Position numbers and translations under genes: made by a program. From positions 404,706 to 468,705 of the forward strand of contig JAXHMJ010000002.1 in the NCBI GenBank assembly GCA_034521575.1: a DNA stretch of 64,000 nucleotides, in the 5' to 3' direction. The notes below the pieces were generated by a model, which was not told where the DNA came from, ran no database searches, and saw only the letters and a list, made by a program, of their open reading frames with translations. Of the stretch, positions 1 to 64,000 are shown in pieces. Positions within the stretch are counted from its first letter, which is position 1. Every line of letters begins with the position of its first letter. This stretch comes from a candidate division KSB1 bacterium. Its GTDB lineage: Bacteria; Zhuqueibacterota; Zhuqueibacteria; Residuimicrobiales; Krinioviventaceae.

Positions 1-676
1 GGACGTGGAGATTAATCTGATCTTTAAACAGGATGTCCCGTTTGTCACGATTCAGGCGCGTGAATATGAGATATCGGGTATGGCGGATTTTGAAAATGTG
101 TATAAACTGATCTGGTTTCTGGAAAACGGGCCGGTGTTTTACGATATTCCCAATATCCAATTTGAGCGTGTATTGTTCGAGGAGGAAGGCGCTGTCGTTT
201 CCCAAGCCCGGGAACTCACGGAATTTTCATTAACGGTCCGGGCGTTTATTCGCGAAGAAGGTCCGGACATTGAAGACATTACCCGAACAGAAGGAGAACC
301 CTATCAAATTGCGGATCTGGTGTCCAATTCGGTTTCCCGGCTGGTGCTGGAAGAAGAGGAGCGGGTTGCGCGTACCAAATCCACAGGCTCAGGGTCCGGC
401 GACGGAGAGGGTGACGCCACTGCTGACGGCAGCGCCCCGGCGGCGGAGAGCCAGGGACCGCAGTTGCCGTCGTTTGCGGACAAAGTTCAATTGCTGGCAT
501 TGACATCAAATGCTGTTCTGGTCAGTCGGAACGGTGGAGCGGCTGTCAAGGTGCGCAAAGGTGAGGATTTTTTTGGCGCCATGCTACAGGATATTAGAAT
601 TATGCAGGGAGAAGCCGTTTTTGTGGCCAATAGCGGACAGGGAAAACGAATTGTGCTAACAACAAAGAGAAATTAA
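1..676 (+). CDS. Type IV pilus PilO/PilP-like assembly protein (5' partial)
   Basis: The frame is open through the left edge (GAC precedes the GTG at 5), so the gene almost certainly starts outside the window. Counting from the GTG, residues 1-90 read like the periplasmic ferredoxin-like half of PilO (IPNIQFERVLFEEE, then an alternating beta pattern). Residues 125-150 are a Gly/Ser/Ala/Asp-rich linker. Residues 155-223 (DKVQLLALTSNAVLVSRNGG, ending IVLTTKRN) resemble the PilP/GspC HR domain, which docks on the secretin. It abuts the secretin gene with no gap, as in pilMNOPQ operons. Expected role: periplasmic alignment complex linking inner-membrane pilus machinery to the outer-membrane secretin. 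A PilO-PilP fusion is my inference from layout and weak similarity. Confidence 0.55.
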   Translation, partial: DVEINLIFKQDVPFVTIQAREYEISGMADFENVYKLIWFLENGPVFYDIPNIQFERVLFEEEGAVVSQARELTEFSLTVRAFIREEGPDIEDITRTEGEPYQIADLVSNSVSRLVLEEEERVARTKSTGSGSGDGEGDATADGSAPAAESQGPQLPSFADKVQLLALTSNAVLVSRNGGAAVKVRKGEDFFGAMLQDIRIMQGEAVFVANSGQGKRIVLTTKRN

Positions 677-2008
677 ATGAGACATCGATTCTATCAAAAA
701 TACGTCTTATTGCTGCTCGTGATCATCACGGCCGCAGGATACGCACAGATGGAAATGCCCCGGGAATATGTACCCGAGGGGGAGATTGTCTCCATAAACA
801 GCGATGTCAATTTCTCAATGGCGATTGAATTGTTGAGCGAATATTCGGTGGATTATGTGGGTAAACCCATTTACGATCCCACTCGTCAGAGTGGCGCCAT
901 TGGTATAGATGTTCAGCAGATGCCCTGGCGTCAGGCGCTGGAGGCCATTCTCAGTCGTCGCGGATTGTGGTATCAGGAACAGGAACATTATTTCCAGATT
1001 ATAGAATCCCCGGATGCCCAGGAAACAGAGCAGGAACGCTTGATGGAAGAGTTGAAAATCCGTCCGGGACAGCGGGAAATTAAAATCGAAACCATTTTTT
1101 TTCAGGGAGACCGCAACAAACTGGCTGAGATCGGAGTCGACTGGACTACATTGTATAACGGACAGGTCTCTATGACCGCGGAACAGCTCGGTGCGTTTAA
1201 GGCGACGGAAGATATGCTGAATTTAACGGTGCGGGTGCCCAATTCCCTGTTTGGAGTGGATGTGGAAGCGCTGCTGAAAGCGTTTGATTCCAATGAAATC
1301 GGCACCGTTCTCGCACAGCCTCAGGTCACTGTGACTGAAGGCCATGAAGGCATGGTCCAGGTCGGTCAGGATTTTTCCATCAAGACACGCGATTTTGCCG
1401 GTAATATCACGGACCGGTTTTTCAGCACAGGTACCATATTGCGGGTAACTCCCTATATCCTCGAGGATGAGCAGGGGCGAATCGCAATTATTTTAAACGC
1501 GCATATAGAAAAGAGTCAGGCCAGTCCGAGTACGGTCAGCACCATTATTGATAAATCCGAGGCCAACTCGCTGGTGCAATTGTATGATGGAGAAGAAACG
1601 ATTATCGCCGGTCTGTATTCAAATGAAAACAAACAGATGCGCTCCGGTATCCCCATTCTAAAGGATTTGCCGTGGTGGTTCTTTGGCCTGCGTTATTTAT
1701 TCGGATACGATCGAACCTCTGTCGATCAGCAGGAATTGATCATTGTCATGCGCGCGTCATTGCTGCCGACTGTTCATGACCGGGCGGCTTCAGGATTTGT
1801 CACCAGAGCCAGGCATCGCAATCCGGTGCGCGTTTTGGGCCGCTATCGATCGCAGGATTATTCCAAAGAGCTGCGTTCAATGTGGAATGCGAGTGTAAAA
1901 TCCAGACCGAATGCCGATCAGGATTACTTTAACTATGAAACATCACAGGAATCCGTTCAGCCCAGGCGCAGAGTCAGGGGCGGAAGCAAAAACCGGCGGT
2001 TCAATTGA
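677..2008 (+). CDS. Secretin (PilQ/GspD family), outer-membrane channel
   Basis: 443 residues, ATG one base after the previous stop. An N-terminal signal peptide (about residues 1-23, ending AAGYAQ) is followed by a short STN/N0-like region (about 35-110, with the AIELLSEYSVDYVG and MPWRQALEAILSRRG motifs). The secretin C-domain follows from about 130 to 370, recognisable by ETIFFQGDRNKLAEIGVDW, VLAQPQVTVTEG, the GTILRVTPYI strand and the DGEETIIAGL...GIPILKDLPW...F signature. It should form the multimeric pore for a pilus or type II substrate. It is shorter than typical PilQ (600-700 residues) because only one N-domain is present. The Arg/Ser-rich tail after about 375 has no clear counterpart. 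Translation is probably coupled to the upstream PilO/P-like gene. Confidence 0.85.
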   Translation: MRHRFYQKYVLLLLVIITAAGYAQMEMPREYVPEGEIVSINSDVNFSMAIELLSEYSVDYVGKPIYDPTRQSGAIGIDVQQMPWRQALEAILSRRGLWYQEQEHYFQIIESPDAQETEQERLMEELKIRPGQREIKIETIFFQGDRNKLAEIGVDWTTLYNGQVSMTAEQLGAFKATEDMLNLTVRVPNSLFGVDVEALLKAFDSNEIGTVLAQPQVTVTEGHEGMVQVGQDFSIKTRDFAGNITDRFFSTGTILRVTPYILEDEQGRIAIILNAHIEKSQASPSTVSTIIDKSEANSLVQLYDGEETIIAGLYSNENKQMRSGIPILKDLPWWFFGLRYLFGYDRTSVDQQELIIVMRASLLPTVHDRAASGFVTRARHRNPVRVLGRYRSQDYSKELRSMWNASVKSRPNADQDYFNYETSQESVQPRRRVRGGSKNRRFN

Positions 2009-2393
2009 AAATGACAGCCGCGGCGATTCGCAGAACGTTCTGACCGTGGAAAAAGGCACGACTGATGGGGAGAAACGCTATTACCGCATTCTTCCACCGG
2101 AAGGGGAGGACTTTGGTGTTCGGGATGAATTGAACGGCAAACGCTTTTATTTCGGCAAAGTTCTTTATGTGGAGAATGGTGTTGTTTTAATCCAGTGGAA
2201 CAAGGATGTTGACCCTGACCGGCTGCAGGGAAAAGAGGTTACGATTTTTCGCAAGCAGTCTGCAGATCGAATCGTCCCTTTGACCCGTATGAATATCCTG
2301 AACTCCAGAGGCAGTCGAACCGCGGCAGCCAATCGCGCCTATTCCGGTAACGTGCGGGCCGGTGATTTGGCAGGGATTTTACTCAAACGATAG
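1935..2393 (+). CDS. Hypothetical pilus-locus protein
   Basis: The frame is open from 1911, but an ATG at 1935 (MKHHRNPFSP) gives a smaller overlap with the secretin (74 bp) and is my preferred start; no strong Shine-Dalgarno decides it. About 152 residues: a low-complexity N-terminus (to about 45) and a beta-rich core (KRYYRILPPEGEDFGV, FYFGKVLYVENGVVLIQWN, KEVTIFRKQSADRIVP) that could be a small SH3-like or beta-barrel fold, then a basic tail. No signal peptide is evident. I do not recognise a family. Position between the secretin and the Ig-repeat lipoprotein, overlapping one and touching the other, suggests a locus-specific accessory factor. Confidence 0.6.
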   Translation: MKHHRNPFSPGAESGAEAKTGGSIENDSRGDSQNVLTVEKGTTDGEKRYYRILPPEGEDFGVRDELNGKRFYFGKVLYVENGVVLIQWNKDVDPDRLQGKEVTIFRKQSADRIVPLTRMNILNSRGSRTAAANRAYSGNVRAGDLAGILLKR

Positions 2394-5293
2394 TGAATGA
2401 TATGAAATCTGTTCATTTTTTGAAAATCGTCTTTTTACTATTCATCTCGATATTTGTCATTTTGCTTTCTTGTGAACTGGATGAAGGTCCGACCAGCGCC
2501 AATGTTCTGGAGGAACTGATCTCTGAAGAACCATCGGTTTTGGCGGACGGGGTGTCGTCCATCGGCATCGCGGCCTTTGTATACGATACAACCGGCGCCC
2601 AAGTACAGGGACAAAAGGTGGACTTTTCTACTGATCACGGGACCATTACGGAATCCGCGTTTTCCAATCAAAACGGAATTGCTTATGCTGTTTTGACCAG
2701 TGACACCAGTAAAACAGATTTACAGGCTACAGTGACTGCTCAATTATCGGACAGCACACTGGGTAAAAAAATGGGCGGTCAGGTCTTTCTTTCCTTGCAG
2801 ATCCGCGAGCAGGATCAGATTATAGAGTTGTCCCATGCTGATGCTCAAAAGAAAGAGCTGATGATTACGTTTGTGGGCGTGAGCCGTCAAGTATCTATTG
2901 CGGATCAGGTGTTGACAGCGGATGGAGGATTGTCCAAAACGCAACTCAATATCCGAATCCGGCAAACAGCGACCAATCAGGCTGTGAACGCCGCAGAGAT
3001 TAGTATCAGCAGTCAATACAGTGGTATTCCCACCCCGGTATACACCAATGAAGCCGGCGAAAGTGTGGTCACTGTAAGTTCAGCCGAAAGCGCTGCCGTT
3101 GATACCATTTTGGTGCAGTATGGTAGATTCAAACCGGATATATTGGTTGTGGAATATGTGCCGCCGCGAATCAAGCTGAGTCCCAAACGCGCCACCATAA
3201 GCGCCAATGGCGTGAGCAAGCTCAATATGTCGGCGCTGCTTGTCAGTGAACAAAACAATCCGATTCCGGGCGCTGAAATCAAGTTTACCACCACGGACGG
3301 CCTGATCGGATCACCGGCTGTGACCGATTCGAGCGGTATTGCGAAAACACAGCTCACCAGCAGCGAAACTGCAAATGACAATGTGATGGTTATCGCATCG
3401 TTCAGTTCTGTCGCCGATACCGCTTTTGTATCATTCTCGAATCAAACCGTCAGTCAATCCATGACCTGGGATGCCCCTGACAATATCATCAGAAACGGGG
3501 TCGGGGATTATGAAATTACCGTGACCCTCAAAGATAATTACGCCAATCCGGTGGTGGGAACCAATGTTTTTGCTGAAGCCGCATACGGGGTAATTGATAC
3601 CGTGGGCATAACTGACGAGAACGGGCAGGTTACATTTGTGTACACGCCGGATGCAGATACGATCAGTGTTGATGAAGAGCTGGTGATGACCTCTGCAGCC
3701 AGCACTGAATTTATTCCCATCCGTCTGAGCGGTGTCAAAATGTCAGTGGACGCTGTGCCTGATTCCATCATCGCCAACGGCACCTCAACGTCTATCATCA
3801 AAGTCCGGTTAAAGACCGCGGACGGTTCCCCCATTCCGGAGGCGGAACTCTATTTTAGCGCCTCCCTGGGTTCAATCAGTGTCAGTGGTGTCACGGATCA
3901 ACTGGGATTTGTGGAAAATTCTTTGCGGTCCACCCAGCAGGCGGCCGTATCTACGGTAACAGTCTATTATGGAAACCTGACAGCGGATGTCGAGGTCGAA
4001 TTTCTCACGGCGTCTGCCGCCAGCGTGCTGCTGGAAGCCGATCCGAACTATATCTGGGTTAAAGAAACCGGTAATATTGAGCAGACCGCCATTACCGCCA
4101 CCGTTTTATCACAGACCGGAGAACCGGTGGGTGATAATACCAAGGTGGAATTTCGAATTCGCAACGGCACCGGCGGCGGTGAGCGACTTTCTCCGTCGCT
4201 TCCGGGCAATTATCTGAGATCACCCGCCATTCAGACCCTGAACGGCAAGGCGACTCTGGTATTGCGCTCCGGTAAGCGTTCGGGGACGGTGGAAATTGAA
4301 GCCAATGTGGTCGGAGTTTCTGATTTGAGAGCCCGGACCACCAAAATTGTTATCCGCTCCGGTCCTCCTTATACGTGGATTGATCCGGACAATACGCATA
4401 ATGTGGAGCCGCACCTGACCTTGACGTTCGATGTGTTTAATCTGGCAGGATGGAACAAAGTGGTGCGTTTTAATCCGGCGGTGTATATCGGCGACAAATA
4501 CAACAACCCGGTTGAAGTCGGGACCACCGTATACCTGACCACAACCGGCGGCATCATCACCACAGATGTAGCGACCGATGAAAACGGTGAAGGCGGAGTT
4601 GTATTATCCACAGCGAATCCGCGCCCGAGAGTGATACCCTCGGATCCGGAGGCGCTGGCGCCGCACCGGATTCCGAATCCCAATATGGAAGAAACGGATC
4701 CCAACCGGTTTGTGCCGATTACGGTTCCCAGTTTTGCCGGTAACCTGGAACGCTATGATGATTATTTCGGCACCAATCTGCTTCCCAACGGACGCAGGAT
4801 TACGGATGAAAATGACGGCATTGCCTATGTGGTGGCAAGCACACATGGCCGAAATCAGCAGGGAGATGATGCCATGGTCTGGACAACCGGCCCGGTGGTG
4901 TTCAGCGGCCCGTTGTACTATTTTAACGCCTTTATCAAATACGTGTACAGAAGAGATGGTTCAATTGAAACCGTTGACCGTGGACACCCGACCATAAATT
5001 TAAAGAAAGGTGAGACTGTGCTGATTCAAGTGGAGCATTGTGATATCAACGGCAATCCGGTGGCAGCCGGTTCATCCTTAAAAGCGAAAACGTCCGGCGG
5101 CTCGATCTCTTCCGGAGATTTGATGGCCCCGAGAGACCGGTACGGGTACGGCAGCACTGTGCATCAGGTTACCCTGACCAATACGCTCGATCCGTTGTAC
5201 GATCAGGAACAATCAGCTGATGTCTCTGTGGAGCTGGACAGTCCCAACGGACGCGCCAACGACCAGGTTTCGGTGATGTTGCTGCTGGAATAA
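2393..5293 (+). CDS. Lipoprotein with tandem invasin-type Ig-like (Big_1) domains
   Basis: 966 residues from a GTG that shares a base with the preceding TAG; ATG at 2402 is an alternative. A hydrophobic segment (residues 10-25) ends in a lipobox with Cys27 (FVILLSC), so this is an exported lipoprotein. The body holds at least five copies of an Ig-like unit with the Big_1 hallmarks: a start such as ADGVSSIGIAAFV, ISANGVSKLNMSAL, IRNGVGDYEITVTL or IIANGTSTSIIKVRL, a middle G..V.FST..G.I, and an end such as DQNG.A...LTS. The last third (from about 650) has a further Ig-like module containing TTTGGIITTDVATDENGEG. Such arrays form long rods in adhesins. Its place between pilus assembly genes and pilin-like genes suggests a surface adhesin or stalk of this system. 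Confidence 0.8.
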   Translation: MNDMKSVHFLKIVFLLFISIFVILLSCELDEGPTSANVLEELISEEPSVLADGVSSIGIAAFVYDTTGAQVQGQKVDFSTDHGTITESAFSNQNGIAYAVLTSDTSKTDLQATVTAQLSDSTLGKKMGGQVFLSLQIREQDQIIELSHADAQKKELMITFVGVSRQVSIADQVLTADGGLSKTQLNIRIRQTATNQAVNAAEISISSQYSGIPTPVYTNEAGESVVTVSSAESAAVDTILVQYGRFKPDILVVEYVPPRIKLSPKRATISANGVSKLNMSALLVSEQNNPIPGAEIKFTTTDGLIGSPAVTDSSGIAKTQLTSSETANDNVMVIASFSSVADTAFVSFSNQTVSQSMTWDAPDNIIRNGVGDYEITVTLKDNYANPVVGTNVFAEAAYGVIDTVGITDENGQVTFVYTPDADTISVDEELVMTSAASTEFIPIRLSGVKMSVDAVPDSIIANGTSTSIIKVRLKTADGSPIPEAELYFSASLGSISVSGVTDQLGFVENSLRSTQQAAVSTVTVYYGNLTADVEVEFLTASAASVLLEADPNYIWVKETGNIEQTAITATVLSQTGEPVGDNTKVEFRIRNGTGGGERLSPSLPGNYLRSPAIQTLNGKATLVLRSGKRSGTVEIEANVVGVSDLRARTTKIVIRSGPPYTWIDPDNTHNVEPHLTLTFDVFNLAGWNKVVRFNPAVYIGDKYNNPVEVGTTVYLTTTGGIITTDVATDENGEGGVVLSTANPRPRVIPSDPEALAPHRIPNPNMEETDPNRFVPITVPSFAGNLERYDDYFGTNLLPNGRRITDENDGIAYVVASTHGRNQQGDDAMVWTTGPVVFSGPLYYFNAFIKYVYRRDGSIETVDRGHPTINLKKGETVLIQVEHCDINGNPVAAGSSLKAKTSGGSISSGDLMAPRDRYGYGSTVHQVTLTNTLDPLYDQEQSADVSVELDSPNGRANDQVSVMLLLE

Positions 5294-5701
5294 GCGCAGC
5301 GCTGAAAAAAAGCGGCTGAGCACGAGCCGTTGAATGATTTTTACCGTTTCATTTTGAAATCGGTTTGATTTCAAAATGAAACTGGTTCGTTATTTACCAG
5401 TTTTATCCGGTTAGAGAGAGTATAGGGGTAAGCAGTTTAGAAATAGAGGTATAGGTCTGTTTTTAGTCCTGTTTAAATCTATGGCATGTCTTTTGTAGTA
5501 TTTTATTTGGAATAAATGTTTTGTTTTTCAATATTTATTGTTATTTTTACAGTGCAGGATGATGGCAATTGAGGTTGAGAAATGCCGGTGATTTTAAAGA
5601 CAGGCATAAAGCATGCTGATATCGGTTTTGTTTCTATCTGTGAAATCAACGGCAGTACTTTTAACCCAAATTGCGGGGATTGAGAAAGGAAGGCTTGCAA
5701 T
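5294..5701 (+). other. Intergenic gap with two hairpins
   Basis: No convincing gene in about 400 bp. A short stem (CGGCT at 5313-5317 with AGCCG at 5325-5329) follows the stop of the Ig lipoprotein. It is followed by a perfect 16-bp inverted repeat, 5346-5361 against 5367-5382, with a 5-nt loop. Neither has a good U-tract, so they could end transcription, protect the mRNA end or be a recombination or binding site. The remaining AT-rich sequence up to the AAAGGAAGG Shine-Dalgarno near 5686 probably contains the promoter of the pilin-like genes. Confidence 0.55.
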
Positions 5702-6247
5702 ATGAGCACCGGTCAAATGCTACTGGTTCTTGCGGCTCTGGTGACCTTTTCCATGGTGTCTATGACCATAAACCAATCCGTTATTACGTCCACGGCGGCT
5801 TCGCTTGAGACCGAGTCCATCGCGATGGGGAAGGAAATTGCCAATTCGTTTGTGGAACGTGCCTGTGCGAAACCCTTTGATGCGGCAGTTGCGTGGGGAC
5901 AAACTGTAGAGAGTGCCGATGATTTTACATCCTGCGGCGCCGGAGGCGGTGAATCTTTTACCTGGGATTACGAACAGGAAAAGTATATTGATAATTACAG
6001 TGATGCAGATGACTTTCATTCTCTGGAAAATCTCCCCTTTTTCTCAGAACGGTTGGGTACCTTTCGTATCAGTATGGATGTCTATTATGTCGATCCCGAC
6101 AATCCGGATACTAAAGTAGGATATAATACCAACGCCAAAGCGGTTGTCGCCAAAGTCACCAGCCCGTTTTTCAACGATAACCCGGATACGGGTGAACCCG
6201 CGGTGCTTACTATGAGCCGGGTTATTACTTACAGGTTTTCTAATTAA
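5702..6247 (+). CDS. Pilin-like / pseudopilin-like membrane-anchored protein
   Basis: 181 residues. One N-terminal hydrophobic helix (residues 5-28, MLLVLAALVTFSMVSMTINQ) is followed by a polar helix (LETESIAMGKEIANSFVERA) and an extracytoplasmic domain rich in Asp, Tyr and beta strands, ending in MSRVITYRF. This is the layout of type IV minor pilins and pseudopilins, but without the canonical prepilin Gly-Phe cleavage site. Cys in SCGAGG could pair with Cys in ACAKP. First of four co-oriented genes (5702-9191) with short gaps, all starting with a hydrophobic segment. The exact family is not recognised; the role in the pilus or secretion apparatus is inferred from layout. Confidence 0.6.
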   Translation: MSTGQMLLVLAALVTFSMVSMTINQSVITSTAASLETESIAMGKEIANSFVERACAKPFDAAVAWGQTVESADDFTSCGAGGGESFTWDYEQEKYIDNYSDADDFHSLENLPFFSERLGTFRISMDVYYVDPDNPDTKVGYNTNAKAVVAKVTSPFFNDNPDTGEPAVLTMSRVITYRFSN

Positions 6248-6258
6248 AGGGCGTTAAT

Positions 6259-6804
6259 ATGCTTTCAATAGATCTTATCGGTTCCATGATTATCGGCGGC
6301 CTGGTTATGCTGATGATTTTGGGTTTTACGTTCTGGTACATGAATACATCGCGTGATATGATCCTGGACGACTCGCAGCGTGAAATGGTGGAGAATATCG
6401 GAGAAATCATTAAAACCGATATCAACAGAATGGGATTTGGAGTGGACAGTACAACATCCAAAGTTTTATCCGTCACCAGTAATTCGATTACATTCAACGC
6501 CGATCTGGACAATATCGGCTATGTGAATCGGGTCAAGTATTTTGTACGCAATGCCAAAAATTCCAATCCCCATATGGTGCGTCAGGTGACCTATCAGGAC
6601 AAAACCCGTGAATTTTCAGTTCCGATCAAGTCATTCAGAATTATCGCCTTTGACAGTTTATCGAATGAAACCACAACCGCTGCTGCTGTTCAAGCGCTAA
6701 GCGTTGAAATGCACGTTGCCGAGGCCTTTTTTCAGCATGTTGATTATTCAAAAAAAGCGGGTTCAGGTTATTATTACAAATACTTTGTTCCCGGAAATCT
6801 TTGA
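6259..6804 (+). CDS. Pilin-like minor protein
   Basis: 181 residues. The N-terminus carries a hydrophobic helix (about 4-27, LIGSMIIGGLVMLMILGFTF), followed by a long amphipathic helix (TSRDMILDDSQREMVENIGE) and a beta-rich domain with VKYFVRNAK and VPIKSFRIIAF. This resembles PilW/GspJ-type minor pilins, which carry a long N-terminal helix and a beta sheet. No classical prepilin peptidase site is visible. It lies 11 bp after the preceding pilin-like gene and 9 bp before the next, so the four genes probably form one operon. Family assignment is inference from architecture. Confidence 0.6.
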   Translation: MLSIDLIGSMIIGGLVMLMILGFTFWYMNTSRDMILDDSQREMVENIGEIIKTDINRMGFGVDSTTSKVLSVTSNSITFNADLDNIGYVNRVKYFVRNAKNSNPHMVRQVTYQDKTREFSVPIKSFRIIAFDSLSNETTTAAAVQALSVEMHVAEAFFQHVDYSKKAGSGYYYKYFVPGNL

Positions 6805-6813
6805 GGTGTAAAA

Positions 6814-7947
6814 ATGGGAAAAATGCTATTAATTATCGTGGCAGCGTCGTTGATATGGATGGGCTTTTCATCCACGGCCGTTCGCGAAAGTCTGGTGGAA
6901 GCGACCACGCAGACCAGTCATGCCTATAGACAAGCAAAGGCCAATAACCTGGCCAAAAGCGGTGTGGATTATGCCATGAACCAACTGGCCCTGGATTCCA
7001 CCTGGTCGGGCGTTCAGAGCAAACCGTTTGATAACGGCACTATTGATGCCTATGCTGCCAGCACGAGCAATCTGTACCCGGACCGATCCGGCGGCAGCAA
7101 TGACGCCAAACAAATTACCTCTATCGGCGCATATGAAGGGGTCACCGACACCATTAAAGTCGTGGTACAGTTTCCTCCCAAACTCTTGCCACCGCCGTCT
7201 TTCAAGTATGCATTGGCCAGCAACGCCAAACTGACCGTCGGGGGCGCCGCATTAATACATACGGAAAATGATGACCCGATCAACGCCAATATTCATACAA
7301 ACTCTGATTTAGAAGTGAGTGGAGCATCAACGGTGCGCGGCTACGGCAGCTATTCCAACTCGACCAATCTGAGCGATTCAGATGCCTCAAATTATTTTAA
7401 ACCCTATGATACCACCACCGGACAAAAACTGGTGCAAAAAGTCGATGGTGTCGAGTTTCCCCAGTATAATTTGGCTAAATTAGAGGCGGAAGCTACGGTC
7501 AAGTACTCGGGCAACCAACACTTTTCCGGGAATTTGACAATGGGGTCCGAAGAAAATCCGGCTATATATTATATCGATGGAGATTTAACGATATCCGGGA
7601 ATATCAGCGGCTATGGCGCTTTTATTGTCACGGGCGATATTGATATAACCGGCAGTGTTACGATCGATGCTATAACGAATAATGATCTGCCGAATCGTCT
7701 GGGGCTTTATGCCGGCGATGATATGAAAATTGCAGGTGGTTCTCAGGTGTATGCACAACTATATGTTGAAGACGAATTAAAGAGTACCGGAACCTCGGAT
7801 ATTTACGGTTTGGCTGTGGCTAAAAACGGTATCAAAGCCGGTGGAGATATGACGATTCATTATAAACCAATGAGTGACAATGTGATCCCGCAAACCTGGC
7901 ATGTGGAGCGCGCGGGGACACCCTATATTGTATCGTATTACGAATAA
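6814..7947 (+). CDS. PilX-like protein fused to a polymer-forming (bactofilin-like) domain, paralogue 1
   Basis: 377 residues. Residues 1-20 are a hydrophobic anchor (MLLIIVAASLIWMGF). Residues 25-60 contain the PilX-type helix (AYRQAKANNLAKSGVDYAMN, like the AE-SGl--A segments of PilX_N proteins). From about 125 the protein is a chain of short beta repeats (HFSGNLTMGS, YYIDGDLTISGNISGYGAFI, VTGDIDITGSVTI, YAGDDMKIAGGSQVYAQLYV, LKSTGTSDIYGLAV), which is the right-handed beta-helix pattern of bactofilin-like or DUF7305 domains. It ends in SYYE, as does the next gene. Likely an envelope-anchored scaffold or tip subunit of the pilus-like system. The domain pairing is visible in sequence; the function is inferred. 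Confidence 0.7.
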   Translation: MGKMLLIIVAASLIWMGFSSTAVRESLVEATTQTSHAYRQAKANNLAKSGVDYAMNQLALDSTWSGVQSKPFDNGTIDAYAASTSNLYPDRSGGSNDAKQITSIGAYEGVTDTIKVVVQFPPKLLPPPSFKYALASNAKLTVGGAALIHTENDDPINANIHTNSDLEVSGASTVRGYGSYSNSTNLSDSDASNYFKPYDTTTGQKLVQKVDGVEFPQYNLAKLEAEATVKYSGNQHFSGNLTMGSEENPAIYYIDGDLTISGNISGYGAFIVTGDIDITGSVTIDAITNNDLPNRLGLYAGDDMKIAGGSQVYAQLYVEDELKSTGTSDIYGLAVAKNGIKAGGDMTIHYKPMSDNVIPQTWHVERAGTPYIVSYYE

Positions 7948-7982
7948 AATTTATATTCATAAAACAAATGGAGTGAGGCGTC

Positions 7983-9191
7983 ATGGGTAGAACGTTGGTG
8001 ATTATTTCGGCAATGATGGTGGTTGTGCTTGGAATTACGACGCAGCAAATCCTGAACAGCAATGTCAATTCCGCAACCTCTACATTTCAAAGTCTGAGTG
8101 CAAACAAGGCTCAAAATCTGGCCAAAAGCGGCATGGAAATCGCTCTGGCTCAATTATCCGCAGATGACAGTTGGCAGGGCATGCAGGGCAAATCCTTTGG
8201 CGACGGTGCGATCAATGTGGATGTGGTGAATTATTTCGGCGACGCGCTGCCACGAACCGGTTCCCAACCCGACTGGGATGCCTGGGTCCAATACGCCGGG
8301 AATTTGTCGGAAGACAATGGCACCCGCGGATTTCTGGTGAGGTCTCGGGGCGTGGTTGACGGACAAACCGCTGCCGGCTATGCGGTGATTCAGCACACAG
8401 AGTCTACGATTGAACCACCTAAATACTTTGATTATGCAATGTTTGTCAACTATAATTGGAATTCAAATGGAAACTGTCATGTTGTCGCAGATGATGGCAG
8501 TATGAATGCCAATGTGCATCTGAACCAGAGCGGTAATTTTAATGGCGTTAAAAAAAACAATCCCCTGGTTGAAGGTTTCCTCTCATATAGTGGTTCCAAG
8601 CCCAACTGGAATCCGGGAAACCGCGATGCCAGTGATTTTATAGCGCCCAATTCCAACCCCAATGGTGATGATGTGCTGCAAAGCGTATCCCGAATTGATC
8701 TCCCGGAATTTGATCCGGAAGATTACAAAAGTATCGCCACGCAGGTGCATGAGACCAATCTTCACCTGAGCGGAAACCAGACCTACGGCAGCAAGACAAA
8801 TCCGGAGATTATCTATGTCGGCGGTGATTTGCACTTGAGCGGCAATATTACCGGCTATGCCGTATTTATTGTCAAGACCAATGCAAAGATTACAGGAAGT
8901 GTCACGGTCAATTCGGGCGATCCCAACCACAATAATCTGGCAATCTATACGGGCGGAGATTTGATAATGAACGGCACCCCTCAGGTACACGGCCAGTGCT
9001 ATGTCAAAGGGAACCTGATTATGAATGGAACCCCGGATATTTACGGACAGGTCATCGTTGACGGTGATTTCAATGAGAGCGGTAATGTCCGTATTCACTA
9101 TCATCCGGCCAATCCGTATTTATGCAAAGATATCTTTCCGTGCGAAGGCAAAGACAGCGGTATCGTAGAAACCATTTCTTATTATGAATAA
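7983..9191 (+). CDS. PilX-like protein fused to a polymer-forming (bactofilin-like) domain, paralogue 2
   Basis: 402 residues, a tandem paralogue of the preceding gene with the same order: hydrophobic anchor (TLVIISAMMVVVLGI), PilX-like helix (ANKAQNLAKSGMEIALAQLS against NNLAKSGVDYAMNQLA in paralogue 1), a short linker domain, then the beta-repeat region (IYVGGDLHLSGNITGYAVFI, IYTGGDLIMNGTPQVHGQCY, LIMNGTPDIYGQVIVDG) and the same C-terminal SYYE. A GGAGTGAGG Shine-Dalgarno lies just upstream of the ATG. A strong hairpin follows the stop, closing the operon. The pair arose by duplication; divergence in the middle suggests different partners or positions in one structure. Confidence 0.72.
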   Translation: MGRTLVIISAMMVVVLGITTQQILNSNVNSATSTFQSLSANKAQNLAKSGMEIALAQLSADDSWQGMQGKSFGDGAINVDVVNYFGDALPRTGSQPDWDAWVQYAGNLSEDNGTRGFLVRSRGVVDGQTAAGYAVIQHTESTIEPPKYFDYAMFVNYNWNSNGNCHVVADDGSMNANVHLNQSGNFNGVKKNNPLVEGFLSYSGSKPNWNPGNRDASDFIAPNSNPNGDDVLQSVSRIDLPEFDPEDYKSIATQVHETNLHLSGNQTYGSKTNPEIIYVGGDLHLSGNITGYAVFIVKTNAKITGSVTVNSGDPNHNNLAIYTGGDLIMNGTPQVHGQCYVKGNLIMNGTPDIYGQVIVDGDFNESGNVRIHYHPANPYLCKDIFPCEGKDSGIVETISYYE

Positions 9192-9198
9192 AAAGTTG

Positions 9199-9232
9199 AT
9201 TCAAGGTGGAGAGATCGCTCTCCACCTTGAAT
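9199..9232 (+). terminator. Strong hairpin ending the pilus-like operon
   Basis: An inverted repeat with 15-bp arms (9199-9213 and 9218-9232, core CAAGGTGGAGAG) and loop ATCG lies 8 bp after the last gene. There is no U-tract, so intrinsic termination is not certain. Confidence 0.6.
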
Positions 9233-9734
9233 TCATGATAGAATAAATGCGAAACGCGGGCCGGGTCAGTAGTGCGCTTGCCTTTGCTGTTATTCAATGT
9301 GTGAGTATAGAACAATTGTTTTTCATTCTTGTATCCTTGTCACGGGTGGAAGCAAATGTTACCCAGTTTGGCCATTGTTTCCGGTTTTGGCCATTTTTTC
9401 AATTGTTTTCTTGTCCAGCCTCATTATTTACAATGAAACGTATTTTCAAATCGCTTGACGACCTGTCGATTTGTTGTAACTAAAGTGTCGAACCCGGGGT
9501 AAGCCTTTTTCTCCTGCTGTGTTTTTTCTTTGCTTCTGAGATAAAATCTGTTAAATTAGTAAAGTCTGTCTTGACAGTCAGTGATACTTTTTAACCGGAA
9601 TTTTATAACGGTTTAATGGATACCGTGGGACTGCTTGTTGCAGGCGTGGCTCCAGTCCGGCATGATGGTTTGGATCAAGAATGCATTTGATGGATAGGTT
9701 TTGAATGATCAATATAACAATCGGAGAATAACAG
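9233..9734. other. Intergenic region without recognisable gene
   Basis: About 500 bp. A reading frame at 9247-9483 has no family resemblance and no good ribosome site. The phrase TTTGGCCATT occurs twice (near 9368 and 9387). A TTGACA hexamer lies at 9571-9576 but lacks a good -10 partner. CGGAGAATAACAG directly before 9735 is a plausible ribosome site for the next gene. Confidence 0.4.
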
Positions 9735-9968
9735 ATGTCCGATGACATGGATCCGCAAAAAAGCTCGATCCCGGGACGCACACTCGAGATCCTGGTGCGG
9801 GGATTTTACAAGGAATCTGAAAAATACGGATTCAAAAAAGTGGATTACATCCGCTTTGTCAATCAGCTTCTGGATATAGCCATGCAGGGCCGGCATGCGC
9901 AAAATCCCGGTATTCTCCAATGCGAATTTTTCCAAAAGAACCCGGAAAAAAATAAAACTGCCGATTAA
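9735..9968 (+). CDS. Small unknown protein upstream of a GNAT gene
   Basis: 77 residues, ATG preceded by CGGAGA at suitable spacing. The middle part (GRTLEILVRGFYKESEKYGF, then KKVDYIRFVNQLLDIAM) looks like a compact three-helix protein with conserved-looking aromatic and charged positions. The C-terminus is polar. The last 74 bp overlap the start of the acetyltransferase gene in another frame, which suggests translational coupling or that the acetyltransferase starts further downstream. I do not recognise a family. Confidence 0.5.
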   Translation: MSDDMDPQKSSIPGRTLEILVRGFYKESEKYGFKKVDYIRFVNQLLDIAMQGRHAQNPGILQCEFFQKNPEKNKTAD

Positions 9969-10455
9969 AAAGAAAGAATTAACCATACGTGCTTTGCAAA
10001 GCAAAGACAGGCCGATGATCGATATCTGGCTGGATGATCATGAAGGTCGCCGGTTTCTGGTTTCCAGCGTTACCGCCCGTATCGCTAATTTTGACAGTTT
10101 AATGACTGCGGATGATTGTGAACTGGCTGTCATAACGCTGCCTCAGGGTGTGCCGATCGGACTGTTGGCGTTTTTAAATATCGATCAGGTTCAAAAAAAA
10201 GCAGAGCTCCGCAAGATGATCGGCGACCCGTCCTTTCGAGGTCACGGGTACGGCAAAAAAGCCACAGACCTATGGATTCAATACGGTTTGAATACACTGG
10301 GACTGCGAAAAATTTATTTAAATACGCTGAACACCAATATTCGTAATATCAAACTGAATGAAGAATTGGGATTCAAAGTGGAAGGTGTGTTACGCAATGA
10401 GGTGTTTTTCGAAGGGGAATATCATGATGTGATGAGAATGGGGCTTGTTTTATAA
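9895..10455 (+). CDS. GNAT-family N-acetyltransferase (RimJ/RimL type)
   Basis: 186 residues from ATG 9895. The acetyltransferase fold starts at about residue 26 (ELTIRALQSKDRPMIDIWL), so the first 25 basic residues may not be translated; an ATT at 9964 is the only other nearby codon option. The acetyl-CoA loop is KMIGDPSFRGHGYGKKATDL (R-G-x-G-x-G/A type), followed by LNTLGLRKIYLNTLNTNIRN and LNEELGFKVEGVLRNEVFFE, the RimJ/L-like C-terminus. It probably acetylates an N-terminal or small-molecule amine; the substrate cannot be read from sequence. Confidence 0.8.
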   Translation: MRKIPVFSNANFSKRTRKKIKLPIKKKELTIRALQSKDRPMIDIWLDDHEGRRFLVSSVTARIANFDSLMTADDCELAVITLPQGVPIGLLAFLNIDQVQKKAELRKMIGDPSFRGHGYGKKATDLWIQYGLNTLGLRKIYLNTLNTNIRNIKLNEELGFKVEGVLRNEVFFEGEYHDVMRMGLVL

Positions 10456-10822
10456 TCGGGTGGTCTGCAACCGTAAAAGGTGATTGCGGCTGTATTTCGT
10501 ATTCAGATCGCCTCAATATCCGGTCCGAACAGAGCGGGTATGTGCTAAAGCCCCGAAAAAGCGGTGCGGGGCGATTAACCGTATTTTCCGAGCTAAAGCG
10601 CGCGACTATGAACTAAACGACGCGTCTGACGGGACGGGAGATGCCGGAAATGCAAAGCCGCTGATGGATTTCACTGGATTTTATTCGGGCCGTGTCTGAG
10701 GTTACACATTGGCATAAAAAAATCTTGCATTTGTCAATAAAAGATTATTATCTTTAAGCGCACCCGGGGAATGCTTCCAAAAGATTCAAACTGTAATTCC
10801 AAAACAAAAACTGGAGGGATGT
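10456..10822 (+). other. Possible structured leader before a secreted-protein gene
   Basis: There is no supported gene; a 71-codon frame at 10484 looks random. The segment is GC-rich with several complementary blocks: GCCCCG (10550-10555) with CGGGGC (10567-10572), flanked by repeated phrases GCTAAAGCC, GCTAAAGCG and GCAAAGCC. It then turns AT-rich (10710-10760), where a promoter would fit, and carries a CTGGAGGG ribosome site before 10823. I considered known riboswitch classes and none fits well. Confidence 0.3.
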
Positions 10823-11955
10823 ATGAAAACGGCTCACAGATTATCTGTTTTAATCATTTGGTTAACGTTTTGTGTCACGCTCATGGCGCAGCCGAATGCC
10901 TGGATCAATGAATTTCATTATGATAATGAGGGAGGCGATGTCGGTGAATTTGTTGAAGTCGCGGTTCCGGCAGAGTTGAGTGACAAACAAGACCTCCGCC
11001 TTTGTTTGTATAACGGGGCTAACGGTGAACGCTATGATTCTTATCATTCACTCGATGAGTTCATTCAGGGCGGGGCCGCAGGCAACCATATTTTGTACTA
11101 TACATACATTGACGGGATTCAAAACGGACCGGACGGTCTCTGCCTTGATTATAAGGGTACGGTCATTCAGTTTTTGAGCTATGAAGGACATTTTACAGCG
11201 ATGGACGGTCCTGCCGCTGGATTGAACAGTCAGGATATTGGTATTCAGGAAAGCGGTAGCACGCCGCTAAGCGGTTCTCTGGGCCTGGTGGGCGACGGAA
11301 TGAACTATTCCGAGTTTGTCTGGCAGGTTTTGACCGCGACTCCCGGCATGCCCAATACTGACCAGAGTCTTCCGGTGGAATTAATGAGCTTCCAGGCTGA
11401 ATATAAAGACCATGCAATCGAATTGACATGGCGCACAGCCAGCGAAACCAATTGTCTGGGCTTTTATATTGAACGCGGCGACTCGGTCCAGGGATACAAA
11501 CGGTTATCAAATATGATTCAGGCGGCCGGCACAACAAGCCAAATGCAGTCCTATGCCTGGCGCGACACCCGAATCATGCCGAACCGGAATTACGACTATC
11601 AACTTGTTGAAAAAGATGGAGCCGGTTCCGACCCATGTCAGTATCCGAGTCGGTGTACAGACAACCATGTCTGAAGAAAAATCCCGGATTCCGCAATCTT
11701 TTTGCTGTTTGTCGGTTTTTCCAAATCCTTTTAATCCCGGGACTGTGATAACGCTTGACCTGACAAAAGATGTGGGGTATGCTGAATGTTGGATTTATAA
11801 TCTGTTAGGGAGACCGGTCAAACAGTTGGAAAGCGGCGCTTTTACAGCCGGACAATACAGATTCTATTGGGACGGCGCTGACAGGATTCGGATCACACAC
11901 TGCAGCCGGTGTCTATTTCTGCCGGTTTCAGGCTGAGGAGCTTTATCGAGTGTAA
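10823..11955 (+). pseudogene. Secreted lamin-tail-like protein with FlgD-type C-terminal sorting domain, two frameshifts
   Basis: Signal peptide at residues 1-23 (LTFCVTLMAQ). A lamin-tail-like domain follows (AWINEFHYDNEGGDVGEFVE to FVWQVLTATPGMPN), then an Fn3-like module (LPVELMSFQAEYKDHAIELT, TNCLGFYIERGD). The first frame ends at 11674. Family-type sequence continues in a second frame (VFPNPFNPGTVITLDL, IYNLLGRPVKQLES, AGQYRFYWDG). After about 11884 a third frame gives the end (TAAGVYFCRFQAEELYRV, stop at 11953). Together they form one protein of about 375 residues ending in a FlgD/T9SS-like sorting domain. Both shifts equal one extra base, so this is either a decayed gene or, as for several essential genes here, a sequencing artefact. 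Confidence 0.7.
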
Positions 11956-12228
11956 AACTGATAAAATCTCACTGATAAAAAGGATATGACCTTGAAAAAC
12001 GAGGTCACATTCTTTTTGAATGTACCGTATACATGAGCAATCCTCATTCGGAACCGGCATCCGGTCAGGGTCGCGATATGCGCAATGTGAATCAGGGTTT
12101 GGAATATGATTTGCATTCCATATCGGGATCAATGGTTTACGGCGTTGCCTGCCTTTTCCGTCCCCAAAGGGACGGGGACGGGAAAGGAATTTGCGGCTAT
12201 AGATATTTTGTCCCTACGGGACAGATTA

Positions 12229-12324
12229 CAATAGTCGGGACAGGCTCCCGATAATCGGGACAGGCTCCCCGATAATCGGGACAGGCTCCGATAACCGGGA
12301 CAGGTCCCGATGCTTCGGGACAGG
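12229..12324 (+). repeat. Short hairpin-repeat array, diverged first unit (5 copies)
   Basis: Five copies of a motif of the form CCCGATNNTCGGGACAGGCT with variable centre. Each copy can fold CCCGA against TCGGG. Confidence 0.8.
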
Positions 12325-12673
12325 TGCGTCGACGGCATTGAATGGAATAGTGGCGCGGGGCGCATCGCTGTGCCCACGCAAAAACAGACAAGATTACGTA
12401 TAAATTTGTGGGAGCAGCGCAGACCGTAGTTCAATCACGCGCCGCTATTTGCAAAGCCAGGCATTTTCAAATCCGCGAAACACCCGGTCTGATGAAATTT
12501 TGCACAATCCCCGTCCCGGTAGGGACGGTATATCTATAGCAATATCTATCAAACGAAAAACAGGCGTCCCGTAGGGACGCAATATGACCAATTTTAATCA
12601 GGGTGTGGAAAACCCTTTTCAGCACATTCCGGAATCAATCGTTCGCAGCGTTGACTGACGGTTCCGGCCTATG

Positions 12674-12697
12674 GCACCCCTGACGGGGTGCTTTTTT
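12674..12697 (+). terminator. Terminator-like hairpin, repeated once per satellite unit
   Basis: GCACCCC (12674-12680), loop TGAC, GGGGTGC (12685-12691), then six T. Copies recur in the units near 13287, 13743, 14314, 14853 and 15364. The plus-strand T-run suggests plus-strand transcription ending here. Confidence 0.7.
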
Positions 12698-12744
12698 GGG
12701 GTTCGCATGGGTTCTATAGATATTTTTTCCCTACGGGACAGATT

Positions 12745-12935
12745 CCCGATAGTCGGGACAGGCTCCCGATGCTCGGGACAAGCCCCGATAGTCAGGACAG
12801 GCTCCCGATGTTCGGGACAGGCCCGATAGTCGGGACAGGCCCCGATGCTCGGGACAGGCTCCGATCAGACGGGACAGGCCCCGATGCTCGGGACAGGCTC
12901 CGATAGACGGGACAGGTCCCGATGCTTGGGACAGG
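12745..12935 (+). repeat. Short hairpin-repeat array (10 copies)
   Basis: The longest array. Centres read AGT, GCT, GTT, CAGA and AGA between CCCGAT and CGGGACAG; one copy has CAGGACAG and one ends in GGGACAAG. Confidence 0.85.
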
Positions 12936-13355
12936 TGCGTCGACGGTATCGAATGGAATAGTGGCGCGGGGCGCATCGCTGTGCCCACGCAAAAACAGAC
13001 AAGATTACGTATAAATTTGTGGGAGCAGCGCAGACCGTCGTTCAATCAGCACGCCGCTATTTACAAAGCCAGGCATTTTCAAATCCGCGAAACACCCGGT
13101 CTGATGAAATTTTGCACAATCCCCGTCCCGGTAGGGACGGTATATCTATAGCAATATCCATCAAACAAAAACAGGCGTCCCGTAGGGACGCAAAATGACC
13201 AATTTTAATCAGGGTGTGGGAAACCCTTTCCAGCACATCCCGGAATCAATCGTTTGAAGCGTTGCCTGACGGTACCGGCATATAGCACCCCTGACGGGGC
13301 GCTTTTTTGGGGTTCGCATGGGTTCTATAGATATTTTGTCCCTACGGGACAGATT

Positions 13356-13393
13356 CCCGATAGTCGGGACAGATTCCCGATGCTCGGGACAGG
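13356..13393 (+). repeat. Short hairpin-repeat array (2 copies)
   Basis: Two copies, with centres AGT and GCT, in the shortest (457-bp) unit. Confidence 0.8.
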
Positions 13394-13811
13394 TGCGTCG
13401 ATGGTATCGAATGGAATAGTGGCGTGGAACGCATCGCTGTGCCCACGCAAAAACAGACAAGATTACGTATAAATTTGTGGGAGCAGCGCAGACCGTAGTT
13501 CAATCACGCGCCGCTATTTGCAAAGGCAGGCATTTTCAAATCCGCGAAACACCCGGTCTGATGAAATTTTGCACAATCCCCGTCCCGGCAGGGACGGTAT
13601 ATCTATAGCAATATCCATCAAACAAAAACAGGCGTCCCGTAGGGACGCAATATGACCAATTTTAATCAGGGTGTGGGAAACCCTTTCCAGCACATCCCGG
13701 AATCAATCGTTTGCAGCCTTGACTGCCGTTTTCGGCATATGGCACCCCTGACGGGGTGCTTTTTTGGGTTCGCATGGGTTCTATAGATATTTTGTCCCTA
13801 CGGGACAGATT

Positions 13812-13965
13812 CCCGATAGTCGGGACAGGCTCCCGATGCTCGGGACAGGCTCCCGATGTTCGGGACAGGCTCCCGATGTTCGGGACAGGCCCGATAGTCG
13901 GGACAGGCTCCCGATGCTTGGGACAGGCTCCCGATGTTCGGGACAGGCCCGATGTTCGGGACAGG
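13812..13965 (+). repeat. Short hairpin-repeat array (8 copies)
   Basis: Eight copies in a 572-bp unit; GTT centres dominate and two adjacent copies are identical, consistent with recent slippage or unequal exchange. Confidence 0.85.
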
Positions 13966-14384
13966 TGCGTCGACGGTATCGAATGGAATAGTGGCGTGGA
14001 ACGCCTCGCTGTGCCCACGCAAAAACAGACAAGATTACGTATAAATTTGTGGGAGCAGCGCAGACCGTCGTTCAATCACGCGCCGCTATTTACAAAGCCA
14101 GGCATTTTCAAATCCGCGAAACACCCGGTCTGATGAAATTTTGCACAATCCCCGTCCCGGTAGGGACGGTATATCTATAGCAATATCTATCAAACGAAAA
14201 CAGGCGTCCCGTAGGGACGCAATATGACCAATTTTAATCAGGGTGTGGAAAACCCTTTTCAGCACATCCCGGAATCAATCGTTCGCAGCGTTGACTGACG
14301 GTTCCGGCCTATGGCACCCCCTGACGGGGTGCTTTTTTGGGTTCGCATGGGTTCTATAGATATTTTTTCCCTACGGGACAGATT

Positions 14385-14499
14385 CCCGATAGTCAGGACA
14401 GGCTCCCGATGCTTGGGACAGGCTCCCGATAATCGGGACAGGCTCCGATAACCGGGACAGGTCCCGATAACCGGGACAGGTCCCGATGCTTGGGACAGG
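14385..14499 (+). repeat. Short hairpin-repeat array (6 copies)
   Basis: Six copies in a 535-bp unit; two adjacent copies carry the centre AAC, shared with the diverged first unit. Confidence 0.85.
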
Positions 14500-14919
14500 T
14501 GCGTCGACGGTATCGAATGGAATAGTGGCGTGGAACGCCTCGCTGTGCCCACGCAAAAACAGACAAGATTACGTATAAATTTGTGGGAGCAGCGCAGACC
14601 GTCGTTCAATCACGCGCCGCTATTTACAAAGCCAGGCATTTTCAAATCCGCGAAACACCCGGTCTGATGAAGTTTTGCACAATCCCCGTCCCGGTCAGGG
14701 ACGGTATATCTATAGCAATATCTATCAAACGAAAACAGGCGTCCCGTAGGGACGCAATATGACCAATTTTAATCAGGGTGTGGAAAACCCTTTTCAGCAC
14801 ATCCCGGAATCAATCGTTCGCAGCGTTGACTGACGGTTCCGGCCTATGGCACCCCCTGACGGGGTGCTTTTTTGGGTTCGCATGGGTTCTATAGATATTT
14901 TTTCCCTACGGGACAGATT

Positions 14920-15014
14920 CCCGATAGTCAGGACAGGCTCCCGATGCTCGGGACAGGCTCCCGATGTTCGGGACAGGCCCGATAGTCGGGACAGGCCCCG
15001 ATGCTTGGGACAGG
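14920..15014 (+). repeat. Short hairpin-repeat array (5 copies)
   Basis: Five copies in a 514-bp unit, with the order AGT, GCT, GTT, AGT, GCT resembling the start of the 10-copy array. Confidence 0.85.
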
Positions 15015-15433
15015 TGCGTCGACGGCATTGAATGGAATAGTGGCGTGGAACGCATCGCTGTGCCCACGCAAAAACAGACAAGATTACGTATAAATTTGTG
15101 GGAGCAGCGCAGACCGTAGTTCAATCACGCGCCGCTATTTGCAAAGCCAGGCATTTTCAAATCTGCGAAACACCCGGTCTGATGAAATTTTGCACAATCC
15201 CCGTCCCGGTAGGGACGGTATATCTATAGCAATATCCATCAAACAAAAACAGGCGTCCCGTAGGGACGCAATATGACCAATTTTAATCAGGGTGTGGGAA
15301 ACCCTTTCCAGCACATCCCGGAATCAATCGTTTGCAGCCTTGACTGCCGTTTTCGGCCTATGGCACCCCCTGACGGGGTGCTTTTTTGGGTTCGCATGGG
15401 TTCTATAGATATTTTGTCCCTACGGGACAGATT

Positions 15434-15490
15434 CCCGATAGTCGGGACAGGCTCCCGATGCTCGGGACAGGCTCCGATAGACGGGACAAG
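15434..15490 (+). repeat. Short hairpin-repeat array (3 copies)
   Basis: Three copies in a 476-bp unit; the last ends GGGACAAG instead of GGGACAGG. Confidence 0.8.
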
Positions 15491-15907
15491 TGCGTCGACG
15501 GTATCGAATGGAATAGTGGCGTGGAACGCATCGCTGTGCCCACGCAAAAACAGACAAGATTACGTATAAATTTGTGGGAGCAGCGCAGACCGTAGTTCAA
15601 TCACGCGCCGCTATTTGCAAAGCCAGGCATTTTCAAATCCGCGAAACATCCGGTCTGATGAAATTTTGCACAATCCCCGTCCCGGTAGGGACGGTATATC
15701 TATAGCAATATCTATCAAACGAAAACAGGCGTCCCGTAGGGACGCAAAATGACCAATTTTAATCAGGGTGTGGAAAACCCTTTTCAGCACATCCCGGAAT
15801 CAATCGTTCGCAGCGTTGACTGCCTTTTACGGCATATACCGTCCCGATGGGACGGGGACAGAGGGGAGATTTCAGACTATAAATATTTTGTCCCTACGGG
15901 ACAGGCT

Positions 15908-15944
15908 CCCGATAGTCGGGACAGGCTCCGATAGTCGGGACAGG
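15908..15944 (+). repeat. Short hairpin-repeat array (2 copies), last unit
   Basis: Two AGT-centred copies, after which the constant segment of the unit is replaced by unrelated sequence. Confidence 0.75.
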
Positions 15945-15960
15945 CTGAGTGCCAACAGGA

Positions 15961-16444
15961 TTGAATGTGCGAGCCCTGGCACCCATCAGGTTGGCTGCAG
16001 CACAGACCATGTCCCAAGGGCGCACCGCCCCGGCGTGAATCAGCCAAAAGGCAGACGCAGCACCGGGGCTCGGAGAAGAAAGCCTCCGCCAGCTGGCGGA
16101 GCTGACAGAACGGTCATTGCAAACGCCTGGGATCAAACAGCAATTCATTGCCAAAAGCTCTATGTGTAAATCAGGAATAGGGCGCTTGAGCGTCCTTTCT
16201 TCTCTGAGCCCACGGACCTGTCCGCCCACCGTGGATTTATTCGTGGGCGGTTTCGCATAGGCGCACGATTGAGCCCACAGAAAAACCGACAATATACTTA
16301 CGTATAAATCGGCTACTGCATCCCCCCGAATGCAATAATCCTGCAAAAAACATAGAATACGCTTCGCTTGCGCATCCCCTGAATGAATCAGCCTGAAATC
16401 AGACGCAATGAGTCATCAATCCTGCACCATTTTCGTCCCGGTAG
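15961..16444. other. Non-coding edge of the satellite with palindromes
   Basis: No supported gene. It contains a perfect 18-bp palindrome at 16084-16101 (CTCCGCCAGCTGGCGGAG) and a hairpin CCGCCCAC (16222-16229) / GTGGGCGG (16243-16250). A diverged relative of the satellite constant segment lies near 16265-16315 (GAGCCCACAG, then TTACGTATAAAT). This may be an older, decayed unit. Confidence 0.45.
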
Positions 16445-17164
16445 TTATTCTGTTTGAAACGACTGTTTTGTTCTTTTCGAGTAAAATGCACAGGTTACAA
16501 AAGTCAAGAGGATATAACATAAAATATAATAACCCAATGAAATGCCAAGCGGTTTATATAAAAGAACGGCAAGAATAACCATAGGAAGATAAAAAAGTGC
16601 CGCAATATTGAGGGTATCACTATAGTCAAGATTACCGTCTCCAAAGGCGTCCAGCATAATACCGATACCGCCGGCAAAGGCAATGAGAAGAAAGTTGAGA
16701 ATAAAAATCAAGACAGTTAGTGTGAACGCCGCCGAGATTAGAATGATTTGTGAATAATGATCAATCTTGCGGCCCATTTCTGCTGTATTGACAACGGTTG
16801 TATCATCTTCAGACGTGAGTCCGTCAAGATCAAAGGACCGGATACCGGTTTTGCCTTGATACCATAGCTCGTCAGGTGTAAAAAAAAGCGAATACCGCGG
16901 GGTATCGGCAAATCTGCTGCTGTCCGGTTTATGATCAAAAAGCACCTGAACCCCGTTATCCAGTGTAACCCGGCTTGGCAGGTCTCCCTGCAGATCAACG
17001 CCGTCCTCCATAAGCAGAATCCGGGGACTGTCCGCATCGAACAGCGGACGATAAATGGAAATATAGTCATTGATTTTTTGACTGGCAGGAACAATGATCA
17101 TACCCGTTATAAATAAAGCGCTGACCAGAGCGCTGATCCAGGTGAGACCTTTAACTTTATTCAT
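16445..17164 (-). CDS. DUF1189-like integral membrane protein
   Basis: 239 residues. One N-terminal membrane helix (GLTWISALVSALFITGMIIV), an exported domain of about 115 residues with many Asp, then at least three more helices in the C-terminal third (IILISAAFTLTVLIFILNFL, LFYLPMVILAVLLY, ISLGYYILCYILLTFVTC). This topology fits DUF1189-type proteins, whose role is unknown. Its start overlaps the 3' end of the butyrate kinase gene by 8 bp on the same strand, so the two are co-transcribed. No link to butyrate metabolism is shown by the sequence. Confidence 0.6.
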   Translation of the reverse strand: MNKVKGLTWISALVSALFITGMIIVPASQKINDYISIYRPLFDADSPRILLMEDGVDLQGDLPSRVTLDNGVQVLFDHKPDSSRFADTPRYSLFFTPDELWYQGKTGIRSFDLDGLTSEDDTTVVNTAEMGRKIDHYSQIILISAAFTLTVLIFILNFLLIAFAGGIGIMLDAFGDGNLDYSDTLNIAALFYLPMVILAVLLYKPLGISLGYYILCYILLTFVTCAFYSKRTKQSFQTE

Positions 17165-18218
17165 AGATTTTTACCGGCTCTTTATTCAACAAAACCCGCA
17201 ATGCGCCCGACGCCATGGCCTGCATTTCCAGCTCTCCGGGACATGTCAGGACCGGGGCAATGAATTTAATATAGGCACAAAGTTCTGAAACAAACAATTT
17301 CGAATGCACCAGACCGCCGGTGAGAAATACCGCATCTACATCACCTTTAAGCGCTGCGGCGGCGGCTCCGGTTTCTTTGGCGATTTGATAGATCATGGCA
17401 TCCCATATCAGACGGACATTGGGATCATGTCGCTGGCCTTGCACTTTTTTCATGTCGGATGTGCCCAGATAGGCATAAACACCGCCCCGGCCGTTGATCA
17501 TGGATAATACAGACGCCTGATCGTGTTCACCGGTAAAACAGAATCGGACCAGGGGCTGGGTAGGGAGGGAGCCGCTGCGCTGGGGAGAAAAGGGACCGCT
17601 GTTTGAGGCATCATTGACATCAATGATGCGTCCGCCGACCAGGCTGGCAACTGAAATGCCGCCGCCCAGATGCAAACCGACAAAGCGGGTGCCGTCGATC
17701 TGTTTGTTTACTTTTTCCGCGGCCCAAAAGGCAGCGGCTCTTAGATTCAAGGCATGCGAAAGGCATTTGCGCTCAAAGGCGGGATGACCGGACAGTCGTG
17801 ATACCGGCTCGAATTCGTCCACGGAAACCGGATCTACTACGAAAGCGGGGCAGTCATATGACCGGGCCATATCCCGCGCCAGCACACACCCCAGGTTGGA
17901 AACATGCTCTCCCTGAACATTGGCGCGAGCGTCCTGGATCATAGCTTGATTAACCGCGTAGGTGCCGCGTTTCACCGGCTTGAGCAAACCGCCGCGCCCC
18001 ACAACCGCATCCGGGGTTTTTATGTTTTGTTCCTGCAAAAACGTTTGAATCTCGGATAATCTATCTGTATATTCACTCCAGATATCAGCTTTTCCGGAAT
18101 TTGCAGGATGGGTAATGCTGTTTTCTATGATGGGTGTCGTATTTTCAAACAATGCGAGCTTGCTGGACGTGGAACCGGGATTAATCACCAGAATAGAAAA
18201 AGACGGATGTGTTGACAT
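17157..18218 (-). CDS. buk: Butyrate kinase
   Basis: 353 residues, normal for the family. It belongs to the acetokinase branch of the ASKHA fold: N-terminal ILVINPGSTSSKLALFEN (phosphate-1 loop), VGRGGLLKPVKRGTYAVN, HLGGGISVASLVGGRIIDVN (phosphate-2), SGPFSPQRSGSLP, and VDAVFLTGGLVHSKLF (adenosine loop). It converts butyryl-phosphate plus ADP to butyrate plus ATP, or works in reverse, in the cytoplasm. Family knowledge: branched-chain acyl substrates are also possible. No phosphotransbutyrylase gene is next to it within the window. Divergent from the GH97 gene across a 94-bp gap that must contain both promoters. Confidence 0.92.
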   Translation of the reverse strand: MSTHPSFSILVINPGSTSSKLALFENTTPIIENSITHPANSGKADIWSEYTDRLSEIQTFLQEQNIKTPDAVVGRGGLLKPVKRGTYAVNQAMIQDARANVQGEHVSNLGCVLARDMARSYDCPAFVVDPVSVDEFEPVSRLSGHPAFERKCLSHALNLRAAAFWAAEKVNKQIDGTRFVGLHLGGGISVASLVGGRIIDVNDASNSGPFSPQRSGSLPTQPLVRFCFTGEHDQASVLSMINGRGGVYAYLGTSDMKKVQGQRHDPNVRLIWDAMIYQIAKETGAAAAALKGDVDAVFLTGGLVHSKLFVSELCAYIKFIAPVLTCPGELEMQAMASGALRVLLNKEPVKIYE

Positions 18219-18312
18219 AGGACCACCTTTGTTTGTGTGTCGCGATAAATGTAATGGGCTTGCAGATCAAAGTCAAGTTTCTTTTCAATCATATAAACAC
18301 GAGGATGAACGT

Positions 18313-20337
18313 ATGCGGTTTTTTATCATGTTGCTATGGGGCGCTGCCATGGTATTTGCGGCGGATGGACAATTCAATTCTGTATCATCACCGGATGGTC
18401 ATATTCAAGTGAAAATAAAACTGGATAACGGCCGCTTGTATTATTCAGTCAATAAGAATAATCAACAGGTGATTACGCCTTCAAGGTTGGGTCTGAAATT
18501 AAAAAAGCAGATGAACCTCGATAAAAATCTGAACCTTGATGAACAACAACTTTCTTCAATGGATACGGTCTGGACCACTGTTTGGGGTGAAAATAAAAAG
18601 ATACGTAACCACTATAATCAGCTATCATTCGTTTTGAGTCATAATACCGGTATCCAGCAAATACTGGATTTTAGAGTATTCAATGATGGAATTGCATTTC
18701 GTTACCGGATTCCGGAACAAAAGGGTCTGAAACAAATTGAGATGATGGACGAGTTGACTGAATTTAATATTGATACAGAGTCTGAGGCTTGGTGGATTCC
18801 TGCATTTGCCGGCAACCGTTATGAATATCTCTATCAGCATACACCGTTGAACAAGATTGATACGGTGCACACCCCGGTGACGTTCAAAACCGCAAACGGA
18901 AGCTATGTCTCTGTACACGAGGCGGCGTTAACGGATTATTCGAGTATGACAGTGACCCGAACAACGGAAAATAAACTCCGGGCTTATCTGGTACCCTGGT
19001 CCGATGGTGTCAAAGTGAAAACATCCGTTCCCATGCACAGTCCCTGGCGAACGGTACAAATCGCGGATCGTCCGGCCGGGCTGGTTGAATCATCCATGAT
19101 TCTGAATCTGAATGAACCGAATCAGCTCGAGGATGTATCCTGGATTCAGCCGGGCAAGTATGTGGGTATTTGGTGGGAAATGCACCTGGAGGTGTCCACC
19201 TGGGGAAGCGGCCGCAAGCATGGAGCCACCACCGACAATGCAAAACGCTATATCGATTTCGCCGCAGAACACGGATTTGACGGTGTGCTTGTAGAAGGAT
19301 GGAACATCGGCTGGGACGGCAGCTGGATGGATAATGGTGAAATGTTTGATTTTACTCAGCCCTATCCGGATTTTGCTCTGCGGGAGGTGGCTCGATATGC
19401 CCGCGACCGTGGGGTTAGGCTGATCGGTCATCACGAGACCGGCGGCGGCGTTCTTAATTATGAATCACAAATGCAGGATGCATTTGATCTGTATGAGAGC
19501 CTGGGCGTACGCGCCGTTAAAACCGGTTATGTCAGTCAAGGCCAGTCCATCAAGCGGGTGGATGAACAGGGAAGCGTACATCAGGAGTGGCAGCATGGTC
19601 AGTTCATGGTTCAGCATTACCGCAAAGTGGTCAAAGAGGCGGCAAAACACAAAATGATGCTGGATGTACATGAGCCCGTCAAAGCCACGGGCATCCGACG
19701 CACCTGGCCGAACATGATGACGCGCGAAGGAGCGCGCGGACAGGAATACAATGCCTGGGATCCGAACGGCGGCAATCCGCCCGATCACACCACAATTCTG
19801 CCGTTTACCCGTATGCTCGGCGGCCCCATGGATTTTACGCCCGGAATTTTTGATTTGCTGTTCGAGGACGCAAAACCGGACAACCGCGTGAACACCACGT
19901 TGGCCAAACAGCTGGCTCTGTATGTGGTGATTTACAGTCCTCTGCATATGGCTGCCGATTTGCCGGAAAACTATGAAAAACGTCCCGATGCGTTTCAGTT
20001 TATTGTTGATGTGCCGACCGACTGGAGCGAGACGCACGTACTGAATGCAGAGATCGGTGATTATATCACGGTGGTGCGCCGCGACCGCCAGAGTGCGGAC
20101 TGGTACATCGGCAGCATCACGGATGAAAACGGGCGCAGTTTTGACATCAATCTTGGTTTTTTAGACCCGGACAGGGAATATATCGCTGAAATTTACAGAG
20201 ACGGCGAGGCGGCGGACCGGGATTCCAACCCGTATGATATAGAAATCGTGAAAAAACGAGTCACCGCTGATTCTGTATTCTCGATGAAGCTTGCTCCGGG
20301 AGGTGGGTTGGCAGCGCGTTTTCGTGCGTTGGATTGA
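18313..20337 (+). CDS. Glycoside hydrolase family 97 (alpha-glucosidase/alpha-galactosidase type)
   Basis: 674 residues from ATG 18313, chosen because a GAGGATG ribosome site and a signal peptide (MRFFIMLLWGAAMVFAADGQ) follow directly; the frame is open further upstream but lies antisense to buk. The N-terminal beta-sandwich domain (SSPDGHIQVKIKLDNGRLYY to GIAFRYRIP) is followed by the TIM barrel: GVLVEGWNIGWDG, LIGHHETGGG, AVKTGYVSQGQ and LDVHEPVKATGIRRTWPN, then MTREGARGQEYNAWD. In family 97, Glu in the HHE segment and no Asp at the VKxD position indicate the inverting, SusB-like subgroup. Secreted or periplasmic alpha-glucan breakdown is likely; substrate assignment is inference. Confidence 0.88.
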   Translation: MRFFIMLLWGAAMVFAADGQFNSVSSPDGHIQVKIKLDNGRLYYSVNKNNQQVITPSRLGLKLKKQMNLDKNLNLDEQQLSSMDTVWTTVWGENKKIRNHYNQLSFVLSHNTGIQQILDFRVFNDGIAFRYRIPEQKGLKQIEMMDELTEFNIDTESEAWWIPAFAGNRYEYLYQHTPLNKIDTVHTPVTFKTANGSYVSVHEAALTDYSSMTVTRTTENKLRAYLVPWSDGVKVKTSVPMHSPWRTVQIADRPAGLVESSMILNLNEPNQLEDVSWIQPGKYVGIWWEMHLEVSTWGSGRKHGATTDNAKRYIDFAAEHGFDGVLVEGWNIGWDGSWMDNGEMFDFTQPYPDFALREVARYARDRGVRLIGHHETGGGVLNYESQMQDAFDLYESLGVRAVKTGYVSQGQSIKRVDEQGSVHQEWQHGQFMVQHYRKVVKEAAKHKMMLDVHEPVKATGIRRTWPNMMTREGARGQEYNAWDPNGGNPPDHTTILPFTRMLGGPMDFTPGIFDLLFEDAKPDNRVNTTLAKQLALYVVIYSPLHMAADLPENYEKRPDAFQFIVDVPTDWSETHVLNAEIGDYITVVRRDRQSADWYIGSITDENGRSFDINLGFLDPDREYIAEIYRDGEAADRDSNPYDIEIVKKRVTADSVFSMKLAPGGGLAARFRALD

Positions 20338-20502
20338 AGAAACGTTCAGAACAGGGACTGATCAAAGCCGCATGCATTCCATTTTGACAGATCCTGCGGA
20401 CAAAGCCGTTGCTGTTCAGTTTGCTATTTGGCTGGCTGTCGGTGATTTTACTCTGGATTTTCTGACAGAAGACCGTTTGGATCCCAATCAAAGTAACTAT
20501 AA

Positions 20503-22217
20503 CCTAAACTGAGCGATTCTTCGAAAAATAAAAAACCTTTTGGGATTATAATGGATTGTTATTATTTTAATTAAGACAAAATCAACTAAAATCAATCCAC
20601 GCACCCAAAAGGTGACAATAATATGAAGAAAAAAACCAATTCAAAGCAAGTAAAAATTTCAAAAATCGAGGTCACAACTGAAAAAATGAGCGGGCGCGGC
20701 GGCCTGTTTTTCTTTATCAAATATGTCGAAAACATTGGTTTTTTCAAGCTTTTCGAACAATGTCTTGGTTCTCTAAAAGGTTCGGCCAAGGGCATTAGTT
20801 GCTTTCAGTTTATTAAACAAGTTGTGGGCTGGTTCATTGATGGCACCGACCGTTCCATGTTAGGCTTTGATCGACGTAAAAACGACGACGCTTATGCCGC
20901 GCTCCTAGAGAATGAGCCTTGGCACATGGCGACATCGCATCAGATAAAGATAATGTTTCGCCGACTTGGTTTTGTCGGACAATGGCTCTTTCGTTCTATT
21001 TTGCTCAAGCTTTTTATCTGGCGCCTTCATGTTGAAAAGCCCAAAGTGATCATATTATTCGCTGATACGGTGGTCTTTGACAATGACGATGCCCAAAAAC
21101 GTCAAGGCGTTAAGCCAACTTATAAGAAGAAAAGGGCTTTCAGCCGCTGCAAATCAGCTGGGGGCCTTATGTGGTGGATGCATTGTTCCGTCCTGGCAAT
21201 GTGCACTGCAATCATGGGACAGATTTGAGAAAAGCTGTTGGACGTTTGGTCAAAGCGATTCGAACCCATTATGCTGATGTGCCAATCATACTGCTTAAAG
21301 ACAGCGGTTTTTTAGATGATAAGAATTTCAGATTTTTTGAAGAACGCCTCGGCATTCATTATGCGTGCAGCGGAAAGCTCTATAAGGGTATTAAACAATA
21401 TGTTAAAGAAGTTCCTGTTGATCGATTTCACTTGTATCAAATGTCGTGGTCGTTTGTTGAATTTGGTAACCGGCTTGACACGTGGTCTACATTTCGGCGA
21501 TGCATTTTCACATCACAAGAAACCGAAGATAATGGCCAGATGACCTTTGATTTTGCTCGACCGGACAATGTGATTTATACAAACATTGGCCAGAATGAAG
21601 AATGTGATGAAAAGCTGGTGCAGGCAGTTGGCGATGACTATTTAAAGGCGGAAAAGATCATTGAATTGGATCATAGTCGCGGCAAGGGTGAACTTGTTCA
21701 TCGTTCACAAAAGGATTTTGTCGTATGCGAGCAGCTTCCCTTTAAAGGCTTTGGAATGAACAGAGCCTTTTATTACATTTTTTTGATGAGTCATTTTCTA
21801 TACGAAGCTTTCAAGCGTGATATGACCCAGGATGTGTTACCGGTTACGAGCTATCCCAGCACTTTTCGCCGGACTGTAATTGATTTTGCTGTCAAGATAA
21901 TATCGACGAGTCAACAGGTAATCTTGAAAGTCACCCAAGCTACTTATGATGCATTAAAAATTCCACTTTTATGGCAGGCGATTCGCGAACAAAAACCAGC
22001 TTTCATGACATAGAGCAAAATGTTTCCAGAAAATTTTATTTCACAGGATTGATACGCCCTAATGTTAGTTTTTTCATGTTTTTAGGCATAGTTCATTTTA
22101 AAAACAGGTAAAAAGACTTTTGTAACATGAAAACAGAATAGAATTTACACAATAGACATGACTGGCTCCCTTTTGAGCCAGTTTATTTTGTTCTGTTTTA
22201 AAATCGCTCAATTTAGG
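20503..22217 (+). mobile_element. IS1380-like insertion sequence, copy 1
   Basis: 1,715 bp bounded by imperfect terminal inverted repeats CCTAAACTGAGCGATT (left) and AATCGCTCAATTTAGG (right), 15 of 16 matching. A 5-bp target duplication TATAA flanks it at 20498-20502 and 22218-22222. It holds one transposase split in two frames. A nearly identical copy lies at 60001-61717 with a different target duplication, so both are products of recent transposition. Confidence 0.92.
20623..22013 (+). pseudogene. IS1380-like DDE transposase (frameshifted)
   Basis: The first frame (ATG 20623, stop at 21228) gives the N-terminus (SGRGGLFFFIKYVENIGFF, then LFADTVVFDND with a probable catalytic Asp). The second frame carries the rest (SWGPYVVDALFRPGN, DVPIILLKDSGFLDDKNF, FARPDNVIYTNIG) and ends at 22013. 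One missing A in the run at about 21132-21135 (AAGAAGAAAAGGGC) would restore the family-like sequence KKKKGFQPLQ. The sequence does not form a good slippery heptamer, so programmed -1 shifting is less likely than a real or artefactual deletion. Confidence 0.85.
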
Positions 22218-22533
22218 TATAACCAAAAATGGACGGATATTCAGACCGCGAAATCAATCTATTCAGGCTTACCGGATACCTATGATTATTCACCGCTTTT
22301 GACTTTGGGCAAGCAACCGGAGGGTGTGCTGTATTTGCAGGACAATGATGTCTGTGATCTGACTGCAACATTAACTCAGTTTGGAAATCCGTTGCCGGGC
22401 ATTGATGTCAATTTATCCATGGCTGATACCGAATTGGGGCCAAGCGCGAATGCTGTTCTCTGGGAAAATATGTCGCCGGCAGGGGCAATGAAAACCTTTC
22501 AGCAAATTGAGCTTCTTTCTCATCATAAATCGG

Positions 22534-23133
22534 TTAACGTCGGTTATTGTTTTCAAAGAATAAAATATCAATCAAAAACAGAGCGCCGATGAACAGACAG
22601 CGATCGTTCAGACCGGCTTTTTGCGGAAACTGCACCTGAAAATTGTCTGCGTCCGTAAACATTTCTTTACCCAGGCCGCTCCAGCGTTTGGTGATTTTTC
22701 CGATGTTCACTGCATTGCGGGTGATATGAAAGGTCCAGGGATGCAAAAGCGGTCCGATAATTTCAAATTTTTCCCGTCCCAGTCGGTCCTGCACGGAGAA
22801 ACGCCGCCGGAGGATGGAAAACTTGCGTTTGATGCGTCCCATCGGGCGTTGACGCTGGTCGTTGACCTGAACTTCGCCAAAATAAAAGCGGAAGGGGCGT
22901 TTCAATTCCAGCACCGCAACATTCCGGTGGTCCCAGATATGCAGGGTGAATGGACGCAATGAGGACAGCAGCCAGCGCGACCACACCGGGCTTTCTTCCA
23001 GCGCCTCGAACATCGGCCGGCCGTCTAAATCTCGAATCGTGTATTTGTTTTTGGTTTCAAAGCCTGAGAGGATTTCACCCCATTCCTTGATCTGTTCAAC
23101 GGATAAACCAGTTGTTTCTTCAAGATAATGCAT
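22534..23133 (-). CDS. Phospholipid scramblase-like (LURP-one-related) protein
   Basis: 199 residues, beginning MHYLEETTGLSVEQIKEWGE. The core shows the tubby-like LOR/scramblase pattern: YTIRDLDGRPMFEALEES, VLELKRPFRFYFGEVQV, MGRIKRKFSILRRRFSVQD, IIGPLLHPWTFHI, IGKITKRWSGLGKEMFTDAD, and a hydrophobic end CLFIGALFLIDILFFE that could be a membrane anchor. Bacterial members have no settled function; lipid or ligand binding at the membrane is an inference. The 3' end overlaps, antisense, the interrupted ORF on the other strand. Confidence 0.8.
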   Translation of the reverse strand: MHYLEETTGLSVEQIKEWGEILSGFETKNKYTIRDLDGRPMFEALEESPVWSRWLLSSLRPFTLHIWDHRNVAVLELKRPFRFYFGEVQVNDQRQRPMGRIKRKFSILRRRFSVQDRLGREKFEIIGPLLHPWTFHITRNAVNIGKITKRWSGLGKEMFTDADNFQVQFPQKAGLNDRCLFIGALFLIDILFFENNNRR

Positions 23134-23272
23134 ATCAGGATCCTTTACAAAACGTGTTTTGCAGGTTTGAAATAACGATATCAGAAATCAGCCCGTCGAT
23201 TTAGAGACCGGGTTTTTCTCATTTCCAACGTTTATCGGGGTACGGAGGCTATATTGTGTCTCTTAAACAGAA

Positions 23273-23298
23273 AAAGGCCGCAAAACGATACGGCCTTT
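23273..23298 (-). terminator. Intrinsic terminator of tRNA-Val
   Basis: Read on the minus strand: AAAGGCCG, a 10-nt loop, CGGCCTTT followed by more T. It lies 22 bp after the tRNA gene. Confidence 0.8.
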
Positions 23299-23320
23299 GT
23301 TTTCATTGATCCTGTAAGGG

Positions 23321-23394
23321 TGGGCGATACTGGAATTGAACCAGTGACCTCCGGTATGTGAGACCGGCACTCTAACCAACTGAGCTAATCGCCC
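23321..23394 (-). tRNA. tRNA-Val (anticodon CAC)
   Basis: The minus strand folds as a full cloverleaf: acceptor GGGCGAT/ATCGCCC, D-arm GCTCAGTTGGTTAGAGT, anticodon stem CCGGT/ACCGG with loop CTCACAT, so anticodon CAC reading GUG. The T-arm is ACTGG TTCAATT CCAGT and the discriminator base is A. CCA is not encoded. Confidence 0.93.
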
Positions 23395-23528
23395 GCGCAA
23401 CCTTAGAGAATATAAAAAAATCCGGGAAAAATGCAAGAATAATGTGCATCAAATTCAGTTATTTGTTTGTTTTTTCTTGAATCTTTTTATTTTATAGGAT
23501 TGATAACCAAAATCAGGGTGCTCATTCT

Positions 23529-24661
23529 TTGTCTCAATTATTTCATATTCTGCAAATCGGACCGCTGCCTCCGCCCGCCGGCGGCATGGAAACATTCATG
23601 AAGCAGCTTTTGAATTCCTCGTTGCGAAACGACTATCGTCTCTCAGTTCTGAACATGTCCAAACCCGGCATACCGGATTCCGTCACAGCCGGCACATCGT
23701 CAGGGTATCGTGAAGCATTTATGCGGCCCGTGTTCTATACACTGTTGAGTTATTTCTGGTCTGTTTTATATTTTATACGATTTATGCTGTTTTTGGGGAT
23801 GCATCAGATCCATATTGTACATATACATTCTGCTTCCTATACCTCATTTTGGGAAAAATGCCTTTATATTGCGTATGCGCGTGTTTTAAAAAAGCGTATT
23901 GTGCTGCACATTCACGGATCTTGTTTTCAAGCCTTTTACATGGAACATCATCGCGCATTTCAACGCTGGATCCATTTTCTCCTCGGCTTATGTGACCGGG
24001 TGGTGGTCTTGTCCCCGGTCTGGAAACGGTTTTTTCAGCGGGAAATGCCGCGAGTGAGAACCCGTGTCATTGAAAACGGAATAAGAGCTGCCGGATTTCA
24101 CCGCAAACACGGATAAAACCGTCCAGCCATCGGCGTTGTTTGTGGGAATTGTCCCGTAGAAAAGGAGTTCATGATTTACTGGCAGCGGCAGTTCAATTGA
24201 AAAAAAACTGGACGGATTTTACAGTCTATTTGATGGGACCTGGCGATCAGCGCAGTGTGCAGGATATGATTACCGGGCATGCCCTTGAAACGCATGTGAA
24301 CTGTCTGGGGGTTCTGAACGCCACTGAGAAATGGAAGTATTACCACAAGGCCTGGTGTTTTTGTCTGCCGTCTTATGCGGAAGGATTCCCCCTTGTTCTT
24401 TTAGAAGCCATGGCAGCCGGACTGCCGATTGTCAGCAGCCGGGCCGGCGGGATTCCGGACATGATTGATGATTGCCGGCACGGGTATCTGCTGAATCCGG
24501 GAGATGTGCAGGGAATTGCAGCCTCAATCGATACAGTGTGGAAAGAACCGGCGAGACGGGAAAAAATGGCAGCGCTAAATCGACAACGGGTAAAAAGAAA
24601 CTATACGATAGAACGATGTGCAGATAAAATATCCCAGCTCTATCAGGAGCTGCTGCACTGA
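23529..24661 (+). pseudogene. GT4-family glycosyltransferase, two frameshifts
   Basis: TTG start with SQLFHILQIGPLPPPAGGME, the donor-proximal Gly-rich loop of GT4 enzymes. The first frame runs to 24116 (RIVLHIHGSCFQAF, CDRVVVLSPVWKRFF). A short stretch in a second frame reads TDKTVQPSALFVG. The third frame from about 24145 gives LSRRKGVHDLLAAAVQLKKN and the Glycos_transf_1 signature CLPSYAEGFPLVLLEAMAAG to 24661. Each step equals one extra base. If intact, it is a cytoplasmic retaining glycosyltransferase of about 375 residues acting on cell-surface glycans; the acceptor is unknown. Confidence 0.75.
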
Positions 24662-24679
24662 TATTTTTATCTTGATTTT

Positions 24680-24708
24680 TTGACATTATATCACTATAAT
24701 TAATAATC
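24680..24708 (+). promoter_or_regulatory. Candidate sigma-70 promoter of sppA
   Basis: TTGACA at 24680-24685 with an AT-rich -10 candidate (TAATAAT) at 24701-24707, 53 bp before the sppA start. The -10 choice is ambiguous. Confidence 0.5.
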
Positions 24709-24760
24709 ATTTGTTTGCTCTGCCATACTTGTGGCATTTATTTTTTTACAAGGTTGAATC

Positions 24761-25639
24761 ATGAAAAACCGGTTGGCTCGCGGATATATTTTGGCATTTG
24801 TGCTGATTGTACTTGTTGTTGTACTTATTTTTGCTGGATTTGGCCGCAAAAGTCGGGATTCTATCTCTGCTTCGGGTCCACGGATTGGAGTGATCAAGCT
24901 GGACGGCGTGATCATATCTTCACATTCGATTGTGGATCAGTTCAAACGTATGAATGATGCCAAAAATATCAAAGCCATCGTTTTTCGTATTAATAGTCCG
25001 GGCGGCGGCATCGCGGCTTCGCAGGAAATACTCGACTTTGTACGGGCGGTTCGTGACAGCGGCAAGCCTGTGGTGGCTTCGATGGCCAGTGTGGCGGCTT
25101 CCGGCGGCTATTATGTGGCTCTTGGCGCGGATACGATCATGGCCAATCCGGGCACAACGACCGGAAGTATAGGTGTGATTGCCGAGATCCCGAATTTCAG
25201 CAAGCTGATGGAAAAACTCGGAATACAGGTGGCGGTTATCAAGAGCGGTCGCTTTAAAGACACCGGATCGCCTTATCGTTCCATCACGCCGAAGGAACGC
25301 GAGTATCTGCAGGCCTGGATTGACGATGGATATGATCAATTCATAAAAGAGGTATCCCGGGAACGCGGCTTGCCGCTGGATTCTGTGCGCAAGCTCGCGG
25401 ACGGTCGGGTGTATTCCGGCGCCCAGGCGTTTCAACTGGGGTTGATCGATACACTGGGCGGTTATCGGGATGCAATCAATTTAGCGGCTGACATGGCCGG
25501 GTTTGAGGGTGAGCCAAAGACCGTAACGCTGCCCGAGCGCAAGATAACCCTGTTTGATCTTTTGACTTCTGATGTCCGGGACCTGCTGCAAACGGTTTTA
25601 CCGTTTTGGCCGAGAATCCAATATAAAATGTCATTATAA
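24761..25639 (+). CDS. sppA: Signal peptide peptidase SppA (short, 36-kDa type)
   Basis: 292 residues: an N-terminal membrane anchor (about 8-27), then a single protease domain of the S49 family as in Bacillus-type SppA. Catalytic Ser114 lies in SVAASGGYYVA and Lys166 in KSGRFKDTGSPYR; the 52-residue spacing equals that known for the Ser-Lys dyad. The INSPGGGIAASQ segment forms the oxyanion region. It degrades signal peptides and possibly other membrane-associated peptides on the outer side of the inner membrane. It heads the housekeeping run and is followed 15 bp later by HU. Confidence 0.93.
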   Translation: MKNRLARGYILAFVLIVLVVVLIFAGFGRKSRDSISASGPRIGVIKLDGVIISSHSIVDQFKRMNDAKNIKAIVFRINSPGGGIAASQEILDFVRAVRDSGKPVVASMASVAASGGYYVALGADTIMANPGTTTGSIGVIAEIPNFSKLMEKLGIQVAVIKSGRFKDTGSPYRSITPKEREYLQAWIDDGYDQFIKEVSRERGLPLDSVRKLADGRVYSGAQAFQLGLIDTLGGYRDAINLAADMAGFEGEPKTVTLPERKITLFDLLTSDVRDLLQTVLPFWPRIQYKMSL

Positions 25640-25654
25640 CAAAAGGGAGGGAGT

Positions 25655-25939
25655 ATGACAAAAGCGGACATTGTTGATGTGGTTGCCCAGGGTACCGGTT
25701 TGACAAAGGTTGAAACCCAGGCTGTTATTGACGGTTTTTTGGCAACCGTGAGTTATGCCCTGAAAAACAAAGAGCGTGTGGATTTACGCGGATTCGGAAA
25801 TTTCAAAGCGGTACTGCGCAAGGCCAGAAACGCCAGAAATCCCTCGACAAACGAACCCGTGTTTGTACCGGAACACTATGCAGCTGTTTTCAAGCCTTCA
25901 AAGGATTTGAAAGAATTTATTAATAATGACACTGAATGA
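25655..25939 (+). CDS. HU family DNA-binding protein
   Basis: 94 residues, preceded by AAAGGGAGGG. Typical HU: N-terminal dimerising helices (TKADIVDVVAQGTGLTKVET), the VDLRGFGNFKAVLRKARNAR beta-arm start, NPSTNEPVFVPEHYAAVFKP and a C-terminal helix. It bends DNA and compacts the nucleoid as a dimer. A COX24-like micro-gene follows 19 bp downstream. Confidence 0.93.
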   Translation: MTKADIVDVVAQGTGLTKVETQAVIDGFLATVSYALKNKERVDLRGFGNFKAVLRKARNARNPSTNEPVFVPEHYAAVFKPSKDLKEFINNDTE

Positions 25940-25958
25940 TGAATAGGAGGTGATAACT

Positions 25959-26051
25959 TTGCCGAGCGGAAAAAAACGTAAACGACGCAAGATCGCTAAT
26001 CATAAACGTAAAAAAAGATTGCGCAAAGATAGACACAAGAAGAAAAAGTAA
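25959..26051 (+). CDS. Micro-gene: AURKAIP1/COX24-like basic protein (30 aa)
   Basis: TTG start placed 7 bases after a perfect AGGAGGTG Shine-Dalgarno (25945-25952), stop TAA at 26049-26051. The 30-residue product begins PSGKKRKRRKIANHKRKKRL and ends RHKKKK, almost entirely Lys, Arg and His. This matches the AURKAIP1/COX24-domain micro-proteins of FCB bacteria, which resemble the C-terminus of a mitochondrial ribosomal protein, so a ribosome-associated role is likely by family. It is easily missed because of size and the TTG start. Confidence 0.85.
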   Translation: MPSGKKRKRRKIANHKRKKRLRKDRHKKKK

Positions 26052-26111
26052 ATGAAAGGGCTGAGATGACCGAATCTTGGCCCTGAATTTATGATTTCGG
26101 GGAGGTTCCGA

Positions 26112-27365
26112 ATGGATGAAGGATACCATGTGAACGTGCTTACGGTCAGTGAGCTTACTTTTGCCATAAAAGAGCTCCTGGAGACCAGTCTGCCCTTGAT
26201 TTGGGTAACGGGCGAAATATCCAATTTTGTCCATCACGGGTCCGGCCATATGTATTTTTCTCTCAAAGATGAAAAGGCGCAATTGTCCTGTGTGATGTGG
26301 CGAGGCCGCAACGCAGCTCTGGGGTTTACGCCTGAGAGCGGCAAACAGGTTGAAGCATTTGGACGTATCCGTGTTTATGAGAAACGCGGACACTACCAGC
26401 TCGATATCATGAAAATGGTTCCTGCCGGTGTCGGTGATTTACAGGCGGCGTTTGAAAAGCTGAAACAGAAATTGCTGGACGAGGGGTTGTTCGATGAAGC
26501 GCACAAACAGGAACTGCCGCGCTATCCCGAACGCATTGGCATCGTGACCTCTCCGACCGGTGCTGCCATTCGGGACATTGTACAGGTTCTGAATCGGCGC
26601 TTTCCGGGTGTTAAGAAAATTTTACGCCCGGCTGTCGTTCAGGGAGACAACGCGGCTCAGGATATTGCCAATGCCATAGATGAATTGAACCTCTATGGCG
26701 AGATGGATGTGATGATTGTCGGACGCGGTGGCGGATCTCTGGAAGATTTGTGGGCGTTTAATGAAGAACCGGTTGCGCGCGCCGTCTATGATTCGGAGAT
26801 ACCCGTTATCTCGGCTGTCGGTCATGAAATTGATTTTACAATCTGCGACTTTGTCGCTGATTATCGAGCGCCCACGCCGTCAGCGGCGGCCGAGATTGCT
26901 GTCGTGGATGCGAAGGAATTGCTTCTGAGCGTCCGTTCACTGAATGAACGCTGTGTTCGGGCTGTGGATGATCAAATTAAAACCGGCAGACAGCAGCTGA
27001 AACAGACTCTTAATCAATATGGATTTCGCCGTCCCGGTGACCGTATACGTCAATACCGGCAGACCGTGGATGAATTGCTGAGAACCGTCGGCTATCATGG
27101 CAAATACATGATAACGAAAAACAAAGATCGTTATCTTGCCACGCGAGACCGGCTTAAAGCCATGCATCCGGCTTTTGTGCTGAAACGCGGGTATGCTGTG
27201 ATCAAGGAGCAACAAAGCGGGCGTCTTGTTCCCCGATTGGAGCAGGCTACTCATGCTGATGTTGAAATTCAATTCTATGACGGACTGGCCCGCAGTCGGA
27301 TTTATGAAAAATTTATGGATAAAATCGACGAAAAAATGTGTTCAAATTGGGTAAATGATGACTAG
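26112..27365 (+). CDS. xseA: Exodeoxyribonuclease VII large subunit
   Basis: 417 residues from ATG 26112, chosen because GGGGAGG lies 9 bases upstream; an ATG at 26091 is in frame but lacks such a site. N-terminal OB fold (LTVSELTFAIKELLETSLPL, GSGHMYFSLKDEKAQLSCVM), then the catalytic Exonuc_VII_L domain (RIGIVTSPTGAAIRDIVQVL, VIVGRGGGSLEDLWAFNEE, VISAVGHEIDFTICDFVADY, RAPTPSAAAEI). The long helical region and a C-terminal segment (LKRGYAVIKEQQSGRL) bind the small subunit. It degrades single-stranded DNA in repair. Overlaps xseB by 11 bp. Confidence 0.95.
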   Translation: MDEGYHVNVLTVSELTFAIKELLETSLPLIWVTGEISNFVHHGSGHMYFSLKDEKAQLSCVMWRGRNAALGFTPESGKQVEAFGRIRVYEKRGHYQLDIMKMVPAGVGDLQAAFEKLKQKLLDEGLFDEAHKQELPRYPERIGIVTSPTGAAIRDIVQVLNRRFPGVKKILRPAVVQGDNAAQDIANAIDELNLYGEMDVMIVGRGGGSLEDLWAFNEEPVARAVYDSEIPVISAVGHEIDFTICDFVADYRAPTPSAAAEIAVVDAKELLLSVRSLNERCVRAVDDQIKTGRQQLKQTLNQYGFRRPGDRIRQYRQTVDELLRTVGYHGKYMITKNKDRYLATRDRLKAMHPAFVLKRGYAVIKEQQSGRLVPRLEQATHADVEIQFYDGLARSRIYEKFMDKIDEKMCSNWVNDD

Positions 27366-27585
27366 AAAAACATTCGAACAAGCGCTTGACCGACTCGAAG
27401 AGATCGCCAATCAACTTGAGAACGAGTCTGTTCAACTTGAAGAGACCCTCAATCTTTACAAGCAAGCCCGGGAGTTGGCGACACAGTGTCAGGAAAAACT
27501 GGATCAGGCAGAGTCCGAGCTTGAGACCCTGGTCAAGGGGGATGATGGCTTTAAATTAAAAAATGATGTTAAAGGTGGTCTATGA
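27355..27585 (+). CDS. xseB: Exodeoxyribonuclease VII small subunit
   Basis: 76 residues, normal length. The FEQALDRLEEIANQLENESV and LEETLNLYKQARELATQCQE pattern of a helical hairpin is diagnostic. Overlaps the end of xseA and, by 4 bp (ATGA), the start of dxs, a gene order seen in many bacteria. Confidence 0.95.
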   Translation: MMTRKTFEQALDRLEEIANQLENESVQLEETLNLYKQARELATQCQEKLDQAESELETLVKGDDGFKLKNDVKGGL

Positions 27586-29505
27586 ATTATTTGCTCAATG
27601 ATATTGCCTCGCCTGAGGACCTGCGTCAATTGACAATACCCCAACTGGCGCAATTGTCCCGTGAAATCCGGCAATATCTGATTTCTACAGTTTCTCAAAC
27701 GGGCGGGCATTTGGCTCCTTCTCTTGGCGTTGTAGAGTTGACCATTGCTCTGCACTATAATTTTAATACACCGAACGACAAGCTGGTCTGGGATGTCGGG
27801 CATCAGGCGTATATCCACAAAATCCTGACCGGCCGTAAAGACCGGTTCAATACGCTGCGGCAATACAAAGGCCTGAGTGGGTTCCCGAATCGTTTTGAAA
27901 GTGAGTATGATACCTTTGGCGTCGGCCATGCCAGTACGTCCATTTCCGCCGCGTTTGGCATGGCATGCGCGCGGGATATGATGGGCGAGGACTATAAGGT
28001 GCTGGCCATTATCGGCGACGGCGCTCTCACGGGCGGACTGGCGTACGAAGGCCTGAACAATGCCGGGGCTTCCGGACGGGATTTTATTGTGATCCTGAAT
28101 GACAACAGCATGTCGATTTCTCCGAATGTCGGCGCCATGTCTAAATACCTGACCAACCTGATTTCCAATCCCATCTACAACCGCATTAAAAAAGAAGTCT
28201 GGGACTTTACCGGACGGTTTGACGGGATGGGCACTTTTATCCGCCGCGCCGCGCGCCGTGCCGAAGAAGGGGTCAAGGCGTTTATCACTCCCGGACTTTT
28301 ATTTGAACGTTTGGGCTTTCGCTATTGGGGGCCGGTAGATGGCCATAATTTGGCCGGAATAACGCGTATTCTCCGGGAAGTGAAAAAATTCCGCGGGCCG
28401 ATTTTGGTACACGTCCAGACGCAAAAGGGGAAAGGCTTTGAACCGGCTGAAAAAAATGCGCCTGTTTTTCACGGCCTGGGAAAGTTTGATCCTGAAACCG
28501 GAAAGATTATAAAAAAGAGCGCGAATCCGTCTTATTCACGAGTGTTCGGACAGGCTATGGTCGATCTTGCGGCTCAGGATGACAAGGTCGTTGCACTGAC
28601 TGCCGCCATGGAACTGGGAACCGGGCTGAGTGAGTTTGCAAAAACCTATCCGGAACGATTTTATGATGTTGGTATTGCGGAAGGGCATGCGGTCACCTTT
28701 GCAGCCGGTATGGCTGCTCAGGGCATGAAACCGGTTTGTGCCATTTATTCCAGTTTCCTCCAGCGCGCTTATGATATGGTCATTCACGATGTGGCTCTGC
28801 AAAAACTGCCGGTGATTTTTGCCCTGGATCGTGCGGGACTGGTGGGCGATGACGGCCCCACGCATCATGGCGTGTTTGATATGGCATTTCTTAGAACCAT
28901 TCCGGGTATGGTCATTATGTCGCCCAAAGATGAAAATGAGCTGCGACATATGCTGTATACCGCCAGCCTGTATGATCAAGGACCGGTTGCACTGCGGTAT
29001 CCGCGCGGTGAAGGCGAAGGCGTACCCGTGTCAAAAGACTTTATTCAACTGCCTGTCGGGAAAAGTGAAATGGTGCGTCCGGGACGCGAAGTCGCTATCG
29101 TGGCGATCGGACATATGGTCTATCCGGCTGTTAAAGCCGCGGAAGAGCTTGAAGAAGGAAACCGGACTGTCGCCCACTGTGATCAATGCACGATTTTTAA
29201 AACCCATTGATACGGAAATGCTGGACAAACTGGCTGCGCATTATAAACTGGTGATTACGGTGGAAGACGGAACGCAAAAAGGCGGTCTCGGCAGCGAAGT
29301 TGTCGAGTATTTTGCAGCCGGTAAAATCCAAATCGAAGTGATTTGCAAGAGCTTACCGGATCAATTTATTGAACACGGACATGTGAGTCAGCTTTATCAG
29401 GATATCGGATTGTCGACCCTGCATCTAACGGAATGTATCAAACAAAGTTCGTTTTTCAGAAAATCCAGGTTTCTGCATAAACTGCGGATTTTTCACAGCG
29501 CATGA
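27582..29505 (+). CDS. dxs: 1-deoxy-D-xylulose-5-phosphate synthase (one apparent frameshift)
   Basis: The first frame (27582-29210) covers most of the enzyme: N-terminal PEDLRQLTIPQLAQLSREIR, the thiamine diphosphate motif (GDGALTGGLAYEGLNN ... NDNSMSISPN), and the transketolase-like half (GIAEGHAVTFAAGMA, FALDRAGLVGDDGPTHHG). At about 29156 (GAAGAAGGAAACC) one extra G moves the reading into another frame, where the expected C-terminal domain continues (SPTVINARFLKPIDTEMLDK, VEDGTQKGGLGSEVVEYF) to 29505. It makes DXP from pyruvate and glyceraldehyde-3-phosphate, the entry step of the MEP isoprenoid pathway. An essential function, so the shift is probably a sequencing error. Confidence 0.9.
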
Positions 29506-30388
29506 GAATCGGAATTATAGCAAATATCTATAAAAGCAGGCTCTGCCCGCTGTCAAGAGGTTTTGTGACATTTTGAACCGCCGGAACATCAGTTATGTGC
29601 TCGAAAGCGAGCTGGCTAATCAAATCACATCCGGTAAAACCGAATCCACGCTTCCGGTGCAAGAGATCGGCCCGGCGTGTGATGTGGTGGTGGCTTTTGG
29701 AGGAGATGGAACCATATTGGCGGCTGCGCAATTTACAGCAAAAAACGACGTTCCTATTCTGGGTGTAAATATCGGCACCCTTGGATTTTTAACGGAAATT
29801 GTGACATCAGAGCTTGAAGATGCTGTAGAGCGTCTGATTTCCGGAAACTATTCGACTATCAATCGTATGGCCCTGTCTGTTCAGATTTTGGGCAATTCCT
29901 GTCGGGATGAGTTTCTGTCTTTAAATGATGTGGTGCTGGACAAAGGCGCCAGTTCGCGGCTGATTTATATTGACGCCTATGTGGATGGACTGTTTTTAAA
30001 TTCTTATCGCGCCGATGGTTTGATTGTCTCTACGCCTACAGGCTCGACGGCCTATTCCATGTCCGCGGGCGGACCGCTCATGGTGCCTGAAATGCATGCG
30101 GTCATTGTAACACCCATTTGTCCCCATTCGGTGACTATGAAGCCGATCATAATATCCTGCGAGAGCAGTATTGAACTGTCCATTCGCCCGGAAGCTGAAC
30201 ATATACAGTTGAATATTGACGGTCAGAATAAATGCGATGTACACTATACAGAAAAAGTAAAGATCACCAGGGCTGCCGTCGATGTCCCCTGGATTTCAAT
30301 CGGAATGCATGATTTTTATGATATTCTGAGAACCAAGCTGAACTGGGGGGCGGGCCAGCCAACATTTGAAACAGAAAGGCAACCGTGA
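29502..30388 (+). CDS. nadK: NAD kinase (apparent frameshift near the start)
   Basis: ATG 29502 overlaps the dxs stop (ATGA) and reads [11 protein letters not shown], the usual NadK N-terminus. At the A-run 29532-29535 one missing A would join this to the main frame ([20 protein letters not shown]), which is open to 30388. Hallmarks: [15 protein letters not shown] (GGDG catalytic loop), [23 protein letters not shown], and the [18 protein letters not shown] and TPICPHS motifs. It phosphorylates NAD to NADP in the cytoplasm. It overlaps mutS by 4 bp (GTGA). Confidence 0.9.
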
Positions 30389-33005
30389 GCAAAACGGGCA
30401 AGACAACTCCTCTGATGGAGCAGTATCACAAGATAAAACATAAACACAGTGATGCTGTTTTATTTTTTCGTATGGGGGATTTTTATGAAATGTTTTACGA
30501 AGACGCGAAAATTGGCGGCCAGTGTTCTCGGGCTCACCCTTACGTCCCGTGCCCACGGCAAATCTGCTGACGTGCCGCTCGCCGGTTTTCCCCATCACGC
30601 CCTGGATAATTATCTTGCCCAAATGATCAAAGCCGGATATCGGGTTGCGATCTGTGAACAGACCGAAGACCCGAAAAAAGCAAAAACCATCGTCAAGCGC
30701 GATGTGACAGAGGTCGTTTCTCCGGGAACAGCGGTCTCTGAAGATATACTGGATACCCGCCGCAACAACTTTTTGACCGCGGTCTGCCTTGCGGAGCAAA
30801 CGTTTGGTATTGCCAATGTGGATATTCTCAACCGGAGAATTTCAGATTGGCGAATTTCCGTTAACCGACTGCCATGAAAAAATATCCACGATCCAGCCCG
30901 CTGAACTTTTGCTGGATACCGGACAGGAAACCCGGCTTCTGGAACATCTGTCTTATGATGAATCCACACAGACCTGGCGGGAAAGCTGGTCCTTTCAGTA
31001 TGATTATGCAATGGAACTGTTAACCCGGCATTTTGGCACGATTTCACTGAAAGGATTTGGCGTCGAGGAGCTGCACAACGGGATACGCGCCGCCGGCGCA
31101 ATTATGGTATATTTGCGGGAGAATCAAAAAGAGCGGTTGACGCACATGACCGGTTTGTCGCGCATGAGTGACTCGAACAATATGCTGATCGACAGCACCA
31201 CCCGGCGTAATCTGGAATTGATTCAACCGATGAACAGTCGGGACCCCCGCGCCACATTGCTGTCGGTTGTGGATCAGACGCGAACGTCTATGGGCGCGCG
31301 CATGATGATGAACTGGCTGCTCTATCCGTTAAATTCCGCTGAACCGATTGAACAGCGTTTAAATGCCGTGGAAGAGTTCTTTCAGGAAAAGTCAGGGCGT
31401 GAGGCGTTGCGGGATCTGCTGCAGCAGGTTGGTGATCTGGAACGTTTGCTCGCCAAATTCGCCACAGGACGCGCCAATGCTCGTGATGCCAATACCATCG
31501 CTTCCACCCTGCATGCAGCTGAACAGATTAAGGAATTGCTCAGCACGGTAAAGGCTCGAATGCTTCTGGATAACAGTCAGCGCATCGATCCGCTGAACGC
31601 CATTCGGGACGAAATCGACCGCGGAATTGTTGAAACCCCTCCGATTTCCACCACAGATGGCGGTATGTTTAGACCCGGTTATCATGATGAGCTGGACGAA
31701 CTGTGCATTATCACGCACTCGGGCAAGGACTGGATCGCGCGGCTGCAGAAAACCGAGCGGGAGAAAACCGGCATTCCTTCACTCAAGGTCAATTATAATA
31801 AAGTGTTCGGGTACTATATAGAAGTCACAAAACCCAATTTGTCCAAAGTACCTGAGCATTATATCCGCAAACAGACCCTGGTTAATGCGGAGCGGTACAT
31901 TACCCAGGAATTGAAAGAATATGAGGAAAAAATTCTGGGCGCCGAAGAAAAGATCGCGGCGCTCGAATATGATCTGTTCATAGCGTTGCGTGACAGACTA
32001 TTGGCTCAGGCTCGTCCGCTGCAGAACAATGCAAAATATTTGGCACGTATTGATTGTCTGGCTTCCCTTGCCCAAACTGCAGTCGATAATAACTATACAC
32101 GCCCCGGAATCAATACCACCCGTCAAATTGTTATAAAGGAAGGCCGTCACCCGGTTGTGGAAAAACTGCTGCCGGCCGGAGAGCCGTTTGTGGTCAATGA
32201 TACGCTTATTGATAATCAGTCGGATCAGATATTGATTATCACCGGTCCGAATATGGCGGGTAAATCCACTTATCTGCGTCAGGTTGGGCTGTTGACCATT
32301 CTGGCGCAAATGGGCAGTTTTATCCCTGCCGCAGAAGCGCAAATCGGACTGGTTGATCGGGTTTTTACGCGGGTTGGCGCTTCTGATAATCTGGCAGCCG
32401 GCGAGAGTACATTCTTGACCGAGATGAACGAAACGGCAAATATTCTCAATAACGCAACGCCGAAAAGTCTTGTGTTGCTGGACGAGATCGGGCGCGGCAC
32501 CAGCACCTACGATGGTCTGTCGCTGGCCTGGTCGGTGGCAGAATATTTGCATCAAAATAAAAAGGTTGCAGCAAAGACAATTTTTGCGACGCATTATCAT
32601 GAATTAACGGAACTTGAACGTATTCTACCGCGTGTAAAAAACTATAATGTCGCGGTACGGGAATGGGCGGATCACATTGTTTTCCTGCGCAAGATTGTTC
32701 CCGGCGGCTGCGACCATAGTCACGGTATTCATGTGGCAGAACTGGCGGGACTGCCGCGGGCGGTTATTGAGCGCGCCAAACAAGTTCTCGCCAATCTTGA
32801 AGCGGCAGAGACCGATAAAGACAATGTACCCAAACTGGCTCTTTATCACAAAAAAGCGCCTGATGTTCAGCAGTTGAGTTTGTTCGAAGAACAGGAAAAA
32901 AAGTTAAGGAAAGAAATTGAGCAGATTAATCCTGACGAGATTACGCCGATTGAGGCGTTGAAAAAACTGGATCAGCTGAAACAATTGACTGTCGAGTCTC
33001 ATTAG
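30385..33005 (+). CDS. mutS: DNA mismatch repair protein MutS (two apparent frameshifts)
   Basis: The GTG start at 30385 gives [20 protein letters not shown] and the mismatch-binding motif [15 protein letters not shown] (Phe-x-Glu at FYE). Near 30511 one extra G shifts to a frame reading [20 protein letters not shown] and [20 protein letters not shown]. Near 30825 one extra C shifts to the frame open to 33005, with the lever/clamp ([14 protein letters not shown]) and ATPase: Walker [15 protein letters not shown], then [31 protein letters not shown] and [12 protein letters not shown]. About 870 residues when joined, a normal MutS1 length. Recognises mispairs with MutL; no mutL is in the window. 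Confidence 0.9.
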
Positions 33006-33028
33006 AACAGTAATATGAGGAATACAAT

Positions 33029-34054
33029 GTGAAAAGAATAATATTCTTGACCATTTTTGTGCTGGCCCTGTTGGCTTCCGGTTCTTTCGGAGCCGAGATT
33101 GCAAAATATGCCGGCGAGTTTATGTCCACCGGTGTGGGAGCCAGAGCCCTGGGAATGGGAGGCGCTTATGTCGCTGGTGGACAAGATGTCACGTCCGGAT
33201 ACTGGAATCCTGCCGGACTGGCCTACATTGATGTGCTTGAACTTTCCGCGATGCACTCTGAGCGTTTTGCCGGTGTGGTGAATTATGATTATCTGGGCGC
33301 CGCCATGCCGTTTCGATCCTCCGAAAGTTTCGCCGTTTCCGCAATACGTTTGGGTGTGGATGATATCCCCATTACTGCTCTGCCCAGACCGGATATCGGA
33401 ACGGATTCTACTTTTGTGGATGAAAACGGCGAGCTTCAGGTGAACCGTCCGTATGTCAAGAAAAGCGTCAATGACGCTGAATATGCATTTTATTTCAGTT
33501 ATGCCAATCAAAAATCAGCGGCGTTTTCCTATGGTATCAATGCTAAAATGATATACAAAGGTACCGGCGTTAACAGCGCCTGGGGCATCGGTTTTGATGT
33601 GGGCATGATCTGGAATCCCTGGAATACGCTGCGTTTTGGCGTTAATGTCCAGGATGTCACCACGACCATTCTGGCCTGGGATACGGGCACCAAAGAACTG
33701 ATTTCACCAACTTTGAAAGCCGGCGTTGCTTATCCGCTGAATTTACCTCTTGCCAATATGCGGTTGCTGCTGGCCGCTGATGTGGATATGCGATTTGAAA
33801 ATAGACAGTACGCCTCTCAGTATCATATGGAACCGGTCAGTTTTGATTTTCGTCTCGGGGGTGAACTGCAGGTTTATAATGTGGTTGCGGTTCGCCTGGG
33901 ACGCGATGATCTCGGTTTTATGACAGCGGGCGCCGGATTGCGGTTTTCACGGCTTGATGTCGATTATTCTTTCATGAATCATCAATATCTGGATACCACC
34001 CACAGAATCTCCCTGCGACTGCGCCTCGAAGATGATTTGTTTTTTCGTCACTAA
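33029..34054 (+). CDS. PorV/PorQ-type outer-membrane beta-barrel protein
   Basis: 341 residues from a GTG preceded by TGAGGA. Signal peptide (residues 1-22, ending SFGAE). The start of the mature protein is typical of the UPF0164/PorV group: EFMSTGVGARALGMGGAYVA and SGYWNPAGLAY, followed by alternating beta strands (FAVSAIRLGVDDIPITALPR, NTLRFGVNVQDVTTTILAW, VVAVRLGRDDLGFMTAGAG) and a terminal strand ending in basic residues. PorV shuttles type IX cargo; in lineages without proven T9SS the role is open. The frameshifted protein at 10.8 kb ends in the domain type often coupled to this family. Confidence 0.85.
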   Translation: MKRIIFLTIFVLALLASGSFGAEIAKYAGEFMSTGVGARALGMGGAYVAGGQDVTSGYWNPAGLAYIDVLELSAMHSERFAGVVNYDYLGAAMPFRSSESFAVSAIRLGVDDIPITALPRPDIGTDSTFVDENGELQVNRPYVKKSVNDAEYAFYFSYANQKSAAFSYGINAKMIYKGTGVNSAWGIGFDVGMIWNPWNTLRFGVNVQDVTTTILAWDTGTKELISPTLKAGVAYPLNLPLANMRLLLAADVDMRFENRQYASQYHMEPVSFDFRLGGELQVYNVVAVRLGRDDLGFMTAGAGLRFSRLDVDYSFMNHQYLDTTHRISLRLRLEDDLFFRH

Positions 34055-34077
34055 AAATCCTTGCAAACCCGTGTTTC

Positions 34078-34111
34078 AGGCTTCAAGTGTGCGCGCTTGA
34101 AGCCTTTTTTT
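34078..34111 (+). terminator. Intrinsic terminator after the PorV-like gene
   Basis: AGGCTTCAAG (34078-34087) pairs with CTTGAAGCCT (34096-34105), followed by seven T. Confidence 0.9.
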
Positions 34112-34143
34112 CGTATTTTTTGCCCTAAATATCAAAAATTCAG

Positions 34144-34172
34144 TTGACTATGAATACAAAAATTCTTATAAT
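34144..34172 (+). promoter_or_regulatory. Sigma-70-type promoter of the yicC operon
   Basis: TTGACT at 34144-34149, a 17-bp spacer, and a perfect TATAAT at 34167-34172. It lies 37 bp before the yicC start and just after a terminator, so it should drive yicC-gmk-rpoZ-coaBC and probably more. Confidence 0.88.
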
Positions 34173-34208
34173 GTAAACTATTCTAAAATAATATATTATG
34201 GTGAAGAT

Positions 34209-35087
34209 ATGATAACCAGCATGACCGGCTATGGACAAAGTGTGGTAATGGAAAACCGTATCGAGGTCAACACTGAAGTTCGATCCGTGAACAACCGTTA
34301 CCTCGATATTTCACTGAAAACTCCAAAATCTTTGTCAAATTATGAAGGCGAGATCCGGGAGCTGGTGGGTAAATATGCAGCCCGCGGAAGAGTCAATCTA
34401 TGGGTGACGGTAAAGCGAGAAGAAGAGAAATATGAAAATCTTGATGTGAATCATGCTCTGGTAACCGCTTATCTACGGCTGGGCCGGGAACTTTCCGATC
34501 AATATGGCGTGGATAATAATCTGGACGTAAAGCGATTGTTTGAACTCCCGGATGTGATTATATTTGAAACAGAAGATCAAGCCGATCAGGCTGTTTGGAA
34601 TTGTGCAAAGAAATCAATCAAAGAGGCTCTGATACAGATGAAGACGATGCGCGACCGGGAAGGCAAAGAGATCGAAGCTGATTTCAGGGCTCGAATTAAA
34701 CGTCTTAAATCTGTGGTCAACGATGTGGAGAGCATTGCGCTTAATGGTCCTAAAATTGAACTGGAGAAACTGCGGGAGCGTGTGCGCGGGCTTGTTTCGA
34801 AAAAACAGTTGAATGAACCGCGCCTTGAGACCGAGTTGGCGATTATTGCGGATAAAATAGATATCTCTGAAGAATGTACTCGTTTTTCCAGTCACAATAC
34901 TGTGTTTCTCGAACTCCTGGACAAACCCGTTTCGCAAGGCAGAAAGCTGAACTTTTTGTTACAGGAGATGAATCGAGAGGCGAATACGATGGCAGCCAAA
35001 GCATTCACAAGTGATATTCTTGCACGCGGTTGTAGAGCCAAAGAAGAAATCGAAAAGATCAGGGAACAGGTCCAGAATATAGAGTAA
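34209..35087 (+). CDS. yicC: YicC-family endoribonuclease
   Basis: 292 residues, normal length. N-terminal MITSMTGYGQSVVMENRIEV and VEVRSVNNRYLDIS-like segment (here TEVRSVNNRYLDISLKTP), and a C-terminal DUF1732 helical domain with EELTRFSSH-like (here EECTRFSSHNTVFLELL), GRKLNFLLQEMNREANTMAA and KAFTSDILARGCRAKEEIEK. YicC proteins form hexamers with endoribonuclease activity and help destabilise specific RNAs. Next to gmk and rpoZ, the common order. Confidence 0.93.
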   Translation: MITSMTGYGQSVVMENRIEVNTEVRSVNNRYLDISLKTPKSLSNYEGEIRELVGKYAARGRVNLWVTVKREEEKYENLDVNHALVTAYLRLGRELSDQYGVDNNLDVKRLFELPDVIIFETEDQADQAVWNCAKKSIKEALIQMKTMRDREGKEIEADFRARIKRLKSVVNDVESIALNGPKIELEKLRERVRGLVSKKQLNEPRLETELAIIADKIDISEECTRFSSHNTVFLELLDKPVSQGRKLNFLLQEMNREANTMAAKAFTSDILARGCRAKEEIEKIREQVQNIE

Positions 35088-35102
35088 CCTCTAGAATTAT
35101 CT

Positions 35103-35672
35103 ATGGAGAATACGAGACAAGGTTTATTGGTGGTATTGTCTTCGCCATCCGGTGGGGGCAAAACCACGGTTATTAAAAAAATCCTGGACATGCGACCGGA
35201 TGATTATGTGTACTCTGTTTCCATGACAACCCGTCCGAAACGCCCGGCCGAAACGGACGGCGTGGATTATTTTTTTGTCTCCCGGGACGAGTTTGAGCGC
35301 CAAATTCAGAACGGTGGACTGCTCGAATACGAAACTGTGCACGGCTATTATTACGGCACGCCGCGAGCTCCGCTGAATTCATGGATCGAGAAAGGGCATG
35401 TGGTTCTGCTGGATATTGATGTGTACGGCGCAAAGCGTGTCAAGGAGCAATTTCAAGAATCTCTGCTGATTTTTATAAAGCCCCCGGATGAAAGAGTGCT
35501 GATTGAACGTTTAAAAAATCGCTCAACAGAAAGTGAGAAACAGATTGAAAAACGTCTTGAACGGTTTCCTGAAGAGATGGAACAGGCAAACTATTTTGAT
35601 TATGTGATTCTGAACGACGATTTGTCAAAAACAATAGAGTACGTTACAAACATTATTGAAGCACAACGATAA
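35103..35672 (+). CDS. gmk: Guanylate kinase
   Basis: 189 residues. P-loop SSPSGGGKTTVIKK, GMP-binding RPKRPAETDGVDYFFVSRDE and GGLLEYETVHGYYYGTP, Lid region RLKNRSTESEKQIEKRL. Converts GMP and ATP to GDP and ADP, supplying GTP (and (p)ppGpp made by the Rsh protein downstream). Starts 15 bp after yicC. Confidence 0.95.
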   Translation: MENTRQGLLVVLSSPSGGGKTTVIKKILDMRPDDYVYSVSMTTRPKRPAETDGVDYFFVSRDEFERQIQNGGLLEYETVHGYYYGTPRAPLNSWIEKGHVVLLDIDVYGAKRVKEQFQESLLIFIKPPDERVLIERLKNRSTESEKQIEKRLERFPEEMEQANYFDYVILNDDLSKTIEYVTNIIEAQR

Positions 35673-35696
35673 CCGTTTTTTATGGAGGTTGTATAA

Positions 35697-35981
35697 ATGG
35701 CTGAAACATTAGCACTGGAAAAAATTGAACAAAACACTGAAAATTTATACGAAGCGATTGTCATTATTGCCCGTCGCGCCAGACAGATCAATGAGATGCA
35801 GCGTCAGCTCATTGAGCGTGAATTGGAGCAGAATGAGGAAGAGGGATTAACTGATGAAATGGTGGAAGGCGATATGATTGAACATCAGTTTCTGAAATTA
35901 CCCAAACCGACAACAGTCGCTCTGAACGAAATGCTGGACGGCAAGTTGACATTCGAATATCTGGATAAAGATGAAAAGTAA
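35697..35981 (+). CDS. rpoZ: RNA polymerase omega subunit
   Basis: 94 residues, ATG preceded by ATGGAGG. The helix NLYEAIVIIARRARQINEMQ is the signature of omega; the acidic tail includes KPTTVALNEMLDGKLTFEYL, typical of FCB members. Assists beta-prime assembly. Between gmk and coaBC as in many bacteria. Confidence 0.92.
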   Translation: MAETLALEKIEQNTENLYEAIVIIARRARQINEMQRQLIERELEQNEEEGLTDEMVEGDMIEHQFLKLPKPTTVALNEMLDGKLTFEYLDKDEK

Positions 35982-35986
35982 GGACG

Positions 35987-37175
35987 ATGCTTGCTGATAA
36001 GCACATACTTGTCGGTGTGACGGGCGGGATTGCCGCGTACAAGAGCGCAGAGCTGGTACGGAAATTGGTCAAGCAGTCCGCCGGGGTTCGGGTGATGATG
36101 ACGGCAGAAGCGGAGCGATTTGTCTCGCCGCTCACATTTGCAACACTGACCGGATACCCCGTGCGGAGTGACGTATGGTCGGACTCGGACGCGTCTTTTA
36201 CACCGCATATTGACTGGGCGCGCTGGGCGGATATGATCTGTGTGGCTCCGGCGACCGCGAATACGGTTGCAAAACTTGCAAACGGTCTGAGCGATGATAT
36301 GATCAGCACGACCGTTCTGGCTGCCAGGGTTCCGGTGCTTTCGTGTCCGTCTGATGAATACCGCCATGTATAAAAGTCCGGCCTATGTTCAGAATGAAAA
36401 GCGCGTTGTTTCTTTCGGTTATAAAATTGTGACACCGGACGAAGGGATGCTCGCTTGCGGTGAGTATGGCCAGGGACGGTTTCCGGATGTGACCTTGATT
36501 TTGCGGGCCATTGAACGGGAACTGGACAAAGCAAATGATATGCAGGGAAAACGCGTGATGGTGACCGCCGGCCCGACACGAGAAGCGATAGATGCTGTGC
36601 GCTATGTATCCAACCGGTCCTCCGGTAAGATGGGCTATGCCTTGGCGCAGAATGCGGTTGAACGCGGAGCGGATGCGATATTGGTGAGCGGTCCTGTCAA
36701 TCAGAGTCCGGTACCCGGCGCTGAACTGATCAATACCGAAACTGCGGAAGATATGGCGCGCGCTGTTCAGGATAATCTGGATCGCACTGATATTTTTATT
36801 ATGGCGGCTGCTGTTGCTGATTATAGTCCGACGGTATCCGCATCTCATAAACTCAAAAAGAAAAATGAAAATTTGAGTATTGATTTTGCGCCCACTGCTG
36901 ATATTCTGCAGACCGCCGCAGAAAAAAAGGGACAGCGCATTCACGTTGGCTTTGCTTTGGAAACTCATAACGCTGATGCGAATGCCCGAGACAAGCTTGA
37001 AAAGAAAAACTGCGATCTGGTGGTTTTAAATCGTCTTGGCGACAAGGGCGCTGCATTTGATGTGGATACCAACAAAGTCACCTTGTTCTTCAAGGACGGG
37101 AATGAGGAAAATTTGCCGCTTATGAGTAAAAAAATGGTTGCCGAAGAAATATTAAACCGCATTATAAAGTTATAA
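35987..37175 (+). CDS. coaBC: Bifunctional phosphopantothenoylcysteine decarboxylase/synthetase (one apparent frameshift)
   Basis: The N-terminal flavoprotein half (35987 to about 36350) has ILVGVTGGIAAYKSAELVRK, DWARWADMICVAPATANTVA and KLANGLSDDM. Near 36348 the frame shifts by one base just before the conserved P-A-M-N-T-A-M, which is read as MNTAMYKSPAY in the second frame. That frame continues with MLACGEYGQGRFPD, then the CoaB half: VMVTAGPTREAIDAVRYVSN, RSSGKMGYALAQ, ADYSP, and KLKK lysines of the active site. Together about 395 residues, normal length. Makes 4-phosphopantetheine for coenzyme A; essential, so the shift is probably an error. Confidence 0.9.
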
Positions 37176-37193
37176 ATTATAAGAAAATAGTCC

Positions 37194-37886
37194 ATGTTGT
37201 CGAGGATATCCGAGTTTATCAAGCAGCAAATTGACCTATACGGTGATGAATTTGCATTGTCATCGGAACAGGTAAAGTCGATTTCCGATGATCCGGATCC
37301 TAAAGAAGACGTTTTAGTGCAGGAAGCAAATTCTCTGCAGGAATTGTATGACGGAATACACACATGTACGGAATGTCCGTTGGGTACAAAGCGGACCCGA
37401 TTTGTTTTTGGTGAGGGTAATCCCGACGCAGATATCATGCTGATTGGAGAAGCTCCGGGCGCTGATGAAGACCGGACCGGACATGTATTTGCGGGAGAGG
37501 CGGGAGAGCTGTTGAACAAGATTCTGGCAGCCATTGACCTGAGCCGTGAGGAGGTGTTTATCGGCAATATTCTGAAATGTCGTCCTCCCCTGAACCGGGA
37601 TCCACTGCCGGAAGAAATTGATACGTGTTTGCCCTATTTGTATCAACAGATTGAGCTCATTAATCCGGCGTTTATATTATGTCTCGGACGTGTGGCCGCT
37701 CATACTCTGCTGCAGACGAATGAGGCTTTGTCGAAATTGCGCCTACGAGAGCACAACGTGGGCAGCCGCCGGTGTATGGTCACCTATCATCCGGCAGCGC
37801 TCTTGAGAAATACTGAGCTCAAATGTCCCACATGGGAGGATGTAAAACTGTTGAAACAAAGATATGAAGAGTGGAAAGTTAGTTGA
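37194..37886 (+). CDS. Type-4 (4Fe-4S) uracil-DNA glycosylase
   Basis: 230 residues with an N-terminal acidic extension of about 50 residues. The cluster-binding cysteines are visible: CTECPLG (two), NILKCRPP and RRCMVTYHP. Motif A is IGEAPGADEDRTGHVFAGEAG and motif B is TYHPAALLRN, both typical of family 4/5. Removes uracil from DNA. Ends by overlapping the alternative TTG start of dnaB. Confidence 0.92.
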   Translation: MLSRISEFIKQQIDLYGDEFALSSEQVKSISDDPDPKEDVLVQEANSLQELYDGIHTCTECPLGTKRTRFVFGEGNPDADIMLIGEAPGADEDRTGHVFAGEAGELLNKILAAIDLSREEVFIGNILKCRPPLNRDPLPEEIDTCLPYLYQQIELINPAFILCLGRVAAHTLLQTNEALSKLRLREHNVGSRRCMVTYHPAALLRNTELKCPTWEDVKLLKQRYEEWKVS

Positions 37887-39292
37887 ACAGCATGCAGAAA
37901 AAGGCGCCAAATAAAGAAAAGCATGTATTGACCGATATGCCGCCCCAGGCTGTTGATACGGAAGTGGCGGTTCTCGGTTCCATGCTTATGCACAAAGAAG
38001 CCGCCAATACGGCGGTGGAACTGTTGAGCGCCAATTCGTTTTACAGGGATGCGCATCGAAAAATATTTCAGGCGGCCCTGGCGCTCTATGAACACAATGA
38101 ACCCATTGACGTCATTACCGTATCTGATGAACTTGAAAAACGCGCGCAGCTGAATGCGGTTGGCGGATTGGGGTATTTATCCGAATTGGTCAAACGCACC
38201 GTATCGGCTGCCAATATAGAATATTATTGCAAAATTGTGCGCGACAAGGCGTTGCTTCGAAATCTGATTACTGTTTCGACGGAAATTCAGCAGGATTGTT
38301 TTGAAGCCTCACAGGAGGCTGCCGATATTATTGATCTGGCGGAACAAAAGATATTTTCGATTTCAGAACAGCATGCGCGTCGTGATTATTCTCATATTTC
38401 ACCGGTTTTGACGGAAACCCTTGAAAAAATCCAGAAATTTGGTCAGAACAAAGAAGGATTGACAGGGGTCTCCACCGGTTTTCACCGACTGGATGAAATG
38501 CTGTCCGGGCTGCAGCCCTCTGATTTGGTGGTGCTGGCAGCGCGACCGTCAATGGGCAAAACGGCCCTGGCGATCAATATCGGCCGGAACGCAGCCATGA
38601 AAGGCACGCCGGTGGCCATGTTCAGCCTGGAAATGGCAAACTATCAACTGGTGATGCGTATGCTCTGTTCAGAAGCCCGTGTTGATTCGCATCGAGCCCG
38701 AATCGGGCGATTAAAAGATGAAGAGTGGGCTCGTTTGAGCAAATACGCCGGTGTCTTGGCGGAAATGCCGTTTTATATTGATGATACGCCGGGTATTTCG
38801 GTTCTGGAACTGCGATCCAAGGCGCGGCGGCTAAAAGTTGAACATAATGTGGGTTTGATTATCGTTGATTACCTGCAGCTGTTGCGCTTGTCAACACGAG
38901 CCGAAAGTCGTCAAATTGAAATTGCCATGATTTCTCAGTCTTTGAAAAATCTGGCCAAAGAGCTGGATACACCGGTGCTTTCGCTTTCCCAGCTGTCGCG
39001 TGCGGTAGAGTCACGAGGCGGCGACGGAAAACCGATGCTGTCTGATTTGCGCGAGTCCGGAGCCATTGAACAGGATGCTGATGTGGTTATGTTTATCAAC
39101 CGACCGGCTGCTTACGGTCGGGAGGTGGAACCCGAACTGCAGAATGTCGCTGAGGTGATCATTGCCAAACAGCGTAATGGCCCAGTCGGTGAAGTAGAAC
39201 TTGTCTTCCTGAGCGAATTTATCCAGTTTGCCAATAAAGAAGAATACCGGGATGTCCCGGAAACGCAAACCCTATCACAGGAACCGTTTTAA
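37883..39292 (+). CDS. dnaB: Replicative DNA helicase DnaB
   Basis: About 466-469 residues; start either TTG 37883 or ATG 37892. N-terminal domain MPPQAVDTEVAVLGSMLMHK, then the RecA-like core: TGVSTGFHRLDEMLSGLQPS, Walker A ARPSMGKTALAINI, GLIIVDYLQLLR (Walker B), LSQLSRAVESR and LRESGAIEQDADVVMFINRP (arginine-finger region), AKQRNGPVG. Hexameric 5'-3' helicase at the replication fork. No intein. Three bases separate its stop from the rsh ATG. Confidence 0.95.
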   Translation: MNSMQKKAPNKEKHVLTDMPPQAVDTEVAVLGSMLMHKEAANTAVELLSANSFYRDAHRKIFQAALALYEHNEPIDVITVSDELEKRAQLNAVGGLGYLSELVKRTVSAANIEYYCKIVRDKALLRNLITVSTEIQQDCFEASQEAADIIDLAEQKIFSISEQHARRDYSHISPVLTETLEKIQKFGQNKEGLTGVSTGFHRLDEMLSGLQPSDLVVLAARPSMGKTALAINIGRNAAMKGTPVAMFSLEMANYQLVMRMLCSEARVDSHRARIGRLKDEEWARLSKYAGVLAEMPFYIDDTPGISVLELRSKARRLKVEHNVGLIIVDYLQLLRLSTRAESRQIEIAMISQSLKNLAKELDTPVLSLSQLSRAVESRGGDGKPMLSDLRESGAIEQDADVVMFINRPAAYGREVEPELQNVAEVIIAKQRNGPVGEVELVFLSEFIQFANKEEYRDVPETQTLSQEPF

Positions 39293-39294
39293 TA

Positions 39295-41473
39295 ATGATT
39301 ACGGGAGTGAATATCGCAAATGTAACAATCAAAAATTCACCCTATGCTTCTGTTGTAGAGGGTTTGATGCGGCGCATCAAGCGTTACAACGAAAATGCAA
39401 ATATGGAGCAGTTGTCCGAGGCATTTGATTTCAGCTATGGAGCTCATTCCGATCAGACCCGTCAAAGCGGGCACCCCTATTTCGAGCATCCGCTGGAGGT
39501 TGTCAAGATACTGGTTGAGCATCATATGGACTATCAGACGATTATCGGCGGTTTGCTGCATGATGTGGTAGAAGACACCAAAATCGATATTGATCAGGTT
39601 GAGAAAAAGTTTGACAGTCAGATCGCGCTTTTGGTGGATGGGGTAACCAAAATATCCGGCCTTAAATTGCCGGAATTTGAAACCCGGCAAAATGAAAATT
39701 TCCGCAAGATGCTGCTTTCCATGGTCAAGGATATCCGTGTGATTATGATAAAGTTCGCAGACCGTCTGCACAATATGCGGACGCTGGGCGTACTGGAAGA
39801 GGATAAACGCAAAAGAATAGCCCGTGAGACACGTGAATTGTATGCGCCGCTGGCGCATCGACTCGGCCTGGCCCGCATCAAAAGCGAATTGGAAGATCTG
39901 GCTTTGAAATATCTGCATCCGGAGTTTTATGATGATATTTCACGGCGCATTAATGAAACCAAAAAAGAGCGGGAAGAAGAGCTTCGCAACGTCACCCGGG
40001 TTTTGCGCAAGGATATTGTTGCCGCGAAAATCCACGCCCGTTTTGAAGGCCGGGCCAAACATTTTTACAGCATATATAACAAAATTATCAACCGCGGCGT
40101 CCCGTTTGAAAATATACATGATTTACTGGCTGTAAGAATTATTGTTAATAGAATTGATGAATGTTACCATGCACTGGGTATCGTGCATTCAATGTTCACG
40201 CCCATTCATGAACGGTTCAAGGATTACATTTCAACTCCCAAATCAAACGGGTATCAATCCATTCACACAATTGTGGTCGGACCCATGGGCAAGAAATACG
40301 AAGTACAGATTCGGACTGAAGACATGCATCGCACGGCCGAAGAGGGCATCGCCGCACACTGGCACTACAAGGAAGGCCGTTTTGAGGAAGATGATCTGGA
40401 TAAAAATCTTGTATGGCTGCGGCAGATCCTGGATACGGATGAAGATGATCCTGACGCCTCCTTTTTTATGGAAAATTTAAAGATTAACCTGTTCCAGGAT
40501 GAAGTGTTTGTCTTTACTCCCAAAGGTGATCTTCACCGTCTGCCGGTGAATTCCACTCCCGTTGATTTTGCGTTTTATGTGCATACGGAGGTCGGGATGC
40601 ACTGTATGGCGGCCAAAGTCAATGGGAAAATTGTACCGCTCAGCAAAAAACTCAACAACGGCGATTCGGTTGAAGTGCTGACATCATCAAACAAATTTCC
40701 GAATAAAGACTGGCTGCAGTTTACCGTAACCAGTAAAGCACGCAGCAAAATTCGCAAGTATATTCGGGATCTTGAGTTCAAGAACAGTGTTTCTGGGCGA
40801 AGAAATGCTCGCCAAACGTCTGAACAAAGCCGGGAAACGCATTAAAGATCTGGATTTTAATGAATTGCTGGAACGGTACGCATTTAAGGACAAACGACAG
40901 TTTTTTGCATCCATAGGACGAGGTGATACGCGAGTCGAGACGGTGATACGGCATTTGTTTCCAGAGGAACAGACCAAAAAGGAAAAACAGTCGTTACTGC
41001 CCAAGATTATCGAACGCGCGAGGCGCTCAAGCCATGGTGTCCGGGTTGCCGGTCTGGATAACATTATGATTAATTTCGCCAAATGCTGCAAACCGATTCC
41101 GGGCGAACCGATTACCGGTATTGTGACCAAGGGACGCGGTATTGTTATTCATTCGAATCCGTGCAAAAATTTGGTGAATTTAATGCAAACTCCGGAACGG
41201 ATTGTTGAGGTTAAATGGGATGTCGACTCGGGCGATCGGTTTCCCGTTGGCCTGCATGTTTTATCCGAGCGCAGAAAGAATTTTTTATCGGAACTGTCTG
41301 AAAGCATCAATTCAGCTGATTCGAATCTGATCGATGTACGTATGACGTCGGCTAATTCACTGTTTACATGCGATGTCATGATTGAGGTGTATGACATGAA
41401 CCATCTGAATAAGGTAATTCATCGCGTAAAAAGATTGGAGGGTGTCATTACAGTTGAGAGGTTGTATAATTAA
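39295..41473 (+). CDS. RelA/SpoT-family (p)ppGpp synthetase/hydrolase (one apparent frameshift)
   Basis: The first frame (39295-40845) has the HD hydrolase domain (HPYFEHPLEVVKILVEHH, GLLHDVVEDTKI, KFADRLHNMRTLG), the synthetase domain (DLLAVRIIVNRIDECYHALG, FKDYISTPKSNGYQSIHTIV, YEVQIRTEDMHRTAEEGIAA, HWHYKEG) and TGS (VFVFTPKGDLHRLP). Near 40785 a one-base shift leads to the frame ending at 41473, with the zinc-finger/helical region (CCKPIPGEPITGIVTKGRGI) and ACT domain (SNLIDVRMTSANSLFTCDVM). Both catalytic halves look complete, so it is a bifunctional Rsh controlling the stringent response. Confidence 0.9.
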
Positions 41474-41514
41474 ATCGGGGAAATTTTGAAACGCGACAAA
41501 AAGAGGAGCGAATA

Positions 41515-41850
41515 ATGGAAGATCTGAATGAAAAAACAACCATTACCAAAAAGGATGTTTCAAAACGGACGGCGAAAATTGTGGGAGAAAAGATATATTT
41601 GACGGAAAAAGTGGTTGATGGTGTATTTCAGGCATTGCGGGAATTTATGTCCGAAGCTGATCCTGAAGTCCGCATTGAGATTCGTGATTTCGGTGTGTTT
41701 GAAGTCAAAAAAACCAAAGCCAAACCCAAAGCGAGAAATCCGAAAACAGGCGAAATTATTTATGTGCCGGCGCGGCGCAAAACCCATTTCAAGGCGGGAA
41801 AATTGTTAAAAGAAGTCTTGAAAACTCCTCTTGATGAACTTGAAAAATAA
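41515..41850 (+). CDS. HU/IHF family DNA-binding protein (second paralogue)
   Basis: 111 residues after AGAGGAGCGA. The N-terminus (residues 1-30) is longer than in HU. The core has VVDGVFQALREFMSEADPEV, IEIRDFGVFEVKKTKAKPKA, RNPKTGEIIYVPARRKTHFK and AGKLLKEVL, typical of the IHF/HU arm and Pro-tipped loop. More divergent from the HU at 25.6 kb than expected for a recent duplicate, so it probably has its own role. Confidence 0.9.
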   Translation: MEDLNEKTTITKKDVSKRTAKIVGEKIYLTEKVVDGVFQALREFMSEADPEVRIEIRDFGVFEVKKTKAKPKARNPKTGEIIYVPARRKTHFKAGKLLKEVLKTPLDELEK

Positions 41851-41862
41851 GCCAGTATAGTC

Positions 41863-42300
41863 GTGACCCGTGATGTGAGTTTTGAACCCAAAGGTCGTAT
41901 TCTGGCGATTGACTTTGGCAGCAAACGCGTCGGCCTGGCCGTGAGTGATCTTTCGCAATTTCTGGCTACGCCGTTCATGACCATTGAGAATAAAGGCTAT
42001 AATGCCCTGGTTTGCAGGATTGTCGATATTGTGAACCGAAAAGATATCAAGGGAATTATTGTAGGCAATCCTCTGAATATGGATGGCACGGTAAGTGAAA
42101 TGGCAAAACGCGCCGCCAGATTGGCAAAGAAGCTGAGCATAGCTACCCCCGTCCCTGTTTTCATGTGGGATGAGCGGCTGACCACTCAATCCGCGCATGA
42201 TATGCTCATTCAAACCGGTCAATCGCCTTCCAAACAACGGAACCGGATCGACCAGATCGCTGCGGCTTATTTACTGCAGTCTTTTCTGGATCAACATTAA
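41863..42300 (+). CDS. ruvX: Putative pre-16S rRNA nuclease RuvX (YqgF)
   Basis: 145 residues from GTG 41863. RNase-H fold with GRILAIDFGSKRVGLAVSDL (first catalytic Asp), GIIVGNPLNMDGTVSEMA, FMWDERLTTQSAHDM (Glu) and RIDQIAAAYLLQSFL (Asp). The family matures the 16S rRNA 5' end and is nearly always essential. Confidence 0.93.
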   Translation: MTRDVSFEPKGRILAIDFGSKRVGLAVSDLSQFLATPFMTIENKGYNALVCRIVDIVNRKDIKGIIVGNPLNMDGTVSEMAKRAARLAKKLSIATPVPVFMWDERLTTQSAHDMLIQTGQSPSKQRNRIDQIAAAYLLQSFLDQH

Positions 42301-42339
42301 TTCAGGAATCAGAAACCAGACCTTTTGGCGCTTGTCGTG

Positions 42340-43803
42340 ATGAATAAAAAAATTGTATGGTCTATATTATCGGGGATTTTGCTGGCCCTGTCCTTTCCGC
42401 CATTCAAAACCGGTTTCCTCGCCTATGGGGCGTTGATCCCGTTGTTTTGGCTGCTGCAGTATTCGTCATTGAAACAGGCGGCTGTTTGGGGATACATGAC
42501 CGGCCTGGTCTTTTATGCCGCCACCGTATTCTGGATCGCTGTCATTACCCTGCCGGGATGCATCGGAACACTGCTTGTTGTGCCGTTGTATCTGGCGCTT
42601 TACAGCGTCCTGCACACGCTGATCATCAAACGGCTGGGCAGCCATGGTTATCTGTTTTTACCTTTTCTATGGATAGCAGTCGAGTATCTGCAGTCTCTGA
42701 GTGAATTCTCTTTCCCGTGGAACCATCTGGGTTATACTCAGACTTTTTATTTGCCCCTCATCCAGCACGCTTCATTGACATCAGTCTATGGTGTGAGCTT
42801 TTGGATTTTTTTGTTCAATGTTCTGTTATTTTTTCTTTATCAATGCCGGCAAACGAAAACCCTGCGTGTGCGCATTGGCGTTGTTCTGGTTTTATGGTTT
42901 GTTCTTCCACTTGTTCATGGACTTTTGATCACCCGCAATTCATCTCATCCTTTGTTGAAGGTTGCCATGATTCAGGGCAATATTGATCCGATAAAAAAAT
43001 GGGAGGGAGATATTTATGAAAATAATTTTAGACGTTATGGTCAACTGTCCCGGCAAGCCCTTCAGCAGAATAATGTCGATTTGCTGATTTGGCCGGAAAC
43101 CGCTTTGCCGTTTTACCTGCGCTTGAACCGCACCTACAGGAATCGCCTTGAAAATTTTGTTGATTCTGTCCGCGTTCCGGTTTTGACCGGCACGCTTGAT
43201 TATGACTATGATTCACAGGGACAGTCGCGGCACTACAAGAGCGCGCACCTCTATGCACCTGATACTTCCGCGCAGCGTTATGACAAAATCAAGCTCGTGC
43301 CGTTTTCTGAACGGGTGCCGTATCCCGATTCATTCCCCTTTCAATATGTGAAACCCGTCATGTACCAATACGGAACCGGTAACTATTCTGTCGGAGATTC
43401 TATTTATGTATTCGAGTGGAAAGAGTCCCGGGATACTTTGGCGAATACAGACAAGCGGATCAAAACCGGAGTGGCAATTTGCTATGAATCGGTCTATCCC
43501 GAACATGTCAGAGCCTACGTAAAGCAGGGCGCTCAGTTTATCACGGTCATCACAAATGATGCCTGGTTCGGTAAGAGCAGCGGTCCTTATCAGCATGCAC
43601 AGATTGCAGTAATGCGCGCGATTGAGAACCGGCGAGCCGTAGCCCGATGTGCCAATACCGGCATCTCTTGTTTTATTGACCCTTACGGCAGAGTGCGCCA
43701 ATCGACTGACTTGTTTACCACGGCCGTGGTTACCGGAAATATCGAACTTTGCGAATCATTGACGTTTTTCACACGCTATGGTTTATTATTACCCGAATTT
43801 TAG
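42340..43803 (+). CDS. lnt: Apolipoprotein N-acyltransferase
   Basis: 487 residues from ATG 42340; an in-frame TTG at 42325 lacks a better ribosome site. About six N-terminal membrane helices (residues 5-195), then the nitrilase-like periplasmic domain. The catalytic triad is visible: Glu253 (WPETALPFY), Lys316 (YDKIKLVPFSERVP) and Cys381 (VAICYESVYP). Residues TNDAWFGKSSGPYQHAQIAV are also typical. It adds the third acyl chain to lipoproteins, needed for export by Lol. Candidate clients in this window are BamD and the Ig-repeat lipoprotein. Confidence 0.94.
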   Translation: MNKKIVWSILSGILLALSFPPFKTGFLAYGALIPLFWLLQYSSLKQAAVWGYMTGLVFYAATVFWIAVITLPGCIGTLLVVPLYLALYSVLHTLIIKRLGSHGYLFLPFLWIAVEYLQSLSEFSFPWNHLGYTQTFYLPLIQHASLTSVYGVSFWIFLFNVLLFFLYQCRQTKTLRVRIGVVLVLWFVLPLVHGLLITRNSSHPLLKVAMIQGNIDPIKKWEGDIYENNFRRYGQLSRQALQQNNVDLLIWPETALPFYLRLNRTYRNRLENFVDSVRVPVLTGTLDYDYDSQGQSRHYKSAHLYAPDTSAQRYDKIKLVPFSERVPYPDSFPFQYVKPVMYQYGTGNYSVGDSIYVFEWKESRDTLANTDKRIKTGVAICYESVYPEHVRAYVKQGAQFITVITNDAWFGKSSGPYQHAQIAVMRAIENRRAVARCANTGISCFIDPYGRVRQSTDLFTTAVVTGNIELCESLTFFTRYGLLLPEF

Positions 43804-43847
43804 TTGCGGTCTCTATATGGGATTGATGGTTGTAGGATTTAAACGTT

Positions 43848-44867
43848 TTGGTTAGGTGTTTATTTACATTTTTGCTTTTTCTGTTTGCAATGATGGCTAT
43901 TGTACCTGTCAATGCGGTTGAATTTGACCATTATTTCCAAAATACGCTTTTGGCCCGCTCGTTCGGTATGGCCGGGGCAGTGTCTGCTCTCGATCATTGG
44001 CCGGGTACGCTGCTGTTCAACGCTGCTGCTTCTCCTTTTATGGAGAAAGGAGAATATCCTGAATTTAAAGCAATGCTAAATCCGGTGACCAGCCTGGAGT
44101 CTCTTTACAAGCTCGGTACAAAAAAATACCGGGGTTTTGGAGATTTGGCAGGACAAGCCGGACTTGTGTTCCCGTTTGTATCCTTGAACCAGGAGATTTA
44201 TCAGATATCACTGATGCTGACTCAGCCCTTGCCGGACAATCCGCATGCAAGCGGCAGGGCGCTGGGTGATGCCGATGCATTGCTGGATTGGCATTATCAT
44301 TTGATCACCGCACGCCTCAAACTGGATTCCAGGGTATCTATCGGAAGCAGCGGTTATATGTTTGTGACGCGAAATCCCGGTGATGAAAGACACCAAACAG
44401 CGCTGGGCACCAGTTACAGTGTCATGATCCGTCCGACAGAATCATACCAGGCCGGAATTTCTTATTATAATATCCATGAAAAAGCAGACTCTTTATTGTT
44501 CAGCTATCACCGGGTCATTGATAATACTCTCAATGTCGGCGTCTCTTTTTCTCCGTTTGATCCGCTCACCATCACCTGTGATATCCGCAATGTTGATGAA
44601 GAAGAAAATACCAAAGCCCGCGAATTGCATACCGGATTGGAATTATCTCCCAATAAATTTTTTTCAGTGCGGGGTGGATATTATTTCAACAACAGCAAGT
44701 CCGATCATGTGTTTACAGCCGGTATCGGCTATATGGACAGACGTCCGTTTAAACAGCAAAAGTCGTTTTCGGTTCGGGAAAATTTAATGTTTCAGTACGG
44801 TGTTCAGGCTATCTACGACAACGGTTTGAATTTATTGCACTATGCAACGTTATTAATACAATTATAG
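43848..44867 (+). CDS. Predicted outer-membrane beta-barrel protein
   Basis: 339 residues from a TTG; signal peptide MVRCLFTFLLFLFAMMAIVP with cleavage near VNA. The mature N-terminus (LLARSFGMAGAVSALDHWPG, LFNAAASPF) resembles the A-R-x-x-G-M-G-G-A start of PorV-like and FadL-like barrels. The rest alternates hydrophobic strands (YQISLMLTQPLP, LKLDSRVSIGSSGYMFVT, TLNVGVSFSPFDPLTITCDI, FSVRGGYYFNNSKSDHVFTA). No specific family is recognised. It opens an envelope cluster with bamD two genes downstream. Confidence 0.65.
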   Translation: MVRCLFTFLLFLFAMMAIVPVNAVEFDHYFQNTLLARSFGMAGAVSALDHWPGTLLFNAAASPFMEKGEYPEFKAMLNPVTSLESLYKLGTKKYRGFGDLAGQAGLVFPFVSLNQEIYQISLMLTQPLPDNPHASGRALGDADALLDWHYHLITARLKLDSRVSIGSSGYMFVTRNPGDERHQTALGTSYSVMIRPTESYQAGISYYNIHEKADSLLFSYHRVIDNTLNVGVSFSPFDPLTITCDIRNVDEEENTKARELHTGLELSPNKFFSVRGGYYFNNSKSDHVFTAGIGYMDRRPFKQQKSFSVRENLMFQYGVQAIYDNGLNLLHYATLLIQL

Positions 44868-44917
44868 GAACTAATAATCCGCGCTCATAGTAGAATGTAA
44901 AGAACTGATGAAAGCAT

Positions 44918-45511
44918 TTGAATTCTCGAAAAATTCTTATTTTATCATTATTTGGTTTTCAGGCCTTTGGGCAGTCTAAACCGCCCACCAACCTGGAACT
45001 GTATGCATTGCTCTACGAGAGTATATTTGCGTCTTTTGTAACCGACATGCCTGATTCGTCAAGCCGTGTTTCTCTAATTGCCCTTGATGCGGCAAATCAG
45101 GAAAACTGGATTGCCGAAGAGCAGTGGATAAAAAATTTTCAAGCTAAAGGCGCGAGCGTTTACACTGCAGATTCCGCGGCAATCAAAAATGCTGTATCAC
45201 TCTATTATCGGCCTGTTGTGCAAAAGGTTGAATATACCCGAGCCGGAAACACTATCAATCGGACGGTTAGGGTTGAGTGTTATTTAAAATGTACAGATCC
45301 GGATAACCGGGTTTTATTTTCGCGTTCAATCCGGGAATCCACGAGTGACCGGATTAAAAATAAACAACTACCCCTGATAGAAAATCCATTGATCGCTTCC
45401 ACGCGTGCAAAGAAACCTGTTTCACGCTGGCAGCGTCTGGTCGAACCTCTGATCATATCGATTGTTTCAGGTTCTATAATAACAATTTTTTATTCATATC
45501 GAAGCAAATAA
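44918..45511 (+). CDS. Unknown exported protein with C-terminal membrane anchor
   Basis: 197 residues from a TTG. The N-terminal segment ILILSLFGFQAFGQSK is a probable signal peptide. The middle (residues 20-170) is a soluble mixed alpha/beta domain (LYALLYESIFASFVT, NRTVRVECYLKCTDPDNRVL). The end (IISIVSGSIITIFYSYRSK) is a membrane anchor with basic tail. Fourteen bases separate it from bamD, so an envelope assembly role is plausible by context. I do not recognise the family. Confidence 0.6.
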   Translation: MNSRKILILSLFGFQAFGQSKPPTNLELYALLYESIFASFVTDMPDSSSRVSLIALDAANQENWIAEEQWIKNFQAKGASVYTADSAAIKNAVSLYYRPVVQKVEYTRAGNTINRTVRVECYLKCTDPDNRVLFSRSIRESTSDRIKNKQLPLIENPLIASTRAKKPVSRWQRLVEPLIISIVSGSIITIFYSYRSK

Positions 45512-45525
45512 AAAGGTTTGTTACA

Positions 45526-46287
45526 ATGAAAATACGCAAAGTTGGCATCATTTTGATAATCTTCATGATTGGGCTGTTTTCCTGTTCAAAATATAATATC
45601 AAAGACGGAACACCGCTGGACAAGCGCATGGAAATTGCCATGAAAATGTTTGAAAATGGTGATTATTTTGAAGCCAAAACCCAGTTCCGTATTATTACAT
45701 TGAGTCATAGCGGCAACCAAAATGCAGACAAGGCTCAGTTCTACCTCGCCGAGTGTCATTATAATATGAAAGAATATATATTGGCGGCCAACGAGTATGA
45801 ACGTTTGACCAAAGTTTTCCCCGCATCGGAATATGTGGATGATGCCAAGTTTAAACTGGGGATGAGCTATTATCAATTGTCGCCTCATTACGGTCTGGAT
45901 CAGACTTATACAGAAAAGTCTATTGAGCATTTTCAGGAGTTTCTGGAAGATTATCATACCAGTGATCTTGTAGAAAAGGTGGAACGTAATTTGTTAGACG
46001 CCAGAAGCAAACTGGCGCATAAGGTTTATTCCTCAGGGCGGATATACCGTAAAATGGGACGCTATCGCGCCGCCAATATCTATTTTAATAAAGTGCTGGA
46101 AGAGTATTACGATTCGAAATGGGCGCCGCGGGCATTGTACTGGATCGGGGAATGCAACCGGCGCATGCACAAACCCAAACAGGCGATAGAGGCCTTTGCC
46201 GAATTCAAGCAAAAATACAGCCATCATGAGTGGATTGGGCGCACCAATGATGCACTCAGAGAATTGCGGAAAGAACTGGAAAACTAA
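45526..46287 (+). CDS. bamD: Outer-membrane assembly lipoprotein BamD
   Basis: 253 residues. Signal peptide with lipobox Cys20 (GLFSC). The body is TPR-like: AMKMFENGDYFEAKTQFRII, DKAQFYLAECHYNMKEYILA, AANEYERLTKVFPASEYVDD, AKFKLGMSYYQLSPHYGLDQ and the family mark IEHFQEFLEDYHTSDLV, then two further repeats. It recruits BamA substrates at the inner face of the outer membrane, which confirms a diderm cell. Confidence 0.92.
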   Translation: MKIRKVGIILIIFMIGLFSCSKYNIKDGTPLDKRMEIAMKMFENGDYFEAKTQFRIITLSHSGNQNADKAQFYLAECHYNMKEYILAANEYERLTKVFPASEYVDDAKFKLGMSYYQLSPHYGLDQTYTEKSIEHFQEFLEDYHTSDLVEKVERNLLDARSKLAHKVYSSGRIYRKMGRYRAANIYFNKVLEEYYDSKWAPRALYWIGECNRRMHKPKQAIEAFAEFKQKYSHHEWIGRTNDALRELRKELEN

Positions 46288-46301
46288 TAGTCGGAGGCAA
46301 C

Positions 46302-46877
46302 TTGAGAATCGGCGTCTATGGCGGAACGTTTGATCCCATTCATACCGCTCATTTAATCATTGCTGAACATACCCGGGAACAACTGGACCTGGATCTTGTT
46401 TTGTTCATCCCCTCTTATATCCCACCTCATAAAACAGAAGCCCCATTATGTGACGCTTTGAACCGTCTGGAAATGGTAAAGACAGCTGTAAAAGATCATC
46501 CTCATTTCCAGACTATTGATTTTGAAATTAAAAGACAAAAAACGTCATATACGGTTCATACACTTGAACATATACGTGATACATTTCGTCTCGAACAGCA
46601 TGAACTTTATCTATTAATGGGAGCGGATAATTATATTCATTTTGATAAATGGAAATCCCCGCAAACCATTTATAAAATGTGCCGTTTAACCGTGGCGGGA
46701 AGACCGAATGCAGAGGTGCAGGTTTCGCACGAGTTCACAGATGTCTTGTGGGTGAATGCCCCCCTGCTGGAGATATCCGCTTCTGATATTCGGGATCGCC
46801 TGGCAACTGGTAAGAGCATCCGATATATTGTTCCGCATCCGGTTGAGCAATACATAAAGCATTATAATCTGTATTAA
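46302..46877 (+). CDS. nadD: Nicotinate-nucleotide adenylyltransferase
   Basis: 191 residues from a TTG after GGAGGC. Nucleotidyltransferase signature MRIGVYGGTFDPIHTAHLII (HTAH for HxGH), VLFIPSYIPPHK, YLLMGADNYIHFDKWKSPQT, and the C-terminal ISASDIRDRLATGKSIRYIV (SxTxxR type: SASDIR). Makes deamido-NAD; together with nadK in this window it covers two steps of NAD(P) synthesis. Confidence 0.94.
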   Translation: MRIGVYGGTFDPIHTAHLIIAEHTREQLDLDLVLFIPSYIPPHKTEAPLCDALNRLEMVKTAVKDHPHFQTIDFEIKRQKTSYTVHTLEHIRDTFRLEQHELYLLMGADNYIHFDKWKSPQTIYKMCRLTVAGRPNAEVQVSHEFTDVLWVNAPLLEISASDIRDRLATGKSIRYIVPHPVEQYIKHYNLY

Positions 46878-46892
46878 AACTGAGAGAGGCAG

Positions 46893-47840
46893 ATGCTTAG
46901 GGATCTTAAGCTTTTTTACGGCAACAGCAACCCGCAGCTGGCAAAAGAGATTTGCGCGCATTTAAATGTCAAGCGCGGAGATATGAAAATCCGTAAATTC
47001 AGCAATGATAACATCAAGGTGAAAATTGAAGAAAACATCCGCAATGATGATGTTTTTATCATTCAGACCGCGGCGCTTCCGACCAATGAGCATCTAATTG
47101 AGCTATTGGTGATTATCGATGCTTTAAAGTATGCCTCGGCAGGCCGTATTACTGCCGTTCTGCCGAATTATTTTTATGCGCGTTCAGACAAGAAAGATGA
47201 ACCGCGTATTTCCATCACGGCCCGATTAATTGCTACCCTGCTGGAAGCTGCCGGCGCCGACCGGATTTTGACCATGAAACTGCATTCTCCGCAGATTATG
47301 GGATTTCCCCGTATTCCCATTGACCAACTATTGGCCACACCGATTCTCCTGGACCATTATGCAAAAAAGGATCTGTCCCATGCCGTGGTGGCCGCTCCCG
47401 ATGTCAACAGTGCAAAAAGCTCACGCATGATAGCCCGGCGCCTAAATCTGCCGATGGTGGTTCTTGATAAGGAGCGTTTGGGAGACCGGGAAAAAGTGGC
47501 CATGCGCAATATCATCGGTGATGTGGATGGCAAAGATGTATTGATTATTGATGATGAGGTACTATCCGGCGGTTCTTTATACGAAGCCGCGATGATTCTG
47601 AGGAAAAACGGCGCCCGCAAGATCTGGGCCGGCTGCACCCATGGATTTTTTACAAAAGAAGCGCTGAGCTTGCTGGAATCTTCGCCGCTTGAAGAGCTGG
47701 TCACCACCAATACACTGCCGCAGGACAAGAACAGTCGGCATGAAAAATTGCACGTACTCTCTGTGGGAAAAATGTTCGCGGATGGCATAACCGCCATTCA
47801 TAACGGTGAATCCGTGGGAGAGTTGTTTAAAGACAAATAA
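46893..47840 (+). CDS. prs: Ribose-phosphate pyrophosphokinase
   Basis: 315 residues after GAGAGAGGC. DLKLFYGNSNPQLAKEICAH, FSNDNIKVKIEENIRNDDVF, VLPNYFYARSDKKDEPRISI, the PRPP loop VLIIDDEVLSGGSLYEAAMI, and THGFFTKEALSLLE. The usual flexible-loop RQD is represented by ARSDKKDE. Makes PRPP for nucleotide, His, Trp and NAD synthesis, in line with nadD just upstream. Slightly divergent from typical class I enzymes. Confidence 0.92.
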   Translation: MLRDLKLFYGNSNPQLAKEICAHLNVKRGDMKIRKFSNDNIKVKIEENIRNDDVFIIQTAALPTNEHLIELLVIIDALKYASAGRITAVLPNYFYARSDKKDEPRISITARLIATLLEAAGADRILTMKLHSPQIMGFPRIPIDQLLATPILLDHYAKKDLSHAVVAAPDVNSAKSSRMIARRLNLPMVVLDKERLGDREKVAMRNIIGDVDGKDVLIIDDEVLSGGSLYEAAMILRKNGARKIWAGCTHGFFTKEALSLLESSPLEELVTTNTLPQDKNSRHEKLHVLSVGKMFADGITAIHNGESVGELFKDK

Positions 47841-47850
47841 GGATAGGGTT

Positions 47851-48929
47851 GTGGAGCAGGTTGAACTTTTTGTGCCGGGACGGCTATGTCTGTTCGGAGA
47901 ACATTTGCATCGGGCGGGCGGCTATCGACGTATTGATTCATCGATTAGTCGTGGATTTTGTATCCTCGTGGGCACCAATCAGGGTATTTACGCGCGTGCC
48001 CGGAAAGATGGAAAACTGGTCATAAAAAGCACCCTTCCGGATGGAATGAGCGTGGGGCCGCATGAAATTCCCATGCATAACAATGAGCTGCTTCAGGTGG
48101 CGGAGGAAGGCGGATTTTACAGTTATTCCGCCGGTGTGGCTTATTATACCTGCTGTCATTATAAAGTGCAGGGACTGAAAATTGACAACTATAAAATGGA
48201 TTTGCCGATCCGAAAAGGATTGTCTTCTTCTGCCGCCAATAATGTTCTTGTTGCGCGGGCATACAACCAGCTGTATGATATCGAGCTTAACCTGAAGGGG
48301 AGAGATGGAGCTGGCCTATCAGGGTGAGATCATCACCCCGCCTTGCTGCGGCCGTATGGATCAGGCCTGTGCTTACGGCAAGGTTCCGGTTTTCATCACA
48401 TTGGACGGCGATCGTATTGAGATTCAGGAACTGCGACCCAAATATGATTATTATATGGTGGTTGCGGATTTGATGGCCGGAAAGAATACTCAGAAAATTC
48501 TGGCGGATCTGAACAGCGCGTTTCCGGGAACAAAAGGCAAAATCGCTCAAGATGTTCGCTACTATCTGGGGCCGGTCAATAAAGAGATCGTCGACAAGGC
48601 AAAGAAAATTATGGAAAACGATCATCCGGAAAAGCTGGGTTTACTGATGACCGAAGCGCAACATCTGTTTGATCAGTTTGTCAGTGCAGCGTGTCCGGAA
48701 AGAATTGACATCTCCCCGGCTGCACAAGGTCCTTAAACAACCCGATATTAAATCACGGGTCTATGGCGGCAAAGGCGTAGGCTCGCAGGGAGATGGCTGC
48801 GTTCAGTTTCTGGCAAAGGGAATGAAAGAACAGCAGCAGTTGTTGGAACTATTAAAGAGTCAGGGATTGGATTCCTATCCGCTGACCATTCCCCGGGCGG
48901 ACCATGTAAGTGATGCAAAACATGAATAG
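47851..48929 (+). CDS. GHMP-family sugar kinase (galactokinase/arabinokinase-like), two apparent frameshifts
   Basis: GTG start at 47851, 10 bp after prs. The first frame gives the substrate motif FVPGRLCLFGEH (galactokinase type would be GR-x-N-x-IGEH) and ATP loop LPIRKGLSSSAANNVLVARA, to about 48295. An extra G in GGGG (48298-48301) moves to the frame MELAYQGEIITPPCCGRMDQ, CAYGKVPVFITL. Near 48703 one extra A moves to the frame ending at 48929 with SPRLHKVLKQPD, GGKGVGSQGDGCVQFLAKG, the third GHMP motif. Joined length is about 358. The sugar substrate cannot be assigned; an L-arabinokinase-like enzyme is possible. Confidence 0.75.
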
Positions 48930-48935
48930 AACCGA

Positions 48936-49979
48936 ATGATGACTCTAAAAAAACCATATCTTGGCAATACGCTGATACAGATGGCTGCGTTTATTGTGGT
49001 CGTGGCCGGATTGCAGGCTGCCGGCACGTTAATCGTACGCTTTTTGCTGGCTATTTTCATCTCGTTGATTTTTGGGCCCATCTTTTTTGGATTGCGGCGA
49101 AAAAAAGTTCCGACTGTATTAGCGATTTTTATCGTTTTGATCATCATCCTCGCTTTTTTCATTCTTGTCGGGACGCTTGTCGGGACGTCTCTGGCCAGTT
49201 TTACCAACGACTGGCCGTCTTATCAGAAAAACTTGATGAAACTGATTAATGATCTGATAAACTGGCTGAATGACCAGGGGCTGAATATCCCTGCCGGCAC
49301 AGTCCGTGATATGCTGAATCCCGGCATCATACTGGGCATGATTGGCAATATTTTTACAAGTCTGACCAGTATGTTCAGTGACACACTGCTGATTCTCATT
49401 ACGATTATATTTTTATTACTGGAAGCATCCAGTCTGCCGGCCAAAATTTCCAAGATCTGGGGGCAGAACTCTAAAGCAAATGAAGACATTGAGGACTTTA
49501 ATAAAAATATTCAGCGCTATATGCTGTTAAAATCCCTGGTGAGTCTGGCAACAGGGATTATTGTTACTCTATCGCTTTTGCTCATCGGTGTGGATTACCC
49601 GCTGCTGTGGGGATTGATCGCGTTTTTATTCAATTATGTTCCTACTATCGGATCGATCCTGGCCTCTTTTCCGCCGGTTATTCTGGCGCTGGTTCAGCTG
49701 GGCTGGCTGCATGCTCTGATTACGGCTCTTATTTATCTGGCCATCAATACGGTGATCGGTAATTTTATTGATCCGCGTCTGCTGGGAAAAGGCCTGGGGC
49801 TTTCTCCTTTGATAGTTTTCATTTCAGTTATTTTCTGGGGCTGGGTTCTGGGACCCATTGGATTCCTGCTTTCCGTTCCTTTGACCATGTTTGTCAAATT
49901 GTTTCTGGAAAGCCGGGAAGATACCCGCTGGATCGCTGTGCTGCTCGGCAATCTCGGCGGCAAAAAAAAATCTGTCTGA
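48936..49979 (+). CDS. AI-2E/PerM (UPF0118) family membrane permease
   Basis: 347 residues with about eight membrane helices: IQMAAFIVVVAGLQAAGTLI, LLAIFISLIFGPIFFG, VLAIFIVLIIILAFFILVGT, LITIIFLLLEA, LVSLATGIIVTLSLLLIGVD, then the family-typical PLLWGLIAFLFNYVPTIGSI and NFIDPRLLGKGLGLSPLIVF with the final helix VLGPIGFLLSVPLTMFVKLF. Members export small solutes (autoinducer-2, sodium, unknown). The substrate is not predictable here. Last gene of the housekeeping run. Confidence 0.88.
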   Translation: MMTLKKPYLGNTLIQMAAFIVVVAGLQAAGTLIVRFLLAIFISLIFGPIFFGLRRKKVPTVLAIFIVLIIILAFFILVGTLVGTSLASFTNDWPSYQKNLMKLINDLINWLNDQGLNIPAGTVRDMLNPGIILGMIGNIFTSLTSMFSDTLLILITIIFLLLEASSLPAKISKIWGQNSKANEDIEDFNKNIQRYMLLKSLVSLATGIIVTLSLLLIGVDYPLLWGLIAFLFNYVPTIGSILASFPPVILALVQLGWLHALITALIYLAINTVIGNFIDPRLLGKGLGLSPLIVFISVIFWGWVLGPIGFLLSVPLTMFVKLFLESREDTRWIAVLLGNLGGKKKSV

Positions 49980-49991
49980 ATAAAAAATTGT

Positions 49992-50038
49992 TTGCATCCA
50001 GCGTCGCTTTTTGTATATTAAGGTGTACATAATAACAC
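49992..50038 (+). promoter_or_regulatory. Promoter with LexA-like dyad before the ImuB-like gene
   Basis: TTGCAT at 49992-49997, a 16-bp spacer, and TATATT at 50014-50019 preceded by TTG (extended -10). Immediately after lies GTGT-N8-ACAC (50023-50038) with an AT-rich centre. The geometry equals the CTGT-N8-ACAG of gamma-proteobacterial LexA boxes; the local LexA motif is unknown, so SOS control is a hypothesis. Confidence 0.5.
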
Positions 50039-50107
50039 TATTATACAATGTATCCATGGATGAGAGCCGCGGCAGCGGTGTTTCAGCGATTCGGCAGCGA
50101 GGCGGTT

Positions 50108-51277
50108 ATGAAACGAGCAGTCATTCATATCAAGGTCAGTGATTTTCCTGTAGCGGTAGAGTGTGTTTTGACGCCGAGTCTGACCGGCCGGCCGGTGGTG
50201 GTCGGGCTTGAGGCGGCCCAGCGCTCTCTGGCGGTATCGGTATCGGAAGAAGCCCGGCGGCAGGGTATATATCGTGGCATGCCGCTGGAACAGGCGCGTC
50301 GGCAGTGCCGGGATTTGATCGTACTGCCGCCCCGTGAAGAGCTGTATCAGCGCGCCACAATCGCGTTCTGGGAGGTACTGCAGCCGTTCACGCCGGTGAT
50401 CGAGCCGCTGCGTTACGGACATGCCTATCTTGATATGACCGGTTCCGGACGTCTGGCCGGGTACGGTGTGGATGCTGCGGCCCGACTGCAGCGCGAGGTG
50501 CGCGATCGTCTGCGCCTGCAGGCGGCGGCCGGGGTGGCGGTCAATAAGCTGGTGAGCAAGGTGGCGTCCGAGGTGGTGATCCGGGAAACGAAAACGCGAC
50601 TGTGCGATGTGCCGGACGGCACGGAAGCGCGCTTTCTGGCGCCCCTGATTGTGAGTTATTTGCCGGACATCGGCAAGAAAACGCGTCAGGAGCTTTTGGA
50701 CCTGAATCTGCGCCTGATTTGCGATGTGGCCGCCATTCAGGCGGAGCAGCTGCAGATGGTATTCGGACGCCGGGGACTGCTGCTGCATCAGCGGGCGCAC
50801 GGCATTGATCCCAGGCCGGTGCAGCCGCCCAAACGGGCGTTGCGCGTGGTGGAACCTCTGATTCTGGAAACCGATTGCAATCACCGCGGCGTGCTGCTGT
50901 CGCATTTGCACGCCATGCTGGCGCGCGCCGTGCAGCGGCTGCGCCGCATGCGGCGTCTGACCGGCTGTCTGGTGATCGAGGTGCAGTATTCCGATTACAA
51001 AACCAACCGCGCCCGGCAGCGTTTTCGGGCCATGGACACCGAACCGGAACTGGCGCCGGCGCTGCGCGATCTGTTTCCGCGCGCCGTCACCCGGCGCGTG
51101 CGCGTGCGCAAGATGACTCTGACGCTGGAACACCTGAGCAAACCGCCGCAGCAGCTGTCCCTGTTCGAACCGCCCGGCGACCCGCGTATTCGCAGCATCA
51201 GTACGGCTGTGGACCGCATCCGCGACCGGTTCGGCGATGACGTCATCCGGTTTGGATACGGCGAGCGGGCGGCGTGA
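50108..51277 (+). CDS. imuB: ImuB-like Y-family DNA polymerase homologue, catalytically inactive
   Basis: 389 residues from ATG 50108 (ribosome site AGCGAGGCGG); an ATG at 50048 is in frame. Fold motifs: EEARRQGIYRGMPLEQARRQ (fingers), AYLDMTGSGRL (palm), [34 protein letters not shown] (helix-hairpin-helix), and a little-finger domain. The catalytic carboxylates are gone: HIKVSDF replaces H-x-D-x-D-x-F, and RYGHAYLD replaces S-x-D-E-A-Y-L-D. A clamp-binding motif PQQLSLF lies near the end. These losses plus the clamp motif define ImuB, the mutasome adaptor that works with ImuA and DnaE2, neither of which is in this window. GC-rich compared with what follows. Confidence 0.82.
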   Translation: MKRAVIHIKVSDFPVAVECVLTPSLTGRPVVVGLEAAQRSLAVSVSEEARRQGIYRGMPLEQARRQCRDLIVLPPREELYQRATIAFWEVLQPFTPVIEPLRYGHAYLDMTGSGRLAGYGVDAAARLQREVRDRLRLQAAAGVAVNKLVSKVASEVVIRETKTRLCDVPDGTEARFLAPLIVSYLPDIGKKTRQELLDLNLRLICDVAAIQAEQLQMVFGRRGLLLHQRAHGIDPRPVQPPKRALRVVEPLILETDCNHRGVLLSHLHAMLARAVQRLRRMRRLTGCLVIEVQYSDYKTNRARQRFRAMDTEPELAPALRDLFPRAVTRRVRVRKMTLTLEHLSKPPQQLSLFEPPGDPRIRSISTAVDRIRDRFGDDVIRFGYGERAA

Positions 51278-51325
51278 GGTGGAAGGATATAAAAATGCTT
51301 TTAGGCAGAAAGCGAGAAAGATAGA

Positions 51326-51988
51326 ATGGTCTCAGATATTCTAAAGACTCTTGAACTACTTGTGGCGGTGTTAAGGGAGGGCTTGTCTAAGAAGAGGGAG
51401 TCAATCTCCAAGCAATTAGTCGCTCTTTTTAAAATGATAAAAAAAATTGTAACCAAGGCTTATAAAATTCGGGCATCTTTGGAAGTTGAAAAGTACTCAC
51501 TTCCAAATCGATCAAGTATAGCAAAAGGATTAACTGGGCTTCTGATATACGGTTCAAATTTATTTTTCAATCCTTGCTATGCTGAGGACAATGCTCAGTC
51601 AAATAAGAATATGCCCCCAAAAGACAAAAAGAGCTATATGAGTCAATTGTGGGGTATGATGAGAGAGGGTACACGTATAAAATTCTCACACGGACATAAT
51701 GGGAAAGATCATGATATTAAGATAGAGAAAAGCCCTGAAGGCGGACATATCGAAGTATCAGATAACAAAGAAGGTATAAGTTATTCTGATGAGGGTCCCA
51801 ATGGAAGAAAAGATCGTTATGAACTGGTAACCTTCAAATATAGAATAAATGACGGATGGTTAATATATAATACATGTCATATGGACGAATTACCCAAGGG
51901 TAAAGAAGACTCTGTTCCGGCATTAATCGATAGCGCAGCAAAATGGGGAATCAAACATCTTCAAGATCAAGAACAAAAAGATAAATAA
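51326..51988 (+). CDS. Unknown protein linked to the ImuB-like gene, copy A
   Basis: 220 residues, 48 bp after imuB. Residues 1-60 are a basic helical region (MVSDILKTLELLVAVLREGL, SISKQLVALFKMIKKIVTKA). A hydrophobic stretch (GLTGLLIYGSNLFFNPCYAED, residues 68-88) looks like an internal signal peptide or anchor with Cys at the end. The C-terminal domain (95-215) is charged (GHNGKDHDIKIEKSPEGGHI, DRYELVTFKYRINDGWLIYN). AT-rich, unlike imuB. A second copy at 56608 is nearly identical for the first 120 residues and then diverges. No family recognised. Confidence 0.6.
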   Translation: MVSDILKTLELLVAVLREGLSKKRESISKQLVALFKMIKKIVTKAYKIRASLEVEKYSLPNRSSIAKGLTGLLIYGSNLFFNPCYAEDNAQSNKNMPPKDKKSYMSQLWGMMREGTRIKFSHGHNGKDHDIKIEKSPEGGHIEVSDNKEGISYSDEGPNGRKDRYELVTFKYRINDGWLIYNTCHMDELPKGKEDSVPALIDSAAKWGIKHLQDQEQKDK

Positions 51989-52030
51989 TATAACAGTGGC
52001 AATGCAATGACTTGATATATGGGTAGTATA

Positions 52031-52198
52031 ATGTATCAAAGGATGTCTTTTATTAAGGAACCAAAAAGTACAGTATTCATTCTAGCAATACTATCTATAC
52101 TTATTATTATGCAAACGATTGCGTGTGCAGCACCTCCCATAAGCACTGATAGCTTTATTATGAAGGACTCGTCCATTACTGAAAGAATTATTTTATAA
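52031..52198 (+). CDS. Small exported peptide (55 aa)
   Basis: ATG 52031, stop at 52196-52198. The residues STVFILAILSILIIMQTIAC form a clear hydrophobic export signal ending in a lipobox-like TIAC, with only about 25 residues after it (APPISTDSFIMKDSSITERI). It could be a lipopeptide, an entry-exclusion or toxin-like peptide, or a truncated larger gene. No good ribosome site is visible, so support is modest. Confidence 0.35.
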   Translation: MYQRMSFIKEPKSTVFILAILSILIIMQTIACAAPPISTDSFIMKDSSITERIIL

Positions 52199-52257
52199 AA
52201 TATTGCAATATCAGATATCAAATTACATGCGGGATTTTTAATAAAATGGAGAGTGTT

Positions 52258-52452
52258 ATGGAAGCCTATAAATATATAGTGAAGAAAAAAGGGGAAATTA
52301 CTATGCCTGATATTCCGGATATTAAATCATCCAAAGCTAAAGCAATTATACTACAGATAAAGGATGATGATTTTTCTGAAATCGTGAATGTATCAGAATC
52401 CTCAATAGATTTTTGGGACAATCAAGAAGATGAGGTATGGAATGAATTATAA
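52258..52452 (+). CDS. Antitoxin of a MazEF/PemIK-like pair
   Basis: 64 residues from ATG 52258 (TGGAGAG eight bases upstream); an earlier in-frame ATG at 52246 is less well placed. MEAYKYIVKKKGEITMPDIP is a short beta/RHH-like N-terminus, and the end ESSIDFWDNQEDEVWNEL is the toxin-binding tail typical of antitoxins placed before MazF-type genes (S-x-x-F-W-D-N-x-E-D-E). The stop overlaps the start of a mazF remnant (52442). Confidence 0.7.
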   Translation: MEAYKYIVKKKGEITMPDIPDIKSSKAKAIILQIKDDDFSEIVNVSESSIDFWDNQEDEVWNEL

Positions 52453-52576
52453 ACAGCGGCTTATCGTACTTGTTCCAATACCGTTTTCTGATTTAACAAC
52501 AAATAAGAAACGTCCGGTTATAATCATATAAAATGATAAATACAATATTGAGACTTTACTTTCGGCTGTTTCATAA
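52442..52576 (+). pseudogene. MazF/PemK toxin remnant
   Basis: ATG 52442 overlaps the antitoxin end and reads YKQRLIVLVPIPFSDLTTNK, KRPVIII, the N-terminal barrel of MazF/PemK. A TAA at 52529-52531 replaces the Ser expected in I-I-S-N-D; the same frame then continues NDKYNIETLLSAVS to 52576 and stops. About half of the toxin is missing, so this is an inactivated toxin with its antitoxin retained. Confidence 0.75.
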
Positions 52577-52910
52577 CATGATTTCGATACTGCTTAGCAA
52601 CCATCATGACAAGTTGTGAACAAGCAAATGCAGCCGATTTTAACCGCCGATTCTTTCAGGCGAAATTCGGGAAAGTCTCATGTTTTGGTTTTCGAAATTT
52701 AGTCCGATGCGGTTAAAACGGCTGATTTAAGCATTATTCATGTTTTATCAAGCATTTTAATATTTTATTAAAAGTATGCTGTTTTTGAGTTTTATAACAG
52801 ATAAATATTTTATTGAGCAAAAAATGATTTATTATTGATGATATCATAGTATTTTCTTAAATTATTAAGAAAAGTATTTCTATTTTTATCAGAATAGTGG
52901 AGTTTGATAT
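52577..52910. other. AT-rich gap with a long imperfect inverted repeat
   Basis: No gene. CAGCCGATTTTAACCGC (52631-52647) is matched by GCGGTTAAAACGGCTG (52709-52724), one base short, enclosing 61 bp. This could be a small non-autonomous element or the scar of one, or a transcript end. Confidence 0.45.
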
Positions 52911-53101
52911 ATGAAAATGGATCGAACAAAAGTAAGATTATTTAAAAATGATATTCCCATGAATGATGAGTATGTAAATTTGCCTTTAAAAGAACGACTC
53001 TCTTTGTTTGGGATCTAACAGAAGAAGTTTTTGCTTTATCAGGAGAATATGATGTTAAATCAAGATTACAAAGAAATGTTATCAATATTATTAGAAAATA
53101 A
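52911..53101 (+). pseudogene. Small partner of the nucleotidyltransferase (frameshifted)
   Basis: ATG 52911 gives MKMDRTKVRLFKNDIPMNDE, VNLPLKERLS. One base is missing near 53004, after which WDLTEEVFALSGEYDVKSRL, QRNVINIIRK completes a protein of about 63 residues ending at 53101. Small helical proteins of this kind often precede AbiEii/MNT-type nucleotidyltransferases. Its 3' end overlaps the nucleotidyltransferase start by about 50 bp. Confidence 0.5.
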
Positions 53102-53495
53102 AGTCGAGTTTGTATTAGTTGGTGCATACGCAATGGCTGCTCATGGATATCCTCGTGCAACGGCAGATTTAGATATTTTTATTAAACCGAGTTCTGATAA
53201 TGCCCCAAAAGTTTTTAAAGCATTAGCTGAGTTTGGTGCACCAATGGATAGCAATATATTAAATGATTTTGCAAAGAAAGGTACAATTTTTCAGATTGGT
53301 GTTATCCCTCGTCGTATTGATGTAATTAATGATATTGATGGTGTCTCATTTGAAGTTGCTTATAAAGATAGAAAAATTGTTGAAATCGAAGGTTTGCAAA
53401 TTCCAATAATTTCTAAGATAAATTTGTTGTTAAATAAAAAATCAACGGGAAGACAGAAAGACCTCCTTGATGCAAAGCGTCTTGAGAATTCATAA
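53049..53495 (+). CDS. AbiEii/MNT-like nucleotidyltransferase
   Basis: 148 residues from ATG 53049 after CAGGAG. The nucleotidyltransferase core is visible: VEFVLVGAYAMAAHGYPRAT (G-G/A-x-A-x-x-x-H), ADLDIFIKPS (D-x-D metal ligands), then RRIDVINDIDGVSFEVAYKD (third Asp) and IPIISKINLLLNKKSTGRQK, DLLDAKRLE. Such proteins act in toxin-antitoxin or abortive-infection modules by nucleotide transfer. The paired small gene upstream supports a two-gene module. Confidence 0.75.
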   Translation: MMLNQDYKEMLSILLENKVEFVLVGAYAMAAHGYPRATADLDIFIKPSSDNAPKVFKALAEFGAPMDSNILNDFAKKGTIFQIGVIPRRIDVINDIDGVSFEVAYKDRKIVEIEGLQIPIISKINLLLNKKSTGRQKDLLDAKRLENS

Positions 53496-53602
53496 CACTA
53501 ATTGATTAATTTTGGAAATCTTATTAACCCAAATTTACCACTGCAGTCCGCTAAGCAACTGTTAATCAAAATTTTGTAAATTCGCATGGGGTACTATGGA
53601 TT

Positions 53603-54650
53603 TTAGTTGTTGTATTGTTTAGCCTTTAATGGAAAAGGAGTTAGACCTAAAGCTTGATAAATATGTCTATGAAACAATTCCGGTTGCGTCGACTTTCGTA
53701 TATGAATTCGTTTAGCTTCACGTGTCGTCATCGAAGTGGTGATGCGCACGTGTGTTGATAAAAACTGCCTGACGCGCCACCACTGGATATGAATATCGTT
53801 CTTTGCCAATTTTGTCTGAATCATATTTAATAAATGATAGGCTAACGCCTATAAAAAGATGAGCATCTGAACGCTCTTTTTTGTGAGGGCGAACAGGCCT
53901 CAGTCCCAACTCTGATTTCAGCGAACGAAAGGCATCTTCCAGATTGGTCAAATCATAAAGGATGATCTTTTCTTCCAAATGGAACAGGTCTTTTTCTTTT
54001 CGCGCCAGATGATTTTCCAACGGCTCTTTTTGTTCCAAAAGCGCATCAGAAATTCTGTAAAGGGCATTATGTGACAGCCGGTTAAAATCGGTTCCGATAA
54101 GCTCATCTGTGGCGCTCAAATGTCGGGCCCATGCGGCAGTTTGTCGTTCACTGGCTGGATGCACCAGACGACCAACCACAGACAGGTACGCCAGATGCAC
54201 CTGCTGATCGGTGAAATTCAGTTTTTTCAGATATTGATGCAAACCAAGTTCTCGAAAAATAGCGATGCCGATATACTCGGCGCCAAGGGTACGGCATTTA
54301 GAGTTCTCGATAGAGTTCAGATCAACAGTTTCATAGCAAGGCTCTTGCTCATTCTCAGGAGCCGAAGAGTCGGACTCATCGCCTGCGTGAACAAGTCTGT
54401 TTTTAATGATAAGCTGAGCATAATGATCAGCCAGCGCCTCAATAGCTTCCTCGATGGGATAAAGGCTCTGCTGCACGCTCAGCTTGGCTTCAATTGTGTC
54501 AGACAGTGCTTTCCATTGTTCTTTAGGAATTGTTAGCTTGCCAAGATTGAGAACAGTGCGATGTCGTGGTCCCTTTTCAGAGCGATAAGACTCGACAAGC
54601 CTGTGTGAATAGAATTCCTTCTCATAATGCTTGTTGCGCTTTTTTATTAT
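53603..54650 (-). pseudogene. IS1634-like transposase remnant with internal deletion
   Basis: Read on the minus strand: from about 54650 (RNKHYEKEFYSHRLVESYRS, GPRHRTVLNLGKLTI) through 54476-53850 (YIGIAIFRELGLHQYLKKLN, YLSVVGRLVHPASERQTAAW, ILYDLTNLEDAF, the IS1634-type Y-D-L-T-N). After HKKERSDAHLF the middle of the transposase is missing and the C-terminus appears in another frame (LAYHLLNMIQTKLAKNDIHI, WWRVRQFLSTHVRITTSMTT, IRKSTQPELFHRHIYQALGL). No start codon remains upstream and no terminal repeats were found. Confidence 0.75.
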
Positions 54651-54771
54651 CTAAAGAATTTTTAAGGATTACTAATCCTGATAGATTAAAATAACAAAAA
54701 AAATATCGTTTAACATCTAAAAAGCATATATATTGCGTATATAGATAATTAAATATACGGAGAAAACTACA

Positions 54772-54991
54772 ATGAAAACTATTTCACTCAAAATTGATGA
54801 TGCAATATTTGAAGATACAGAAAATATTGTATCAGATTTAAAAAAACCAAGAAACAGATATATCAATGAAGCTCTTGACCATTCTACAAATTATATAAAT
54901 ATTAGAAGAAAAACTTGAAAAAGAATCTTCATTGATTAAAGATGAATCACTGACTGTCCTAAAAGAGTTTGAGGATATTGATTGTGAATAA
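54772..54991 (+). pseudogene. RHH-type antitoxin, frameshifted
   Basis: ATG 54772 after ACGGAGAAAA reads MKTISLKIDDAIFEDTENIV, KKPRNRYINEALDHSTNY, a ribbon-helix-helix antitoxin N-terminus. After about 54890 the family-like sequence continues in another frame (ILEEKLEKESSLIKDESLTV, LKEFEDIDCE) to the stop at 54991. Confidence 0.6.
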
Positions 54992-55022
54992 AGATATGCA
55001 GCAATATAAAAATAATTTTTGA
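54984..55022 (+). pseudogene. Truncated toxin start behind the RHH antitoxin
   Basis: GTG 54984 overlaps the antitoxin end and reads MNKDMQQYKNNF before TGA. The first eight residues match the start expected for a MazF/PemK-like toxin; the rest is replaced by unrelated sequence. Confidence 0.4.
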
Positions 55023-55634
55023 CATAGATTTCTGAATGAGATAAAGAGGAGCATAACGAAATTTTGCACACGGATCGAACCACGCACTATTTTGTCTAAT
55101 TTTGATGGTTAGTGGAATCTCTTGTTCTCTTTGAAATAGCGGTTTTTGGTTCGACCGGTGAGAATCGTGTTGGTGGTGACGCGGCCATGTTGTCCAGCCG
55201 CATTCGTAGTGACGAGCCGACCAAGCGTCCAGGCAGCGCAATGATGGATTTCTGAGATCGCTGGGGAGCAGAAGCTATAGAGACCGGAATCGTAGATGGC
55301 GTCGAGGCACTGTGAAAGCAACTAAAGAGCAAGTCGTGGGGTCGTCGGTGTGCCGCTAACCGCTTAACCGGACGCCTTCGACGTTATAATGTGATCATGA
55401 CGGCACGGTCAGCAGTGACTTGAATCAAAGGGAAACGAGAAACAGGCCGATGAACGGTCGGTCTGCATTTCTCGGTTCGGTAAACCAACCATGGGGTTAG
55501 CACGTTATGAAATTTGATGTTCCACAAGCAGGTTAGATTTAATCCCCAACCGGTGACAATATTTTACTTGCAAACCCCCTTGAAAACGGTTAAACTTAAA
55601 TTGAAGACATAGTATCCAAAAGCCGGAGTTTTCT
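55023..55634. other. GC-rich gene-free segment
   Basis: About 600 bp, GC-rich from 55140 to 55500 while both sides are AT-rich. Short frames exist on both strands but none resembles a family. Sequence near 55345-55440 (GTGTGCCGCTAACCGC, AAAGGGAAACGAG) loosely recalls the 5' part of group II introns, but no domain V or reverse transcriptase is present. Probably a fragment of a mobile element. Confidence 0.35.
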
Positions 55635-55830
55635 GTGAAAGCTATTATTTATTCTTTTCTTCTCTTAATCGTTGCTGTAAATTACGCCGCGGACTGGCCG
55701 CAGTTTCGCGGTCCGGAACGCACCGGTGTTTCTTCTGAAACCGGACTGGTAACCTCATGGCCTGAAGGCGGTCCCGAATTGCTGTGGTCGACGGAAATCC
55801 TTGGCGGCGGCCGGGGTGGCGGTCAATAAG
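55635..55830 (+). pseudogene. PQQ-like beta-propeller protein, truncated after about 56 residues
   Basis: GTG start with a signal peptide ([20 protein letters not shown]), then [20 protein letters not shown] and [13 protein letters not shown], the classic N-terminus of secreted PQQ-like beta-propeller proteins. At 55803 the sequence changes into the middle of the ImuB-like gene within a shared GGCGGCGGCC, and the frame ends at 55829. Confidence 0.8.
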
Positions 55831-56559
55831 CTGGTGAGCAAGGTGGCGTCCGAGGTGGTGATCCGGGAAGCGAAAACGCGACTGTGCGATGTGCCGGACG
55901 GCACGGAAGCGCGCTTTCTGGCGCCCCTGATTGTGAGTTATTTGCCGGACATCGGCAAGAAAACGCGTCAGGAGCTTTTGGACCTGAATCTGCGCCTGAT
56001 TTGCGATGTGGCCGCCATTCAGGCGGAGCAGCTGCAGATGGTATTCGGACGCCGGGGACTGCTGCTGCATCAGCGGGCGCACGGCATTGATCCCAGGCCG
56101 GTGCAGCCGCCCAAACGGGCGTTGCGCGTGGTGGAACCTCTGATTCTGGAAACCGATTGCAATCACCGCGGCGTGCTGCTGTCGCATTTGCACGCCATGC
56201 TGGCGCGCGCCGTGCAGCGGCTGCGCCGCATGCGGCGTCTGACCGGCTGTCTGGTGATCGAGGTGCAGTATTCCGATTACAAAACCAACCGCGCCCGGCA
56301 GCGTTTTCGGGCCATGGACACCGAACCGGAACTGGCGCCGGCGCTGCGCGATCTGTTTCCGCGCGCCGTCACCCGGCGCGTGCGCGTGCGCAAGATGACT
56401 CTGACGCTGGAACACCTGAGCAAACCGCCGCAGCAGCTGTCCCTGTTCGAACCGCCCGGCGACCCGCGTATCCGCAGCATCAGTACGGCTGTGGACCGCA
56501 TCCGCGACCGGTTCGGCGATGACGTCATCCGGTTTGGATACGGCGAGCGGGCGGCGTGA
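55803..56559 (+). pseudogene. ImuB-like gene, 5'-truncated duplicate
   Basis: From GGCGGCGGCC on, the sequence repeats 50521-51277 with a constant offset of 5,282 bp and only isolated base changes (for example GAAACG to GAAGCG near 55867). It encodes the C-terminal 250 residues of the ImuB-like protein (helix-hairpin-helix, little finger and PQQLSLF clamp motif) but no palm N-terminus, and has no start signals of its own. Confidence 0.9.
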
Positions 56560-56607
56560 GGTGGAAGGATATAAAAATGCTTTTAGGCAGAAAGCGAGAA
56601 AGATAGA

Positions 56608-57202
56608 ATGGTCTCAGATATTCTAAAGACTCTTGAACTACTTGTGGCGGTGTTAAGGGAGGGCTTGTCTAAGAAGAGGGAGTCAATCTCCAAGCAATTA
56701 GTCGCTCTTTTTAAAATGATAAAAAAAATTGTAACCAAGGCTTATAAAATTCGGGAATCTTTGGAAGTTGGAAAGTACTCACTTCCAAATCGATCAGAGT
56801 ATAGCAAAAGGATTAACTGGGCTTCTGATATACGGTTCAAATTTATTTTTCAATCCTTGCTATGCTGAGGACAATGCTCAGTCAAATAAGAATATGCCCC
56901 CAAAAGACAAAAAGAGCTATATGAGTCAATTGTGGGGTATGATGAGAGAGGGTACACGTATAAAATTCTCACATAAATATAAAGGAAAAAACCATGACAT
57001 AGAGATAAAGAGAACCCCTGAAGGCGGACATATAGATATATCAGATAAAAAGAAAGGGATGCATTATGTTGATGAGGGTTGCAATGGAAGAATAGATCCT
57101 TATGAGCTGATAACATTCAGATCAATAGATAGAAAAAACATAGTTTTAATAAATGGTATATATCATATGAGCAAATTCTTGGATAAACAAGAATTTAATT
57201 AA
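56608..57202 (+). pseudogene. Unknown ImuB-linked protein, copy B (frameshifted, diverged C-terminus)
   Basis: Same start and order as copy A at 51326. One extra G near 56796 (GATCAGAGTATAG against GATCAAGTATAG) breaks the frame after SLPNRS. The second frame restores AKGLTGLLIYGSNLFFNPCY. Up to about 56972 the copies are nearly identical; after that they remain homologous but differ strongly (YKGKNHDIEIKRTPEGGHID against HNGKDHDIKIEKSPEGGHIE) and the end is shorter. The abrupt change from near-identity to divergence marks a recombination boundary. Confidence 0.65.
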
Positions 57203-57302
57203 CAAAATTTTAGATGAACTGAAAAGTAGTTATCTATAAACTCTAAAACCCAATGTACGCCAAGAAGCAAAGGTCGCAGAAAAGGACAAGATTTAATCAA
57301 AT

Positions 57303-58615
57303 TCAGTAACGTCCGGTTAGGTTTTTGCACGTAAGTAATTTCGTCGATTTTTTCTATGAGATTTTCTACGATTTTTCTTGTCGGAATCTCGCACTTCATT
57401 TTGAATTTGAATACGGAGTTCTCGCACTCTTTCGATGTTAACTTTTTCGTTATAATTTTCATGACAATAGATTGCCAGCAGCAAATATGTAATGAGGCCG
57501 CCGAGAATTTGAACCATAAGTCCGTACTGACTTCGAGCTATGAGATGATAGACTTTGAGATGGCGTTTCCACCAAGCGAAGAAATTTTCAATTTCCCAAC
57601 GAAGTTTGTATGCCTGAGCAACATCTTCTGCAGAGAGGTCATAACGATTTGTCGCGATCCAGTATTTTACATTGCCGATTTTATAACCGACAAGTCGTAT
57701 CGACTTTTTTGTTTGATTGGTGCCCGGCGTCCCCAATAAAACTATAGCATCATAAAAAACAATGCTTTCTGGTTTTTATGTCATGTGCATAAAGACATTT
57801 TTTTTTCGTCGATGCTTTGATGCGGCAGAAAAATTGACGACCGTCCTCCTGCCATTGGTCAAAGCGTTTATGGCATTGATAGCCCCGATCAAGAACGCCG
57901 GACTGGTCAGAAGAGAGTATTTGATCGACAAATGGTCGTTCACCGGCTAAACCGCCTGTGAGATATAGTTTTTTTGGAATGGACCGATTAATATCAAAAC
58001 CGAGATGAACTTTTGCCTTTTTAGAGCCGTTTCTATAATCAGCCCAAGTCATTGAAAGAACAGCATCAATCAAAGAACCGTCGATGGCAACAAGCTCCCC
58101 AAATGTTCAAATTGCTTTGGGATAGTGGTCGCAGCTTTGGCTTGAAGTTCATTAAAAACAACAGCTAGTTGTTCGAGGCCGCGATTGTTGATAGCCTCAA
58201 AAAAGCTACTTTTTTTGATTCCATCTTTCGGGGCAATATGCTCCCGAGCAAATGTATCTTCTTGAAGAACCTGGACAAGATGAGTCCCTGATTCATGCTC
58301 TTCAAGATGATAAAACACGAGGGCATTAAGTTGATCTTCAAATGTCATTTGCAGAGGTCGATCTCCTCGTGAAACTAATGGTGGTACCTTGGACAAGATA
58401 GCCTTGATCGGTTCCATTAGTCTTTTGAATGTTTTAGATTTTTGTCGAGGCTTAAACTTTTTGAATTTACGTCGCATTTCCATAACACCTTATATTTATT
58501 AATGTTATGAAAGTCGACTTCAAAATTTTTGACGTAATGTCAAGTGTTTTTCTGTGTTATGTCATATTTTTTTGTATAATCTGAGCGTTGCAATTACCTA
58601 ACCGGACGTTACTGA
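57303..58615 (-). mobile_element. IS4-like insertion sequence
   Basis: 1,313 bp bounded by 20-bp perfect terminal inverted repeats TCAGTAACGTCCGGTTAGGT (57303-57322 and, inverted, 58596-58615). The interior encodes a minus-strand DDE transposase in three pieces. I could not define a clear target duplication. Confidence 0.85.
57317..58483 (-). pseudogene. IS4-family transposase in three frames
   Basis: Minus strand: N-terminal piece 58483-58070 (RRKFKKFKPRQKSKTFKRLM, MTFEDQLNALVFYHLEEHES), middle piece 58073-57750 (IDAVLSMTWADYRNGSKKAK, VHLGFDINRSIPKKLYLTGG) with catalytic Asp candidates, C-terminal piece 57736-57317 (RLVGYKIGNVKYWIATNRYD, YKLRWEIENFFAWWKRHLKV, the Y-R-x-R-W-x-I-E-x-F-F signature of IS4 Y-(2)-R-(3)-E-(6)-K). 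The pieces join by one-base shifts, so the element is dead or the sequence has indels. Confidence 0.8.
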
Positions 58616-58639
58616 TAATGTTCGGGAAATATTTAAAAC

Positions 58640-58735
58640 TAAAGTGGCAGGTTTCAATCGGAATAGGTGGCAGGTTTCAGCCGGAATGACCGGCAGTTTT
58701 CAGCGGAATGGGTGGCAGGTTTGCTCCGGAATACC
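58640..58735. repeat. Four degenerate 22-25 bp direct repeats
   Basis: GGTGGCAGGTTTCAATCGGAAT, GGTGGCAGGTTTCAGCCGGAAT, a weaker ACCGGCAGTTTTCAGCGGAAT, and GGTGGCAGGTTTGCTCCGGAAT follow head to tail. Multiple repeats of this kind occur at the ends of IS21-like elements; no istA/istB is present, so this may be a leftover end. It forms the artificial C-terminus of the next gene. Confidence 0.6.
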
Positions 58736-59919
58736 CAATTGGCGCAATCGCAATAGAGAAGTATGAAATACCATGAATAGGAAATTGCTAAAATCAAACC
58801 AATAATCGGGCCTCCATATGCTAATACTAAAAATAAATTCCTTTTTAACTTTTCCTTTGGAAAAGACAAAAGTAAAAATGTGGTCGGATCAAAAGAACCC
58901 GGTGCTTTTCTTAGTATTGCATCACCACTTGCAATTTTTATCAATATTTCTTTATATGTTAGACCATGACTTGTAAACTCTGGAATATTTGATGTTTTGT
59001 ATTCCAAAGAATACATCTCTCCAAAATTAGAATTTACCAGATAGTTTATTTTATTTTCAATATCTCTAATATTTTTAGTTTTATCAACTAAATCTGTATT
59101 ATATCTTGTTTCTGTCTCTTGATCATGCAATTTATTATCTTGTTTGTTGGTATCCGAAGATTTAAGATGCATCAAGTCAAATCCACAATTGGGGCACTTT
59201 ATTTTATCAAAATCTTGATAGGAATGGCAATAGGGGCATATTTTTAACTTGACGCTATCGTTGTCTGTAGTCATATTTTTCTTTTTCTTTTTTTTAACGT
59301 TTTGTTTTTTCTTACTTTTTGTGGATTTTGACATTTTATTCGCTGCAAGTAATATCAATCCAATTAATAACAAAATAATTGTTACATATTGCTGGATTGA
59401 TAGGGCATAGATAATAATAATTAGTCCGACTACTATTAATAAATCGTCCAAAAAATTAATAATGTTTTCTTTTTTAGATTTTACCACTAAATATGCTTTT
59501 TGCATGGAAAGGTATATTTTTAACTTGGTAGAAAACAAAAGTAAAAGACTTGAAAGAAAATAAACTGATCCACAAAATACTAGAATAATGCTTGTTACTT
59601 TAATAGACGAGTTATTTGTTATTTCTATACCATCATAAAAAACAGTATTGGTGATAAATATTGAAAAAGCATTATAATAGGAGATCAAAAAGCCATAAAT
59701 CCCAGCAATAATCATCAAATATTTCGCCCAAGAGTAACCACGGTCTATAAAAAGAAACCATGCTGATAAAAGTATTTCAGAAATTGCCAGAGAGTATAAA
59801 TAATTATTGTCAATATAGATAACGGGAATTAACCTAAAAGCTATCAAAGCTAATGCATTTAGAATAAACAAAAATATCAAAAAATTCTGACCACTAACAA
59901 TGAGATTTTTATGAGGCAT
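58654..59919 (-). CDS. Membrane protein with zinc ribbon, C-terminus replaced
   Basis: 421 residues. Seven or so membrane helices (FLIFLFILNALALIAFRLIP, YSLAISEILLSAWFLF, LMIIAGIYGFLISYY, SIILVFCGSVYFLSSLLLLF, LLIVVGLIIIIYALSI, TIILLLIGLILLAA), a Lys-rich stretch, a zinc ribbon (ICPYCHSYQDFDKIKCPNCG) and a soluble part with another helix pair. The last about 25 residues (WVFRSKPATHSAENCRSFRL) are encoded by the short repeat array, so the true end is lost. AT-rich, lone gene between two IS elements; no family recognised. Confidence 0.6.
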   Translation of the reverse strand: MPHKNLIVSGQNFLIFLFILNALALIAFRLIPVIYIDNNYLYSLAISEILLSAWFLFIDRGYSWAKYLMIIAGIYGFLISYYNAFSIFITNTVFYDGIEITNNSSIKVTSIILVFCGSVYFLSSLLLLFSTKLKIYLSMQKAYLVVKSKKENIINFLDDLLIVVGLIIIIYALSIQQYVTIILLLIGLILLAANKMSKSTKSKKKQNVKKKKKKNMTTDNDSVKLKICPYCHSYQDFDKIKCPNCGFDLMHLKSSDTNKQDNKLHDQETETRYNTDLVDKTKNIRDIENKINYLVNSNFGEMYSLEYKTSNIPEFTSHGLTYKEILIKIASGDAILRKAPGSFDPTTFLLLSFPKEKLKRNLFLVLAYGGPIIGLILAISYSWYFILLYCDCANWVFRSKPATHSAENCRSFRLKPATYSD

Positions 59920-60000
59920 AATTCACAAGATTTTTAAAATTTATTAGTACCAAATTTTATAATCTGGTATATAATATTTATGTATACATACTTATTAATA

Positions 60001-61717
60001 CCTAAACTGAGCGATTCTTCGAAAAATAAAAAACCTTTTGGGATTATAATGGATTGTTATTATTTTAATTAAGACAAAATCAACTAAAATCAATCCACGC
60101 ACCCAAAAGGTGACAATAATATGAAGAAAAAAACCAATTCAAAGCAAGTAAAAATTTCAAAAATCGAGGTCACAACTGAAAAAATGAGCGGGCGCGGCGG
60201 CCTGTTTTTCTTTATCAAATATGTCGAAAACATTGGTTTTTTCAAGCTTTTCGAACAATGTCTTGGTTCTCTAAAAGGTTCGGCCAAGGGCATTAGTTGC
60301 TTTCAGTTTATTAAACAAGTTGTGGGCTGGTTCATTGATGGCACCGACCGTTCCATGTTAGGCTTTGATCGACGTAAAAACGACGACGCTTATGCCGCGC
60401 TCCTAGAGAATGAGCCTTGGCACATGGCGACATCGCATCAGATAAAGAGAATGTTTCGCCGACTTGGTTTTGTCGGACAATGGCTCTTTCGTTCTATTTT
60501 GCTCAAGCTTTTTATCTGGCGCCTTCATGTTGAAAAGCCCAAAGTGATCATATTATTCGCTGATACGGTGGTCTTTGACAATGACGATGCCCAAAAACGT
60601 CAAGGCGTTAAGCCAACTTATAAGAAGAAAAGGGCTTTCAGCCGCTGCAAATCAGCTGGGGGCCTTATGTGGTGGATGCATTGTTCCGTCCTGGCAATGT
60701 GCACTGCAATCATGGGACAGATTTGAGAAAAGCTGTTGGACGTTTGGTCAAAGCGATTCGAACCCATTATGCTGATGTGCCAATCATACTGCTTAAAGAC
60801 AGCGGTTTTTTAGATGATAAGAATTTCAGATTTTTTGAAGAACGCCTCGGCATTCATTATGCGTGCAGCGGAAAGCTCTATAAGGGTATTAAACAATATG
60901 TTAAAGAAGTTCCTGTTGATCGATTTCACTTGTATCAAATGTCGTGGTCGTTTGTTGAATTTGGTAACCGGCTTGACACGTGGTCTACATTTCGGCGATG
61001 CATTTTCACATCACAAGAAACCGAAGATAATGGCCAGATGACCTTTGATTTTGCTCGACCGGACAATGTGATTTATACAAACATTGGCCAGAATAAAGAA
61101 TGTGATGAAAAGCTGGTGCAGGCAGTTGGCGATGACTATTTAAAGGCGGAAAAGATCATTGAATTGGATCATAGTCGCGGCAAGGGTGAACTTGTTCATC
61201 GTTCACAAAAGGATTTTGTCGTATGCGAGCAGCTTCCCTTTAAAGGCTTTGGAATGAACAGAGCCTTTTATTACATTTTTTTGATGAGTCATTTTCTATA
61301 CGAAGCTTTCAAGCGTGATATGACCCAGGATGTGTTACCGGTTACGAGCTATCCCAGCACTTTTCGCCGGACTGTAATTGATTTTGCTGTCAAGATAATA
61401 TCGACGAGTCAACAGGTAATCTCTGAAAGTCACCCAAGCTACTTATGATGCATTAAAAATTCCACTTTTATGGCAGGCGATTCGCGAACAAAAACCAGCT
61501 TTCATGACATAGAGCAAAATGTTTCCAGAAAATTTTATTTCACAGGATTGATACGCCCTAATGTTAGTTTTTTCATGTTTTTAGGCATAGTTCATTTTAA
61601 AAACAGGTAAAAAGACTTTTGTAACATGAAAACAGAATAGAATTTACACAAATAGACATGACTGGCTCCCTTTTGAGCCAGTTTATTTTGTTCTGTTTTA
61701 AAATCGCTCAATTTAGG
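60001..61717 (+). mobile_element. IS1380-like insertion sequence, copy 2
   Basis: 1,717 bp, almost identical to 20503-22217, with the same terminal inverted repeats. The target duplication is TAATA (59996-60000 and 61718-61722). Differences from copy 1 include ATAAAGAGAATG for ATAAAGATAATG near 60445, AATAAAGAA for AATGAAGAA near 61095, one extra C near 61424 and one extra A near 61650. Confidence 0.92.
60121..61512 (+). pseudogene. IS1380-like transposase, copy 2 (two frameshifts)
   Basis: Carries the same missing A as copy 1 (at about 60630), so the N-terminal frame ends at 60726 and the main frame continues from there. A second shift, one extra base in AATCTCTGAAAG near 61424, ends the main frame at 61448. 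Copy 1 reads through this point to the equivalent of 61512 (VTQATYDALKIPLLWQAIRE). As read, this copy could not make the C-terminus even if the first shift were bypassed. Confidence 0.85.
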
Positions 61718-61768
61718 TAATAATAAAGAGATTATTATAAAATCATAAACATTGTTCATGAAAAAAAA

Positions 61769-62020
61769 CTATTTCGTCTGTACACTCTGTTCATACACAT
61801 ATTCAGGATCCAGTTCCACACCGTTATCCCATTCTATGGCATCAAAAGACATGTGAACGGTTACAAAGAGATTTTTATCCTTTAATTTTATGAATTTCCC
61901 CTTTTGCAAATCGGGTAAAACGTTGAAAACCTTTTTCTCTCCATTTTCAAAGGTTAACAGTATTTCATATTCCTTTAGATATCTTGCAGATTGAATACCG
62001 ATATACAGTTGTATCTCCAG
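61769..62020 (-). pseudogene. DUF2442-domain protein, copy 1
   Basis: The minus-strand frame from 62020 to TAG (61769-61771) reads IGIQSARYLKEYEILLTFEN, GEKKVFNVLPDLQKGKFIKL and FDAIEWDNGVELDPEYVYEQ, the DUF2442 pattern (D-x-I-x-W-x-N-G-x-D-L-x-P-E). No ATG, GTG or TTG stands at the right place; the codon after the upstream stop is CTG, so the start is lost or unusual. DUF2442 genes often pair with DUF4160 genes in TA-like modules, as here. Confidence 0.6.
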
Positions 62021-62283
62021 TCATCTCAATGGATCAATTTGAAATTGTGTTTCTCCGTTTTGGGCTAAATTCCAATTTGCAAGCAGTTCATCTTTATGGA
62101 GTTCAGCCCAGGCTTCGACCAATTTTCGTTTATTTAAAGGAAATTCTCCTTCCAGTCATTCACCTTGATTAATATCAAATGTTGATACTCCTGATAGTAG
62201 GCATGAAAATGTGGCGGATTGTGTTCAATTTTTCCGGTATACAATCTGATAATTATGCCGTAAAACATACTAATCGTGGGCAT
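62021..62283 (-). pseudogene. DUF4160-domain protein, broken
   Basis: Minus-strand ATG at 62283: MPTISMFYGIIIRLYTGKIE, HNPPHFHAYYQEY, the DUF4160 start with the HNPPHFH motif. The frame is lost near 62190, an in-frame TGA follows, and the C-terminal part EFPLNKRKLVEAWAELHKDE, LLANWNLAQNGE is read in another frame to 62021. It directly precedes the DUF2442 remnant, the usual order for this pair. Confidence 0.7.
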
Positions 62284-62349
62284 AGAGAATCGCTCAACAA
62301 TTAATTACAAGATTTAGTTTTAGAATAAAAATTAATTTTCTGAATAAAA

Positions 62350-63014
62350 TCAAGTATAAAAGCCATCATCCTGCCAGTTCAACGGATTGTTTCTAATGTA
62401 ATCCGAAATTCTTTCAAAAGCCTGATCATTGCGAATAATGTGATCATAAAACCGCGACTGCCAGGTGAAATCAAATCCCAGACGATGAGCATGCCGGGTG
62501 ACCGCGGATTTATATGACCGTATGAGGGTGGAAACAGATCCCGATTTGGGTGAAATATCCGACATGAATTTGTTTTTGTCCGGGGGTGGGGTGGATGGAT
62601 GGCCGGTTGATATATTACCTATGGGCGCGTTCCCCGTAGGCGCGTTCCCCGTAGGCGCGTTGCATGCAACGCGCCTACGGGGAACGGGATTACCACCATG
62701 GTCCGGATGTTTGCCGGCCTTATTGCAATTAACCCCATTCACATCATTCAATATCAAAATCCCATGTACATGATTGGGCATGACCACAAATGCACCCAGA
62801 TCCACGCATGGTTTGCATGATTTTTAATCTCATACCACAAAATATCGGCAATCACACCGATTTTGGACAATTGCATGGACTGGTTTACAACCGTACCGAA
62901 ATAGTGTTCTCTGTTATGTGTACAGATGGTGATAAAATAGGCAGCATTCCATCGGTAATCCCAGTTTTTCAATCGGAGTGAACCGGAACGATGTCCGGTT
63001 TTGTGAGTTTTCAT
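62350..63014 (-). pseudogene. REP-associated tyrosine transposase (TnpA_REP/RAYT), one frameshift
   Basis: Minus strand: 63014-62754 reads SLRLKNWDYRWNAAYFITIC, THNREHYFG and ILWYEIKNHA. A one-base shift near 62795 leads to VVMPNHVHGILIL (HUH motif as HVH), then, after a repeat-encoded linker, SVSTLIRSYKSAVTRHAHRL and the RAYT tail FTWQSRFYDHIIRNDQAFER, ISDYIRNNPLNW. The Y1 tyrosine is likely in RSYKSAV or SRFYDH. The linker RRRVACNAPTGNAPTGNAPI comes from a palindromic repeat in the gene. RAYTs act on REP palindromes by single-strand cleavage and are usually single-copy. Confidence 0.85.
62643..62686. repeat. 44-bp perfect palindrome inside the RAYT gene
   Basis: Each 22-bp half is CGTTCCCCGTAGGCGCGTTG plus CA; the halves meet at TGCATGCA with no loop. 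Two further copies of the half-unit GGCGCGTTCCCCGTA precede it (62624-62655). In the gene it encodes the N-A-P-T-G repeat linker. Confidence 0.92.
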
Positions 63015-63157
63015 TTTTTAAATTCCCCTTGTTTGTTGTCCCCAAAACCCCGGGAATCAATTGATAAACGTGATTAAACTGAAAAATAAAAAATAGCTCT
63101 GGTAAATGGCTGAATTTTCAGATTTAAATAATGTATCGAAAAAGCTGTATGAAAAAA

Positions 63158-63427
63158 CTAATACCGGTTCGCTGCAGGATTCACCGGCACACTCTGTTCA
63201 TACACATATTCAGGATGTAGTTCCACACCGTTATCCCATTCTATGGCATCAAAAGACATGTGAACGGTTACAAAGAGATTTTTATCCTTTAATTTTATGA
63301 ATTTCCCCTTTTGCAAATCGGGTCAAACGTTGAAAACCTTTTTCTCTCCATTTTCAAAGGTTAACAGTATTTCATATTCCTTTAGATATCTTACAGATTG
63401 AATACCGATATACAGTTGTATCTCCAG
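63158..63427 (-). pseudogene. DUF2442-domain protein, copy 2 (fused end)
   Basis: A second copy of the 61.8-kb DUF2442 sequence, about 240 bp with a handful of changes. At its 3' end the normal QTK-stop is replaced by PVNPAANRY before TAG (63158-63160). Upstream the DUF4160 partner is absent. The two copies flank the RAYT gene as direct repeats. Confidence 0.55.
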
Positions 63428-63717
63428 TCATGCCAATGCAACATTAATCAATTATCTAAACAAAATCAAGAAGAAAAAGTATCGGCCTGCCTGGTTACTT
63501 GTGAATCGTGGACAAGTTGCAAAGAAGGTTTCTGAAATAAAGCTATAATTTGTATAAAATTAATTTATTATAATACGGTAAGACAGTACGTACTACAGTA
63601 TGTACTGTTATTATAAAACGATAATGGCATCAATATAAACCGATAGAGATGAGGCTACAGCCGGTGCGGCAAAACGGATTTCCCCCCAAAGTGAAAATTA
63701 CCTCGATACAGCCTGCC
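63428..63717. other. Intergenic region with operator-like dyad
   Basis: No supported gene, though a short frame ending at 63549 (YRPAWLLVNRGQVAKKVSEI) could be the tail of a lost gene. ACAGTACGTACT (63583-63594) and AGTATGTACTGT (63597-63608) form a dyad with 11 of 12 matches and a 2-bp gap, a typical size for a dimeric regulator. AT-rich sequence lies just before it. Confidence 0.4.
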
Positions 63718-64000
63718 TCAATCTTCTCCCTGCAATATGGACAGCACCTGTTCCGGGCTGTCGGCTTTTGCCAGTTCATCGCAAAGCGACTGGTACTGCG
63801 ACAGTCTGGCGATTTCGGATAAAAGTGCGATATGGGCTCCGGATGAAGCGGGCGGCGCGATGACGAGAAAAATCAATTTGGAAGGCGTGTTGTCCATTGA
63901 CCCGAAATCAATGCCGTCCGGCGCGATGCCGATCGCTGCCGTGAGTTTTTCGGCCGCGCCTGTTTTGGCGTGTGGCACGGCAATACCTTTTTCCAGCCCG
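63718..64000 (-). CDS. PTS fructose/mannitol-type EIIA domain protein (5' partial)
   Basis: The minus-strand frame is open through the right edge: GLEKGIAVPHAKT contains the phospho-accepting His (V-P-H-A/T), followed by IDFGSMDNTPSKLIFLVIAP and HIALLSEIARLSQYQSLCDE, the PTS_EIIA_2 fold. The full protein may be a free EIIA, a PtsN-like regulator or the end of a transporter or antiporter fusion; the start is outside the window. Confidence 0.85.
   Translation of the reverse strand, partial: GLEKGIAVPHAKTGAAEKLTAAIGIAPDGIDFGSMDNTPSKLIFLVIAPPASSGAHIALLSEIARLSQYQSLCDELAKADSPEQVLSILQGED

Follow-up and report, generated by a model that had tools for sequence, protein, structure and literature searches.

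Does a RAYT (REP-associated tyrosine transposase) gene that contains a REP-like palindrome within its own reading frame constitute a working pair of enzyme and substrate, or is the palindrome an insertion that the gene merely tolerated? This question is raised by a minus-strand gene in the window, i.e., the whole 64,000-nucleotide stretch of DNA analysed here. The preliminary description of this locus recognised a perfect 44-bp palindrome within the coding frame of a RAYT gene, accompanied by two half-units, and proposed that the gene carries its own substrate in an expendable linker. The gene itself, the rest of the host genome and a set of related transposases were examined, and the features on which the answer depends are collected in Table 1.

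Table 1. Features of the RAYT gene and its internal palindrome, in window coordinates
Feature	Position	Strand	Basis
RAYT open reading frame, HUH-to-C-terminus part, 151 aa, palindrome at about residues 40-55	62350..62805	minus	
RAYT N-terminal part, other frame	62754..63014	minus	aligned by eye with relatives' N-termini
HUH motif H-V-H (PNHVHG)	62764..62772	minus	sequence
WQ motif (start of WQSRFYDH)	62458..62463	minus	sequence
YIRNNP with presumed catalytic tyrosine, aligning with YIYINP of E. coli TnpA-REP	62383..62400	minus	
Perfect 44-bp palindrome CGTTCCCC-GTAGGCGCGTTGCATGCAACGCGCCTAC-GGGGAACG	62643..62686	none	
28-bp double-foot REP unit GTAG...CTAC, core CGTTGCATGCAACG, single copy in genome	62651..62678	none	
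Direct half-unit GTAGGCGCGTTCCCC, 15 bp, 5 codons	62636..62650	none	
Degenerate half-unit ATGGGCGCGTTCCCC, near copy of GTAGGCGCGTTCCCC, 15 bp	62621..62635	none	

A frameshifted gene with a single-copy palindrome

The palindrome, centred on TGCATGCA, consists of a 28-bp unit that opens with the GT[AG]G foot of the GTAG REP family (GTAG at 62651, CTAC at 62675-62678) and is extended by the complementary arms CGTTCCCC and GGGGAACG; both half-units precede it. It lies far beyond chance, as no unit matches occurred in shuffled windows, and the folding z-scores of the palindrome strand against shuffles were -7.6 and -6.3 for DNA and -5.6 for RNA. On the minus strand, the region is translated as ...PVPRRRVACNAPTGNAPTGNAPIGN..., between PNHVHG and WQSRFYDH/YIRNNP, and the half-units read as NAPTG repeats, in agreement with the earlier account of their position and translation. 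The frame is unbroken through the palindrome, and the break in the gene is located elsewhere. The N-terminal part (MKTHKTGHRSGSLRLKNWDYRWNAAYFITICT...NHAN) is separated from the remainder by a single frameshift just before the HUH motif, within about 62754-62815, which the preliminary description overlooked. Because of this frameshift, the gene is probably a dead pseudogene, the alternative being a sequencing or assembly error at the break.

The identification of the gene as a RAYT relative is borne out by NCBIfam REP_Tyr_transpos, which matches the C-terminal part with an E value of 7e-14 (under the curated cut-off), and by the predicted structure of a close relative with the same palindrome core (L113), whose best fold match is 4er8, the complex of E. 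coli TnpA-REP with a REP hairpin and the only solved relative by sequence. Pfam searches with either half of the gene gave no match, and a search of plasmids returned a single short match, to a Spirosoma transposase. In the L113 model, most blocks of the protein core have pLDDT values above 90, while values fall below 50 over residues 94-116, where the palindrome-encoded VGTLHATSLR is located. The linker is thus predicted to be a disordered segment that departs from the catalytic core.

According to Quentin et al. (2018, PMC6006769), TnpA-REP subclass 2.4, which contains RAYT group 4 (Bertels et al., 2017) and is here taken as its equivalent, is characterized by NH[IFV]H, WQ and YIxNNP motifs and a variable HuH-Y insertion, and it alone has in-frame REPs inside the gene, generally between HuH and Y, including double-foot REPs ending in GT[AG]G and C[TC]AC. 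The window gene contains PNHVHG, WQSRFYDH and YIRNNP, a linker of about 100 aa at the position of the variable insertion, and an in-frame double-foot GTAG...CTAC REP, and its host falls among the taxonomic homes of the subclass (Bacteroidetes, Cyanobacteria and scattered phyla). These motifs, together with similarity to relatives that share them, suggest that it belongs to subclass 2.4, i.e., RAYT group 4. Since all the published points on the subclass fit the window gene, and the idea of a RAYT with its own REP inside has already been published for the class (PMC6006769), it is a decayed further case of a known class. It differs from the published members in that it is frameshifted (unless this reflects a sequencing error), lacks flanking REPs, contains a REP found only once in the genome, and has GGCGC in the lower stem after GTA instead of the usual AGAC or GGGC. 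The GTAG REPs and REPtrons of Di Nocera et al. (2013, PMC3733652) share the GTAG foot, a palindrome of 20-40 bp and the association with a tyrosine transposase, and intragenic GTAG-tagged REPs are also on record there; however, these elements occur in high copy number and are mostly extragenic, in contrast to the one intragenic copy of the window. The E. coli TnpA-REP cleaves single-stranded REP sequence adjoining the hairpin, guided by GTAG (4er8; PMC8266576), and the fold family and this mode of hairpin recognition would be shared by the window gene. Nevertheless, the E. coli enzyme belongs to group 2, lacks an internal REP and requires a bulge in the stem, whereas in the window family the linker is long and the stem perfect.

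Members of the GTAG REP family are typically found in many copies. In the 5.26-Mb host genome, however, no other copy of the palindrome was detected with up to 3 mismatches, no further copy with a variable-gap pattern, and none of the 14-bp core CGTTGCATGCAACG; REP-type palindromes flanking the gene were likewise absent. This is the outcome that the preliminary description had itself named first as speaking against its proposal. As the unit occurs once in the genome, its mobility cannot be shown. A search of the host genome for GTAG[AG]G[AG]C palindromes gave one match. The genome also encodes an intact RAYT paralogue (L043 1974-2666, on contig 5), 44% identical over the C-terminal open reading frame, whose linker contains an internal GTAG palindrome of this type, GTAGAGACAAGGCAATGCCTTGTCTCTAC, as well as an (NND)n repeat; a related core, CAAGGCATGCCTTG, is present at the 5' end of this paralogue and at no other site in the genome.

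Cognate palindromes in the linkers of relatives

Of 119 related genomes, 57 contained relatives of the C-terminal open reading frame. A further 80 loci came from scanning named genomes, mostly from Bacteroidota but also from Cyanobacteria, Chloroflexota, Kapaibacteria and Patescibacteria. Their HuH-Y linkers vary widely in length. A palindrome (score 11 or more) was found between HUH and WQ in 68 of 109 distinct related genes compared with 2 of 545 codon-shuffled linkers, a fraction that may be biased upward because the queries themselves have palindromic linkers; about four in ten relatives have no detectable linker palindrome. Linkers contain 2.64 palindromes per kb, as opposed to 0.18 for the N-terminal part and 0.08 for the C-terminal part. 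Of the 71 linker palindromes, 52 open with the GT[AG]G foot. In five loci (L123, L118, L153, L158 and L034), a GTAG palindrome lies near the 5' end of the open reading frame or in its N-terminal part, and some units may therefore be translated outside the linker. Tallies of additional half-units among the relatives are left aside here, because they registered direct copies alone and overlooked those of the window gene.

Internal palindromes resemble those that flank the same gene: the mean identity was 0.77 at the same locus and 0.53 when loci were permuted, with 0 of 500 permutations as high. In most relatives with an internal unit, no flanking palindrome was found by the criterion used, indicating that flanking copies are not obligatory. 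In full listings from 18 genomes, which comprise 98 GTAG palindromes, 41 lie no more than 600 bp from a RAYT match, compared with 0.4 expected under uniform placement. Like palindromes lie within the transposase gene and on both its upstream and downstream sides in L033, L015, L031 and L042, being identical in L033 and alike or identical in L015. The comparison with other RAYT linkers that had been suggested for this locus thus revealed that relatives have different GTAG palindromes at this position, which in many cases are identical to their flanking REPs. Together with the predicted disorder of the linker, this upholds for the class the proposal of a RAYT that carries its own substrate in an expendable linker. 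The proposal finds no support in the window gene itself, where a working gene-element pair is unlikely given the lack of other copies, the lack of a flanking REP and the broken frame.

A conserved DNA unit in two reading frames

A clear GTAG foot is present in 54 internal units; 39 of these start in codon phase 0, 15 in phase 1, and none in the third phase, in which the TAG of GTAG would be read as a stop. In L015, L097 and L113, translation of the core GTTGCATGCAAC gives LHAT; L029, L092, L159 and the window gene share this core but translate it as VACN. In a protein tree built without linkers, pairs of genes with the same core were closer than in all permutations (0 of 2000). In the first such tree, the window gene appeared beside relatives with an identical core, a placement that was dropped because linker residues of short-linker genes may have been retained; stricter trimming changed its exact neighbours, with weak support, and only the overall correlation between core and tree is claimed here. 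The match to flanking units, the match to the tree, the absence of units from the stop phase and the occurrence of one unit in two frames indicate, from sequence comparison, that the conserved entity is the DNA unit and not the peptide. The linker could conversely be regarded as a low-complexity peptide repeat with the DNA palindrome as its by-product, as the NAPTG repeats of the window half-units and the VAPT, GAET and NND repeats in linkers of other relatives might suggest. Such an explanation is contradicted by the one DNA core that gives unrelated peptides in two frames and by the likeness of internal units to non-coding flanking units, and it sits poorly with the near absence of palindromes from codon-shuffled linkers; it is highly improbable.

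That one unit occurs in two phases suggests insertion on several independent occasions, although a phase could also be shifted by indels. The two-frame core, the stop-phase avoidance and the statistics relating core, flanks and tree do not appear in the main texts of the works cited here, and the supplement of PMC6006769 may hold some of them; they extend the published view that RAYTs coevolve with their cognate REPs.

Origin and fate of the internal REP

The most plausible interpretation (probability about 0.88) is that the window contains a decayed subclass 2.4 RAYT gene whose REP arrived by an insertion linked to the transposase and was accommodated by a disordered linker. A double-foot REP with a GTAG...CTAC hairpin would have been inserted between the HUH motif and the WQ/tyrosine region, where the linker is unconstrained. 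The agent was most likely the group 4 transposase itself, acting on nearby single-stranded DNA and inserting the element into its own gene. Slippage could then have multiplied half-units in five-codon steps. Such an insertion would be tolerated with the frame intact, given the disorder of the linker and the fact that a GTAG palindrome can be read through in two of its three frames; only insertions in the linker and in an open phase would survive. The protein was presumably active at one time and the internal copy neutral. A later frameshift just before the HUH motif would have disabled the gene, with flanking REPs either lost or never present, leaving the internal copy as the last in the genome.

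It has also to be considered whether the internal REP is selected as a cis-acting part, either as a substrate or seed copy that travels with the gene or as an mRNA hairpin or autogenous binding site that tunes expression. This is rather unlikely, even though several observations are in its favour: palindromes are far commoner in linkers than in the rest of the gene, cores differ among clades while both arms remain complementary, the DNA unit and not the peptide is conserved, and the predicted mRNA hairpin is strong (-50.7 kcal/mol for 79 nt). Nevertheless, local insertion followed by tolerance gives the same pattern, many relatives have no linker palindrome, the HuH-Y region is an extension at the periphery with little effect in the model of Quentin et al. 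(PMC6006769), and the window unit resides in a broken gene. A more specific proposal, that the internal REP of group 4 is a maintained seed copy, with the transposase preferring its own gene and the linker unit being replaced whenever the cognate REP changes, is equally doubtful; if it were true, gene and substrate would renew each other. Alternatively, the window gene might still be whole and functional, in which case the frameshift would be either a sequencing error or a site of recoding. The conservation of the HUH, WQ and YIRNNP motifs, the open C-terminal frame through the whole insertion and the presence of only one break between the two parts give this some weight, yet no canonical slippery heptamer was seen by eye at the junction, the lack of a flanking REP and of any other genomic copy is as for a dead element, and decayed mobile elements lie nearby, so that an intact gene has only a modest chance of being the correct reading.

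Under the preferred interpretation of insertion and tolerance, the window case is a relic, whereas the class to which it belongs is of some interest, because an internal REP can document, within the gene itself, the REP recognised by the RAYT in question. Since the internal core matches both the flanking REPs and the transposase tree, internal units could be used to predict the substrate specificity of group 4 RAYTs, for which the main texts of the cited papers report no biochemistry (PMC6006769, PMC3733652, PMC8266576).

Decayed mobile elements are found around the window RAYT gene. On either side of the RAYT region lies a 250-bp direct repeat (61782-62031 and 63189-63438; 97.6% identical), which on the minus strand forms part of a small protein (LYIGIQSARYLKEYEILLTFENGEKKVFNV...) that presumably resembles DUF2442. 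An IS1380-family element is present in two copies (20502-22219 and 59999-61719) that are 99.8% identical. Each has its transposase divided between two overlapping frames, with the split at an identical position, and the copy at 59999-61719 has an extra break near the transposase C-terminus. The common split suggests either that the element was copied after decay or that its transposase is recoded.
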